From NCBI GenBank assembly GCA_023362775.1, contig JALMGJ010000003.1:182191725-182255724 (forward strand): a stretch of 64,000 bases of DNA. The letters are read 5' to 3'. This stretch comes from Charina bottae. Its lineage: Eukaryota > Chordata > Lepidosauria > Squamata > Charinaidae. The translations under genes were made by a program, and so were the position numbers. The first letter of the stretch is position 1. The number at the start of each line of letters is the position of its first letter. Positions 1 to 64,000 of this stretch are shown piece by piece. The notes under the pieces were generated by a model. That model ran no database searches. It had not been told where the DNA came from and saw nothing but the letters and a program-made list of their open reading frames with translations.

Positions 1-1340
1 ATTGATAGTAGACTTGCTCTAGGGAGAACTTCAGTGTCTGGTGCTTTATCTAGCCTGCTGATGCCTAATATTCTGCGAAGACAAGTCATGTGGAAATGGT
101 TGAGCTGTCTTGCATGCCTTTGATACACAGTCCACTTTTCACAGGCATACAGAAAGGTAGTGAGTACCATGGCTCTGTAGATTTTCAATTTTGTTGCTGG
201 ACTAATTCCTCAACATTCCCACACAGTGGAGCGCAGTCTACCAAAAGCAGAACTTGCCTTTGCTATTCTGCAGTTAACTTCTGCATCAATGGTCACTACT
301 TGGGAGAGGGTGTTGCCTAGGTAATTGAACTGGTCCACTGCCTGTAGTTTCTGTCTTTTGATTGTGATTTTGGGTTCTGTGTATGGTACATGAGGAGCAG
401 GCTGGTGCATGACTTCGGTCTTTTGAATATTGATGGTGAATCCAAAGTTGTCACAAGCCATAGAGAATGTGTCCATACTGACTTGCATCTCTGGCTCTGA
501 GTCAGCATTCAGGGCACGGTCATTGGCAAAGAGGAAATCGCTTGGAACAGTTTCCTTCACTTTAGCAATAGCTTGAAGTCTCCTCAAGCTGAAGAGCTTC
601 CCATCCACTCTGTACTTGAGGCTGATTCCAGCATCACTCTCCTGAAAGGCATAATTCAGCATGGCAGTAAACATCACTGTTTCACGATTCTGCTCCTGAC
701 ACTTCTCCTGAAGTTGGCACGTGGCAAAAATCATGTCAATAGTCCCATGACCTCTGCAGAAGCCACACTGTGACTCTGGCAGCAAGCCCAGCTCCAGATG
801 AGGTGACCAGACGGTTTAGCAGAACTCTTGCAAGGGTTCTTCTTGCAATGGAGAGCAGCGAGATTCCTTGGTGGTTGTCACATACTTGTCAATTGCCCTT
901 CCTCTTGTAGAGGTGTACAATGGATGCATCTTTAAGTTCCTGAGGAATGGATCCTTGCTTCCAAAAAGACTGGAACAACTCGGTGAATTTCTCTATAAAT
1001 ACAGAACCACTGACTTTGCATATCTCTGCAGGTATGGCATCTGCCCTTGGGGCTTTGCCATTGGATAGCTGGCTGACAGCTTCCGTGACTTCAGCTACTA
1101 CCGGTGGGTCATCTATGATGCTGTTGAAGTTGACCTGGGGAATCTTGTCTATTGCCTCATTGTTAATAGATGATGGTCAATTGAGGATGGCTTCAAAGTG
1201 TTCAGCCCATCTCTGCAGGATCTGAGCCTTCTCTGTAATGAGAGTTGTACCATCTCTACTCAGGAGGGGGGAACTCCCAAGAGACCGAGATCCATAGAGA
1301 GTGTTAAGGGCTTCATAGAACCATTTCAAGTTGTTTCTAT
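1..1340 (-). pseudogene. Broken reverse transcriptase and C-terminus of the LINE
   Basis: From about 1340 down to 785 the minus strand can be read as the RT fingers (GISLLSIA-type and LLPESQCGF blocks), with frameshifts. The frame 785-210 continues, but about 65 residues of the palm, including motif A with its catalytic Asp, are missing between QEKCQEQN and the TAMLNYAF stretch. The expected FADD box reads FAND, so two catalytic aspartates are lost. Below 210 the text continues as a typical LINE C-terminus (RAMVLTTFLYACE, NHFHMTCLRRILG). The product cannot be functional. Confidence 0.75.
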
Positions 1341-1348
1341 CAGCATAT

Positions 1349-1427
1349 TTATTTATTTATTTTATTTATAATTCGATTTATATCAATGCCCCATCTCCCC
1401 CGAAGGGGACTCTGGGCAGTGTCCGGT
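1349..1427 (-). repeat. L2-type 3' tail fragment
   Basis: An AT-rich run (tatttattt...) leads into ccccatctcccccgaaggggactctggg. This is the reverse complement of the 3' tail seen at the ends of the L2-like copies at 21.9 kb and 44.0 kb. It sits inside the LINE coding sequence: the LINE reads through as ...aatacag/aaatatgctg... when this segment is removed. It is probably a very short 5'-truncated insertion. Confidence 0.6.
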
Positions 1428-1526
1428 ATTTCTTCTGCCTTGTTCTATGAAGGTTCTCAGTCATCCAGGTGGAATTGTCTGTAGCTTGAATCATGTCAAC
1501 TGGATTTCTATTTTCTCAGTGGAAAC

Positions 1527-1557
1527 GTTTCGCTCCTTATCCAAGAAGCTTCTTCAG
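1527..1557 (-). ncRNA. Hammerhead ribozyme-like core (PLE terminus)
   Basis: On the minus strand CTGAAGA is followed by an imperfect hairpin and then GCGAAAC and GTTTCC. These match the hammerhead catalytic core CUGANGA - stem II - GAAA. Stem II here is AGCTTCTTGGATAAGGAGC with one G.U pair. Stem III would be the self-complementary AAACGTTT, which suggests a dimer-type fold. PLE termini are known to carry hammerhead motifs; activity of this copy is not shown. Confidence 0.5.
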
Positions 1558-1562
1558 TCAGA

Positions 1563-1593
1563 CTGAAGAAGCTTCTTGGATAAGGAGCGGAAC
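1563..1593 (+). ncRNA. Hammerhead-like core with a broken GAAA box
   Basis: This is the plus-strand partner of the core at 1527-1557. It keeps CTGAAGA and the stem II hairpin, but the GAAAC box reads GGAAC. The invariant A13 position is changed, so this copy is predicted to be inactive. Confidence 0.45.
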
Positions 1594-2029
1594 GTTTCCA
1601 CTGAGAAAATAGAAATCCAGTTGACATGATTCAAGCTACAGACTTCTGCCTTGGTGTTCAGTCAGGCATCTTGCATTTTATGCAGTTTATCTGGACTATC
1701 CTACGAGCACTGGTAAAAGCGTTTTCCTTGGCAGCTGATGATAAGTTGTTCTGATGGACACAATGAAGGCGATGCTTTTCAGCAAGTAAAGCCTGTATCT
1801 CCTCATCATTCTCATTGAACCAGTCATACTGCTTGTGAGCAGAGGGCCCTAGCATCTTCACTGCAGATGAATGGACCACATCCCTGAAGCATTCCCAGTC
1901 ATCCTCAGCACTGCCAGCAAGATGTAGGTCAGCAAGCTTAGTTTCTAAGTCTTCAGCCAGTGCTGAAGCCGTGCTGGGGTTCTTCAGTCTGGCCACATTA
2001 AATCTTTTCATGGCCTTGCTTCCTTGTGG

Positions 2030-2908
2030 TCACCTCTTGGGCCTGATGTGGAGCTTAATTTTGGACACAATGAGCCCGTGATCTGTCCAACAGTCAGCAC
2101 CACACATGGCCTTGGTTACTCTGACAATCCTGCCTGTCTTTTCTCCTGACAATAACATAGTCAATAAGATGCCAATGCTTAGAGCAGGGGTGCATCCAGG
2201 AGATCTTGGCACAGGTAGGCGGGCAGAAAGTTGTATTGGTGATGAGGAGGTCATGAGCTGCACAGATCTTCAGTAAGAGTAGGCCATTAGTGCCTCCCAA
2301 CAACTCCCTGCTAGGCTGCAGAATCACACCCTATTCTTGCATTAAAGTCGCCGAACAAGATCAGCTTGTCAGTTCTGCTTGCTGCTGATAGTAGGGCATC
2401 TAATTCTTCATAGAACCTGTCTTTCATCTCGTCCGGCTTGGTCATTGTGGGGGCATATGTGCTGATCAGGTGGCTTGGCTTGACTTCTATTCTGTAGCAG
2501 AAGCTTCAGTGTCATGAGCCGGTTGTTCACACCCTTGGGGAGACTAACAAGTTTCCGAACAAGGTGACTCCTGATGGCAAATCCAACTCCATTATCACAA
2601 CACTCATCACTGCCATGACAACTCCAGAAAAAAGTGCATCCACCACCAATTTCAGTCAGCTAACCTTCATTGGCAAGATGAGTCTCACTCAGGGCTGCAA
2701 TGTCAATGTTGTATCTTGCAAGCTCTCTGGCAACTAAAGCTGTTCTTCTCTCTGGTCTCTCTGCTGTAGGGTTCTCCAAAAGTGTGTGCACATTCCAAGT
2801 GCCAATGATGAATGGTATCACTTTGCATTTTCTGTGTTTTTGTTCAGCCTCCAAGATGGGATCCCAGCCAGCTGCAGTAAACTGGCCAGGGTGTAGTGAA
2901 GCAGGCAA
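2030..2908 (-). pseudogene. Broken APE-type endonuclease of the LINE
   Basis: The upstream part reads GTWNVHTLL and SETHLANEG, the N-terminal Asn and Glu motifs of APE-type endonucleases that nick the target DNA. Near 2340-2360 the minus strand gives a GDFNA block (catalytic Asp and Asn). Near 2190-2040 it gives HLIDYV-like and WTDHGLIV-like text, the C-terminal Asp/His motif. Those blocks fall in different frames with stops between them, so the domain is dead. The order and spacing of the motifs are what identify it. Confidence 0.75.
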
Positions 2909-3700
2909 TGTTTAGGGCACCTTTTCTAGTCCCTTCCTCATACTACGGAGGTGAGCAGTGCATTCCTAGAGAGGGCTGCTCAGTCACCCACATGGACGCC
3001 AAGTTTCACTGCTGCTTCGGTCAGCGAAAAAGTGACAGTTAGACCTGAGCCGCCTGTGTGCAGGTCCATGACTACAGCTCCCAGTATATCCACACCTGCT
3101 GCTTGATCACTCGCCCATCACCACAGGACTTTTTTTAATTTTTATTTTTTCAAGAGTGATGATGATGATGGTATCGAGACTAGTGCATAATTTGGATTTA
3201 AGTGAGGGAGAGTTGCGCAGCATCAGCCTCACTATCTCTTCCCAATTCCCATCTGAGTCCAGTGGCAAGACAGAGTCGAGACAACTGGAGATGGGACTAA
3301 GTGCAGTGGATGACCAGGACGTCTTCTCTGCCTTGTCCTGCTCTTCACATTCCATGACACTTGCAGAGACTGCCTTCATGACCGCTGGGCCTTCAATGGT
3401 CTCATCCGCTCAACCCGCCAGAGTCTGTCTTCACATGCTGGGATAGGCAGCTCCCTGTCTCACCGAAGGCTTAAGACCCATTGGCTACCCTCACCTGGTT
3501 TAGCCAGCTTGTCAAAGCTGTTGCCCGGGGTATGGCTGCTGTCACATGCAAACCGCTACAGGGAGCCACAGGTGAGAGCTGAGTGCCAGGTGGGGACCAA
3601 AGGTGGGAAAACCACCCAGAAAGGATGCGACATGTTCCCCCGCCAGAGGTGCTACCCCTCCCTGACACCCCATACACCCCTACATGGGCTTCCTACTTGG

Positions 3701-6033
3701 ATGTTGTTAGGCAAGTTCTAACTGCTAATTTTTAGCAGTATCTTCAGTAGAAATCAGCCTCTTTGGGGAGTCTGTTGCTTTGTCCAATCTAGTCAAATGC
3801 TCCATCTTTGACATCATGCATCTGATTAGCAACTTTTTTTTTTAAGCTGAAGCCACTTTCCTAAGAACCTTTGGTTGGATAATAAAAGACCTGGCTAGTT
3901 TTCACTAGTTATGCATTATATCAAAAGGATGATAGGAGAGAATATTTTTTTGTTTTTTGTTTTTTTAAACAGAAGATTAATTCTATCTATTCACACCCTT
4001 CAGCGTGGGATTAACTTATTAGATGCCATACCAACAGCTAGGAGTCTGTCACACAGCCACACCCTGGGATCGCTGGTGAAGCGATCCGGGTGCCTAGAAG
4101 ACCTCAAAAGAGCCCTACAGCAGCCATGCTGAGTCTTTCCGTGGCTGTGGCTGCTTCACAGCTTCGAGGAATAGATCTAGAGAGGAGAGTAGCACCTCAT
4201 CAAGTACATGGCCTGGCTTGGTAATAACATCTTTCCTAGGAGTATCTCTTTCTAATCTAAATAACAGATGAAATACAGTAGGTATCTCTTCTAAGCTCAT
4301 TAGCAGAGGATGCAAAAAATAACCACAATAACATTCACTTCTTGTTCCTAGCAGTTCCCAAAGCTTTTTAGCATGGCTGTTTTTTTCTGAATCAAAATAG
4401 AAATTCTGAGCCCGGAACTCTTGATACTATCCAAGAGAAATATAAGAAACAGACTACATAAGAAACAGAAGACTAGTGCATTGCACCTCCTCCATAAAGT
4501 GGTGAAAGGCTGAGTTCAAAAGCAAATGGCATAAATTATTGATCAGCATTTCAAACTACTCTGTGTCCAAGTTTCTGTTGATTTTGAATTTTCAAGTATA
4601 TGGTTGCAAATAACTTTTCAAAGTTCAAAATCCAGATCGGCCTCTGGTTTTAGGCATTTGCCTCCAGTGATGATTGCTGGATGCTTTCATTTGTTTATTG
4701 GAAGAGCAGTAATGGGCCTATCATCTCTACTATTATGTATCTTCAAAGATGAGATATAAAGTTGAAAAAAAGTCAGGGAGGCTTAGGAGAAAAAAATCAA
4801 CTGCAGTAATAAAGCGGTGATGAATAATGCTTTCAGAAGAGCAAGGATTAATTGTGTGTGTGTGATATTCCATCTAACAGTTCATACAGTAAGGATTCCA
4901 TCAACAATATATTTTATTTAACTTAATATCTTTGAATAAGCTGCTAAAGCAAATCTATCAGTAACACTGCTCAGAACTAAACACTTGAAAACTTGTGACA
5001 AGAGCCCAGACGGCTCAGATCCTTAACATGTTGCTTCTTGTGCAGTTTCTCAAAGAATCTGATCTGGGCATAAACATGGGGTGTAGAGGGATACTGAAAC
5101 CAGTTACACAAAAGATGAGGATAAGTTTGTACTAATGGCAAAAAGAAGAAAGACAAAAAAAAAATCAAACCTGCAACAAGCTGTCAATCTTGGACTTTCT
5201 ACTTTTCAATTACCCTTGGCAAGAAAATTACTTGAGTCTCCACACTGTCTATATATCTAATCCAGAGTCTTCTTTAGATTAGGCCAAAGCTCCAAGTTTC
5301 TTTCCTTTCTTCTTCTGGCCAAATCTGCTCCCGTGGTGAGTGGTAGGTCGAGACTCCGGTCGTGGGAGCGCAATGCCAAACAAGTCTACTGGGAGAACTG
5401 GAAAAGAAATCCTGCAGGCACTGCCACCAGGAGTCAGACACAGCGGCCTCTCCTCTAACACGACGGCTTCTAGCCAGACAATTTGGGGCCTGTTGGCTGG
5501 AGAATGGTCTCTTCCTCCCTGGCTCCCTCCTTGCTCCTAGACTAGATGTTGGGGAGTAAGAAGCGTATCTACCTGCAGACTTTCAAAAACTGCTGTTTCA
5601 GCCAAGGCAATAATCTATGTTATTTCTCTTTTTATGGGATTTGTTCAACTGTTCTGGGGGGGGGGGGGGGTCAGGTGTGTTTGGTAGCAGAAAGGCTCTG
5701 TGGAAGAGAGCTCTGGTGTTTTTTGTTTATTTGTTTGTTTGTTTGTTTGCAATCTGATTCCAGACAGCAGTTCTGACTTAAGCCTCCTTGCTGCTCCTGT
5801 GGTTACAGGCAAAACAGAAGGGAACAAAGCTGAACAAGTTAAAATAGGACCTTTGGGAAGAAAATACTAAGTGAAAAGAGGAATGGGGGAAAGAGCAGTT
5901 TGGGCATAAGAAGAATGTTTGAAAAAGTGGAAAAGGCTGTTAAAATGGAGGAAGGCAGGATGAAAAAAACTTAAGCACAGACTTGTGAGCTCCATTTACA
6001 AGTTATTATTATTATTTATATTATTGTAAGAAA
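3701..6033. other. Unassigned sequence
   Basis: No gene or clear repeat family is recognised. There is a G17 run near 5655-5671 and a TTTG-type microsatellite near 5724-5750. A moderately GC-rich patch at 5280-5560 has short open frames on both strands but no recognisable protein. Confidence 0.5.
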
Positions 6034-6035
6034 TA

Positions 6036-6932
6036 CAGTAGTCCTCACTTAACAATGGTAATTGGGACCGGAATTTCTGTCGCTAAGCGATGCGGTCATA
6101 AAGCGAGATGTCATGTGACTGCATCGCTTAGCGACAGCAATCCTGGCAATTCCCCTTGCTGTCGTTAAGTGAATTTTACCGGTTGTTAGCTGAGCACCAA
6201 CCCCAATCCAAGCCATTCCGGGCTTGGTCCCTCCCAGTCCCGAACCTGAGTTAAGTAAGCGACTTCCTTCAACTCCCCCCCACCCAACTATCTCCCCCCT
6301 CCATCTCTGTCCTTTTGGCTGCCTGGCACGCTGCCTTGCAGGCTGGCAAGCAGACCCAGAACCGCGCAGCTCAAGGGCTGCAGGAAGCCCCTGAGCCGCA
6401 GCACAGCACGGAACTGCAACCACCCCAGCCCAGCCGTGCAAAGCCACCCCAGGAAGCTCCAGCTGCCCCAGCCCAGCCGCCCCAGGAAGCTGCAGTCGCC
6501 CCAGCCCGCATTCCTTCACCCAGCTGCCTCCTCTCCCAGTTCCCCGCACTGACCTTTTGCCTTTTTCACCCAACTGCCACGGGAGAAGCAGAAGCACCTC
6601 GCTGCCTTTGCTGTCTCCTTTTCAGACGCAGCTTCTCCAGCAAACATTTCCTCCACGTGACTCCCTTTGGAAAGTTGCACTCTCTTTTCAGAGCTTTCGG
6701 AAAGGGAGGGCAGCTCTCCGAAGTCTGTGGGGGGGAATAGGTGGGGGGGGAGTTGAAGCACCCCTGCAGTCATAAGTGCAGGTGGGCTGCCAAGCGCCCG
6801 AATTTTGATCACGTGACTGTGGGGGCACTGCAACGGTCGTAATTTCGGGCACAGGTCATAAGTCCATTTTTTCAGCACCATTGTAATTTTGAACAGTCAC
6901 TGAACAAATGGTTGTTAAGTGAGGACTACCTG
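6036..6932. mobile_element. Tigger/pogo-like MITE, long form
   Basis: The element starts CAGTAGTCCTCACTTAA and ends TTAAGTGAGGACTACCTG, an imperfect terminal inverted repeat. It is flanked on both sides by TA (6034-6035 and 6933-6934), the duplication made by Tc1/mariner-type transposases. Inner halves are rich in cgctaagcgac/gtcgttaag motifs that pair with each other. The GC-rich centre (about 6240-6780) gives open frames on both strands but no transposase. The Tigger assignment rests on the termini and the TA target; it is inference. Confidence 0.7.
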
Positions 6933-6934
6933 TA

Positions 6935-7568
6935 GCAGCTTTAAAATGGAAATATGCTGGTACAACTATTTTACAAGACAAAATAAAACATGGTGCTGCT
7001 TCTACTGCTGTCTGCTTCTGAGACAAAGACAGAATACAATCTCATTTTATGCATCGTTTCAGGTGCAGCTTTTAAAACTTTCTATTCACCATGCAAGCAT
7101 GAATTTATTATCAGTGTCTGAAGCAAGAAGCTGGAGAGCACCTTTTAAATTCTGACAGACAGATGACTCTACTTTATATTGGTTAGGCTTCTAATAAGCA
7201 GCCAATATCCTGGAGGATATGATAAATGGGTCTTGGATCCATAAAACAGTACAGGTTAGATCAGATCAGATGTAGCCTTCCATACTCAATCTAAAAAGTC
7301 TTTGCTGGATGGTTTTTCAGGTTTATTTGAATCTTTACCAGATGTCTTACATCTCCCTCCATCAACAAAGTGGGACCACAAGAACTGGACAGATTTAGGA
7401 TTTAGAGATGCATGTGGGAAACAGCCATTTTCATTGTTTTTAGTGTTTGTCCCGCTAAGTGGCAGGGGCTGTTTGCACTGAGTTGCCCTGTACTCGCCTA
7501 GTTCTTTCAGCAAAGCTCATCAATATGGGATGGGCCAATGTTTTTTTTTCCAGCCAGCTTGTCACAGA
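6935..7568. other. Unassigned sequence
   Basis: AT-rich, with no recognisable gene or repeat family. Confidence 0.4.
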
Positions 7569-7569
7569 G

Positions 7570-7735
7570 CAGGGTTGTTTGCAGGGAGGGTGTCAAAAAA
7601 GTCAAGATGGCACCTACAACCATGTGATCTAAGCCCTGCCCATTTTACCTACATTGTGACGCATGCAAAAAAGGAGTGGGGTTTTCATTACATGGCTGTG
7701 GCCACCACCTTAACATTTTTGATACACACCCCTGT
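7570..7735. mobile_element. Small MITE with CAGGG..CCCCTG ends
   Basis: Begins cagggttgtttgcagggag and ends acacacccctg, with a shared interior (tcaaaaaagtcaagatgg, acaaccatgtga, acatggctgtggcc) also found at 57309-57431. The CAGGG termini resemble hAT elements, but no 8-bp duplication is evident, so the superfamily is not established. Confidence 0.45.
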
Positions 7736-7756
7736 TGCAAAGCCTAATGCTGATTA

Positions 7757-7880
7757 AGGCTGAGAGGGAATTACTTGTCCAGTCACCCAGCTGGCTTCCC
7801 TGCCTAAGGGAGGACTAGAACTGAAATCTCTCGGCTCCTAGTTTAGCAACTTAATCATGACACCACACTGGCTCTCATAG
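7757..7880 (-). repeat. Old tRNA-SINE fragment
   Basis: Contains gtcacccagctggcttccctgcc, ggactagaactgaaatctc and accacactggctctc. These match, in order, the minus-strand SINEs at 38887-39124 and 40188-40679. It is diverged and lacks the 3' part. Confidence 0.6.
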
Positions 7881-8989
7881 ACACAGTAACTGCAGTAGAA
7901 TGGATAGAATTTGCTTTGTTGTTGGATTTACTTACGATTTCTTACCAAGTATATGGTCACCACTTCGCAAGTCTGGGCTTGTTCTATTGTATTCCTTTTG
8001 ATTCCCCATTCCAAATCCCCCAGTTTCTTTCGATAACAAATTTGCCTTGATTTTTGACCACTTGGCTGACTTGTAGGTGATTGTCGTCTGAGACCAACTT
8101 CATGGCATTTATTCCTTCTCCCCATGCTGATCTGTAGTATTTCCTCACTTAGTCTATAGTTTCCCTTTCTTTTCTCCTTTTCACTCTTCCTTATTTCCCC
8201 AATATACTGTACCTGCAAATATTTTCAGGTATTTATGTGTTTAATATAGTTTGAGTATATTAAGGGTGAGTAAAGCAGCAATTAAAAACAAAAGACAGAG
8301 AGCAAAGAAAAGTTGGTGTTAACTGGATCAGCAACTGCAATATAATCTCTATATCTGCAGTATCAAAATATATGAGAAGTCTAGACTTAACTTTCAGGGT
8401 TTATTTTGATTAAATGTCATATCTCTCCTTCTGAGGAGCAGAAATGATTACACCTACATTGTAGAAGAAGATGGGAAGACGGGAAATACGGTAGACTTAT
8501 CACAACCTGGGAAATGAGATATGGACACGTTCACATTAATGTCTATAGCCTGATCCAGAAATTTGCTTTTCAAAACCTCAGTATTATAAATCTAAGTGTT
8601 AGCTGAATCAGCAACAAACACACACACACACTCAATGATATCTAGAGAACAGCATTAATTACAAACTCTATGCAGCACTTGCTACAACCGCCAGAGATTC
8701 AGTCTTTGTATTAAAGTAACAATAATGAAATTTAATTGACTTTTTTCAGGGCAGTAATGCATTTTCTCTTAGAGAACCATATCCTTTTGAAGATTTAGCT
8801 TTCTACTGCATAGGACTGATGATGCAGTGATATTCAGTTTATAATTATATTTTGTTAACTACCACATGCCATATTTTTGCTCCTTAGAATGATGCCAGAG
8901 CTAAATTAGAAATCTTTTCAAAAGTTTTTTTATTGCTTAACAATCATAGAAAATGGAGATGGTTAAATATTTAATATTTCATATTCTAA
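7881..8989. other. Unassigned AT-rich sequence
   Basis: No gene or repeat recognised apart from a short CA run near 8619. Confidence 0.4.
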
Positions 8990-9256
8990 TGGTACGTGGG
9001 GAAGACCTTAGAAGACTGGGCAAAGAGATGCTGCCAAGGGAACAGTCAGATAAGAGACAGCATAGCCCGCAACTGGATAGTGGGTGGGGTAAGAAGCTCA
9101 GAAGAGACCCTCCCTAGTTTCTCGGGCAGTAAAGGAGACAAGGGGGAGGACTGTACTTTCAGACTTGCAAGATTCTGTCAGTGTAGCTGTACAATAAAGT
9201 AGAATTAGCTCATCTGGTTGTGATTCCTATCTGGTCTACCCCGTGAGGCCAACACA
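8990..9256 (+). mobile_element. Possible LTR 3' fragment
   Basis: Contains cagacttgcaagattctgt, an aataaag polyadenylation-type signal, tagctcatctggttgtg and tctggtctac, ending ...gaggccaacaca. The same blocks in the same order occur at 32824-32954. The layout (AATAAA about 60 bp before a CA-type end) fits the R-U5 part of an LTR. No 5' end or target duplication was identified. Confidence 0.35.
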
Positions 9257-9344
9257 TACGGCCATTTGTTCAACATTAAAAATCATAATACAGAACATAG
9301 GAAACTTCCTTATGCTTAGACCATTTGAATATCTTGCTCATTGT

Positions 9345-9390
9345 AGAGTCACTGGGAGTCGGGCAGCATATAAATTTAATAAATTATTAC
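9345..9390 (+). repeat. L2-type 3' tail fragment
   Basis: gagtcactgggagtcgggcagcatataaatttaataaat resembles the 3' ends of the L2-like copies (gagtcccc..gggcggtgatacaaattt). It is short and diverged. Confidence 0.45.
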
Positions 9391-9892
9391 TATAACTATT
9401 TGTAGCAGTGGGCAGCCCAAAGTTTTAGACAAGGATCTTTCCTAGCCCTACTTGAATGCAGAGACTGAACCTGGCTATTTACAGTATGTTTCCACATAAA
9501 AAAGCTTTTGAAGAAAAATATTACCTTTTTAGTAATCTGTACATTCAATCAGATTAAGCATGTCCAGGACAAGAAACACAATTGTTCAACATTAAATTAG
9601 AATTCATTTCCAAATTAATTTAATAAAGTACCTGCTTTTAATTTGCTGGCGGGGGGGGGGGGGGCGGGATTTCCTCATTAAGTTAAGCTTTGGAGTTCCT
9701 GTTGCTTAGACTATTCCAATGTTAAGTTAGAGATGACATGACAAAATCACTTTTGCTGAGATTCATTGTTAGCCAGGAAGCCACAGCTGGCTGCAGCTAC
9801 CTATAGAATATGTATTTAGCAGCTAAACCAGGATCACCACTGTGAAATCAATGAAATAGCCCTGAAAGTTTTTGTACCATTTATACTTTACA

Positions 9893-9975
9893 TGAACTAT
9901 GCACACTCCCCCCGTTGGGGGAGTTGGGCAGTCATATAAATTTAAATAATAAAATAAATAAATTATACCAACAGA
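9893..9975 (+). repeat. L2-type 3' tail fragment
   Basis: ccccccgttgggggagttgggcagtcatataaatttaaa followed by (aataaa)n. This is the same tail type as at 9345 and 43970-44010. Confidence 0.5.
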
Positions 9976-10402
9976 GGTGGCACAATCCTGATTCTTCCAA
10001 CTAGGAAAAACCAGTTCTGTACAAAGCTGAGTTAATAAATGAATCGCTCTGAGCAAATTTCTCTCTTGATGGGATTTCTCTAACTATTTCTGAATTACAA
10101 AGGTCACCTACCTTCTGTTTAACTACCTTTCTTTTAACTTCCCCCCACCCCATGCAATGTACCATTTAAATCTATTGAAGAGGCCTGTAACAGAGAGGGA
10201 GAATCAGTTCGTTAATAACTTCTTCTGGAGCACCAGAATTATGTCAGAGGGGGGTGGGAAAGGAAGGAGAATGCAGCACGTTTGTCACTGTCTTCCTGAA
10301 GATGCAGACTCTCTGGAACCTGTACTCTTTAGCACTCAGAGAATAAAGTTTACATTTATGAACATTAATAAAATTGGCATTATTCTCATAAGGATGAGAG
10401 TA

Positions 10403-11504
10403 CAGATAGTCCTCAATTTACAACCAGAATTGGGACCAGAATTTCCATTGCTAAGCGATGTAGTCATAAAGCGTGACATCATGTGACCGCATCGCTTAGT
10501 GATGGCACTCCCGGCACTCCCTGTTGCCATCGTTAACCGAATTCCACTGGTTTAGCCAAGGACCCACTCCAACCCAAGCCATTCCAGGCTTGGTTCCTCC
10601 CAGCTGAGCCTCGGTCCTTCCAAGCTAAGGGACTGCCTCCCCTTCAACTCCCCCAACCGCCTATTTCCCCCCATCTCTGCCCTTTTGGATGCCCTGCACC
10701 CTCTGAGTGCTTGCAACGCTGTGACTCAGGGTCTTCTTGGCATGCCACGGCTCCGGGGCTGCAAGGAGCCCCTGAGCCACAGCTCAGCGTGCAGCCTCAG
10801 CTGCCCCAGCCCAGTCCCAGCCACAGTCACCCTCACCACCCTGCACTCCGAGACCCCTGCCGCCCTGTGTTCCATCGCCCCAGCTGACCTTCGCTGTCTT
10901 CTTGCTCCCGCTGCTGATGAGGCATGCCCACCCTGGCCCTGGCCACGTGAGGCCCCCTTCCTCAGGTCTCACCGGATCCTTCTTTCACACCGGGGCCTCC
11001 TTTCATGCGCCTGCCTTCCAAAACCTCGTGAGAAGGCTGCACTCAGTTTAGACAAGGCCACACGCGATTCGGACAAGGGGCAGGTGCGGCCTCAGGGAGG
11101 AGGCCTGGCATGGCCAGCAGGTTCTTTGCAAAGGACCAGGCCAGGTACACAGCAGCAGCAGCAGCAGCAGGAAGGAGATGGCAAAGGTCAGCTGGGGGCG
11201 GCAAGGCTGGCAGGGGCGGCAGAGCCAGCGAGCACAGGGCGGCAAGCCTGCAAGGTCCACAGGGCCAGCGAGCGCAGGGTGGCCAAAGGGGCATAGATGG
11301 GGGGAGTTGGACGGGTGGGGGGAGTTGAAGCGCCCCTGCACTCGTAAGTGTGGACAGGCTGCCAAGCACCCAAATTTTGATCACGTGACCATGGGGGCGC
11401 TGCATTGGCCGTAACTTCGGAGACGGGTCCTAAGTCCCTTCATTCAGCACTGCCATAACTTCAAACGGTCGCTGAACGAATGGTCGTTAAGCGAGGACTA
11501 CCTG
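10403..11504. mobile_element. Tigger/pogo-like MITE, long form
   Basis: Ends CAGATAGTCCTCAATTTAC and GTTAAGCGAGGACTACCTG, with TA on each side (10401-10402 and 11505-11506). It is the same family as 6036-6932, down to the shared closing block of gtcacgtgac-type and cataacttcaaacggtcgctg motifs. The GC-rich interior (10560-11330) includes an AGC/CAG-type run at about 11150-11170. Open frames there occur on both strands and have no transposase motif. Confidence 0.7.
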
Positions 11505-11506
11505 TA

Positions 11507-14500
11507 TTGGGAGAGCACTATTTTCCCTGATGTATTCTGCTCTCAAATGATTATACAGATATTTAATGAAATAAGTAATTCATAAACAGGAAGGTTTGTT
11601 CATCCTTTTCTCAAAACACATCTAGTCATTTCTGATTTTAACAACTAATTTTTTCAGAGTCTTCAAATCTCTATGGACTAGACAAAAATATTCTATGTGG
11701 TATAGAATATTTAGCCAAATAGATGTGACACTAAATAATCATAAATAAATGATCCTTCCTAAATAATCATTCAGAAACCTACAGAGATTTCTGACAGGAC
11801 TTCAATTCTTCACGTTTTCCCTGTTGTGAGGCTGATAAAAATATACTGGATTCAAAAGAAATATTAAAGATTTATTAAGCTTCAGGTCTTTTATGAAGTA
11901 AAGCAGCCTTCCCTAACCTAGGCCTTTCTCATAAATTCTGGAAGTTGCAGCCCCAATACTTAAGGAGTAGGGAAGAGTGCCAGGTTGTGGAAGCCATGAG
12001 TAAACAATAGTCAAGTGGCTAGAATTATCTTTTGTTGTTTCTGTAACCTACCGAGTGCTTTTTATTCATTGCAGGCCAGTCAACCATTGCCTCTGGCAGA
12101 AAAAGTCAGCTTCATCCCAGCCAATTGATTGCTCAGCCTATTAAACCAGTGCGATTGAACTACACTAATTTCTGTTTATTGTGGATCGGAAATAGTACAG
12201 CTGAAACACATTGATCAAGTTCTGCTTAAACATTCATGAAATAGAGAGTCCTCTAATATATGGGACTTGAATGTAGCCAAACACTCTGGTCATTACTCTG
12301 TGACTGGCAGAGAAAACCATTTTAATTTCCCCATCTACTTCTATTTCCTCAGCTCTTGGAGGAACCACATTATTTGGACATCAGGCTTCTGGTATGCATT
12401 GGCTTCAGTTTTTATACCTGATTGTCATATTAACAAATGAGATATATTCCTGTTTGGAAGCACTAACTTAAAGGGCTCTTAGGAGTATTCCTTGAAAAGA
12501 TAGTAATGACAGGAATATTCTGCAGTGTGTTCCTTGATAGATGAGACAACCTGGCAGAGGTTTTGTGAAGTTATCAAGTTATATATTGGGGGGGGGGGGG
12601 GAGAGAATATATGTCTGTGATAGTCAGAAAAAAGAAACAAACAAAGGGATGACGAGATGAACATGATCATTTATTGTGAATTTATTTTTCAATGTATTCT
12701 AAAAGCTACTGACAGTGGAAATAGAGCAAGGACCTGTTCACATTGGAAGGGTGGTGCAGAAATTTGTTGAGGTGAAATTATCCAATCACACTTATTGATT
12801 GAATATGGAAAATGGAATATTGCTGTACAGTAAAATACACATTTTAAATATCTTAGTGCAATTTGTAATTCAAAAATATGTGCAAAAATCCCTATATGAA
12901 GAAAAAACCATACAAAAATGCAGTATACCAAAGATAGCATGTATACCATGAAAAATGTATAACAATATGCATATTAAGAGAAACATGTATGCCAGTGCAT
13001 ACAAACATTCATACAGACTTTTGAAAACACCTGCAACTTGTTGTGGAAACAGGTTGAAGTGAAATTAAAATCAGGAACAAGAAATCAAAATGGACATATC
13101 CACTCTGAAAAATGAGGACTAGAGAGTTGGGTCAGAAATATCAATCATAATAATGAATAAATAAAAATCAGCTTAATGAGAACACATTCTCAGGGCTGTT
13201 CTTCACAGCTGTGTTAAAGTCCTTTCCTTCAGTCATTGAGATAGAAGAAAAGTATGTTGGCCTACTTTGTACTGCCTTACTGCTAAGCTCTACTCTGTTT
13301 CAGTATTGAGGCCAGGAAGTGGTGCTGTCCTTACAGTTTTAATGAGGGAAATTATTGATGGACTACTCTGATTTAATCTGCCATCCCACCAGCTTGCAGG
13401 GTGGGGGGGAAGTACTATTCCTCTCCTTAAAATATGGTGGGGCTGTGGCTAGAGAGGAGGTGAGCTTTGATAGATAGCTAAACAGACCTTGCTTTGGTTT
13501 TGCAGGACTGTGTGTAAAGGGAGACCAACAAAGTGATCACTGGGCACCTTTTGGAAGTGGGTTTAGAGGAATTCTGGAACAGTGCTAAACCTGTGTTTAA
13601 AGTAATATGAAAACCAGCTAACAGGCCCAAGGGGCAGCAGTTGTGGAATGAATTGGGAAGGATGATTGGACAGAATGGGGAAAGAGATGCCTGGAAAAAA
13701 CAAGAGTGAAAAAGTACAATATTGACAAATTACATGAAGAAGGTAAGATGTTTGTATATACTGTATGTTCTTCCTCTTCCTTTCCCCTTTGGACTCAAAG
13801 GTATTAGAGAGTAGAGGAGTTTACCAATAGATTTAATTAGGGAGTTGAAGAACTTTAGAGATTTCCCTGTCTGATTTCTTAGAACAAGTAGTTGAGAAAA
13901 CAGAACTGGTTAAGAACAATGTTTTCTCACTCACTAGTTTAAACACAGCAGTTTGTGCAAATTTATCTGGTCAGTTGCTCCTCTTTACTAACTTATGTAC
14001 ATGTGCATAACCAAGATGAATCTACAATTTTCTCAAATAAGTAGTAAATCTGGGTTTATAAGGAACCTATAAAACACCCAACAAGTGCTTCAGAAAATGC
14101 CAATCAGGCATTATGTGGGCAGATGCCTCCACAAAAGACAGGAATACAGTCTCTCCTGCAATCCCAGCCAAAATGGCCACAGAAGGCAATGCCCAGGAAC
14201 TGGAGGGTAGGAGATGCTCACAGTGTCCAATAGGAGTTGGGCAGATCCCAGCCGACAAATGTATCAGTAGCACTTTGAGGAAGCAACATAGATCAAGTTC
14301 ACAGCAAGAGAAGATGTCAAGAGAAGAGACAAATATCACTGTAAAATGTAGGCTGCTTTTTGGTGGGCTGTGGGTTAGAGGAAGGAAGCATCATGAAAAC
14401 ATGTCCTTTAAAATGATTTGTGGAGCATTTAGAGGGACATGAGGATTAGCCCCAAGAGACTAGAATACAGTTGATGAGACTGATAGGAGGCCAGGAAAGT

Positions 14501-15579
14501 ATGCATAAAAAGCAGTGATGCTATGGGAATTTCTAGGACAGATACTGTTTTGGATTATCTAGGATGAGTGCTGTAAATACAAATCAATATAAGAATAGCC
14601 ATTTCTGCATTGGAATCTGATTGAACCTTTAATGCATGGTCAGTTAATGACACCACCATATTATGTTGTATATTTTTAAACTAATATTTATTTGGACTGT
14701 CCACGCAAGGAAGTTTACAGCCTTTAAGTATAGTACATTGTGTTTTGGTGCTGAACTTGAGTCAAAATAACATTCAAAGCTGTATTAAAATTGGTTTTCC
14801 TAAAATAGCTTTCCATAATCTGATGCCCTTCAGATAAATTTGACTTCAACAACCATAATTTCCAGCCAATATGAGAAACATTTTGTAGTTGTTTTATCAC
14901 TTTCTTTTTGTTTCCTTTTCTTCCTTTTTTCTTTTACTTTGATTTCCTTTTTCCTTTTTTCTGTTTTATTAAATAAAGGCAAAAAAAGGACTAAAAATTG
15001 ACTAGGAAGTTATAGAAACTGAAGTCTAAAATGGTCTGGATTGGGGAAGAATTAATTGTACTAAACCCATAAAACTACAATGTGATCTAGCACAAAACCT
15101 CCATCTTTTTCTCTGGCAAACCTACTTTAAAAAAGACAGTTACCAAATGTGGGCTGCAAAAATATGATTGACATTTTGATGGCAACAAAAACCAAAAGAA
15201 AACTCTAATACTTTCCTATAATTTACTGGCCATCTGACATTTTGCAGCCTAGATTTGATAACCCTATTTTAAATCATTATGAAATAAACACTCTGAAAAA
15301 TAACAATTCACTTCTCTACTGTATTAACCCATTTTTGGAATTCATACAATACACTGAATCATAAACTAATCAAATAGGCTGGTCATTATGCTTACATTAT
15401 GCTAATCACTCCTTGTGGGTCCATCCTATCCAGTAATTGTGATCAGGCCTTAATCTCTTGGACAAAACCATTCCAGTGTCAGAGGCTAGGGTATTAGAAT
15501 CACATTTTCCAAATGATTTGCCCCTCTCCAAAATACTTTTGCATTTTTCCATTACTAGATCAAAGATGAGAAGGAATAA
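11507..15579. other. Unassigned AT-rich sequence
   Basis: No gene recognised. About 11905-12000 and 14820-14880 hold degraded text of a common sauropsid dispersed repeat (agccttccctaaccta; gatgcccttcagataaatttgacttc). There is a G13 run near 12589-12601. The short open frames have no recognisable domain. Confidence 0.45.
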
Positions 15580-15581
15580 TA

Positions 15582-15991
15582 CAGGTTGTCCTCACTTAAT
15601 GACCACAATTGAGACCGGAATTTTGGTTGCTAAGCAAAGCAGTCATTAAGTGAATCCAACCCAATTTTACGACCTTTTTTGTGGTGGTCATTAAGCAAGT
15701 CACCGCAGTCGTTAAGCGAACCATATGGTCATTAAGCAAATCATGCGGTTCCCCATTGATTTTGCTTGCCAGAAGCCAGCCAGGAAGGTAAAAAATTGTG
15801 GTCACATGACCATGGGATGCTGCAACGGTCATAAATGTGAAACGGTTGCCAAGCACCCAAATCATGATCACATGACCGCAGAGATGCTGGGACGGTCGTA
15901 AGTGTGACCACCGGTTGTAAGTCAGTTTTTTCAACACCATCGTAAGTCTGAACCATCACTAAACAAATGGTCATTAAGTGAAGACTACCTG
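15582..15991. mobile_element. Tigger/pogo-like MITE, 410-bp form
   Basis: Ends CAGGTTGTCCTCACTTAATGACC and GGTCATTAAGTGAAGACTACCTG, with TA at 15580-15581 and 15992-15993. The arms pair through many gtcattaag/cttaatgac repeats. It shares its interior with the reverse-oriented copy at 60829-61192. No transposase is encoded, so it would depend on one supplied in trans. Confidence 0.8.
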
Positions 15992-16113
15992 TAAAATTCC
16001 ACAACTGTGCCAAATCTGTTGAATAACAATTAGTCCCGTGAAAATATAGTTCTGCAAAGATTTGGACACGAAATCTGCAAATATTATAATTTCACTGTAC
16101 TGTAATTATACTA

Positions 16114-16388
16114 TTTGTTCAGTCGTTAAGTCGCGTCCGACTCTTCGTGACCCTATGGACCATAGCACACCAGGCCTTCCTGTCCTCCACTGTCTCCCGG
16201 AGTTTGCTCAAGTTCATGTACATTGCATCGGTGACGCTATCTAACCATCTCATCTTCTGCCGTCCCCTTCTCCTTTTGCCTTCAGTCTTTCCCAGCATCA
16301 GGGTCTTTTCCAGTAAGTCTTCGCATTAGGTGGCCAAAATATTTGAGCTTCAGCTTCAGCATCTGTCCTTCCAATGAGCAGTCAGGAG
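16114..16388 (-). mobile_element. BovB LINE 3' end fragment
   Basis: The plus strand begins ttgttcagtcgttaagtcgcgtccgactcttcgtgac, the reverse complement of the BovB 3' terminus seen at 37198-37230. On the minus strand the coding tail reads KYFGHLMR.., ..LEKTLMLGK and RRGRRQKMRW-type text, matching the 36.8-37.2 kb copy. It is 5'-truncated and the frame is broken. Confidence 0.75.
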
Positions 16389-16933
16389 TTATCTATTAAT
16401 ATTTTGCCATATTGATCTATTTTGTCAAATGGCAGAGTTGAGATACTGTATAAGGAAGCTGCATAGTTAGCAGATGGCTTCCTAACACCAGTTGCGTTCC
16501 TTTCTTAAAAACACACCATGCTACATGTTCTGATATCCATACTGCTACTTAGATTTAGTTTCCTTCCAGACTACATTGTTCTCTACTGGTCGGAATGAAA
16601 TATTTTCCAATTAAACTACAGAGGCATTTGTTTTTATTTTCCTAATTCTTGTATTTGTGTATCAAGCTGCCCAGGGTCATGTTTCACATTTGAAACAAAC
16701 CTGTGAAGTAAATTAGATTAGATTTTCCGAAAGCAACTAGACTGGAACATCACCTGTAATTAGGCTATTCCAAAGAATGTACCTACAATGAATTGTGACC
16801 TGATACAAAAATGGAAGATATTGAGCTACTGAATGTCCTCTTATTTTGATCACCAATTTCAGAAAAGTCTTCCTAATGATTCAAATGTGAATTGAATAGA
16901 AATTAAATAATGTTGCTTGGGATTTCAAATTAA
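16389..16933. other. Unassigned sequence
   Basis: AT-rich, with nothing recognised. Confidence 0.4.
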
Positions 16934-17175
16934 AACCAGTCAGTCTGTGGTTAAGGCAACGGGCTAGAAACCAGGAGTCTGTGAGTTCTAGTCCCGCCTT
17001 AGGCATGAAAGCTGGCTGGGTGACCTTGGGCCAGTCACTCTCTCTCAGCCCAACTCACCTCACAGGGTTGTTGTTGTGGGGAAAATAGGAGGAGGAAGGA
17101 GTATTAGGTATGTTCGCCGCCTTGAGTTATTTATAAAAATAATAAAGGCGGGATAAAAATTAAATAAATAAATAA
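16934..17175 (+). repeat. tRNA-derived SINE with LINE-like 3' tail
   Basis: The head is gtggttaaggcaacgggctag...gagttctagtcccgcc, a diverged B-box-like motif. It is followed by the ggctgggtgaccttgggccagtca core and a 3' part, cgccttgagttatttataaaaataataaaggcggg, then (aataa)n. The minus-strand copy at 40188-40679 has the same order. Confidence 0.7.
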
Positions 17176-17250
17176 TTACATTTTGCTCTGATGATGGTAG
17201 TGAAAGGATGATTCCATACAAGTGAAAGTTTAAAAGAGGAATGATGCATG

Positions 17251-17458
17251 TAATATAATAGAAAAATAGCAAATATTAAATTGATATTAGAAAGTTTCTT
17301 CGTAAAAGAAACAGGAAGTCATTTTAAATTAAGTGTTATATGTGTATCTTTTGAATGTGAACATTGTTGTAAATAGTTAAATGTTGTAAATGTGTTGTTA
17401 GTCTTTGTGTTGTCTATCTTAGTGATGTCTAAATAAAGTTCTTTAAAAAAAATTTAAA
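17251..17458 (+). mobile_element. Poly-A retro-insertion (L1-type 3' end?)
   Basis: A short insert ends ctaaataaagttcttt followed by an A-rich tail. It is flanked by a perfect 19-bp direct repeat, aaaagaggaatgatgcatg, at 17232-17250 and 17459-17477. The polyadenylation signal, A tail and long duplication are the signature of L1-type target-primed insertion. Whether it is an L1 3' end or a processed transcript is not resolved; no coding sequence is seen. Confidence 0.7.
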
Positions 17459-17477
17459 AAAAGAGGAATGATGCATG

Positions 17478-18584
17478 AATCATGGGGATGCATAACCTTT
17501 CTGCGTTTGTGGGCACATTTGTTATTTTTAAAAAGTACCAACTGCAAAAAAAAATGTGAGTATGAAGCATTTCTAATAGCAAACTCACCTTATGACTGAG
17601 GTAGAGGCATGTTGGTTACAAAAGTTTGGGGAGAACTTACCCCTTTTCTGCTTCTAGTTTTCTCTCAAACATGGATCCATAAGACAGGAAGAAAGAGAGA
17701 GAGAAGAAAAAAGTGGATGAGAGAGAAAAAGAGTTATAAAAATAAATGGAACTGAGAAGGGGAGAACAGCAGAAATAACGAAGGAAAAAAGGAGAATATC
17801 TTGGGGCATACTGTATGAACAAATGAATATAAATATTACAACAAATTTGCCTGTTTTATTCCTCAGGGCAATGTATAAAAGGGCTGTGTTTGCTCTGTGC
17901 TAAAATCAAATCAATATTTTTTTTAAAAAATCTATACCAAGCAAGCCAATTTTGCACTGAGATTTAGAGGTTCAGTTTCTCTTCTTCTGTAGTGAAAGCT
18001 GCAATTGTTATATTGCTGGATTTGGTAACCAGTTGCAAAGTAGAATAACCTGTAGGAATATACCAAACTATTACTGATATTCTGATTTATGTTGTTTTGT
18101 TAGATCAAAAATTGGAATTCAAACACTATCAGTCATTGTACTGAGGCATATGATGACTAAAGGAAAAGATACAGTGTAAGAATCAATCAATAATATAATA
18201 GTATTTTGAATAAGGTAAATGGTTTTTCATTGTTACTAACAATATACATTCTGTTGAGAAGTATTATATGGGATTTACTTCTGGATAACGTTATGTACAG
18301 GAATACAGCCCAAACAAGCTGCAGCCTGCCATTGAACTACTACTATTCCATTAATTCCCCAGTCTTTAACAAAGAATAGCATTGCTCTCATTTTAAATAC
18401 GAGTGTACAGTCTTTTAAGGACTTTTACTGGGCTAGGATCCATTGTCATCAACAGAAGAAAGGAATAATAGAACCAGACAAGAAATGAGAGCAACACAGT
18501 GCTTCCAGAGTATATTACCAAATCAAGACATTTTTCTTCTTACTAGATTTTGGTGTGAGCATTTAGGAAAAAGAAGAATGTTTT
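17478..18584. other. Unassigned sequence
   Basis: AT-rich. Contains a purine-rich stretch at 17683-17780 and nothing recognisable as a gene. Confidence 0.4.
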
Positions 18585-18681
18585 ATTATTTATTTTTATT
18601 TATTATTAAATTTCTATGACCGCCCATTTCCCCCTCAAGGAGGGACTCTGGGTGGTTCACAACCACAAAAACATCATTAAA

Positions 18682-18991
18682 AAAGGTTCCCCCTGCACAT
18701 TTGTGCAGTCGTGTCCGACTCTAGGGGCCGGTGCTCATCTCCGTTTGTTAGCCGAAGAGCCAGCGTTGTCCGAAGACGCTTCCACAGTCATGTGGCCAGC
18801 ATGACGCACGCAGAACACTGTTACCATCCCACTGAAGTGGTACCTATTCATCTACTTGCATTTGCATGCTTTCGAATTGCTAGGTTGGCAAGAGCTGGAG
18901 CTAGTGCGGGAGCTCACTCCGCACGCAGGGCTAGGGATTCGAATCTCCGAACTTGTGATCTTCCAATCGACAAGCCTGGCGTCTTACCCGC
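18682..18991 (-). repeat. tRNA-derived SINE with BovB-like tail
   Basis: This is the reverse complement of the SINE at 41960-42290. It begins (plus strand) aaaggttccccctgcacatttgtgcagtcgtgtccgact and ends gcctggcgtcttacccgc. It lacks about 16 bases of the tRNA-like head, including most of box A. It is inserted in the tail of the L2 copy. Confidence 0.85.
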
Positions 18992-19568
18992 AATAAAAAT
19001 ATAAATACAATAAAATCCAAGTGGCAGGTGGTTCTTACAGTGAAGCTAAACATATTTAAAATATTTGAGGTGGCTCTAAGAAATCAGCCATCCCCAAGCT
19101 TGACCACTTTCCTTCTTGCCCCAGACGAGATCACAGAGCCAAGTTTTTAATTTTTTCCTGAAGTCCAGGAGTGAAGGGGCCTGTCTTATCTCTGGGGGGA
19201 GGATGTTCCATAGGGCAGGTGCCGCTGCAGAGAAGGCTCGCCTCTGAGACCCCGCTAGATGGAATTCTTTCATAGAGGGGGTCCGCAGCGTGCCCTCTCT
19301 GCAAGATCGGGTGGCATGGGATGATGTAATGGGGATGAGGCGGTCCCTCAGATAACCTGGGCCCGTGCCATGTAGGGCTTTAAAGGTAATAACCAACACC
19401 TTGAATTGGACCCAGAAGCAAACTGGCACCCAATGCAGCTCGCGGAGCAGAGGTGTTATGTGTGTCGATCTTGGTGCACCTAAAACTGCCCGCGCGGCCG
19501 CATTCTGTACCAGCTGTAGCCTCTGGATATTCTTCAAGGGTAGCCCCATGTAGAGTGTGTTACAGTAA

Positions 19569-20002
19569 TGTCAGGGTGAGCGGATGGAGCGGCCTGCGTC
19601 TTCTCCTTGGGCACCAGCGATCCAAGTACTATGCAGTAAATAGACTCCAAACAGAAGTTATATCAAATATCCTATTTACTTATATACATACGTATTTACA
19701 GATCACTTCCACACAGGTAACAAATGATAAACCAATGATACAGCATACACGAGGTAGAATGAGAATAAATGAGAAGAAAGAATACAGGACATCTCTGTAT
19801 TTATATACAAACTGACCAATCACCTTATAGGTCACTCTCATTATCCACCACACCCAACTTAACTCTAAGCACCTGTTGTATGAGTCACACACTGACACAT
19901 CATCTCTGACTCTGCAGAATATTTCCCCTCTCACCTAAATATCAAGCCTCTCAATATAATTTATATCTAGCTGTAAATTCCTGGGTATATCAAACCCCAA
20001 CA
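19569..20002 (-). mobile_element. Solo LTR, 434 bp, 5-bp target duplication
   Basis: The segment starts TGTCAGGG and ends CCCCAACA on the plus strand (TG..CA ends). It is flanked by agtaa at 19564-19568 and 20003-20007. Removing it rejoins the L2 frame. On the minus strand a GATTGG box (19816-19821) precedes TATATAAATA (19798-19807), so transcription is probably leftward. No internal retroviral or gypsy-type coding sequence is present; it is the product of LTR-LTR recombination. Family not identified. Confidence 0.85.
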
Positions 20003-21539
20003 AGTAATCTATATGGGAGACAACCAGGGCATGAGTGACCGTTCGAAGGGCCTCTCCGTCAAGGAAAGGGCGTAACTGGCACACAACACGAAGTTGAGCA
20101 AAGGCCCTCCTAGCCACGACTGCCACCTGCTCTTCGAGCAGGAGTCGTGAGTCCAAGAGGACCCCCAAGTTACGCACCGGGTCTGTCTGGGCAACCCCAT
20201 CCAGAACTAAAGATGACAAATTCCCAGAAACTGAGGGGCCATTAATCCACAGCCATTCCATCTTCCCAGGGTTCAGCTGAAACCTGTTTTTCCCCATCCA
20301 GACCCCTAGAGTCCCCAGTTACTTGGACAGGGTGGTCACTGCATCACTTACTTCACCCGGGATGGAGATGTATAACTGGGTATCATCCACATATTGATGA
20401 TACCTCAGCCCGTGGTGACGGATGATCTCGCCCAGCGGTTTCATGTAGATGTTAAAAAGGAGCGGCAAGAGTACCGAGCCCTGCAAAGAAGGGCCCGTGG
20501 GCTGGATCTCTCACTCCCTATCAACACTGACTGGGACCGGCCATGGAGAAAGGAGGTGAACCAGCGCAGAACCACGCCGCCCACCCCCAACTCCCTGAGC
20601 CGTCCCAGAAGAATACCATGGTCGACGGTATAGAACGCTGCTGAGAGGTCAAGAAGAGCGAGAATGGATGCTCTGCCTCCATCTCACTCCCGCCAAAGAT
20701 CATCCATAAGCGCGACCGATGCAGTTTCCATCCTATGACCCGGCCTGAAACCTGACTGAAAGGGGTCCAGATAATCCGTTTCAACCAGAATCCTCTGGAG
20801 CTGCAACGCCACCACCTTCTCAACCACCTTCCCCAAAAAGGGGAGGTGGGAGACTGGACAAAAATTATCCAGTATAGTGGGGTCCAGCGATGGCTTCTTG
20901 AGGAGTGGGTGCACCAGCGCTTCCTTGAAAGCTGCCAGAAACACTCCCTCTCTCAAGGATGTATTTACCATCGCTTGTACCCAACCACAAGTCACCTCCC
21001 GGGCTGCTTTCACCAGCCAGGAGGGACAAGGATCTAATTGGCAGGTGGTGGCATTCACAGTCCGGAGGACTCTGTCCACTTCCTTGAGACCAACAGGGTC
21101 AAACCACTCCCAGATAACAAGGTGAGTACGTTCCCTGGGTGTCTCCCCAGACTCTGCCTCATGCTCAGAGTCCAACTTGGAGCGGATCCGAGCGATTTTA
21201 TCCTGCAGATGCCAAATGTTGCACAAGAACACTGAATATTTACACAAAAAGAAGATAGAATCATATGTACCTCCAGTCAAATTCCATGAATGAAGGAGGA
21301 CAATTTCACAATAAAAGCCTTATCTGGAAGCACCTCAGATATAAGACTTTGAAGAAGAAAAAAACAAATAATGAGAGGTAGCCATTTGTAACATAATCCT
21401 ATACATGTAAACATTAACAAGTAAACATACCATATTTGTTACTGATGTAAGTAGTTTTCCATTCACCCTGGAAACATGATAATCTTTCTCTGTGGTGTTT
21501 TAATATTGCAATTTTTGTTCACTTGTGATAATATCATAT

Positions 21540-21940
21540 CATATCATATCCCATCGGTAAGGGAATTCCACTTGGCGGGGTCCAGAAGGTGGGCCTTCTC
21601 TGCAGTGGTGCCCACCCTTTGGAACATTCTACCCCGAAGGTGAGGCAGGCCCCATCGCTCCCGGCCTTCAGGAAGAACTTAAAGACCTGGTTCTGCCACC
21701 TCGCCTGGGAGGGGAACAGGAACAGCTCTTCCTGGGGATGGCTCGTGCCATAGAGCCCTTTTAAATACAATCTTATCGCCTCCTGGATATTATATTTAAT
21801 TTATCTGTATTTACTGTATATGATGATTGTGTATTGTATTACTTTTTATCTATTTTAATTATTGTCTCTTTGTAAAATGCCCAGAGTCCCCTTTGGGGGA
21901 GATGGGGCGGTGATAGAAATCGAAAATAAATAAGTAAAAG
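21540..21940 (+). mobile_element. L2-like LINE 3' end fragment
   Basis: The plus strand reads the L2 C-terminus (GIPLGGVQKVGLLCSGAHPLEHST-like and LKTWFCHLAWEG-like, with frameshifts), then an AT-rich 3' UTR. It ends cccagagtccccttttgggggagatgggg-cggtgatagaaa with an (aataa)n tail. It is 5'-truncated. Confidence 0.75.
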
Positions 21941-23369
21941 ATTCCATGAAGCCGGGAACTTTTTAATCTACTATAACTACTACATGTAAGATCCCATTTT
22001 GTGTTCTTGAAAATTAAATGAAGAATGCATTTGTATATATGTTAAGAAGAATAAAAATAATTTTGTGTCTATAGCTACAAAACTGATATATTTATGCAAG
22101 TCATATAGATATATTGACCTGCCTCAGACTATAGTTTGACACCATGCAAATGAGCCTTATGCCTTTGTCATGCTTCCCCCATCCCCATCCCCACCCCCAT
22201 CCCAAGCTTTAGGGTTCAAAACAACACCAAACTGTGATTATTTTAAACATGATTCGATGAATGGTTCCAAGAACCTGAACACTAAGGCTGCTAGATTAAG
22301 TCACTTTGTTGTTGCTACAACTGATTAGAAAATGTCTGACCTCCAGCTGCACCCAAGTCATATCCACATAGAAACGAATGCCTGCTAGGCTGTTGTACAT
22401 AACATCTGTGCAATGAGAGAAAGGCCATTTGTACTTGCTGTGGGGTTCACAGTGTACCCATAGTTCACAACTCTGCAAGCATATTATTAAGACCAGGCTT
22501 ATTCAAATATGTTATTTTTTCTGTATATTAGGAGTGGAGGGAGAAATATCTGAATGTGCAAATGGCATGTACGTTTGAAATCTGATGAAAATCCTTTTTT
22601 ACCAGCTAGTTTATTTTTGCTTGTTGGCACTTCTTCTGATATCCACATAAATATAAAAGAAAGTTGCCTGGAGAACAATACTACAATATCTACTAAAGAT
22701 ACCTTCTGTGCATCTATGGTTTTTATATAGTTTATATATAAAAATGTGTGTGTGCATGTGTGTGTGTGTCTACTCCAGACTAAGGGCACATATCTTGATG
22801 AGCCTTACACCTAGATAAGTTCAGGAATCTGATGTAGACAACTTATGACACAGTTTTGGAAATGTTTTTCTTAATTTATTTATTCTCTGTTATTGCACTG
22901 GTAGTCTGTCAGCCAGTGACCTTGTTTATGATAGCCAAATCCCTGTTGTGGAAATGGCAACTAGTAGATTTCCCACTTGGCCATTGTGACCAATTTGCCC
23001 CATACGTTTCGGATAAAGGCACTCAGATTCACCATCTCTCACTCCTCATGGGTGGAGTCCAATGTGATGGCTGAGGCAGCATCCTGCCATGTTATCTGGT
23101 ATTTGTTTTAGTGTATGAATTCCAAGGATCCTTGATTCCTATGTGGGATGGGAGAGTGTGACAAGCTGGGTTATTATCAGCACATCACTGCAGGAGAAGG
23201 TTGTGACTGCAGCCATGAAAGAGGCTGTAGGGTATGTACAGGCTAAGGAAGATGACCTTGACAGAGATATGTAGGAGCTGTTGCCTAGGCAAAAAGGGGT
23301 GAAACATTAAGTCCAAAACATCCAGATAAAATTCAGAAGTGACTCATACAGACATCTCCCTAATTCACT
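21941..23369. other. Unassigned sequence; possible LTR 5' part after 23157
   Basis: No gene recognised. From 23157 a stretch starts tgtgacaagctggg. With the AATAAA-bearing block at 32824-32954 it could be the left part of an LTR split by the Tx1-like insertion. No target duplication supports this yet. Confidence 0.3.
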
Positions 23370-23420
23370 GGAGAAGGAGAAGGAGAAGGAGAAGGAGAAG
23401 GAGAAGGAGAAGGAGAAGGA
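23370..23420 (+). repeat. (GAGAAG)n microsatellite, left flank of the Tx1-like element
   Basis: About eight GAGAAG units abut the 3' end of the element. The same hexamer resumes at 32764, so the element sits inside one microsatellite. Confidence 0.95.
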
Positions 23421-23454
23421 AACGACACGATATTTAGGAAACGACACGATATTT
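23418..23454 (-). repeat. Two 18-bp tandem copies at the 3' terminus of the Tx1-like element
   Basis: ggaaacgacacgatattt occurs at 23418-23435 and 23437-23454, a 19-bp period. On the element's strand this is the last sequence before the (TTCTCC)n target. It may be the recognition or priming motif of the RT, or the scar of template slippage at insertion. Confidence 0.85.
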
Positions 23455-23458
23455 TATT
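23453..23458 (-). terminator. Polyadenylation signal AATAAA of the Tx1-like element
   Basis: The plus strand has tttatt, giving AATAAA on the element's strand about 35 bases before its 3' end. Its position suits cleavage at or near the element terminus. Confidence 0.55.
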
Positions 23459-23672
23459 GGTTAAAACCCTCCTACAACCGGCCCTGGCACGCCCCCAGTG
23501 GGAACGGGCGGCCGGGCCCACGGGAATGAAGACAACAAAAAACACTCCGGACTGGAGAAACGCAACAAAAAAACCCCCACACGCCCACCGGCAAACCCGC
23601 CGCCCACCAAAGTCATCCTTGGGAAAACCCCAGAGTCAGTCCGGCCGGGAAGGCCCACAGGGAAAGCCGCGC
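23459..23672 (-). other. 3' UTR of the Tx1-like element
   Basis: The segment between the ORF2 stop (TGA at 23673-23675) and the polyadenylation signal. It is GC-rich near ORF2 and AT-rich at the end. In LINEs this region usually carries the RT recognition structure. Confidence 0.7.
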
Positions 23673-26600
23673 TCACGTGATCGGCGGCGGGGAGGGCGCC
23701 CGCTCACGCCACGGCCACAGCCGCCGCCAGCGCTCCTCGGGAAGCCGCTCGCGCTCGGCGGCACGGATCCAGGCCGCCCGGTCGGCGATGCGCTCTGCCT
23801 CCTCCGACGCCCAGTCCACTGGCGGGGCGCCGCCAGCCCGCTCCACGCGCAGGTGCCGAGTCCGAAGCTGGCACAGCGCATGGAGGACGAGATAATTCAG
23901 GATCCGCAGCGTCGACCAGGGCAAGGCCGGCAGCCGCCGCCACCGCCGCCGCCCCACCACTTGCGCTGCCACCGCCAGTCCAGAGCCACCTGCGTGACCC
24001 CCACCACCGGCGGCGCCGCCTCCGTCGCCTCCGTCGGTGGTGCTGGCTGCTCCGCCGCCGCCGTCCTCCGCGGCTCCGCCAGAGGCCGCACCGATGCCAC
24101 CGCCGTCAGGGCCCCCGTCTCCGCCGCTCTGTCCGGGCGAACCTACAGCAGGGGGAAGCGGGAGAGGAAGAGGGGCCGGGGGCACGGGCGCCCGTGAAGG
24201 GCCAGCCACGGGGGGGAGGGGGGGGAGGGAGAAGGCCCCGGGGTCCTCCAGCCCCGAGACCAGCTGCAGCCATGGCTGGCCGTCCAGCTCCGGCCGCCCG
24301 AAGCGGCACGCCACCGCCGCCCAGAGCGCGCGCGCCTCCGGGCACTCAGCGACAAAGTGCCGCACGTCATCCTCGGGCACGGCGCCGGCCGCGCCGGCCG
24401 CCAGCGCTGTGGCGGTGCAGACTGCGCGCGGGCACAGGCGCGCCTCCCCGCGCGCCCACGGCTGCGCCGCCGGCTCCCGCAGCACCTGGTGGTACGCCCG
24501 CCAGCGAGTCTCCCAGTAAAGGTACGGGAGCCGCCGGTCGGTGAAGGGCTCCAGCGGGCCTGCCGGCGGCGCCCGGTAGCCTGGCAGGCGGCCCGCCGCC
24601 ACCCGCCGCCGCGCCGCCGCCCGCCACGGCCCCGTGATGGCACGCTCCAGCGCCTCTGCCGTCACCTCCACCCGCATCGTGCGGCGCCGGATGGCCACCT
24701 CCCGGCCCGGCACACCCGCCGCCGCCTCCCGCCAAGAGGGGTGGAAGTGGGCCGCCGGGATGCAGTACCGGCGCAGGACGGCGGGCAGCTCCGCCAGGAA
24801 TGCAGGCAGGCAGCCACGGTCCGGGCCCGAGACACGGAAGGCGCAGGTCCCGCCGCGCCACCAGCGCGTCTCGCCCCAGTCGCTGCCCCACCAGTGGGCC
24901 AGGAACAGCGCCGCCCAGAGCGCCGGTACGCGACCAGCCGGCGGCGGCACCGCCCGCCCCGCGCCTGGTGGCGGGAGTAGCTCGGACGCGCTGCCCAGGT
25001 TCTGCGCCAGGAAGCGCCCCCACAGCGCCAGGTCCAGTGCCGGCAGTCCAAGGCCGCCCTCGCGCACCGGCAGGTATGCGACAGCCCGCGCCAGGGGGAA
25101 GAACGCTGTGCCCCACAGGAAGGCGAACCACCCAGGAGTCACCCGGCGCAGGAAAGCGTCCGGCGGCGGGTAGACCGCTGCCAGGTGCGCCACCTGCGGG
25201 AGCAGGTAGGTGCGCAGGTAGGCGGCCCGCTTGAACAGCGGCAGCCGCCAACGCCGCCAGCGCGCCCAGCGCGCCTCCCAGCGCTCGGCGCAGCGGTCCC
25301 AGTTCTCCACCCAGGCGTCCGGGTGGAGGCCATAGCGAACACCCAGGACACGCACCGTGCGCGTAGGCATGGCCGCGACCGCCACCCCGGCCAGGGCGGC
25401 GCGGGCCACGCTCGGCCCCGTGCCCTCCCCCCACCACTCCGCGACTGGCCAGCGGCGCAACACGCCGTCACCCGCGGCTGGTGGCTCAAGGGCCACGACC
25501 CAGCTCTTGCGGTCGTTGACCTGGGCCCCCGAGGCCGCCTCATAACCGCGCAAGACCTCCCTCGCCCGCTGGCCCTCCGTGCGCGAACACACCAGGAGGG
25601 AGATGTCGTCGGCATGGGCGAGGAAGCGCACCCCGCGTGCCGCGCCGCCCCGCAGCCCCACTGGGCACGGGAAGCCCGCCAGACCGCCATCACGCTCCAG
25701 CCCCCACAGCGCCACGTCCAGCGCGAGGACGTACAGCAGCGGGCTCAGGGGGCAACCCTGCCGCACGCCCGAGCGCACCGGGATTGGCGCGCCGCGCGCA
25801 TTGTTCACCTGCGGGACGACCGTCGCCCTGGCGTACAGCAGCCGGACCAGCGCCACGAAGTCCCCGGGGACCCCGTGCCACGCCAGCGCCCGCCACAGGA
25901 AGGCGTGGCGGACGCGGTCAAAAGCGCGCGACTGGTCCATCTGCAGCAGGAAGCCCCGCCACTCCCCCCGGCCTGCCCGGCAGAAGACCTCACGCAGGAG
26001 GCAGAGGGAGTCCGCGATGCTGCGGCCCAGTAGTGCGCTGGTCTGGGTGGGCACCATGCGCGGCCCCACCGCGGCGGCCAGCTGGTCCGAGAGGATGCGT
26101 GCCAGCGCCCGGTAGTCCACGTTGGTGAGGACGATGGGGCGCCAGCTGGCAGGCAGCGTGCGGTCGAGGTCCCCCGGCTTGGTGAAGAGCAGGAGGATGC
26201 TCTGGTACAGCGACCCTGGCAGCCGACCGCTGCCCGCGCGCGCCCCCGCCGCGCAGCCCTCGTAGAGCGCCGCCATCGGCGCGGCCAGCAGGTTGGCGTA
26301 CGCCCCGTAGAAGGCCCAGCCCAGGCCGTCCGGGCCCGGGGCGGAGCGGCGGCGCCCTACGCGCAGCACCGCTCGCACCTCCTCCACCGTGAACGTGCCG
26401 CCGAGCGCGGCGAGGCGGGCCGCTGTGTCTGCACCGCCGCCGCCCGGCGGGCGCAGGGGCGCAAAGAACTCCTCCACGCCCGCGTCCCCCTCGTCCGCCC
26501 GCCCCGCGAACAGTACCCGGTAGAACCGGTCGACCACCGCCAGCATACCCCTCTCGTCGGTGCGCAGCGGCGCAGCAGGGTCGTCCCGGAGCGCCTCCAC

Positions 26601-28079
26601 GAAGGCCGCCGTGCCCGCCGAGGGCACGTCTTCATCAGCGGCCGCCGGCGCCGGCTGGGCGCCACGCCCCCGCTCCTCCCAGCCGTCGGCGCCCACCGGG
26701 CCACCCGCCGTGCGCGCGAAGTGCCGGAAGAAGCGGACGCGCCGCCGGGCTGCATGGAATCCGGCGATGACGCGGCGTGCCCGCTCCAGCCACTCCCCCT
26801 CCACCGGCGAGCCCTCGCGCACCCGCACATGGCAGCCAAGGAACACTCGCACCGCCGCCTGGTACCGCGCCAGGTCCCGCCGCGCGCGGCGACCCTCCCA
26901 CCGCTGGCAGAAAACACGCACGTCCCGCTTGACCCGCTCCCACCACTCGGAGAGGCGGGCCGAGCCGTACACGTCCCGCAGGGAGAGGCGCTCCTCGAGG
27001 AGGCGCGCGAGCCCGCCCCGCAAGCCCGCATCCCCGTCCAGCTTGGCGGCGGTGAGGCGCCAGAGCGGCCGCCGCGCCCCCGGCCGGCCCGCCATCTGCA
27101 GCGCTACCTGCACCAATGCGTGCGTGGACCAGGGTGTGACCAGCACACGGCAGGAGCGCACCGGGCAGCCCCGCGGTGCCCACACGCGGTCGAGCCGCGC
27201 CGCCACCGCCGCCCCGTAGTGGGTGCAGAAGGGCGGTGGATGTGCCGTGCACGGCCCCGCCCCAACCGCCGTCACCTCGTCGGCCCCCTCCGCCGCTCCC
27301 GCCTCCGCCTCCGCCCGGGCGACCCCCGGCGGAGCTGGAAAGAAGCCCAGGGCATTGGGCACGGTGAGCGCCACGTCCACCAGCCCACTCTCCGCGCGGA
27401 CGGCCTCCGCATAGCGCTCCTCGGTCGAGAGCGGCGGGCTGTACGCCGAGGCCGGGCGCGTGCCCGCGCCCTCCGACCCCCCGCAGCGTCCGGCCACCCG
27501 CAGTGGGACGCGGTCCTGGGGGACTGCGCGGTTGTTAAAGTCCCCCGCCACAAGCAGCGAGCGCCACGTCGCGCAGGCTGCGCGCAAGCGCACCCACAGG
27601 TCGCGGCGTGCCGCCGCCGAGGAGGCCGACGCGTACAGCGCACAGAGGCGGAATGCGCGCCAGCTGAGTGGGTCGTCCGGCCCACGCGGACCCGCCGCAG
27701 TGCTGCCCGCCTCCTCCGCCGCTACCACCTCGAAATCGAGGACGGCCAGCCGGCCCGGCACCTCCTCCACATAGCGCTGGAGGCGCAGGCCGGGGCCGCC
27801 GCGCACAAGGATGCCCACGCCCGCCCAGCCCTCGGTTCCGTAACTCCAGAAGGAGGGGCCCGCGGGCCACAGGCGCTGGGCCGCGGCGCGGTGGCGCTCG
27901 TCCAGGAGGTGTGTCTCCTGGAGGACGAGGATGTCTGCGGGGAGTTCCCGCAGCGCCCCCAAGAGCTCCTCTCGCCGCACCGCCTGCCGCAGCCCGCCAC
28001 AGTTCCACGTGGCCACCACGAACGTCCCCGAGCGAGACCGCGGGGGGGACAGTGACGACTCCCGCTGTGTCCCCGCCAT
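23673..28079 (-). CDS. Tx1-like ORF2: APE endonuclease / reverse transcriptase / zinc finger
   Basis: An open frame of 1,468 residues from a true ATG at 28079; an in-frame TGA lies 24 nt upstream (28104-28106), which fixes the start. Residues 20-325 are an APE-type endonuclease: WNCGG (N26), QETHL (E55), GDFN (D180, N182), RLDRVW (D297) and WSTH (S318, H320); the usual SDH is STH. Residues about 500-860 are the RT: RSAPGPDGL, WRPIVL, LQMDQSRAFDR (D715), GVRQGCPLSPLLY and AHADDISLL (D824, D825). The active-site box is HADD, not YADD or FADD. Near the end CPRAVC..HFVAEC (C1216, C1221, H1241, C1246) matches the L1-type C-terminal zinc finger. A Gly/Ala/Pro-rich linker (about 1285-1365) precedes a basic tail. 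The enzyme would nick the target and prime cDNA synthesis. No frame damage is seen. Confidence 0.9.
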   Translation of the reverse strand: MAGTQRESSLSPPRSRSGTFVVATWNCGGLRQAVRREELLGALRELPADILVLQETHLLDERHRAAAQRLWPAGPSFWSYGTEGWAGVGILVRGGPGLRLQRYVEEVPGRLAVLDFEVVAAEEAGSTAAGPRGPDDPLSWRAFRLCALYASASSAAARRDLWVRLRAACATWRSLLVAGDFNNRAVPQDRVPLRVAGRCGGSEGAGTRPASAYSPPLSTEERYAEAVRAESGLVDVALTVPNALGFFPAPPGVARAEAEAGAAEGADEVTAVGAGPCTAHPPPFCTHYGAAVAARLDRVWAPRGCPVRSCRVLVTPWSTHALVQVALQMAGRPGARRPLWRLTAAKLDGDAGLRGGLARLLEERLSLRDVYGSARLSEWWERVKRDVRVFCQRWEGRRARRDLARYQAAVRVFLGCHVRVREGSPVEGEWLERARRVIAGFHAARRRVRFFRHFARTAGGPVGADGWEERGRGAQPAPAAADEDVPSAGTAAFVEALRDDPAAPLRTDERGMLAVVDRFYRVLFAGRADEGDAGVEEFFAPLRPPGGGGADTAARLAALGGTFTVEEVRAVLRVGRRRSAPGPDGLGWAFYGAYANLLAAPMAALYEGCAAGARAGSGRLPGSLYQSILLLFTKPGDLDRTLPASWRPIVLTNVDYRALARILSDQLAAAVGPRMVPTQTSALLGRSIADSLCLLREVFCRAGRGEWRGFLLQMDQSRAFDRVRHAFLWRALAWHGVPGDFVALVRLLYARATVVPQVNNARGAPIPVRSGVRQGCPLSPLLYVLALDVALWGLERDGGLAGFPCPVGLRGGAARGVRFLAHADDISLLVCSRTEGQRAREVLRGYEAASGAQVNDRKSWVVALEPPAAGDGVLRRWPVAEWWGEGTGPSVARAALAGVAVAAMPTRTVRVLGVRYGLHPDAWVENWDRCAERWEARWARWRRWRLPLFKRAAYLRTYLLPQVAHLAAVYPPPDAFLRRVTPGWFAFLWGTAFFPLARAVAYLPVREGGLGLPALDLALWGRFLAQNLGSASELLPPPGAGRAVPPPAGRVPALWAALFLAHWWGSDWGETRWWRGGTCAFRVSGPDRGCLPAFLAELPAVLRRYCIPAAHFHPSWREAAAGVPGREVAIRRRTMRVEVTAEALERAITGPWRAAARRRVAAGRLPGYRAPPAGPLEPFTDRRLPYLYWETRWRAYHQVLREPAAQPWARGEARLCPRAVCTATALAAGAAGAVPEDDVRHFVAECPEARALWAAVACRFGRPELDGQPWLQLVSGLEDPGAFSLPPLPPVAGPSRAPVPPAPLPLPLPPAVGSPGQSGGDGGPDGGGIGAASGGAAEDGGGGAASTTDGGDGGGAAGGGGHAGGSGLAVAAQVVGRRRWRRLPALPWSTLRILNYLVLHALCQLRTRHLRVERAGGAPPVDWASEEAERIADRAAWIRAAERERLPEERWRRLWPWRERAPSPPPIT

Positions 28080-31000
28080 AGCAGGCCGTGAGCAGGGAGC
28101 GCCTCACGGGGAGGCGGCGCCGGGCCCCTGAAGGCCCCCCGAAGCCAGAGCAGGCTCGACAGATAGATGCCCCCCGGAGCCGCCGGACACAGCCAGCGAC
28201 ACGGCCGACCGGCCCTCCCCGCCCGCGGCGGCCATGGCTGCCCCACCCACCCTGCCACTCCGAGAAGCTCGGGCCGGCGTGGGAGGCTCGGAAGCACCCC
28301 CAGACGACGACGGGCTCTCAGACCCTGACGGGAGGGACAAGCGAATTGGGGACGCCGTGGAGGAAGAAGAGGTAAAGGAGGAGATGGGCGTGGCTCCCCC
28401 CCCCGAGTCTGCCCATCCACTGCCGCCCGCCCGCGTTCGGGTGTCCCTTCCCGGGACGAACACACCCCCTCAGGAGGGATATAGTCCTCCCCCAGTCCCA
28501 AGCCGGCCACCACGGACGGGGCGCCCGGCCCCTCCAAGACCTGCTCCCGTGACCCCCCTGGGTCCGCCGCACAGCCCGAAGGGGCCGCTTCTGCCCCCAA
28601 GCCACTGACAGCCCCCGGACTCCCTGATGACAAGCCCCCTTCCTCGGAGGAGAGTCCGTAGTCCAGGGCTGGGAGAAGGAGTTGGGCCACATCGGCCCCC
28701 GCCACCGCCGGCGCCGGCTCCGCTCCCTCGGGCGGCCCGGGACCTGCCTGGGCCCGCAGCACCCGGCCAGTCAGCGTCCCCTCAACCAGCTGCCGCGGGC
28801 GAGCGAGGGACACGGGAGCCGTAGGCTCATCCCTGGCCCGGGCAGCCGGTTCGGCCGGCTCTGCAGAGGCCGCAGACCTATGCCCCAGGACGGCGAAGCG
28901 GTTCCCGACCGCCCACGCAGGCCCCGCTGCCGCCCTCTGCGGCCGGCCCGGTGTCGCGCCCGGCGAGGCCCGGGAGCGCTTGGGCCGCTCCGCCTCGTCA
29001 CTGGACCGCCGCCGGCGGACCGCCCGGAAGTCCCCGGTGCCAGCCACCTCCATCGCCTCCTCAGGGCCACCCCCCGGCGGCACGTGCGGCCCCGCCCCAG
29101 GCGACTCGGGGCACTCAGCCCGCCCGGCACCACAGGTCCCAGGCCCGCCGGCCGCCGGCCCCGCCGCCGGCTCCAGGCCGTCCGCGGCAGCCCCGCCATG
29201 CGGGGCGGGCCGCTCCGCCGCCTCCTCCGATGCCCCATCTGCCGTCTCTTCCGCCCCTGGCGCCCCGCCGGCCGTAAACCTCTGCGAACCTCTGTTGCAG
29301 GCCGCCCGCGGGCAGCTGGCGTAAGTGTGGCCCTGCTCGCCGCAGAGGTTGCAGCGGACCGCTGCCTGGCACGCTGATGCGACGTGCCCCCGTGCCCCGC
29401 AGCGCGCACAGAGCGGCGTGGTACAGGTCCGCCTCTGGTGGCCATAGCCGCCACAGGAAAAGCAGGCGGGCGGCTGCCCAGCGTAGCGCGTCACGCCCCG
29501 CTCAGCCCCCAGGTAAAAAAACCTGGGGAGCCGCCGGGACCCCCCCGGGGCGAAGCGGAGCAAGGCGCGCACCTCCCCTGTCCAGATGCTCGCCTCGTCC
29601 CGCACCTTGGCCGGTGGCGCGAGCAGCGCGCCGAACCGGCCCAGCCAGGTGGCGATGTCCTGCAGCGGCACGAGGTGGGACCGGAAGAAGACAACCACCT
29701 GCCGCACATCGCCCTCGACAAGCGAGGTGACACGGAAGCCGTCAAAGAGCCGCGGCTGGACAGTCGCCAGGTCGCGGCAACCCAGCACGAAGAGGGAGAA
29801 GGCCGCAAAGGAGACAAAACAGACGTCCACCTCCCTCGACTCTGGGGGCCTGATGACGGCGGCGAGCAGCTCCACGGGGAAATCCAGGCCCTTGCAGATC
29901 ACCTCCCGAACGAGGTGGCGCCGCGGCTCGAAGCCTGCGTCCCCCCCCACATAGCGGAAGCGGAGGACATACCGCTCCCGTGAGGGGCCCGCTGACGATG
30001 GCCGGCCAGCCTCCCCTGCCCAGGGCTCCTCCGATGGCCCCCAGTCAGGGGACGGGCCTGCGCCCACGGAGTCGAGGATCTCGTCCAGATCATTGCGGGC
30101 GGAGCCGCCCCCGCCGGAACCGGCGGGTTGCCGAGAAGGCCCGGGCCTCGCAGCACCGGGCCCCCCTGCCCCGCCGCCCGCCACCGATGCATACGACGGC
30201 GCCAGCCGTGCCCCCGGAGGCCCCTCACCCTCGCCGGCCGTCGCCGACTCGTGACGCTGCGGCCGTACTTCCTCTGCGCCCCCTGCGGCGGGCCCGGCCC
30301 TTGGAGGTGAGGGTGGGGAGGCAACCGGGCCTGCACGCGACTCCCCCGCGCCCCTCCCGGGCGGCTCTGGGGCGGACCGCCGTCCCTCCGGGCCGCGCCC
30401 CGGCCCTTCCGATCTCAAATCCCCCGTCTCCCCCGGAGGGGCCCCAGCCAGCACCCGGGGAGCCCGCAGGGCCCTCTGCGGGAGCGGGCTCACGGGACGC
30501 TCCCCCGACCCAACTGCCGCGCCTGTGGTCTCTGAATCCCCGGGGACAGCCCCGTCCGACCGGTCCCCTAGCAAAGCCGGGCGCCGTGCATCGAACCGGT
30601 CCGCCACGGAGCTGCGGCGGGCCCGGCCCTCCGACGCGCCCTCAGCAGCACCCGACCCCGAGCGCAACAAGCGCGTGCTAGCCGCCGCCGAGGGGCCGCG
30701 TGCCGCCCCCTGGCCAGACGCACCGCGGTGCCGGCGGCCACCCCGCCGATGCCGCACAGATGAGCCCCCGCCAGGCGGCTGAACCGCCCTGCCCTCACTG
30801 CCGGAACGAGCCACCGCCCCCTCCTCTGAGGCACGAATCCGTCGTCCCCGGCTCTGGAGCGCCACCACGACGGCGTCCAGCCAGGCCCCATAGTCGGGGG
30901 CAGACAGGGCCGAGAGGACAGACCCGGCTTGCTGGCCGACGGGGACCTCCGCACCCGCGGCCGCCTGCCAGCCCCTGGAAACCTCCTGGAAGGCCCGGAG

Positions 31001-32281
31001 GAGGCCCTGCTCCGTCAGCCACAGGGGCCAGGACGTCTCACCCCGCGGCTTCCGGCCCACCAGCAGCCGCTCCACAGCCACCAAGGTTAGCGAGCGTGCC
31101 ACCGACGCACGCTCATACGCAGGGCCCGGTACCGGGAGCCCATCCCGCAGAACGGTCAGCAGGGGCTCGAGCTCGCGCTCCAAGACGGCCCAGAAGCGGG
31201 CCTGGCTGCACTTTGAGAGGGCCGGGACCGGCACCCGCGGGAGGCGCACGTGACCCACCACCAGCCCCCAGAAGCGGAGGAGGACCACCGCCGCGTCCTG
31301 CTCCTTTGCGAGGTACGCAGTGGGCAGCGTGCTCAGGGGCGCTGCCAGATCCCGCAACCACCCCTCCCGGATGATGGCCTCCCGCGAGCCGGGGGTCCCC
31401 TGCGAAGAACCGCCCGCATCACTGCCATCGCCCCACGAGGTGGAACGGCCGAACCCGCCGGAGCCCTCCTGCGAGCGGCTGCGAAAGGGGGAACGGTCCC
31501 GCCCAGCGGACCCCGCCCGGCCCCCCGAGGGAGAGGCCGAGGAGCAGCGGCGCCCCGCTACTGACCGCCCACCACCGGCGCGGCCCAACTCCCGCCGGCG
31601 ACCCCGTAAGGGGTCAAGAGCGGCCGGCACCTCCTCCATCGAGGACCCTGGTGAGGAGCCCCCTGTCCAGCCCATACTCTCCCCCGCCTGAGAGGAGTCG
31701 CTCCCCATATCCGAGGGGAGCCCCCACACCCGCGGGCCCGAGACTACGGCCCGCCGGGCACCATCCGGGCCGACGAGGCCCCCCAAGAAAGAAACCAGCC
31801 CCTCACGCTGCGCTGGGGCGTCACGTGGAGCCCCCACACACCCCGCAGGGGCAGGGCCAGCGCTCCCCGAAGCGGGAGGACCCGCTTGCCCCTCCTCCCC
31901 GGGTGCCGCAGCCCCCCCCGCCACAAGCGTGGCCGGGCCCGACTGCGCCACCCCCGGGGGCCCCCCCAACAAACCACCAGATCCCTCCACCAGCGCGGAC
32001 CCCCCAGGTACTGCCCCAGCACCGAGCCCGAGGGAAGAGGAGAGCGGGGAGGGACCACAAGCCTGTCCCTGCGAAGAAGGCAAACTGGCCTCCTCGTGAG
32101 TCGTAGGGGTCCCAGCCGGCTCGGTAAGCGACTCACGAGGAGTCCCATCAGAAACAGCAGCAGGGCTGCCCTGCACCCCGACTGAGCCCGTACGGAGCCC
32201 AACTAAGGTGGGGACACCGCCAGGAGTGCTTGGGGGGGGTGGCCCCCACCCCCCCTGCCACGCGGGGGGGCCGCACCGCAC
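27722..32281 (-). CDS. Tx1-like ORF1: nucleic-acid-binding protein with three CCHC knuckles
   Basis: An open frame of 1,519 codons. Low-complexity Gly/Ser/Pro-rich sequence (1-300) is followed by a folded-looking segment (301-492, Trp/Leu-rich), disordered sequence, an RNA-binding-like region (about 768-930) and three CX2CX4HX4C zinc knuckles (C940-C953, C958-C971, C977-C990; DNA 29464-29312). The codon at 32281 is GTG and an in-frame TGA lies at 32294-32296. The true start may therefore be the ATG at 32312 in another frame, with a one-base change in the intervening G8 tract, or Met192. The frame overlaps ORF2 by 358 nt; the overlapping tail may be a frameshift artefact (see findings). The role is inferred as RNP formation with element RNA. 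Confidence 0.8.
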   Translation of the reverse strand: MRCGPPAWQGGWGPPPPSTPGGVPTLVGLRTGSVGVQGSPAAVSDGTPRESLTEPAGTPTTHEEASLPSSQGQACGPSPLSSSLGLGAGAVPGGSALVEGSGGLLGGPPGVAQSGPATLVAGGAAAPGEEGQAGPPASGSAGPAPAGCVGAPRDAPAQREGLVSFLGGLVGPDGARRAVVSGPRVWGLPSDMGSDSSQAGESMGWTGGSSPGSSMEEVPAALDPLRGRRRELGRAGGGRSVAGRRCSSASPSGGRAGSAGRDRSPFRSRSQEGSGGFGRSTSWGDGSDAGGSSQGTPGSREAIIREGWLRDLAAPLSTLPTAYLAKEQDAAVVLLRFWGLVVGHVRLPRVPVPALSKCSQARFWAVLERELEPLLTVLRDGLPVPGPAYERASVARSLTLVAVERLLVGRKPRGETSWPLWLTEQGLLRAFQEVSRGWQAAAGAEVPVGQQAGSVLSALSAPDYGAWLDAVVVALQSRGRRIRASEEGAVARSGSEGRAVQPPGGGSSVRHRRGGRRHRGASGQGAARGPSAAASTRLLRSGSGAAEGASEGRARRSSVADRFDARRPALLGDRSDGAVPGDSETTGAAVGSGERPVSPLPQRALRAPRVLAGAPPGETGDLRSEGPGRGPEGRRSAPEPPGRGAGESRAGPVASPPSPPRAGPAAGGAEEVRPQRHESATAGEGEGPPGARLAPSYASVAGGGAGGPGAARPGPSRQPAGSGGGGSARNDLDEILDSVGAGPSPDWGPSEEPWAGEAGRPSSAGPSRERYVLRFRYVGGDAGFEPRRHLVREVICKGLDFPVELLAAVIRPPESREVDVCFVSFAAFSLFVLGCRDLATVQPRLFDGFRVTSLVEGDVRQVVVFFRSHLVPLQDIATWLGRFGALLAPPAKVRDEASIWTGEVRALLRFAPGGSRRLPRFFYLGAERGVTRYAGQPPACFSCGGYGHQRRTCTTPLCARCGARGHVASACQAAVRCNLCGEQGHTYASCPRAACNRGSQRFTAGGAPGAEETADGASEEAAERPAPHGGAAADGLEPAAGPAAGGPGTCGAGRAECPESPGAGPHVPPGGGPEEAMEVAGTGDFRAVRRRRSSDEAERPKRSRASPGATPGRPQRAAAGPAWAVGNRFAVLGHRSAASAEPAEPAARARDEPTAPVSLARPRQLVEGTLTGRVLRAQAGPGPPEGAEPAPAVAGADVAQLLLPALDYGLSSEEGGLSSGSPGAVSGLGAEAAPSGCAADPGGSREQVLEGPGAPSVVAGLGLGEDYIPPEGVCSSREGTPERGRAAVDGQTRGGEPRPSPPLPLLPPRRPQFACPSRQGLRARRRLGVLPSLPRRPELLGVAGWVGQPWPPRAGRAGRPCRWLCPAAPGGIYLSSLLWLRGAFRGPAPPPREALPAHGLLWRGHSGSRHCPPRGLARGRSWWPRGTVAGCGRRCGERSSWGRCGNSPQTSSSSRRHTSWTSATAPRPSACGPRAPPSGVTEPRAGRAWASLCAAAPACASSAMWRRCRAGWPSSISRW

Positions 32282-32296
32282 CCCCCCCGCCCGTCA

Positions 32297-32763
32297 ACGA
32301 AGAAGCAGCCATGACCCAGGCTCACAACAACCACCAGGAAGGGGAGCGAAAGGGAAGGAAGCACCCGGAAAAAAACCCCAACAAAGGGACAGGGGGCCCA
32401 ACAACGACCCCCCTTGCTCCAAGGAGCCGTCCCCGTGGGGCAGGGAAAAAAAAACCCCAAAAAAACGCCCCCAAAACCCAAACAAACTCCAACAAACAGG
32501 CAAAAAAGCCCAGGGAGATGAGAAACAGCTGGGACAAAATGGCCCCCACCAAACTCAAACAGGGAAATGGGGAGAGAGAAAAACGGCCCCCAAACGCCCC
32601 AGAGGGGACCAGGACCACCCCCCCTGCGACGGGGGGGTGCCCCACGCCTTCCCACAACAGGGGCTACCAAACAGCCCCGCCTCCCACTGCTCTAAATGCC
32701 CCAAAAACCTCCAAACAAGGGCTGGCTAGGCTGCAGCTGTTACAAGACAGGTAGCTCCGCCTC
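32297..32763 (-). promoter_or_regulatory. 5' leader of the Tx1-like element, presumed internal promoter
   Basis: The leader starts ggaggcggagctacctg directly after (TTCTCC)n on the element's strand. It contains GC-box-like gaggcggggctg near the 5' end and long T-, G- and C-rich tracts. LINE leaders normally hold an internal promoter, but no specific promoter element is proven here. The ATG at 32312 (context gtcATGg) is the first good start codon before ORF1. Confidence 0.5.
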
Positions 32764-32823
32764 CAGAAGGAGAAGGAGAAGGAGAAGGAGAAGGAGAAGG
32801 AGAAGGAGAAGGAGAAGGAGAAA
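32764..32823 (+). repeat. (GAGAAG)n microsatellite, right flank of the Tx1-like element
   Basis: About ten GAGAAG units directly abut the element's 5' end, in the same phase of hexamer as 23370-23420. Confidence 0.95.
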
Positions 32824-32954
32824 AAGATACAGCACAATCAGACTTGGAAGATTCTGTTATAAATAGCCAATCTCAATAAAAGTAGTTTTAGCCTTCTTGT
32901 GGAGTTGCCTTTCCTAGTCTGGTCCATCTAGTGGGGCTGACACTGTGACACCTT
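32824..32954 (+). mobile_element. Possible LTR 3' part (R-U5)
   Basis: Contains cagacttggaagattctgt, tataaatag, caataaaagtag and tctggtccatctag, and ends gctgacactgtgaca. The same blocks occur in order at 8990-9256. If correct, the (GAGAAG)n tract and the Tx1-like element lie inside this LTR. Confidence 0.4.
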
Positions 32955-32999
32955 CTTAAGAAGCCCTCTCAATCCAGCCATTTTGGATAGCTATGTAAC

Positions 33000-33130
33000 T
33001 GAACTATTGTAATGTGCTCTACGTGGAGCTACCTCTGAAGACCACTAAGCAACTAGCCCAGAATGCGGGAGACCAGCTGTTGGTTGGTGTCTGTTGCCAT
33101 GAGCATGTTAATCCTAAACTAAAAGCTTTT
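33000..33130 (+). pseudogene. Small L2 RT fragment
   Basis: Reads as NCNVLYVELPLKTTKQLAQNAG-type text, the conserved DYCN..LYMGLPLK..LQLVQNAA block of L2-like RTs. It is a very short remnant. Confidence 0.55.
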
Positions 33131-33576
33131 ACAACTGGATCTTTTAAGGTGCAATTCAACAATTGCCTGTATGTATGTTTAAATCTCTGTCTCATATTCT
33201 CAGATAAACACAGCTGTGTTTATTCCAGTATGTAGGATTCCAGATGTATGTGTGATCACATGTTCAAAAAGAGGACTCCACCTTATAATGTTATGAATTT
33301 CCCTCTACATTCTTAAACATTTTAATGTCATAGAGACCTGTTCAGAAACCCCAAACACAACACTGACTATATCTGAACTCAAGCAGAAGGGCAGTGATTT
33401 CTGCATCTCCTAACAGTATTGGATTCTTTGTATTAAATTTAACATTGTCATGAGGTTTAGACTACCTTTACAGTACTGATATGAAGAAATTCATTCATTG
33501 CTATCAAAATGTGAGGTGTGTATATAGTATAAATCTTAACCAAACTTTACACTAAATCACTGTACTGCATACAAAA
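33131..33576. other. Unassigned sequence
   Basis: AT-rich, with nothing recognised. Confidence 0.4.
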
Positions 33577-33587
33577 CTGTATACCAG

Positions 33588-33989
33588 TTTTTGTTGTTTA
33601 TTTGTTCAGTCACTTCCGACTCTTCGTGACTTCATGGACCAGCCCACACCAGAGCTTCCTGTCAGCCGTCACCATCCCCAGCTCCCCCACAGTTGAGTCC
33701 GTCACCTCCAGAATATCATCCATCCATCTTGCCCTTGGTCGGCCCCTCTTCCTTTTGCCTTCCACTTTCCCTAGCATCAGCATCTTCTCCAGGGTATCCT
33801 GTCTTCTCATTATGTGGCCAAAGTACTTCAGTTTTGCCTTTAATATCATTCCCTCAAGTGAGCAGTCTGGCTTTATTTCCTGGTGTATGGACTGGTTTGA
33901 TCTTCTTGCAGTCCAAGGTGCTCTCAGAATTTTCCTCCAACACCACAGTTCAAAAGCATCTATCTTCCTTTGTTCAGTCTTCCTTATAC
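33588..33989 (-). mobile_element. BovB-type LINE 3' end, 5'-truncated
   Basis: Flanked by an 11-bp duplication, ctgtataccag, at 33577-33587 and 33990-34000. The minus strand reads KIDAFELWCWRK, LRAPWTARRSNQS, AKLKYFGHIMRR and LEKMLMLGK, ending HEVTKSRK and the gagtcggaagtgact terminus. It is more diverged from the 36.8-kb copy than expected for one subfamily, so it may be a separate BovB lineage. Confidence 0.8.
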
Positions 33990-34000
33990 CTGTATACCAG

Positions 34001-34618
34001 GTATAATTTTAATTCTAACACCTGACTCAGTATCAGACATACCTCAAAGAAACTATTTATACACAACTATCCTTTGAATTACTAGTTATATTCAAATTAA
34101 CAAATCATATACACCTGTGAATGCCAACCTAATGCTCCTTGAAAGACTCAATCTGGTTAACATCTGGAAAGTTCTTGATAATTATAGTTTTGCCTTCAAA
34201 ATAGGTACCTAACAAAAGCATACAGACAAGAGCTTTAACATTAAAATTGCTATTAAGGTATATATATATAAAATAAAACACATATGTGTTTTCCTAAAAG
34301 CCAAATCACAGGTTGAGCAAAAGCAAACAATGATTTCCTGCTTAGTAAAACATTGTAATTGGATAGGTTCTAATCTTACTTGTTTATACAAGTAAAATGT
34401 TACTTGTTTTACTCAAGTAAATATACATTATCACTTTTTTTAAAAAAAATGCATTTCGTTAAGGGCAAGCCTTAGAGATGCATTGTCTACCTATTTATAA
34501 CCAAGCCCAATTCAAGAGACTAAATTTAACCATAAATAGCTTAGCACCACCATCATCTGGGCAGCATCCCATAGGTGCCATAAAAACAGCATCATTTCTC
34601 ATATCTATTATGTTTGCA
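34001..34618. other. Unassigned sequence
   Basis: AT-rich, with nothing recognised. Confidence 0.4.
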
Positions 34619-34770
34619 ATTTTATTTATATTATTTATTTATTATTTAAATTTATCCCCGCCCATCTCCCCGAATAGGGGACTCTGGGCGGTTTACAGCA
34701 TAACAATGGTTAAAATCTATACATATAAAATTACAATAAAACAATAAATAGGTTAAAATAGGTAAAAATA
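34619..34770 (-). repeat. L2-type 3' tail fragment
   Basis: A (tattt)n tract is followed by atccccgcccatctccccgaataggggactctgggcggtttac, the reverse complement of an L2-like 3' terminus. It is short and 5'-truncated. Confidence 0.65.
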
Positions 34771-35095
34771 CAAGAGATGGTAAAATCAGCTATCAGGAGG
34801 ACATTATTAATTTGCACAAATCTGTTCATTACAGCCCAATATCCAGCAGCGAATGCAGGGGCAGGGGTCAGAATCCACAAGATGACAGAGTTTCACACCC
34901 TTTTGGGGCATGTGTGAGACACTGACCCAGGAAAAAAGCAGTGGGGCTTGCATTTCAACACTCCAGCCTCCATCTTGCTGATTTTAACCATCCCTTCACC
35001 CTCTGCAGATACTGTGACTATTATATTTATGTAATTATGCTCAATGAATTTATGAAGGGGAATTTAATTCTTAAGTAATTTTTAATTTTTAGTTA

Positions 35096-35276
35096 CAGAT
35101 TAATAGGTACCACTTCAGTGGGAAGGTAACGGCGTTCCGCACGCGTCATGCCGGCCACATGACCGCGGAAGCGTCTTTGGACAACGCTGGCTCTTCGGCT
35201 AACAAACGGAGATGAGAACCGGCCCCTAGAGTCGGACACGACTGCACAAATGTGTGGGGGGAACCTTTACCTTTTA
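35096..35276 (+). repeat. tRNA-SINE, 3' half only
   Basis: Begins at aataggtaccacttcagtgg and runs through ccctagagtcggacacgactgcacaaatgtg to ggggggaacctttacctttt. It matches the second half of the SINE at 61553-61890; the tRNA-like head is missing. Confidence 0.85.
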
Positions 35277-36765
35277 CTCAGGATTATGCTATAGGAATTA
35301 CTTAGACTTCAAGCATGCACTTTCTCTCACCTTCAGTGTGAAACAGGGAAGATTTGTTCCTGATTCAAGACAGACACTATTTTGCTAATAAAACTTTATG
35401 TTCGCAGATCAGGCATGACTTTGTCCTAAGGAAGACTCTTATCTCCCACAAACTTCCTTTATTAGCTATGGTGTAGCAAAACTTCCCCAGTCTTGCTGCT
35501 ATCTAGATACGTGGACTTCCAATGCAAGCATGTTCAGCAATGACACACTGGTTAGGGAATTCTAGGGGTTGAAATCCATACATCTGAAAGGTGCCTCAGG
35601 CAGGGAAGGTTGCTATCTCGGTTACATTTATTGAGTGCAATGACTTAATCAGGAACTAGATCATATATATGTCAGGGTAGTCTATTCACTGTAGCTCTTT
35701 CCCCACTCTTAGGCTGACATTTTCGCAATTCAGTAACACCTTATTAGATCAAGTGACAACACCATGGGTTGGGACTATTGCATACCAGAAGAGATTTATA
35801 AACAATTCAGTCTTTATCAGAGAAAATTCCACTATCTCATGCAAATGAAAATTTTTAGTAGAATCCTAAAGATTATATTATACTTTAGAGTACGACAATT
35901 AAAAGTACCACAAAAAGTACTTTTATAAAAATAAATTATAAATAAAAAATTCACCTTGGAAAACTGTTGATATGTTTTTGCATTTTATTTCCTTTTCTAG
36001 GTATTACAAGCTTTAGAAAAGTTTTGTCATATAGCTGGTTACAGCTGTTAAATTTATATTTTTAACTAATTTTGCTGGAATTATTACAGCCCATATCATG
36101 TGGAATTATACTTAAAAGAAAAACTAGTCATGCCCCTAAGACATACCACATTTTCCGGAATGCGTATTTCACCCAGGTGCATTTTTCTTTTCTTCCATTT
36201 AGAATAAAACACTTAACTTACAGAATATGTTTTTGCAATGAAAACCTGCATTTTGAGCAATAATAACTTATGACATTTTTTCCCCCAAAGAAAATGATAG
36301 TAGAGATGAATCACTGCAACTGTCAATATATTCACTTGAATTCTCTCTGGCATCCTGAAGCTAAAATATTTTTTATATTTTAGTTCCTTTAATTGTATAC
36401 TGTTTCTGACATTTTAAACTACATTAAAGGCATTGTCTACAAATGTATCAGATCACTCCTACTAACAGTCTTCGATTTGGTGGTCCACTGAGAGAAAACT
36501 TGAGAGCATTCAATAGTGCCTCAAAATTTAAGTGCATAATGGACCTGTAGGAGAACTTGATTTTTATCATATCAATATGGAATCTAGCATGGCTCATTAA
36601 TCAAGCAAATCAAATAATAAATTATATGGAAGCTTCTTGGTCTAATTCAATATGATGCAAGATTCTTAAATGACTTTGTTTTAAAGATGAACCTGTTAAG
36701 AAAGTACCAACTTCAAGTCTACCGTTAAAATGGCAAACTACTTGTTGAAATATATTATTGATTTT
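35277..36765. other. Unassigned AT-rich sequence
   Basis: About 35530-35610 contains a degraded dispersed repeat (cactggttagggaattctagg). Nothing else is recognised. Confidence 0.4.
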
Positions 36766-36777
36766 AAGATTAAAGGT

Positions 36778-37248
36778 CCGTATAGTTAAAGCTATGGTTT
36801 TTCCAGTAGCAATGTATGGCTGTGAGAGTTGGACCATAAGGAAGGCTGAGCGCCGAAGAATTGATGCTTTCGAACTGTGGTGCTGGAGAAGACTCTTGAG
36901 AGTCCCTTGGACTGCAAGGAGGTCAAACCAGTCAATCCTAAAGGAAATCAACCCTGACTGCTCATTGGAAGGACAGATGCTGAAGCTGAAGCTCAAATAC
37001 TTTGGCCACCTAATGCGAAGAGAGGACTCACTGGAAAAGACCCTGATGCTGGGAAAGACCGAGGGCAAAAGGAGAAGGGGACGGCAGAGGATGAGATGGT
37101 TAGATAGCATCACCTATGTAATGAACATGAATTTGAGTAAACTCCGAGAGAGAGTGGAGGACAGGAAGGCCTGGCGTGCTATGGTCCATGAGGTCACGAA
37201 GAGTCGGACACGACTAAACGACTGAACAACAACAACAACAAAATCGAT
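36778..37248 (+). mobile_element. BovB LINE 3' end with open coding tail
   Basis: A 12-bp duplication, aagattaaaggt (36766-36777 and 37249-37260), flanks the insert. An open frame up to 37225 reads AMVFPVAMYGCESWT, ELWCWRRLLRVPWTARRSNQ, LKLKYFGHLMRR, LEKTLMLGK and MVHEVTKSRTRLND, the conserved BovB (RTE clade) C-terminus. It ends cggacacgactaaacgactg plus (AAC)n. Only the last part of ORF2 is present, so it is inactive, but the undamaged frame and clear duplication indicate a young insertion. Confidence 0.9.
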
Positions 37249-37260
37249 AAGATTAAAGGT

Positions 37261-38354
37261 TCTAATAAGATTATGGTACCATATTATTTGTAAGTTAACA
37301 CCGGTACTGTATAGTGGAGCCAATGCTTATGGAAAGTGTTGGTTTCAATCATCTAAAGGGAAAGTGAATACTCACTTTCATAACTTTTTTGCAGTATCTG
37401 CAAGCCTTTTTTGCAGTATCTGAACTTTTTTGCAGTATCTGAAAAGTGGGACTGGGCATTTGCACTTTTAACTTTTCCAGCTTCTGTAGTTGTCTAAGAG
37501 ACCACCACCCCACCGTGGCATTTTCATTTTGCATGAGGCAGTCAAGAAGTTTGGCAAGAATCATTGTTGAATTTGTGCACCCCAGTTCTTACATGTTCAG
37601 GAAGCCCACCATAACGCTTGACCAGTGACCTAAAAAATTCTGGGACAGATTCTAAATTAAGATTTAAAGGCAACTCAGTTCTCAATTAGCAGAAAATCAG
37701 TAGTATAGTACAAAAACCTATTGGGATGGGAAAACTTTTTTTTCCACCAGAGCTATTCTGTCATATATGCTAACAGTGGATGGGTTCAGAGTTGCACTGA
37801 GATGAGCCATAGCCCTTCTCTCGCTCTCTCTGCCCTGGAAGCTGCTGGGCAGACGGGCTAGGCAGGGGCAAGGGTGAAGTGAAAGACAGCATGGGGTGGG
37901 TCTGTCCTACAAAGTAGGAATTTCCTGTTCTTCATTTAGCGTTATTCAAACAAACCTGTTCAGATGTTGAGCTTAAGAACCTCTCCCTCCTCTCTCTACT
38001 GTATTTCTAGCACATAACCGGCAATTAGAACCATCTGCTCCCATGCCTAAGCTTACGATAAACTGTTGTTATGTCTGATATGGATCCTGGCTTATTTATA
38101 AATATTATAAATATTAATCATAATTCTTGGTCTAGACATAACAAACTGTGATAGCTAAGAAGCAGATGTTTTAATATCTTCAAGCACATGATGCACAATG
38201 AATGGAAGCCTGAGACTTGGTTGGCTTATCTTCATACCATTAAATTATGATTTAGTATTACATTCAAAACAGGCCATTCTAGTTATAGTGCTATGAAAGA
38301 ACATGAACACTAGATCTTAATAATATATCTAGCAGCTTAGTGAATCTCTACAGA
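37261..38354. other. Unassigned sequence
   Basis: Three copies of a roughly 24-bp unit with tttttgcagtatctg lie at 37385-37441. Nothing else is recognised. Confidence 0.45.
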
Positions 38355-38367
38355 TAAATGAAATATT

Positions 38368-38672
38368 GTGAAAGGTGAAAGGTCCTCTGTGCAAGCACCG
38401 AGTCATTACTGACCCTTTGGAGGGACGCCACTTTCGCTGATGTTTTCTAGGCAGACTTATAGCGGGGTGGTTTGCCATTCCCTTCCCCAGTCGTGATTAC
38501 CTTTCCCCCAGCTTAGCTGGGTACTCATTTTACCGACCTCGGAAGGATGGAAGGCTGAGTCGACCCGAGCCGACTACCTGAGAAACCAACTTCCGCTGGG
38601 ATCGAATTCAGGTAGTGGGGAGAGTTTCAGTTGCAGTACTGCCGCCTACCACTCTGCGCCACATGAGGCTAT
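38368..38672 (-). repeat. Sauria SINE (ACE type)
   Basis: Flanked by a 13-bp duplication, taaatgaaatatt, at 38355-38367 and 38673-38685. On the minus strand the head reads tggcgcagagtggtaggcggcagtactgca, followed by ctgggatcgaattca-like box B text and ggtcggtaaaatgagtaccc. This is the layout of the lepidosaur SINE family. It supports a squamate origin for the window. Confidence 0.85.
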
Positions 38673-38886
38673 TAAATGAAATATTACATAATATTATGTA
38701 AATTGAGAGCCTTCTTCTGCATTCCAAAATCAACTTAAAGAAGGTGGAGAGACAGGAAAGAGTTTTATTTTTTAGCACTTAGATAATTTTCAACAGCTGA
38801 AACATGCTGCAGGAGGAACTCAAGATTTCATGATCTTTCCTTTGTGACTGCAAACAAAGAAACATTATTATAGTTCACAAAGCTTT

Positions 38887-39124
38887 GTGTGTGTGTGTGT
38901 GTGTGTCTTCAAGTCAGGGTTGACTCCTCGCGACTGCCTGGACAAGTCCCTGCAGTTTTCTTGGCAAGATTTCAGAAGTGGTTTGCCATTGCCTCCTTCC
39001 TAGGGCTGGGAGAGAGGGACTGGCCCAAGGTCACCCAGCTGGCTTCGTGCCTAAGGCAGGACTAGAATTCACAGTCTCCTGTTTCTAGCCTGATGCCTTA
39101 ACCACTACACCACACTGGCTCTCA
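38887..39124 (-). repeat. tRNA-derived SINE
   Basis: The minus strand starts gagagccagtgtggtgtagtggttaaggc (tRNA-like head). It continues ggcacgaagccagctgggtgacc and ggcaatggcaaaccacttctg, ending gtcgcgaggagtcaaccctgac and a (CA)n tract. It is a different 3' type from the copies at 16934 and 40188. Confidence 0.75.
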
Positions 39125-39544
39125 GATAGACAGTAAAAGTACTTAAAAATATATGTGCAGTACACCTAAAAAAAAAAAGTACCCCTGTAGATAGACTCTA
39201 CAACTATTGAAACAGACAGAAGTCTTCTTCAAAACTGTATGTTCAAGGAGAACATCTCTGAAAGCCTCAAAAAAGACAAACTGAGTGGGCAATACCCTAG
39301 CCTAGCAAGAAATAAACAAATAAATAGAATTAAAGAGGGAGGCATTTCCTTGCTATGACATCAACATTAGTTGTGATAACAGAGACCAGAGAAAAATAAT
39401 TGTACACATTTTAAACCAGTAGATATATCCTTTATTTGCATTTTTAACTTTTCAAAACCATGGCTGGCTGAAACCGACTTTTTATGGTACAGTACACTGC
39501 AGTCATTGTCAGTTCTAAACTGAATTTTGGTAGGTGTACTGCAC

Positions 39545-39695
39545 ATATTGGTAAACACAGTTTTCCTCAGAACTTCAGGAACTATGGATCAATCCCTTTC
39601 CCTGAGATCCGGATGGCCTTGACCCTGTCAGCCTTCCGGAAAGCCATGATGACCTGCCTCTTCCCTCCGGCATTAGGGCTGGGTTGTTAGATGTG
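39545..39695 (+). pseudogene. L2 C-terminal fragment
   Basis: Reads PEIRMALTLSAFRKAMMTCLF, similar to LPLELRRVSSLPTFRKDLKTWF of the 42.4-kb L2 copy. Short and decayed. Confidence 0.5.
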
Positions 39696-40187
39696 CATTT
39701 GGAACTGTGGGTGGTTTGTGAGATACCTCAGCTTTGGTATTTATTATGGTTGCTTTGCTTTACTTTTTAAAGATATTTTTGCTGTTAGAATAATGAAATA
39801 CTGAAAAAACAGAAGTTCTACATTGGATAGTAACAGTTGAATAACACAGAAAGAAACAACTGCTAAGCCTAAACCAAGCATAAATAAAAACATGATGGGA
39901 ACACTTTCTAGTAACATATTCTCCCCTTCCCCTCCATTTATTTCTCCAACTGCTGACTACAGTCTAGATATATATGCTGTATATTAAAGATTAAAGATTA
40001 CTGCTAGTATCTATTTGAATCCTTTCATCTTCTATTTTTGATAAGTCTCATAATTTTCTTCCTAAAAACCATATTTCAAGTATCCTGCTGTGTAATATGT
40101 CACTTAACAGGGGCCATCCTTGCTTAAATTCTTGCTTAAACCTTAAATAGAAGGTTAGACTTCTATTATTGAAATATACTATCAATT
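39696..40187. other. Unassigned sequence
   Basis: AT-rich, with nothing recognised. Confidence 0.4.
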
Positions 40188-40679
40188 TTTTTTATCCCAC
40201 CTTTATTATTTTTATAAGTAACTCAAGGCAGCGAACATACCTAATACTCCTTCCTCCTCCTATTTTCCCCACAACAACCACCCTGTGAGGTGACTGGCCC
40301 AAGGTCACCCAGCTGGCTTTCATGCCTAAGGCGGGACTAGAACTCACAGTCTCCTGGGTTCTAGCCTGCTGCCTTAACCACTAGACCAGGGCTTTCCAAA
40401 GTTTTCCCGTGGCGACACACCAACCGCCGTTGGTGTGTCGCCGCGGGGAAACCCGGAAGTGCCGCCGTTGCGGCAGCGCACAAAAACCCGGAAGCGCTGC
40501 TGCCGCTTTCGGTTTTTGCGCGCCGCCGTTGGTCTGTCGCCACGGGAAAACCCGGAAGCGCTGATGATGATCAGTGCTTCCGGGTTGTGTGGCGACACAC
40601 CAGACTGTGTGTGGCGACACACTTTTGTGTCGCCACACACAGTTTGGAAAGCTCTGCACTAGACCAAACGGGCTCTCAA
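40188..40679 (-). repeat. tRNA-derived SINE split by a hAT-like MITE
   Basis: The minus strand begins gagagcccgtttggtctagtgg (40679-40657), is interrupted by the MITE at 40387-40656, then continues ttaaggcagcaggctagaacc...ggtgaccttgggccagtc. It ends gccttgagttacttataaaaataataaaggtggg. It matches 16934-17175. Confidence 0.8.
40387..40656. mobile_element. hAT-type MITE, 270 bp, 8-bp duplication
   Basis: Starts CAGGGCTTTCCAAAG and ends TTTGGAAAGCTCTG, with cactagac at 40379-40386 and 40657-40664. The 8-bp duplication and CAG..CTG inverted ends are hAT features. The inside is a series of tggcgacacac/gtgtgtcgcc inverted modules and cccggaag blocks. Open frames on both strands are products of this symmetry, not genes. 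Confidence 0.88.
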
Positions 40680-40902
40680 TTTTGCCAATACTCTCCAATT
40701 TTGGTCTCCCGATCTCCTATCATCAGCAAAGTTCCTCTTTCCCAATGTTGTGCCAGATTTGTTCTTGCAGCTGTCAGCATATATCTTAGTAAATTGCAAT
40801 ATTTTTTGTTTATGTTTTCTGGAATTATACCTAATAAGAATATTTGTGGTTTCAGTTTAAATATTATTGGGATTTTCTGAATATTTCAATGTAATTCTTT
40901 CC

Positions 40903-41940
40903 AGTACCTTTTAGTTTTTTTACATAACCATCCCATATGATAAAACGTTCCTTCTTTGTTATGGCATTTCCAACATCTATTGCTATATGATTAGTCTAAC
41001 TTGGTAATTATTGATGGAGTTATATACATACCATCTGTAAAACATTTTATACCAATTTTCCCTTAAATTATAGCTTGGAATGAACTTTATTGATTTTTTT
41101 CCATTACTCTTCCCCTTCCAGTACTGTGATTATTTCTTTGAAGTTCTGCATCCACTTTATCATACAATTTTTTATTGTTCCATCTCTGTGTTATATTTCA
41201 ATATGGGCGGTTATATAAATTTAATTAAATAAAAATAAATAAATACACTTGAATAAGTGTTTCAAATTCTATCATCTTTTTTAAAGTCCCTCCTTTCTTG
41301 AAATCACTTTTTATTCTTCCAGCAATTTGTAAATACATCAGCCATGGTAAATTCCTACCTTCATTTATTATATTTGCTTTTCACTGTATTTTTCCTTTGG
41401 TTTTATATTTTTATCCACCTAGAGTTGTTTAAAAATATAAAACCAAAGGAAAAATACAGTGAAAAGCAAATATAATAAATGAAGGTAGGAATTTACCATG
41501 GCTGATGTATTTACAAATTGCTGGAAGAATAAAAAGTGATTTCAAGAAAGGAGGGACTTTAAAAAAGATGATAGAATTTGAAACACTTATTCAAGTGTAT
41601 TTATTTATTTTTATTTAATTAAATTTATATAACCGCCCATATTGAAATATAACACAGAGATGGAACAATAAAAAATTGTATGATAAAGTGGATGCAGAAC
41701 TTCAAAGAAATAATCACAGTACTGGAAGGGGAAGAGTAATGGAAAAAAATCAATAAAGTTCATTCCAAGCTATAATTTAAGGGAAAATTGGTATAAAATG
41801 TTTTACAGATGGTATGTATATAACTCCATCAATAATTACCAAGTTAGACTAATCATATAGCAATAGATGTTGGAAATGCCATAACAAAGAAGGAACGTTT
41901 TATCATATGGGATGGTTATGTAAAAAAACTAAAAGGTACT
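40903..41940. repeat. Large palindrome: two 511-bp arms, 16-bp spacer
   Basis: The left arm 40903-41413 and the right arm 41430-41940 are reverse complements; every block compared by eye matches exactly. The spacer is 41414-41429. The 17-mer tccacctagagttgttt lies at 41414-41430 and again at 41943-41959, just outside the right arm. This is the layout expected if synthesis switched template, copied the left arm backwards and returned to the same point. Each arm also carries an L2-type tail (gggcggttatataaattt). Confidence 0.92.
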
Positions 41941-41959
41941 TTTCCACCTAGAGTTGTTT

Positions 41960-42290
41960 GGGGCGTGGTGGCTCAGCGGGTAAGACGCCAGGCTTGTTGA
42001 TCGGAAGATTGCAAGTTCGGAGGTTCGAATCCCTAGCCCTGCGTGCAGAGTGAGCTCCTGCACTAGCTCCAGCTCTTGCCAACCTAGCAATTCGAAAGCA
42101 TGCAAATGCAAGTAGATGAATAGGTACCACTTCGGTGGGTAGGTAACAGCGTTCCGCGCGTGTCATGCGGCCACATGACCGTGGAAGCGTCTTCGGACAA
42201 CGCTGGCTCTTTGGCTAACAAACGGAGATGAGCACCGGCCCCTAGAGTCGGACACGACTGCACAAATGTGCGGGGGGTACCTTTACCTTT
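41960..42290 (+). repeat. tRNA-derived SINE, complete
   Basis: Flanked by a 14-bp duplication, acctagagttgttt, at 41946-41959 and 42291-42304. The head ggggcgtggtggctcagcgg holds a good box A (TGGCTCAGCGG), and box B is GGTTCGAATCC. The 3' part includes agagtcggacacgact, shared with the BovB 3' terminus, then (ccttta)n. BovB machinery probably mobilised it. Confidence 0.92.
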
Positions 42291-42381
42291 ACCTAGAGTT
42301 GTTTGCTTAAGATGGGCCATCATATACATTTCCAAATAAGCAAATAATGTCTGGTCACATGGACGAGACAATATGTATACA

Positions 42382-42383
<2 letters not shown>

Positions 42384-42418
<35 letters not shown>
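42384..42418 (+). repeat. (CA)n microsatellite
   Basis: About 17 CA units at the 5' junction of the L2 copy. Confidence 0.95.
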
Positions 42419-42419
<1 letters not shown>

Positions 42420-44011
42420 CTCTGGGGGAGGGAGTGTTCCCGGCAGCCTTTAAGGAGGCGTTGGTGCACCCCCTCCTCAAGAAGTCATCCCTGGACCCTA
42501 CCGTACTGGACAATTTTCGTCCTGTCTCCCACCTTCCCTTTTTGGGAAGGGTGGTTGAGAAAGTGGTGGCACTGCAACTTCAGAGGATCCTGGAGGAAGC
42601 AAATTATCTAGACCCCTTTTAGTCAGGTTTCAGGCCGGGATATGGGATGGAGACTTATGGATGATCTCTGGCGAGGGTGGGATGGAGGGAGTGCATCCAT
42701 CCTTGCTCTCTTAGATCTCTCGGCGGCTTTTGATACCATCGACCATGGTATCCTTCTGGGATGGCTCAGGGAGTTGGGGGTGGGCGGGGTAGTTTTACGC
42801 TGGTTCACCTCCTTTCTCCAGGGCCGTTCCCAATCGGTGGTGATAGGAGAGGAGAGATCTGACCCGCGACCCCTCTTATGTGGGGTGCCGCAGGGTTCGG
42901 TGCTCTCCCCTCTCCTGTTTAACATCTATATGAAGCCGCTGGGTGAGATCATCCGTCACCACAGGATGAGCTATCATCAATATGCGGATGATACTCAACT
43001 GTATATCGCCATCCCAGGTGAAGTAAGTGATGCAGTCGATACCCTTTCTCACTGCCTGGGGGCTGTGGGGGTCTGGATGGGGAACAACAGGCTTCAGCTG
43101 AACCCTGGTAAGACAGAGTGGCTGTGGATTAATGGCCTCTTGGGTTCCAGGAAGTTGTCGTCTTTGGTCCTGGATGGGGTAGCACTGCCCCATTCAGAGT
43201 TGGTGCGGAACTTGGGGGTCCTCCTAGACTTACGTCTCCTGCTTGAAGAGCAGGTGGCAGCCGTGGCCAGGAGGGCCTTTGCACAACTTCGGGTTGTGCG
43301 CCAGTTGCGCCCATTCCTGGATCAAGATGCCCTCCGAACAGTCACTCATGCCCTTGTCATCTCCCATATTGACTACTGCAATGAGCTCTACATGGGGCTA
43401 CCCTTGAAGAGTATCCGGAAGCTTCAGCTGGTCCAGAATGCGGCCGCGCGGACAGTTATGGGTGCTGTAAGATCGGCCCATGTAACACCTCTGCTGCGCG
43501 AGCTGCATTGGGTACCAGTTTGCTTCCGGGTCCAATTCAAGGTGTTGGTTATCACCTTTAAAGCCCTACATGGCATGGGAGCAGGTTACCTGAGGGACCA
43601 TCTCATCCCCGGAACATCGACCCGCCCCACTCGTTCATGCAGAGAGGGCATGCTAAGGATCCCATCGGCTAAAGAGTTCCATCTAGCGGGATCCAGGAGA
43701 CGTGCCTTCTCTGCAGTAGCACCCGCCCTTTGGAATATCTTGCCCCTGGAGCTGAGGCGAGTTTCTTCACTCCCGACCTTCCGGAAAGACCTGAAGACCT
43801 GGTTCTGCCGCCTGGCTTGGGACGGGAATGCCAATAGTTCCTCTTGGGAGTGGCTGGCGCCATGAAACCCGCCTTATTATTAACATCTTTTTGTTTGGAT
43901 TTTATATGTAAATTATTGTGGCTGTAATTTTATATTTTTATCTTATCTTATTATTGTGAACCGCACAGAATCCCCAGGTGTGGAGGAGATGGGCGGTGAT
44001 ACAAATTTAAG

Positions 44012-44012
<1 letters not shown>
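42420..44012 (+). mobile_element. L2-like LINE, 5'-truncated, nearly intact RT
   Basis: Two frames cover the RT and C-terminus. The first (to 42620) reads FPAAFKEALVHPLLKKSSLDPT, LDNFRPVSHLPFLG and EANYLDPF, then a stop. After a short deletion near 42650, 42642-43865 is open: ALLDLSAAFDTIDHG (motif A), [32 protein letters not shown] (YADD), NRLQLNPGKTEWLWI, HIDYCNELYMGLPLKS and LRELHWVPVCFRVQFKVLVI. The 3' UTR ends cccaggtgtggaggagatgggcggtgatacaaattt. It lacks the endonuclease, so it is not autonomous. This is the best-preserved L2 copy in the window. Confidence 0.88.

Positions 44013-44057
<45 letters not shown>
44013..44057 (+). repeat. (TA)n microsatellite, left of R4/Dong-like fragment
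   Basis: About 22 TA units follow the L2 3' end directly. Confidence 0.95.
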
Positions 44058-44060
<3 letters not shown>

Positions 44061-44463
44061 ATACATATCTTGTCTCGTACTGGCCAATCAACCAGACATC
44101 GTGGTAGTAGACAAGGACCAGAAGACAGCAGTGGTGATAGATGTAGCAGTGCCAAGTGACAGCAACATCAGGAAGAAGGAGTATAAGAAGCTGGAGAAAT
44201 GCCAGGGCCTGAAGGAGGAACTGGAGACGATGTGGAAAGTGAAGGCCAAAATGGTCCCAGTGATGGTAGGGGCACTTGGGGCTGTGACTCCCAAGCTGGG
44301 AGAATGGCTCCAACAGACCCCAGGAACAACATCACAGCTCTCTGTCCAGAAGAGTGCAGTGCTAGGAACAGCTAAGATACCCTGCAGAACCCTCAAACTC
44401 CCAGGCCTCTGGTAGAGGACCCGAGGTTGAAGAAGACACATACCACCCATAGGGGTGAGAAGG

Positions 44464-44465
<2 letters not shown>
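44058..44465 (+). mobile_element. Restriction-like-endonuclease LINE 3' end (R4/Dong-like)
   Basis: From about 44083 the frame reads NQPDIVVVDKDQKTAVVIDVAV, then KKEYKKLEKCQGLKEEL, MVPVMVGALGAV and VLGTAKIPCRTLKL, stopping at about 44415. PD followed by IDVAV is the PD-(D/E)XK endonuclease core found at the C-terminus of R2/R4/Dong-type LINEs, which use a restriction-like rather than an APE endonuclease. About 50 bp of 3' UTR follows, then (TA)n. It is 5'-truncated. TA tracts on both sides suggest insertion into a TA microsatellite. Confidence 0.75.

Positions 44466-44509
<44 letters not shown>
44466..44509 (+). repeat. (TA)n microsatellite, right of R4/Dong-like fragment
   Basis: About 22 TA units between the LINE 3' end and the following SINE. 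Confidence 0.95.
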
Positions 44510-44510
<1 letters not shown>

Positions 44511-44512
<2 letters not shown>

Positions 44513-44818
44513 GGTGGCTCAGCGGGTAAGACACCAGGCTTGTCGATCGGAGTTCGGAGGTTCAAATCCCTAGCCCTGCGTGCGGAGTGAGCTCCCGCAC
44601 TAGCTCCAGCTCTTGCCAACCTAGCAATTCGAAAGCATGCAAATGCAAGTAGATGAATAGGTACCACTTCGGTGGGTAGGTAACAGCGTTCCGCGCGCGT
44701 CATGCGGCCACATGACCGCGGAAGCGTCTTCGGACAACGCTGGCTCTTCGGCTAACAAACGGAGATGAGCACTGGCCCCTAGAGTCGGACACGACTGCAC
44801 AAATGTGCGGGGGGAACC

Positions 44819-44819
<1 letters not shown>
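44511..44819 (+). repeat. tRNA-derived SINE
   Basis: Starts gtggtggctcagcgggtaag, missing about five head bases, and has a 10-bp deletion between the A and B boxes. Box B reads GGTTCAAATCC. It ends agagtcggacacgactgcac...ggggggaacc and merges into a (TATG/TG)n tract. Confidence 0.88.

Positions 44820-44824
<5 letters not shown>

Positions 44825-44855
<31 letters not shown>
44825..44855 (+). repeat. (GT)n microsatellite
   Basis: About 15 GT units directly after the SINE tail. Confidence 0.9.
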
Positions 44856-44856
<1 letters not shown>

Positions 44857-45804
44857 TCAATAATAACAAAAAAGCAAGGATTTCACTGATTTCCAAGGAT
44901 CATAAAAAGTCTTTAATGATATATACATATTAATAATAAGGGATCAAGCTGTTCCCTTTCAGAGTGAGTGATACTCTGCTTAGTTCAGAAAAAGAGTAAG
45001 AACTGGGAAGCCAAAGAAATCAAAGGAAATAAGAAAAAAAGGAATTCTAACCAAATTTAGTTTGCACCATTACCATTCACTGTATCTCTCCATATCTTTC
45101 TAAACTTGCAAACCATCCTTGCTTCCACCACATCCATGCACTGATTCATATGTTGCCTTTTGTTCTTTAATAATTGTCATGGAAAATGTTTTATCCATAG
45201 TATTTTTAAAAATTCATATGGGACTTTCTGGAATAGAATTAATGCTGAAAAATCAACTGTGTGCTTGATTCTCAAATTTACAGTCATATAAAGTTAATCC
45301 ATTTTTATGAAGCTCACTGTGATTGGAGCAGTGGGCAGAAGGAAGGAAGAAGGGAGGGAGGGAGAGATAGCTAATACATCATTGTGAAGCAGCAATATAA
45401 CTTAAAAGTTTAGTCTCCAAGATAATGACTCTTATAATTGTCTGTTTTGCTATCCAGCACATAGGCCAAATGATCCATTACTGAAGTAGCAACAAACATA
45501 GGTACTCAACTCTGTTACTTACATTCAAAAACTGAAGTGTTCATAATGTAATTCAAAAGGGTGTGTTTATAAATGTTTGAAAGTACTTTGAGGTTGACTG
45601 TTGCTTCCAGGAATGACACATCTATTCTATGCCAAAAGTTTCTTGCATTTGATAAAAAAGACATGTGTCAATACTTTTAACAATATCAATGAAGGAAAAT
45701 CCATTGGTCTGTTCTGAGATTAACAGTGTTTTATTCTGAATTTTCTTTTATTTCTCCATTTTTTTAGAGAGAGAGATCCAGAAAGAGTTTCAAATTTGAA
45801 TTTC
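44857..45804. other. Unassigned sequence
   Basis: AT-rich, with nothing recognised. Confidence 0.4.
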
Positions 45805-46118
45805 AATAAAATAGGACAGTTTAGTGCATCTATGCAGTTGATGCATTTTGAGCGCACCTACAATTTCAATGAAAGGAAAACTATTGTGTACATTCAGATT
45901 AACATAATATTTACATTCCGCAAAATTAGAAACATTCAAGATGTAACATCCCTTTCATTTCAATAATAATTTACAATTTCAAAATGGTCCTTTTCTCATT
46001 TCTGAAAGCAGTACTGAAATATGATTCTAAATATATCTATGAAGGTTCTCAGTCATCCAGGTGGAATTGTCTGTAGCTTGAATCATGTCAACTGGATTTC
46101 TATTTTCTCAGTGGAAAC

Positions 46119-46149
46119 GTTTCGCTCCTTATCCAAGGAGCTTCTTCAG
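46119..46149 (-). ncRNA. Hammerhead ribozyme-like core (PLE terminus)
   Basis: On the minus strand CTGAAGA, then AGCTCCTTGGATAAGGAGC (a 7-bp perfect stem II, GCTCCTT/AAGGAGC), then GAAAC and GTTTCC. All invariant core bases are kept. Confidence 0.6.
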
Positions 46150-46216
46150 TCTGAGCAAAGTTAGTAAGGGAATCCTAAATATGTTTCTAGCCATTCCCTT
46201 ACTAACTTTGCTCAGA

Positions 46217-46247
46217 CTGAAGAAGCTCCTTGGATAAGGAGCGAAAC
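46217..46247 (+). ncRNA. Hammerhead ribozyme-like core (PLE terminus)
   Basis: Same core as 46119-46149 on the plus strand: CTGAAGA, perfect 7-bp stem II, GAAAC. Confidence 0.6.
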
Positions 46248-46583
46248 GTTTCCACTGAGAAAATAGAAATCCAGTTGACATGATTCAAGCTACAGACAAT
46301 TCCACCTGGATGACTGAGAACCTTCATAGATATATTTAGAATCATATTTCAATACTGCTTTCAGAAATGAGAAAAGGACCATTTTGAAATTGTAAATTAT
46401 TATTGAAATGAAAGGCATGTTACATCTTGAATGTTTCTAATTTTGCGGAATGTAAATATTATGTTAATCTGAATGTACACAGTAGTTTTCCTTTCATTGA
46501 AATTGTAGGTGCGCTCAAAATGCATCAACTGCATAGATGCACTAAACTGTCCTATTTTATTTCCCTTACTAACTTTGCTCAGA

Positions 46584-46614
46584 CTGAAGAAGCTCCTTGG
46601 ATAAGGAGCGAAAC
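46584..46614 (+). ncRNA. Hammerhead ribozyme-like core (PLE terminus)
   Basis: Third copy of the core, identical in CTGAAGA, stem II and GAAAC to the other two. Confidence 0.6.
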
Positions 46615-46677
46615 GTTTCCACTGAGAAAATAGAAATCCAGTTGACATGATTCAAGCTACAGACGATTCTAAATATA

Positions 46678-49600
46678 GTATAACTCCTTGGGATTTAGAG
46701 TATCCCTTAACATAGAATTAAATGTGTGATTTGGCCTATCCAGAATGTGGGATGAGCAAATTTATGCAGAGGTAGCCATGTCATTAAAAACAAACAAAAC
46801 TTGACCCTCTCTGCCTACAGAACCTTCCCATCCTGTCACACAAATGGCCTTTAACGTTGCTTCTCATATTCTTTCTGAAAGGCATGGATCAACTCTGGGA
46901 AATTATACATACAAATGGAATGTCCATTGTGTGTCTCAATTGCTACAATCATGGCAGGTAGGACTGAGGACATTCACACAAAACGTCCCGCCACATGCTT
47001 CTTGCAGGTAGAGACATTTGGAGATTCAGTCTTACCATTTCTGAATTGTTCAACTCTGAAAATAACTTAGGTTCCAATTGGAGTTGGAGCACTCTGTACA
47101 TACATGGAAATTAGATACTGCTAGATTTATCTGAATCTGAGTTATTGATGTGTTAACCAAACAATAATTTATTGAGATAACACTGATGGGTTTTTCATAA
47201 CAATATATTCCAGGACAAGCATATGTATTTCTCAAAACCTGATAATATATACCTTATAATAAGTTATTACCTGGTGATATAACATAGACAGAAAGAAATT
47301 TCCTCAGATTGACTTTACTGAAAATTATGAGATACCATTATAGGCAATTTTTTTTATATAAAACAGGTTAAAGGCTATATTGGAAACAAAAACCACAAAT
47401 GCATGATTGATAAAATCCTAAGTATACTATTGAACAAGCACAATAAAGATTTCTTTCTGAATATTAAATGGATTGCACTGTGATACTCCTTTCATTTCAT
47501 TGAGCTCAATAGAACTTAAATGAATATGGTAACAACTCAATGGCTAAGGATCTTAGCTACAATTACACTGAAGTCAGTCCTATTGAAATTAATGAAGCAT
47601 GCATTGATTTTAAAAGTTTTAATATCCATTTGCACTGCCTATTCATTCAAATATACTTTGTATAAGGGAAGGTGATGTGTACATATATTAAATATAATTA
47701 TTAATAAATTCACTTTCAACAGTATATTAAAGCATCCCTATCAGGATACATCTAAGAAGTATGAGAAATTATATATGCATAGACAGAAAATAGCAGGAAA
47801 CTTCATTCTTGCTATTGTTTAATCTGCATATTTCCTGTCATAAATTAAAAGCAGGAAGTATTTAAAGAACTAAGATTTTACTACTATTTTCTTCATGAGT
47901 ATGCTTTGAATATGCTGGCAAAAAAAATTACACTTAATGTAATACAGTGTTTAACTTGTTTAATATTAAATCCAGATATATAAAAAGCCAAGCATAGATA
48001 GAGAAAATAATTCATTTATTTACTTCAAATAATGTGGGAATTTCAAAGAAAATTTAATAGAAGAGCTTTTGTATTTGTTTTGTATTCAAAGGGGGGAAAA
48101 GCCACTACTAATGCAGTTACCTTGAGCCTTAGCATTAAAGCTTCATCCTCCATCAACACATTGCATAATTAACTTATGGAATTCATGGCCATGAAATGTG
48201 GCAATCAGCCTTAACTTAAATGCCTTTATAAATTATGCACCAAGATTATTTATTATTAATCATAATATAATGGCTTTAAAAAAAGGCATGACAAATTTGT
48301 GGAGAATAGACATATCAGTGGCTGTTAGCCATCAAAGCAGACACAAAAAATAACCTCCTGGCCACTAGATTACCAGCTGCTGGGGATAAGGAGGGGGACA
48401 AAATTCCATGAATCGGTGCACCAATACAGGCTGCATCTATTCAGATTCTGTAGCGTACACAACTCAAGGATAAAGTACATGAGACCTAGCCTTCCAGACA
48501 CTGTTCCAGGTACCAGCATCTCTCAGCATTCAACAGGCTGCTGGGATTTACAATTTGGCAATATCTATTCTTTTTTTGTATCTCACCGCCTGTTGTCCAG
48601 ATTTCCTCAGAGCTGCTGAAGCCACTCAGAAGCAATATTAAACAAATAACTTTCTGAGAAGGAGTGATTGATTCTAGCTCTCCTGAATTATACAAAGGGG
48701 GCTTGTACAGTTGAGCTGGGGTTTGTAGTTTTAGTGACATACATATTTTTGCTTCCTGTGTGGCAGATTTATTCTGAATAGACAGAGGGAGATCAAATAA
48801 TCACAGGGGTTGTCCCACAAAGAGTGAGAGCCAGGAGATAATGCCAATGGTAGGATTTCTAGGCTAAATCTTATGTGGCTAAATATCTCAACTATCTGCT
48901 ACATACCATATATATTTCTTTTTCTCCATTTCACTCTTTCCTTTTTCTTTTCTTTCTTTTTTACTCTTTCTTTCTTTGCACTTTTTACTCTCTCTTTTTA
49001 CTTTACTTTCTCTCTCTCAGTTTAGTTTGTATTCGTTTTTATTACTGTAATTAAAATATTTAATAAAAATTATATATTAAAAAAATGACTTACAGTAGAA
49101 AAAGTTATTTTGGTTCCCACGAAAAGTTGTTTATTTTATATAGTTAGTTCCAGAATTTTATAGTAAAAGTTTTAATGTTCCAAATTTGTCTGGACCCTTA
49201 ATTCATTGTTAACATTTTTGGTTCAAAATCTTATTTAGCTTTTTGCTGTTTATTTCAAATTCTTTAAGTTCTTAAACTTATAGTTAATTTTTCTTTTGTT
49301 CAGAAATGAAGATAGACTCTCCTGGTGCCTTTTCAAACTTGTCATTCTGAAGATTTCTAACAGCTTTTAGATGGTTAGATAAGCAATTTCCAAAGGTGAT
49401 TAGAAAGTGAGGTCAGCGAACTTAATGTCCTTTAAAAGGCTCCACCACGGTTGTGAGCTTGATGACCGATCCCTTTTTCTCCTGGTGCTCAAACCCATGG
49501 GAGATGGCTGTCCTGCGGTCTCCTCATGAGGAGCAACCATTCAGGTCACATGTGGGTGATCTGCCATCCTCTCCTTGTCCGGAGAGGTTCTGAGGGACCG

Positions 49601-49996
49601 GTCTACTCACCAGTTCTTTGTCTTTGCTGTGGTCGTTGTCTCTGCTCTCCCAGAGACATGTTTAGCTTGCCATGCCTCCACCAGAAGTCCAACAACTGAA
49701 TTATTTTCATGCTAAGAAGCCATTTTATCTCCCAGCCTGTTAAGGCAGGAACTTTCTCAGCCTCTTAACTACCGCAGCCGCTGTGAGAGCTTGAGGAAGC
49801 TGTCCTTTTAACCAATATGAGAGAAAAGTCCAGGTATCCAGAATGGGAATGTTTCTCTGGCTCTGGACATACCATTTCAGTGTCATTTTATGGCATTTTC
49901 AAATTACTGAAAAATCTCTGATGGCCATATTGGGTTGGCACCACAATGGACATTCAAGAGTGTTACTCCCAACCCTGTTTAATGTGTTATGCAAAC
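46678..49996. other. Unassigned AT-rich sequence
   Basis: No gene recognised. There is a T/C-rich tract at 48910-49020. 49440-49830 is less AT-rich and could be part of an unrecognised repeat. Short open frames have no recognisable domain. Confidence 0.4.
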
Positions 49997-50070
49997 AAAT
50001 CCATTGGTTGAATGGCTGTTGTGGGTCTTCCGGGCTGTGTGGCCGTGTTCTGGAAGTTGTGGTTCCTAAC

Positions 50071-50102
50071 GTTTCGCCAGCATCTGTGGCCAGCATCTTC
50101 AG
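50071..50102 (-). ncRNA. Hammerhead ribozyme-like core (PLE terminus)
   Basis: Minus strand: CTGAAGA, then TGCTGGCCACAGATGCTGGC, then GAAAC and GTTAGG. Stem II pairs GCTGGC with GCTGGC through four Watson-Crick and two G.U pairs. Confidence 0.55.
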
Positions 50103-50359
50103 AGGGCAGGAGCACAGACAGAAGTGAAATCTCTGTGCCCAGGTAGAATGGCAATGTTTTGTTTGTTTTCTATTTATAGAGCTAAATTATAGGAGATTAG
50201 GTGGAGTTTTTTGTTGTGTTGAAATGTTAACGAGTGGCTGATGAGCATGATTAGCATGTTCACTGTGAGAAGTATTCCCATGTCCTGGTGGTTGGACTGA
50301 GTTCGTTGACCTTTTGCAGGCTGTGTTTTTCAGGACTGGTAGCCAGGTTTTGCTAATTT

Positions 50360-51082
50360 TTAGACTTTCTTTTTTTTATTGTAACTGTGCTGGTGTTTGT
50401 GAATTTCAGTGGCTTCTCTGTATAATCTGGTGTAGTGGCTTTTGGTGTTGTCCAGTATTTCTGTGTTTTCAAATAGGATTTTGTGTCCTGTTTGCTTGAG
50501 AGCATGTTCAGCTACTGAAGATTTTTCCGGTTGCTGTAGTCTGCAGTGTCTTTCGTGTTCTTTTATCCTGGTGTGAATGCTTCGTTTTGTGGTTCCGATG
50601 TATACTTGTCCGCAGCTGCATGGTATGCGGTATACTCCTGCAGCGGTGCGGGGGTCCCTTTTGTCTTTTGCTGATTTTAGCATTTGTTGTATTTTCCTGG
50701 TGGGTCTGAAGACTGTTTGAAAGTTGTGTTTTTCCATCAGTTTTCCCATGCGGTCAGTGACTCCTTTGATGTAGGGCAGGAATACTTTGTTTGTGGGGGG
50801 CTGTTTTTCTTCAGTTGGATGTTGTTTTCTTGGTTTGATGGCTCTTTTTATTTCATTCTTGGAATAGCCATTCGCCTGTAGGACCCAATTCAGATGGTTA
50901 AGTTCATTGTTGAGAAATTGGGTTTCACAGTTTCGATTAGCACGATCCACCAAGGTTTTGATCATGCCTCTCTTTTGTTGTGGGTGGTGATTGGAATTTT
51001 TGTGCAGATACCGGTCTGTATGGGTCGGTTTTCTGTATACTTTGTGTCCTAGTTTGAGGTCTGGTTTGCGTATGACCAGCGT
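50360..51082 (-). pseudogene. PLE RT end plus GIY-YIG endonuclease, N-terminally truncated
   Basis: A continuous frame from the truncation point reads LGHKVYRKPTHTDRYLHKNS and RGMIKTLVDRA (C-terminal part of PLE reverse transcriptase). It then reads AGVYRIPCSCGQVYIGTTKRS (GVY and YIG of the GIY-YIG nuclease), IHTRIKEHERH, SSVAEHALKQTGH and LFENTEIL. The PCSCG between GVY and YIG is the cysteine pair usual for Penelope-type proteins. The nuclease module is intact and would cut target DNA in a full element; here the RT palm is absent. The ATG at 50965 is internal to the original frame. Confidence 0.88.
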
Positions 51083-51102
51083 ATCTAAAAATCCATTGGT
51101 TG

Positions 51103-54067
51103 TTCATAAAAAGTGACTGTAAATTGTATTAATAAGGAGAATAACAACTTTGTGAAACGATTTCACACAATAAAGAGATTAATTTGCCCAGAGCAAATCA
51201 TTTTTAAAAAATCTGATTACAAATGCTAAAACCTTACTAGTTTGCACCATAAAGATGCAATTGTATAAAAAGAATGCCCTTCAGATCTCTCCAGAGAAGA
51301 CTAATGTATGTTTTCAAACCATTTGGGATGCCTTTTATGAGATATAAACAATTGGCACACTAAAGAATTGAGTTTCATCATTATCTCTTAGCCAACAATA
51401 ATTTATTCCTTAGAGCTTTTCATGCACTGTGGGATCGTGCATTTAAACCCTATTAAAACAGATTTCTTACAGCCGCTTGTTCTAGATGAACATCTGAAAA
51501 TTCTCATCATCTTTCAAGCAAAATCCACAGAGAAGTTTTCTACAGTAAGTTCATCTTGCTTATGTTTTTTTGGTGCCCGATGTCAGTAATGGAAAAATAT
51601 CATAATAAAATTGCTACATGTTCCTGCCTTATGGATATTGCTGAAGGAACAAAGTTACTTTCAAGTAACGTTGTTAGTTGAAGCCCAACCCTGAAGTAAA
51701 ACTTCAATACAGCACTATATAATCTGTCATCACTCCTTTTATTTCTAGTTGTTATGTATGACACAGCCAAGAAAAAATGTCTAATTCTTCCCAAATAAGA
51801 AAGAAATGCTTTGTTTATATTTGGCTGCTAACTCTTGAAACCCTTTTTGTGTACCAGGATATAATAAATATCCTATGTACTGATATAATTTCTCCAAAAT
51901 AATTTTAAGTTGGATCAAGTGGTATCAACATGCTGGTAGATACTCTTCTATTGGAAAAATTGATTCCTTCCTAATCACTGCCCTTCTGCTTTTATATAGC
52001 TCCCTCCCAAATTAGCCCCATAGCAGATCTTTTAGAAAAGATTTGGAAATTGCACAGGTAGGTAGAGGACAGCATTAGCATGTTGTGTTGTCTGAGTGGA
52101 AGTGTACTTGCTCACAACAGTATTGGATGTAGCCCATTGTACTCAGTGACTTATAGGATTCCTTCTGGTCCTTCATTCTGTCGTTCTCTGAACCTTACAC
52201 AAGAGTTAGAAACTCTAAAAAAATATCCTTGTTATAACATCCCAGGACATGGCCTGATGGACAAAGATACCCAAGCGGAAAAGATAAAGATAGATAGATG
52301 ATAGAGGGAGGGAGGGAGGGAGGGAGTTCAATAGATGTAGCTTGCTGTAGGAGTCTCAGCTGATAAATTTCCTCTTCTACCCAGCTATTAAAAGTATAGG
52401 ATATTTATTTATTTAGCATCCAGACACTCTTGAAGTACACAATAATTGAAAACTTATTATATATAACATACAAGTTTGATGACAAGGTCAAAGACCTCCT
52501 TTAAGTTGAGTTCAGAAATTGTCCTAAGTCATAATTTGCTCTTAGTTTGTTGAAGAAATTACAATGCTTTGTTAAAGAAATTACAATGCTTTGTTGAAGA
52601 AATTACAATGGCTGGATTGAAGAAATTTGTTTGTTTTGAAGAAATTACATGCTTTGTTGAAGAAATTACAATGGCTGGATTCATGCATTACATTAAGGGC
52701 CATTTTTTAAATTCTCAAATATATTATTGTAATATGATTTCTTATTTTATTCTATTATTTTTATTTTTATTGTATTTTATTATTTTTTGTAATTACATCT
52801 TTTTTAAAAAAAGCCTGCCACTTATTCTTCACCAGCAGAAAGCACTATGCAAGTGAAACTCTTTTTAAGTGCCACAGTTCCCTCTAGTAATGAAAAAAAA
52901 GCTGCAGAGTTTGCTGTCTTTTAGAGTACATGGAATGCACTTCCTTCTTCTGCCTGTTCCAAAGGGTGACTGTGTGAGGGAGTGAACAGGTAAGATGGGA
53001 AGGGGGGAGGGAGGACAATGGGGGGGAGGGAGGCAATGAGGGGATGTGGGGAGAAGTTGGGAAACGGGAGGAGTCTGGAGTATTGCAGCTGCATCAGATA
53101 CCCACAGGGCCATAGGTGGTCTAAAGATCATAAATGTCATAAATGTCAGGGCATTGGGAGGGGAAGAACTTTTTCATGCTGAGGTCTATAGAGAATGAGA
53201 GAAGGATATACAATTTTAGAGATAGTAGATAGAGTTATCTATCTACTCTATCTATCTATCTATCTGAGCTCTTTGCTGTCAGAGTTGATCAACTAAACCT
53301 GTTTGCAATAATATTTAGCTAAGATGTGTGATTCCTTGGGAAAGCTTGGGAAACTGAGCTCCTGAATAGGTGGGCCTGGCAGTGTCTCCTGCGCCTCTGT
53401 GATTATTCATTTGACTAAAGTGTTGTGATCCCAGTCATTGTGGTTTGTTAAATATGGTTTATGACTTAGTGTAATGCATAGACCCAGACAGTATTGGCTT
53501 GTTAAAAAAACAGCTGTTTAAACAAATCTGGCTTAGTGTGATGTGTGAACATAGCATTTACAGTATCTTGAAGTATACAGTAGGTTGCTTCTGTTCCATG
53601 TCCCAGCAAGCCACACGTGCCCTATTCCAATAAAACTCCCTCCATTCCCTTCTCCCTGATTTTCAATCCTTCTAGCTCCAGCAGCCAGCCAGCATAACAT
53701 TCCTCACTGGAGCATCCTCAGCTCTCCTTGGGAATTGAGATGCTAAATTGGTATTATAGCAATAGATGGCTGTGCTTAAGGTTCCTTAGAAACTTTGAAA
53801 AACTTTGAGAAGAATAAGTAACAAATTAGATGTCTTTGGTCCCAAGAGTGGTGCCATTTTTCTCTATTGTCCCCACCCCTGCCCCTTCAATGGCTATTGG
53901 CCACCAGGTTATTTACTATTTGTTCTTAGCAAACCACATTAAACAAGTTGTCCTTAGCAAACATGTTAAATAAATGTCTTTGTGTGTATTTAAAAACGTA
54001 CTTACTGGAATACTGGAATATATTTTCGTTGCTGTCCATTTTCATCTAGCTGTTTTTCTTTCAGGAC
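51103..54067. other. Unassigned sequence with simple repeats
   Basis: Simple repeats are (GGGA)n at about 52301-52326, a tandem array of gaagaaattacaatg-containing units at 52549-52683, and (CTAT)n near 53236-53263. No gene recognised. Confidence 0.45.
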
Positions 54068-54081
54068 TTACTTGGTTCTGT

Positions 54082-54720
54082 ATAGTCGAAGGCTTTCACG
54101 GCCAGAATCCGATGGTTGTTGTGGGTTTTCCAGGCTGTGTGGCCATGTTCTGGCAGTTTTGGTTCCTAACGTTTCGCCAGTCGCTGTGGCTGGCATCTTC
54201 AGAGGACAGGAGCACAGCTAGAAGATTCTCTCTGTGCCCAAGTGGAGGGTGTGTGTTCCTGCTGGTGTTTATAGCTGCTGAGAGGGTGTGTGTCTTCTGT
54301 GGGTCATTTACAAGAGATTAGGAGAGGGTTCTTTGTGGTGATTAGAGGGTGTGGTGCTGTCGTGTGTGGGGTTAGCACATCTATTGTGTGAGTTGTTTGT
54401 ATATTTCTGTGGTTGAGTAGAGTTCATTGACCTTTTGCAAGCTGTGTTTTACAGGACTGGCAGCCAGGTTTTGCTGATCTTTAGGCTTTCTTCTTTTTTA
54501 TTGAAACTGTGTTGGTGTTTATGTATTTCAATGGCTTCTCTGTATAGTCTAACATAGTGACTGTTGGTGTTGTCCAGTATTTCTGTGTTTTCAAATAAGA
54601 TTTGGTGACCAGTTTGTTTGAGAGCATGTTCAGCTATTGCTGATTTTTCAGGTTGCTGTAGTCTGCAGTGTCTTTCATGTTCTTTTATCCTGGTGTGGAT
54701 GCTGCATTTTGTGGTCCCAA
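54082..54720 (-). mobile_element. Penelope-like element, 5'-truncated within GIY-YIG
   Basis: A 14-bp duplication, ttacttggttctgt, lies at 54068-54081 and 54721-54734. The minus strand reads TTKCSIHTRIKEHERHCRLQQ, AEHALKQTGHQILFENTEILD and EAIEIHKHQHSFNKKE, so truncation falls just after the YIG motif. It then runs into the terminus with agaggacaggagcacagc and gaatccgatgg-type sequence. It belongs to the same family as 50011-51088 and is a little more diverged. Confidence 0.85.
54171..54202 (-). ncRNA. Hammerhead ribozyme-like core (PLE terminus)
   Basis: Minus strand: CTGAAGA, TGCCAGCCACAGCGACTGGC (stem II GCCAG/CTGGC, perfect), GAAAC, GTTAGG. Confidence 0.58.
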
Positions 54721-54734
54721 TTACTTGGTTCTGT

Positions 54735-55163
54735 TTGCATGCAACTTAGCAGTGCAATAGAAATGTTACAGCTGCCTCTCCTTCTTTATGTCTGTAGCAG
54801 TGGTATTTTCCACAGGTATTTTTAGATCCAGTTGGAGATGGGGTGATAAATGGAGAGAGGCAATTACATTATTCCTGTATGGTAAGGACTGGTTGCCACA
54901 ATAAGCCAAAATTCCAATCTTATTCACCAAGAATTATTTGCCAAAGAGTAGAAATAAATGTATTTAATTAGGACTGTATGATCCACAGCCAAATCACTTA
55001 CAGTACATGTCAACTCTTATTCTTTTATCCAAGGGAAGTTTTCATCAATGGATACTTTTTATGCAGAGAATTCTTTTCCAAAGGAAAATGAGAAGACATT
55101 TTATATGGGATTATAGTTCCCACCAGGAAAGAATATCAAGGATTCGAAAAAATTAACTTATTA
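54735..55163. other. Unassigned sequence
   Basis: Nothing recognised. Confidence 0.4.
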
Positions 55164-55168
55164 ACTAG

Positions 55169-56223
55169 TGTTCTGTTTAGAGTAGGAGACAGCCAGGAAG
55201 GTTTATGGAAAATAGTTTTATTTACAATTAAACTATTTACATAGAATAATGTCCTTGAAATGACAAATTGTAGACCAGGTTCAAACCCAACCAGGCAAGG
55301 GAGGAGGAGGACCTGATAGTTCAGCAAGGCAGGAACCGGCTGAAGAACGTGGCAAAACTGCAAGGCAAAACTCGGCCAGCGTTCGCAATGAGGTACCAAG
55401 GCAAGGTGTAGCGGGAATTTGTGGCAATGTATCAAGACCAAACTCAACAGAACTGGCAAGGCAAGGCTTATCAGAAGCGTCTAGGCAAGGATGATCTGAG
55501 GCGACAAAACAAGGCTTGGCTGAAGCAACAATACAAGACTGGGCTGGAGTAACAAGGCAAGTTTCCACTGGAGCAACAGGACAAGACTTGACTAACTTAG
55601 TAAGGCAAGACTGAGCTGGAGCAACAAGGCACGGTTCTGCTGGAGCGACAGGACAAGGCTTGGCTGACTTGGCAAGGCGAGACTGAGCTGGAGCACGCGG
55701 CAAGACGGCGAAGCAAGATTCGGCTTCCCGAGGCAAGGAGGCAGGACGAGACTCTGAGGAAGCTGGACTCAATTCCGACATGGTGAAAGGCGCTGCTTCT
55801 GGTTCCACGACAGCTGCAGGGCAGGCTTCTGAAGACAGTTCGGGCTTGACTTCTCCGAAAGAAGCTGTTAGCTCAATGGAACATTTGTCTCCGGCAACTG
55901 GGTCCTTGCCCTGGCGTCTTTTTATCCTGTTCTCTCCATGCCATTTCTCCTTGGGGACCAATCGAGCTTCTTTTTGCTTGGCGCGCTTTTCAGCTCGCCT
56001 CTCCCTTGCGCTGATTGGTGGCTTTGAACCTGCTCCCGATTCCGGACCAATCATTTGCTCAGGATTCTCCCGCTCTGCTGAGTCATGCTCAGTTTCGGTT
56101 TCCTGCTCAGCATAAGTTTCGTTTTCCTAACCGTGCTCCGGATAAGTTTCATTTTCCTGACCCTGCTCAGCATAAGTTTCATTTTCCCCTTGTTCAGAGT
56201 CAGAGTCAGACTGAACTCTGACA
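55169..56223 (-). mobile_element. Solo LTR, 1,055 bp, 5-bp target duplication
   Basis: TG..CA ends (TGTTCTG and CTGACA on the plus strand) are flanked by actag at 55164-55168 and 56224-56228. On the minus strand there are GATTGG boxes (55958-55963 and near 56046), ggataaaaagac (55917-55927, TATA-like) and AATAAA (55217-55222), 48 bp before the end. This orders U3-R-U5 leftward. A 257-codon frame (56054-55281) crosses the predicted start site and has a repeating Pro/Ala/Ser/Cys pattern (APAQSCL, ASAKPCF, ASDKPCL). It comes from a tandem array of caaggcaaggct-like units and is probably not a gene. Confidence 0.85.
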
Positions 56224-56228
56224 ACTAG

Positions 56229-56797
56229 TTTGATTCATAGGGCATTTGATGCTTGATTTTTAATAGTGTTATTATGTTGTTATGACTGTTTGGTTTATGG
56301 CCTGATGTCAGATAGACAGACAGACAGACAGACAGAGCAAGCAAACAAACATTAACTCAGAAATACATATTATCCATACATGTACAAAACAGCATCTGTC
56401 CAAATGAGAACTTATGTGCAATGATGTCATGACACAATGACATCATCGCATAAATGCTATTACTGTACAGTACATACATACTTATGGTCCAACATAAAAT
56501 ACAAATACTGTATATAAGTTGCAACATTTGCATAAAATATCATATACATGTCATTTTCCCCCTGTACCACCACCCTTTGCCTTCCCCTTGCAGATGCCTA
56601 AGTTGGCAGCAATCAGGATTGACAGGCGGGATGATGCATTTTTCAAACTGGGCTCCACACACATTTTTAAATGACTAAAGAAAAGGGGAATACAAAAAAA
56701 TATAGCTACTATAACCCAATTCATTGAACATTTATGAATTCTGAGAAAATGCACTTATAAATTTGCGTATAGCTAGCAACCATCTATTGGTCTGTTC

Positions 56798-56829
<32 letters not shown>

Positions 56830-56966
56830 ATGTTTTTATGCCTGTTAGAATATCATAATTATTGAAGTGGCATATAAGCATTCATTTTATATATGTATAT
56901 AACTCATACACACAAAAACACAAACTATTACAAGCTGTTATTACGTACCTTTTTGTATCTTGCTCC
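56229..56966. other. Unassigned sequence
   Basis: Contains (GACA)n near 56313-56333 and (GT)n at 56797-56823. Nothing else recognised. Confidence 0.45.
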
Positions 56967-56974
56967 TATTAAAG

Positions 56975-57245
56975 CAGAGCTTTCCAAACTGTGTGTCGCG
57001 ACACAAAAGTGTGTCGCCACACACAGTCTGGTGTGTCGCCACACAACCCGGAAGCACTGATCATCATCAGCGCTTCCGGGTTTTCCCGCGGCGACACACC
57101 AACTGCAGTGAGCAAAACCCGAAAGCAGCAGCAGCGCTTCCGGGTTTTTGCGCGCTGCCGCAAGGACGGCACTTCTGGGTTTTCCCGCGGCAACACACCA
57201 ACGCTGGTTGGTGTGTCGCCGCGGGAAAAACTTTGGAAAGCCCTG
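56975..57245. mobile_element. hAT-type MITE, 271 bp, 8-bp duplication
   Basis: Starts CAGAGCTTTCCAAACTG and ends TTTGGAAAGCCCTG, with tattaaag at 56967-56974 and 57246-57253. It is the same family as 40387-40656, inserted in the opposite orientation. Confidence 0.9.
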
Positions 57246-57308
57246 TATTAAAGGATGTGAACTTCCCTACATATTTCCTTTACATAATCCCTACCCAAGA
57301 CCCTGAAT

Positions 57309-57431
57309 GCAGGGGTGTCTGCAGGGAGAGGGTCAAAAATGTCAAAATGCCAGTCACAACCATGTATGTAAAAAGGGCAACCATCACATGGCTGCGGCCC
57401 CCACCTTCACTTTTTTGACACCCCTGCTTGG
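57309..57431. mobile_element. Small MITE with CAGGGGTGTC..GACACCCCTG ends
   Basis: The termini caggggtgtc and gacacccctg are perfect 10-bp inverted repeats. The interior matches 7570-7735 (gggtcaaaaatgtcaaaatg, acaaccatgt, acatggctgcggcc). A half copy may lie at 60196-60283 (aacacccctgc end). No target duplication was found. Confidence 0.6.
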
Positions 57432-59635
57432 ATATGAAACATGTAAAAGTGCTGCCTGAATCACCTGGGCTAACCTTAGAGACCAATGGGTGCTCTGGTG
57501 GTTACAGGATCTGCATCAGCCTGAAAGGAGCCAATTTATTTGCAGGTGTAATCCCAGAGAGCTCTCTCTAATGGGACAGGGACTCTGGTTAACCAGGGTT
57601 TTATATCCCCATAGAAAGAGCTATACGTACATCCAGCTATATACAGGAGTGGCTGACCAGCTTGATGGCATCATAGAAACAAGGCCTTCCACATATTCAG
57701 TCCCGACAGCGATCAAATACCTGAGCAGGGATTAAGAGTTGTTGCTGTGGTCTAACTGAGAGACTTGAACAAGGCTGCTGTTCTGTCTTACTATCTCACC
57801 CTTGTGGTACTCTGCATCACAAGGACAGTTCTTAGGATGAGAGAGCCTACATCTCTGAATGTTAAACTCATGTTTTACCCACATGTAAGCAGAGCTGTAA
57901 AAGGTTGCCGTTGAAATTGCTCACCATTGCTTTTTACTATCTTCCTGATAATTTGTAAATGCCATTTTGTACCAGGCTAACAAACCATTTCAGTACCAAG
58001 ATATTTAGCCAAGAGCAGCCTCCTCTCTATTTTTTTAATGTGAAATTTATATAAGGTAGCAAGCCATATGCAGGCCGACTGAAACAGAAACCCATTTTGC
58101 AGATGTGTCTTTTGAATGTCTTACTGGCATTGTAACTTTTTTTTAACTTCTGGTAATTGCTTTAGAAGAACAAAGCTCTTTGTTTAAGGAGTGCTCAGGG
58201 AGATCATAATTGCCATAAGGTACAACTCTGTTTCCAAGTATTTCTGAATTGCTTTTCTTTCTACATTAAATATTTAACATCTAATCTTGGGCCAAACTGT
58301 AGAAACCCACTAAGGTCCATGGGTGATGACATCAGGAAGAGAATGGAGACCTGCCAGTGAAATGCTCCCTGTGATTTTTTTCACTATATAACCACGACTG
58401 AAAAGTATCTGCCTTAATTCAAAATAATATCCAAAATCAAGAATGCGCAAGGTTGCTGTGATTGAAAAGTGTACCATTCTCTATTTGTTCCACGTGTCTG
58501 TGAAGAATTGAGTGTTCAAAAATGGGTATTAAAATACATCCAATCCCCTTTTTTCACTTGCTGAACATTATGCAACAAATATTTATTGTTCCTTCTCTCT
58601 ATACTGTCTTCACCCCTTGTGGGTTTCCATGTGAAAGTCATCATTCTTAGCACTTTCTTGCCAGGACTGGTTCTATGTAGAAATATCCAGCAGTTAAACT
58701 GTAATTGGTACTGTAAGTTTTTTTTTTAAAAAAGCAAGCATTGACCAAAAAATTTGCTAGGTCAGCTAAAGGGCACCTGTTTTCTCAACTGTGATCTTAG
58801 TGATTCCAGATGCTCTGCTTCTTCCAGACAGAATAAGCTATTCTGTTTTCTGAACGATAGCATAGTGTGAATTTAAATGGTACAACCAAGTCAAAACCCT
58901 CATGGATTGCCATAGTTTAGCACAGTTAAGAACTGGGAGGAAAGTTAATTTAAAACCTTACTGACAAACCCCTTCTTCCAAGGATCCCAAGCAAAAGATA
59001 CCTATGGTAGGTTGCCACCTGTCAGGTGTCACCTGTCTAGATGGGGAGTTTTACTACCTTCAACGAAGGACTTCTCCCTTCAGCCAGTTCTAGGAAAACC
59101 AGAAAAGGGGATCTGGATTTTCCTGTCCAAAGCCTAAAAATGCAGAATTTAATAACCCTGTGCTAATATTGAAACCCAAAGGGTGCCTTTGCATGCGGAA
59201 GATTGAATGAGAAATTCCCCTTTTAAATCAATGAAGCCAAATCTCTGATATTAAAAGGAATATATTGGGAAAAGCAGAATATGGAGAAAACAATGGATGG
59301 CAACAATCATGCGTACAGAATTCCAGATGGAACATAGCTAAACTACTTAGTTACCACCTGCTTTCCTCAGATCTTAGCTTTCAGGCCATGTTCAGAGTTC
59401 ATTGCAGAGAGGATGGCTGGAGATACATTAACTGGGTCTTCTGCTTGGATGTTGTTGGGTAGGCCCTCCTGCTTTGCTTTTCCTTCTCCTCCTTCCTTTT
59501 TTTCTGAACACTATTCTCAGTTTTATAGAATACAAAGAATAAGTGAAACCAGTCTCTTTGGAGAACTGACTGTTGCTTTGCCCAGTCAAGTGAAATGCTC
59601 TACAGCTGATACTCTCGATCAAATAAAACTTATCC
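57432..59635. other. Unassigned sequence
   Basis: No gene or repeat family recognised. Confidence 0.4.
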
Positions 59636-59639
59636 AGCA

Positions 59640-59723
59640 GTTATGTTATGTTGTTATGTTATGTTATGTTATGTTATGTTATGTTATGTTATGTTATGTT
59701 ATGTTATGTTATGTTATGTTATG
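59640..59723 (+). repeat. (ATGTT)n pentanucleotide repeat
   Basis: About 16 units of atgtt with one interruption (ttgtt) near 59652. The long MLCYV-repeat frames here are products of the repeat. Confidence 0.95.
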
Positions 59724-59790
59724 GATGTTATTTATATAATAGCTGCCCAACTCACACAAGTGACTCTGGGCAGCTTAAAAGATTGAAAAC
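59724..59790 (-). repeat. L2-type 3' tail fragment
   Basis: atttatataatagctgcccaactcacacaagtgactctgggcagctt is the reverse complement of the tail seen at 9345 and 9893. Confidence 0.45.
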
Positions 59791-60669
59791 AAACAAATCC
59801 CCCAAACATAACCCCCCTGGTGCCAAGGATGAACTGTTAACCATTATCCATCAATAGTACCAGAGCTCATCTCCCCCTGAACCCAGATGCCTGGGAGAAG
59901 CTGAACAGATTTTCCTCAGGTTCCCTGATTAGATGATAATGTGCAAACTAGTTTTCACCAATTATACCACTATATTAAAAAAAAATCACATGGAACCAGC
60001 TTTTTGGAAAACAAAAGTTGAATACTGACTATTCAGGCCTTTCAGCATAGGTTCAGGTTATTACATACTTTATGCAGCATTGTAGTGCCATATCAAATCT
60101 AAGAATTTGTCTCACACACATGTACACAAAGGCACTTTTTTTGTTACACTAAAAACCAAATTTGAAAAATGTCCCATATATGTGTCACAGATGGGATGGA
60201 CATAAAAAACAGGTGGAGTTTTGATCACACCATTGCAGTTGCCATCTTGCCTTTTTTTACCTCCGGTGAACACCCCTGCATCAACATTTCCTTATCGTAA
60301 GAGTGAAGGTCTTACTGCTCTTTTGTGCCAGATTTATTATGGTGGCTGAAATATTCAGTCTGGGCAGACAAATAAATGTTAGGCTCCGGCCTTACATATT
60401 AGAAGGTTGAGCACACTTTTACATGTCAAGGCATACAGTATCTGCTAAACTTTTCGTAATAAACAATTATAAATAGCATGAAACATTTATATCAGACTAT
60501 TCAGAAATAGTATTCCTGGTAATGCTCATACTGTATATGCCATAATTTTTTTGAAATGCCCATTTAATTGTAAAGAAACTTTCTGTTCAGTAGGTTGACT
60601 CTCTGGTTTCTAAGTTAGTTATTCTTCTCAAATCAAGTTTAATAGAGGTTATAGGTCTTCTCCATGGCA
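59791..60669. other. Unassigned sequence
   Basis: Nothing recognised except a possible half MITE at 60196-60283. Confidence 0.4.
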
Positions 60670-60828
60670 GTAATGCTAAAGGGTTCTACAGCATTTTATT
60701 TTTGCCCCTTGGGCTTTTTAACATCTGCACAAAACTATTAAAAGAAATCATCTGGGGAGGTGGACTAAGTTGTCAACAATTGCAGACAATACCCACCTCT
60801 GTATTTTCTATTCCAACAGTATAGAATA

Positions 60829-61192
60829 CAGGTAGTCCTCAACTTATGACCATTCGTTTAGCGACCGTTCAAAGTTACGACAGCGCTGAAAAAAGTGACT
60901 TACGACCGACCCTCACACAACCGTTGCAGCGTCCTCACAGTCACATGATTAAAATTTGGGCGCTTGGCAACCAGCATGTATTTATGACAGTTACAGCATC
61001 CCGGGGTCACGTGATCACCATTTGCGACCTTCCCAACCAGCCTCCAACAAGCAAAATCAATGGGGGAAGCCAAATTCACTTAATGACAATGTGATTTGCT
61101 TAATGACCACGGCAAAAAAGGTAATAAAATCAGGCATGGTCATGGTCACATGATGCCTCACTGAACGACCACATCGCTTAGTGACCAGAGAA
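60829..61192. mobile_element. Tigger/pogo-like MITE, one end lost
   Basis: Starts CAGGTAGTCCTCAACTTATGACC after TA (60827-60828). The interior matches the reverse complement of 15582-15991 (gcgcttggcaaccag, agcaaaatcaatggggga, cttaatgaccac). The far terminus with the closing inverted repeat is missing. Confidence 0.75.
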
Positions 61193-61552
61193 TATCAAGA
61201 ACCCAACATTTCCATTCACCTTATTCAGGTGAAGCAATGGATTCTGAACTCTGCTAATGGACTGCACAAGACCTAATCAAGTGTGACACTGCTCAAACGA
61301 AACTGAAAACCTGATTCATGATTCATCTGTTTCTGAGTGGTGTTTATCCTGTTCTGGAGAGGATTGCATCACTCAAGGGATCAGCTTTGGAATCATTGTT
61401 AGAGGCAAAACAGCTATCTATAGCACACAGCACCTTTTATTGGTTTAGACTTGTATCAATGGTGACCTTATCTGGACAGAGAAAGACTTCCAACAATTAT
61501 TCACACTCGGATAACTTTCTGTTTGGATTTATATATGGGGTTATATTTAAAA

Positions 61553-61890
61553 GGGGCGTGGTGGCTCAGCGGGTAAGATGCCAGGCTTGTCGATCGGAAG
61601 ATCGCAAGTTCGGAGGTTCGAATCCCTAGCCCTGCGTGCGGACTGAGCTCCCGCACTAGCTCCAGCTCTTGCCAACCTAGCAATTCGAAAGCATGCAAAT
61701 GCAAGTAGATGAATAGGTACCACTTCGGTGGGAAGGTAACAGCGTTCCGCGCGCATCATGCCGGCCACATGACCGTGGAAGCGTCTTCAGACAACGCTGG
61801 CTCTTCGGCTAACAAACGGAGATGAGCACCGGCCCCTAGAGTCGGACACGACTGCACAAATGTGCGGGGGGAGACTTTACCTTTTTTACC
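61553..61890 (+). repeat. tRNA-derived SINE, complete
   Basis: Flanked by ttatatttaaaa at 61541-61552 and 61891-61902. It has box A TGGCTCAGCGG, box B GGTTCGAATCC, the agagtcggacacgact block and a ccttttttacc tail. It inserted into the old L2 copy. Confidence 0.92.
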
Positions 61891-62405
61891 TTATATTTAA
61901 AAACGTAAAAAAATATATCAAGGAATCCAAAATAATATGTCAATCCTTTTCCATCTGTACTCACTGCCAGTTTGTTTCAGGGACCAATTTAAAATGCTGG
62001 TTTTAACCTTTGAAGTACCGGGCAGCTTGGGAATAGGTTACCTAAAGATGCATCTGCTCCTGTATGTATCTTCTGTAGCTGAGAAACTTCGGCCTGGTTC
62101 AAATCAGGAGAAATGAAAAGCAGACAGAAAATCTTTTCAATAGTGGCTGCCCCCACTCTCCGAAACTTTATCATACCTACTTTAATACCTACCTTATAAT
62201 CCTCCCCATTTTAAAAAATGTTTTCGTTCTCTCACAGTTTGGGTTATTTTATTTGAGCTGCTAGTTTTACTTTATATTAGGTGTAACTGTTAGCTTTAAA
62301 TTGTTATAAACTGACGTTTGGGGTGGGGGAAGGATATCTCTCTAAACTGTACATTGCTCTGAGATCTTGACCTACTGGGGAAAAAATGTAATGTAATAAA
62401 TAAGC

Positions 62406-63650
62406 AGTATTTCATCCCAATATTACTCAAATGCTTTTCATGCCCTTGGGCAAAAAAGAATTTGCAAGCTTACAGATGTTATATTTCTCAGTTTTAAGTA
62501 GATGATGTTAATATCAAAAAATAGTTTGTAAATTACCGTGATAAATTAGGACTACCATAGCTAGACCACAAAAATCCAGATGAGCGCTAGAATCAGCATT
62601 TTCTGTATCTCTTGGGTGCTGTCTAGTGGTCAGCCGGATTTTTGCAGCCCGAGATATGGCAGCCCTACTCAAACAAAAGTGTTAATTGTTAATAAGCTAT
62701 CTAAGTTTAGGGTGCTTTATCCTGACACCTGCATAGTATTATTTATATACATTTTGCCACCGTTCATTAGAATTGCTTGGAAATGAAAAAATAATAATAA
62801 TTCAACAGGAAAGTTGCTCTTATAACAGCACAGTAAAGAGGCAGTTGGATGGAAACTTAAGACACTTTGACTAGGAAAATGCTTTCAGACTATTTTCAGT
62901 TGCTATTAAGCAAACTGTTAATTCAAATAGACACAAGATCTGTGATGTAAAAAATGAGCACTGGGCAAACAAATCACCTTATAGGTTTCTTTTCCCCACA
63001 CTGTAAGTTGTTCGGCTGCAAACTAGATCCCTAGGAAACATTTTAAAAGTTGTAAATTATGTGAAGTAATTGTTAAATATAGATTTTAAAGTATTCTGAG
63101 TGGAATTGCTTGGAATGCTACATACCGTATCTTAAGTAGCATACGCAGACCATTGCTTATTGATCTCTGAAATAATGGAAGAGAAAATGTTGGGCAGGAC
63201 AATCAGCAATAGATGGAAGCTAGACTAGTTATGTAAGCTGGACTGATACACCAAGAGCCAACCTTGGCTAAAAGGAGTGGACTTCACTTTCTACTTGACA
63301 TTCATCACAAAACTAGATCCAGATAAGCTTTGGGGTAAAATAATGTTATAGCCATCTTGTTCCTCATACCCATTCATTTCAGTGTATGGCTTTTATTCAG
63401 CATCAGAACTCACTTAGCATGTCTCAGTTATAGCTAACATGTGTATGGGTGTCTACCGTTTTTTTAAAGAAAGCTGAATTCAAAATACATGACAACTGTT
63501 CAAGATAACCCACAAGAAAGAGACCTTGCAATAAATTTGATACTAAGCGTAATAAAGGTGTGTGAGGATTTTTTAAAAAAAACAATGCTGGACTCAAGAG
63601 AGGAGGAGGAGGGCATATTTATAACCATTTTTATGCTGTGCATTTTAAAC
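62406..63650. other. Unassigned AT-rich sequence
   Basis: No gene or repeat recognised. Confidence 0.4.
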
Positions 63651-63702
63651 TGATATTGTGGAGTCTTTGGTGCCCTCTGAGCCTTGTTGTTTTCTTGCAG
63701 AC

Positions 63703-63733
63703 GTTTCATTGCCAGGCTAGGCAACATCTTCAG
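63703..63733 (-). ncRNA. Hammerhead ribozyme-like core
   Basis: Minus strand: CTGAAGA, TGTTGCCTAGCCTGGCAAT (stem II TTGCC/GGCAA), GAAAC, GTCTGC. Confidence 0.55.
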
Positions 63734-63747
63734 TGCGAAAGATCACA

Positions 63748-63778
63748 CTGAAGATGTTGCCTAGTCTGGCAATGAAAC
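63748..63778 (+). ncRNA. Hammerhead ribozyme-like core
   Basis: Plus strand: CTGAAGA, TGTTGCCTAGTCTGGCAAT (stem II TTGCC/GGCAA), GAAAC, GTCTGC. The core bases are all present. Confidence 0.58.
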
Positions 63779-64000
63779 GTCTGCGAGAAAACAACAAGGC
63801 TCAGAGAGCACCAAGGACTCCACAGTTCAACCCTGAGCTACAAATATTCTCTTCAATTGATATCACCATGTATTTAACTTTATTGTGGAAATCAGTGGAA
63901 CTATTAAAATGCTTCATATTAATCATACACTAGTTATTCTAAGCATGGCATTTTTTAAATCTTTAAAATAGGTTTTTTATGTGAAACAATGCAAATCATG

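What the first reader, a model, noticed from the sequence alone, without database searches (positions are those of the whole stretch)
23370..32823. Apparently intact Tx1-like LINE inserted inside a (GAGAAG)n hexanucleotide microsatellite
The sequence shows the same GAGAAG hexamer abutting both ends of a 9.3-kb unit with two ORFs open for more than 1,400 codons each. Established knowledge: the Tx1 branch includes target-specific families, among them ones that use microsatellites. Inference: the endonuclease or RT recognises (TTCTCC)n, so this would be a hexamer-specific microsatellite LINE in a squamate. The open frames imply recent activity.
Basis: partly seen in the sequence, partly recalled or inferred. 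Interest (0 to 1): 0.9.

Follow-up and report, generated by a model that had tools for sequence, protein, structure and literature searches.

The report
Jumping gene that targets six-base repeats
A young, GC-rich LINE retrotransposon in what looks like a lizard or snake genome inserts mainly into runs of the six-base repeat CCTTCT, at one fixed position within the repeat, and at least once into telomere-type repeats, which makes it a natural system for studying how such elements choose and change targets.

Summary
A 9,344-bp LINE (window 23421-32764, minus strand; 74% GC) lies between (CCTTCT)n arrays. ORF2 is intact (1,468 aa: L1-type endonuclease plus reverse transcriptase). ORF1 is not: relative to a sister copy it has a 1-bp insertion and a 16-bp deletion, so this copy is not 'apparently intact'.

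The window's own assembly supports targeting. Of 41 scored copies I read 40 three-prime junctions: 38 begin CCTTCY, one CCTTTC then (CCTTCC)n, one is telomeric (CCTAAC)n. Genome-wide, 131 of 149 exact 3' ends continue as a 16-base pyrimidine tract, 108 of them as CCTTCYCCTTCYCC; two continue CCTAAC. All 27 five-prime ends read follow CCTTCT, at one register. One 5'-truncated copy has telomeric repeats on both sides, so the arrays are target, not an element-borne tail.

Near-full-length copies differ by 0.6-2.4%; dN/dS is about 0.5: recent activity. RT and endonuclease group with L1; Tx1 membership could not be tested for lack of a named reference. No empty site was seen. Best reading: a hexanucleotide-microsatellite-specific LINE, a new variant of the known microsatellite- and telomere-targeting LINEs.

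The parts
23421..32764 (-). LINE element, 9,344 bp
   Evidence: Other copies in the assembly have the same two ends
23370..23420 (-). Target array (CCTTCT)n on the 3' side of the element
   Evidence: same array type at most other 3' junctions
32765..32822 (-). Target array (CCTTCT)n on the 5' side of the element
   Evidence: 27 of 27 five-prime ends read, this one included, follow CCTTCT
23417..23454 (-). Duplicated 19-bp terminal unit at the 3' end, overlapping an AATAAA; no poly(A) tail
   Evidence: at least two units in 30 of 30 copies parsed
23673..28079 (-). ORF2, 1,468 aa, intact: endonuclease plus reverse transcriptase
27126..28013 (-). Endonuclease domain (ORF2 residues 23-318)
25338..26153 (-). 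Reverse transcriptase domain (ORF2 residues 643-914)
   Evidence: Pfam PF00078 E 5.8e-26
28104..32312 (-). ORF1 region; ORF1 is 1,407 aa in the reference copy, with ZCCHC3-type RNA-binding domains and a CCHC knuckle; frameshifted here
32313..32764 (-). 5' UTR of the element
   Evidence: Position relative to the ORF1 ATG

Best explanation
It is a recently active LINE with an L1-type apurinic-like endonuclease that inserts specifically into hexanucleotide arrays, mainly (CCTTCT)n/(AGAAGG)n. Shown: arrays at both ends of many copies with unrelated outer flanks, one fixed register at both junctions, and a change of array type on both sides of one copy (telomeric). Inferred: the endonuclease nicks the purine-rich strand at a fixed point in the repeat, leaving a primer ending in or near GG; the element RNA, whose 3' end reads ...CGUUUCC, pairs with it and reverse transcription starts there; the second end joins in the same register further 5' in the array. 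Repeats with a similarly spaced GG, such as GGGGAA and GGGTTA, are used occasionally. The duplicated 3' unit is best explained by repeated starts or slippage during priming.
For: 3' junctions: 40 of the 41 copies were read, the window copy among them: 38 begin CCTTCY, one CCTTTC then (CCTTCC)n, one CCTAAC repeated. Row 41 lies in the CCTTCY list. Genome-wide, exact 3' ends number 149 (reversed-pattern control 6). 108 run into CCTTCYCCTTCYCC (control 0), 131 into 16 uninterrupted pyrimidines (control 0), 2 into CCTAAC (control 0). 5' junctions: 27 of 27 read follow CCTTCT, 26 exactly and one with a base change. Target, not tail: truncated copy L035 has telomeric repeats on both sides; truncated copy L040 has hexamers on both sides. 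Separate insertions: among 3' flanks of 30 copies and 5' flanks of 19, matches at E <= 1e-5 are the arrays themselves or dispersed repeats at differing offsets, not colinear flanks. In two cases a second element lies inside the same array (L042; L057). Activity: pairwise difference 0.56-2.40% among 11 near-full-length copies; dN/dS 0.52 (ORF1) and 0.46 (ORF2), means over 55 pairs. Priming: the last unit reads CGTC instead of CGTT in 4 of 30 copies and the inner unit in 0 of 30, as if that base came from the target.
Against: No empty (pre-insertion) site could be examined, and cleavage was not assayed. 149 - 131 - 2 = 16 exact 3' ends are followed neither by 16 pyrimidines nor by CCTAAC; at least 3 are inner units of triple repeats (adjacent places), so up to 13 are unexplained: decayed arrays, other targets or chance matches. 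For one of the two CCTAAC places (C1:168072460) only those six bases were seen, not an array. Of three truncated copies with a readable 5' flank, one (L032) has (TC)n rather than hexamers upstream. A target-site duplication cannot be seen inside a perfect array. Exact-match counts favour young copies.
Confidence: 0.9

Rival explanations
1. The hexamers are the element's own 3' tail (as in LINEs ending in short tandem repeats), and the 5' array is a target-site duplication or was co-inserted; the target itself would be arbitrary.
For: CCTTCT follows most 3' ends in variable copy number, as a slippery tail would; LINEs and SINEs with microsatellite-like 3' ends are known in squamates (PMC13295347, passages seen).
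Against: Copies ending directly in (CCTTCC)n or telomeric (CCTAAC)n carry no CCTTCT tail (L003, L006, L020). L035 has telomeric repeat on both sides although it is 5'-truncated. Several arrays pass into imperfect pyrimidine tracts before unique sequence.
Confidence: 0.05
2. The element is hexamer-specific, but the 5' array of copies with a complete 5' end is partly carried on the RNA: transcription starts in the donor's upstream (CCTTCT)n and the copied hexamers help join the 5' end to the target by homology.
For: Two copies with a complete 5' end and a (CCTTCC)n 3' array still have (CCTTCT)n at the 5' end: L049/L020 and L069/L055, the latter pair 4.3 kb apart and taken as one internally deleted copy. 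The two truncated copies in non-CCTTCT targets do not (L032, L035). 5' arrays have 4-7 perfect units in 11 of 16 copies, whereas 3' arrays spread from 1 to 16 in 30 copies.
Against: Only four informative copies. Truncated copy L040 also has CCTTCT upstream of a mixed array, so mixed arrays exist by themselves. A minimum footprint upstream of the nick gives the same pattern: SART1Bm needs at least three TTAGG units and inserts only in the third of three (PMC7265360, abstract and passages).
Confidence: 0.25
3. Few real insertions; most copies arose by segmental duplication of one insertion together with its microsatellite.
For: The scored copies are 95-100% identical at the 3' end, and clusters exist, such as C24:32.15-32.16 Mb.
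Against: 3' flanks of 30 copies and 5' flanks of 19 copies are not colinear with one another beyond arrays and dispersed repeats.
Confidence: 0.02

Closest known systems
Microsatellite-specific LINEs of the Tx1 clade (Kojima and Fujiwara 2004; title seen only in reference lists; family names Kibi and Koshi are recalled)
   Same: As recalled, L1-related RT with apurinic-like endonuclease and insertion restricted to a simple repeat
   Different: As recalled, those target di- or trinucleotide repeats; here a hexamer with a fixed register and an occasional telomeric array. No named Tx1 sequence was available for a direct comparison
SART1Bm and TRAS1 of Bombyx mori (telomeric TTAGG; R1 clade is recalled)
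   Same: Fixed-register insertion into a short G-rich tandem repeat; SART1Bm also tolerates (TTAGGG)n (PMC7265360, abstract and passages seen)
   Different: SART1Bm has a poly(A) tail at the 3' junction, this element has none; the main target here is a non-telomeric hexamer
Togen families of fish ((TG)n) and some HERO families (microsatellites) (PMC4640811, passages seen)
   Same: Microsatellite-specific non-LTR retrotransposons in animals
   Different: Related to NeSL and HERO, clades with a restriction-like endonuclease; this element has an apurinic-like one
Human LINE-1 ORF2p
   Different: L1 prefers 5'-TT|AAAA-3' sites (PMC13295347 passage) and, as recalled, ends in poly(A); this element is array-specific without poly(A)

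Membership tests
LINE (non-LTR retrotransposon) with apurinic-like endonuclease | APE-like endonuclease and reverse transcriptase in one ORF2, no LTRs | tested here: met
L1/Tx1 group | RT closer to L1 than to R2-like LINEs | tested here: met
   Profile of the window RT and 3 relatives: L1 ORF2p E 5.2e-75 against R2 9.6e-36
Tx1 clade | RT branches with named Tx1-clade families | not testable with these tools
   No row named as Tx1 among the hits; the tree holds only unnamed or host-named rows
Target-specific LINE | Most insertions in the same target sequence | tested here: met
   40 of 40 read 3' ends in hexamer arrays, three of them soon irregular; 131 of 149 genome-wide in a pyrimidine tract plus 2 at CCTAAC
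Target-specific LINE | Fixed insertion point within the target unit | tested here: met
   27 of 27 five-prime ends read follow CCTTCT; 37 of 40 three-prime ends read CGTYT/CCTTCY, exceptions L006, L055, L058
Target-specific LINE | Encoded endonuclease cleaves the target | not testable with these tools
   Needs a biochemical assay

The most novel reading that the evidence does not exclude
A vertebrate LINE whose machinery reads a G-rich hexamer pattern (GG every six bases, as in GGAGAA, GGGGAA and GGGTTA), so that telomeric-type arrays are genuine secondary targets; a natural intermediate between microsatellite and telomere specificity. The CGTTT-CCTAAA inside the duplicated 3' unit, which resembles the telomeric junction CGTTT-CCTAAC, may be a remnant of an earlier telomeric phase.
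Probability: 0.2. Interest if true: 0.75.

Novelty: new variant of a known kind. Interest (0 to 1): 0.6.

Why it matters
[quoted passage not shown] Here a young family, probably in a squamate, with about 149 recognisable 3' ends, a register-fixed hexamer target, graded off-targets (CCTTCC, telomeric repeat) and a 3' end that seems to pair with the target makes the question testable. It may also mark a low-harm niche for a large LINE, since new copies can land in an already occupied array (inference).

Tried and rejected
Intrinsic tail and segmental duplication were considered and set aside (see rivals). 3' UTR folding gave no unusual stability (z +1.23), so no structural 3' recognition element is claimed. 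A within-window empty site was sought and not found. A named Tx1 reference was looked for in two protein searches, each of which scored only the roughly 7,990 candidates sharing most words, and not found. The RT tree shows the window with Liasis (100/100) inside an 8-row clade (100/100) of squamate rows, one tick row (Nuttalliella) and one unnamed row (P0017); the squamate label is not a single clade there. That tree used 31 of the 88 rows that covered the RT core (101 in all). No TRAS1 or R1 endonuclease appears among the 50 rows shown by each fold search; this excludes nothing. Genome-wide counts of 5' ends and of empty (CCTTCT)n arrays were planned; the 5' count was sent repeatedly and not answered, the empty-array count was never sent.

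Papers: listings (open-access library only) showed no paper on a hexamer-specific Tx1/L1-like LINE in titles or abstract starts; that is weak evidence of absence. Passages seen: PMC3747384, PMC13295347, PMC4640811, PMC8869645, PMC5035012, PMC7943196, PMC7265360 (its abstract too). PMC85248 and PMC88784 are not held.

Full report
What is there. The window holds a 9,344-bp element on the minus strand (23421-32764) between two perfect hexamer arrays (23370-23420 and 32765-32822). In element orientation the arrays read (CCTTCT)n. The element is 73.8% GC with CpG o/e 0.89, against 40.8% and 0.34 for the rest of the window. It has a 5' UTR, an ORF1 frame with two ZCCHC3-type RNA-binding domains and a CCHC knuckle, ORF2 with endonuclease and reverse transcriptase, and a 3' UTR ending in AATAAA and a duplicated 19-bp unit without poly(A).

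Correction on intactness. In sister copies ORF1 starts at the ATG at element position 453-455; in L038, used as reference, it is 1,407 codons long and its stop lies 24 nt before the ORF2 ATG. In the window that ATG gives 54 codons. Relative to L038 there is a 1-bp insertion, and a 16-bp deletion further on makes the remaining frame run into ORF2. ORF2 (1,468 aa) is undamaged here. Among 11 near-full-length copies, window included, one has both ORFs free of frameshifts and four have an undamaged ORF2. Pairwise differences are 0.56-2.40% and dN/dS averages 0.52 for ORF1 and 0.46 for ORF2 over 55 pairs, broken copies included. The family has been active recently, whatever the state of this copy.

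Targeting, 3' side. A search of the window's own 1.80-Gb assembly with the last 300 bp found 193 candidates, of which 40 were scored, giving 41 matches at 95-100% identity, the window copy included. I read the flank of 40. Thirty-eight begin CCTTCT or CCTTCC, one (L055) CCTTTC followed by (CCTTCC)n, one (L006) is the telomeric repeat (CCTAAC)n. Three of the 38 (L017, L028, L058) pass quickly into irregular pyrimidine tracts. Row 41 is among the hexamer-followed places. Pattern counts over the whole assembly: 149 exact double-unit 3' ends (reversed-pattern control 6, so a few may be chance), 108 followed by CCTTCYCCTTCYCC (control 0), 131 by 16 uninterrupted pyrimidines (control 0), 2 by CCTAAC (control 0). 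Of the remaining 16, at least three are inner units of triple repeats (adjacent places, whose listing stops at 100); up to 13 are unexplained. Exact matching favours young copies.

Targeting, 5' side. Of the 20 copies in L031-L050, 16 have a complete 5' end, three are 5'-truncated and one (L037) was not covered. With eight short pieces (L061-L068), L069, the second element in L057 and the window, 27 five-prime ends were read. All follow CCTTCT; 26 are exactly CTCCTTCT/GGAGG and one (L047) has a base change. At the 3' side 37 of 40 read CGTYT/CCTTCY. The register is therefore fixed at both ends.

Target or tail. The decisive copies are the odd ones. L035 (same copy as L006) is cut off at element position 8444, yet has telomeric repeats on both sides; L040, cut off at 8870, has hexamers on both sides; L032 has (TC)n upstream and (CCTTCC)n downstream. 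A tail carried by the element does not explain matching arrays upstream of truncated copies or a change to telomeric repeat. In L042 and L057 one element follows another inside a single array, 13 and 5 hexamers apart. Flanks of 30 copies (3') and 19 copies (5') show no colinear match beyond arrays and dispersed repeats at E <= 1e-5.

Mechanism. By analogy with target-primed reverse transcription (established for this class), the purine-rich strand is nicked at a fixed point and its 3' end primes on the RNA end ...CGUUUCC. Two observations fit. First, the base next to the junction is C in the last unit of 4 of 30 copies but in no inner unit of 30, as if it came from the target. Second, all 30 copies parsed have at least two terminal units, with a variable A run between them, and adjacent hits indicate three units in some; repeated priming or slippage would do this. 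The perfect 5' array has at least three units in 14 of 16 copies. Either a minimum footprint is needed, as in SART1Bm (at least three TTAGG units; PMC7265360), or the RNA carries hexamers at its 5' end. Both copies with a complete 5' end and (CCTTCC)n downstream have (CCTTCT)n upstream, which leans to the second but is only two copies.

Family. RT and endonuclease are L1-like, and seven residues conserved in the endonuclease alignment are present. The best protein hit is from Liasis olivaceus (66% identity over 47% of the query); the second is filed under the tick Nuttalliella namaqua (36% over 98%), then Anolis and Varanus. An RT tree groups window and Liasis with support 100/100. This supports a squamate host; the assembly itself is unnamed. 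No row named Tx1 was found, so Tx1 membership is untested. In APE-encoding LINEs target specificity is reported for the Tx1 and R1 clades (PMC4640811 and PMC13295347, passages), which makes Tx1 the likely home.

Novelty. Microsatellite-specific LINEs are known (PMC4640811, passages; Kojima and Fujiwara 2004 by its title in reference lists). A register-fixed hexanucleotide target with a telomeric off-target in a vertebrate did not appear in the titles or abstract starts listed, a library limited to open-access papers. I rate it a new variant of a known kind.

Noticed in passing
G000 C1:238559506 (L006, L035) and C1:168072460: One copy sits in a telomeric-type (CCCTAA)n array about 16 Mb from the end of a 254.6-Mb contig, that is, in an interstitial telomeric repeat; a second 3' end reads CCTAAC, its array not seen.
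   Followed up: partly
P0002: A protein filed under the tick Nuttalliella namaqua is 36% identical over 98% of the ORF2 query and branches among squamate elements: host-blood contamination or horizontal transfer.
   Followed up: no
L042 and L057: Tandem insertions: a second element lies 13 (L042) or 5 (L057) hexamers downstream of another in the same array.
   Followed up: partly
L036 and L037 (G000 C24:32.14-32.17 Mb): Two copies about 15.6 kb apart in opposite orientation, each with an inverted 382-bp piece of the 3' region next to its ~885-bp 3' end; looks like a rearranged inverted pair.
   Followed up: no
window 40903-41940 and 45805-46561: Near-perfect inverted self-matches (99% and 98%) in the self comparison, as expected of long palindromes or palindromic mobile elements.
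   Followed up: no
window 42612-43862 and 213-815: Other RVT_1-like fragments (E 5e-24 and 7e-5, the second below Pfam's cut-off), perhaps older retroelement remnants.
   Followed up: no
Near-full-length copies: Many copies differ by internal deletions of 12-104 bp, which may be real or assembly effects in GC-rich sequence.
   Followed up: no
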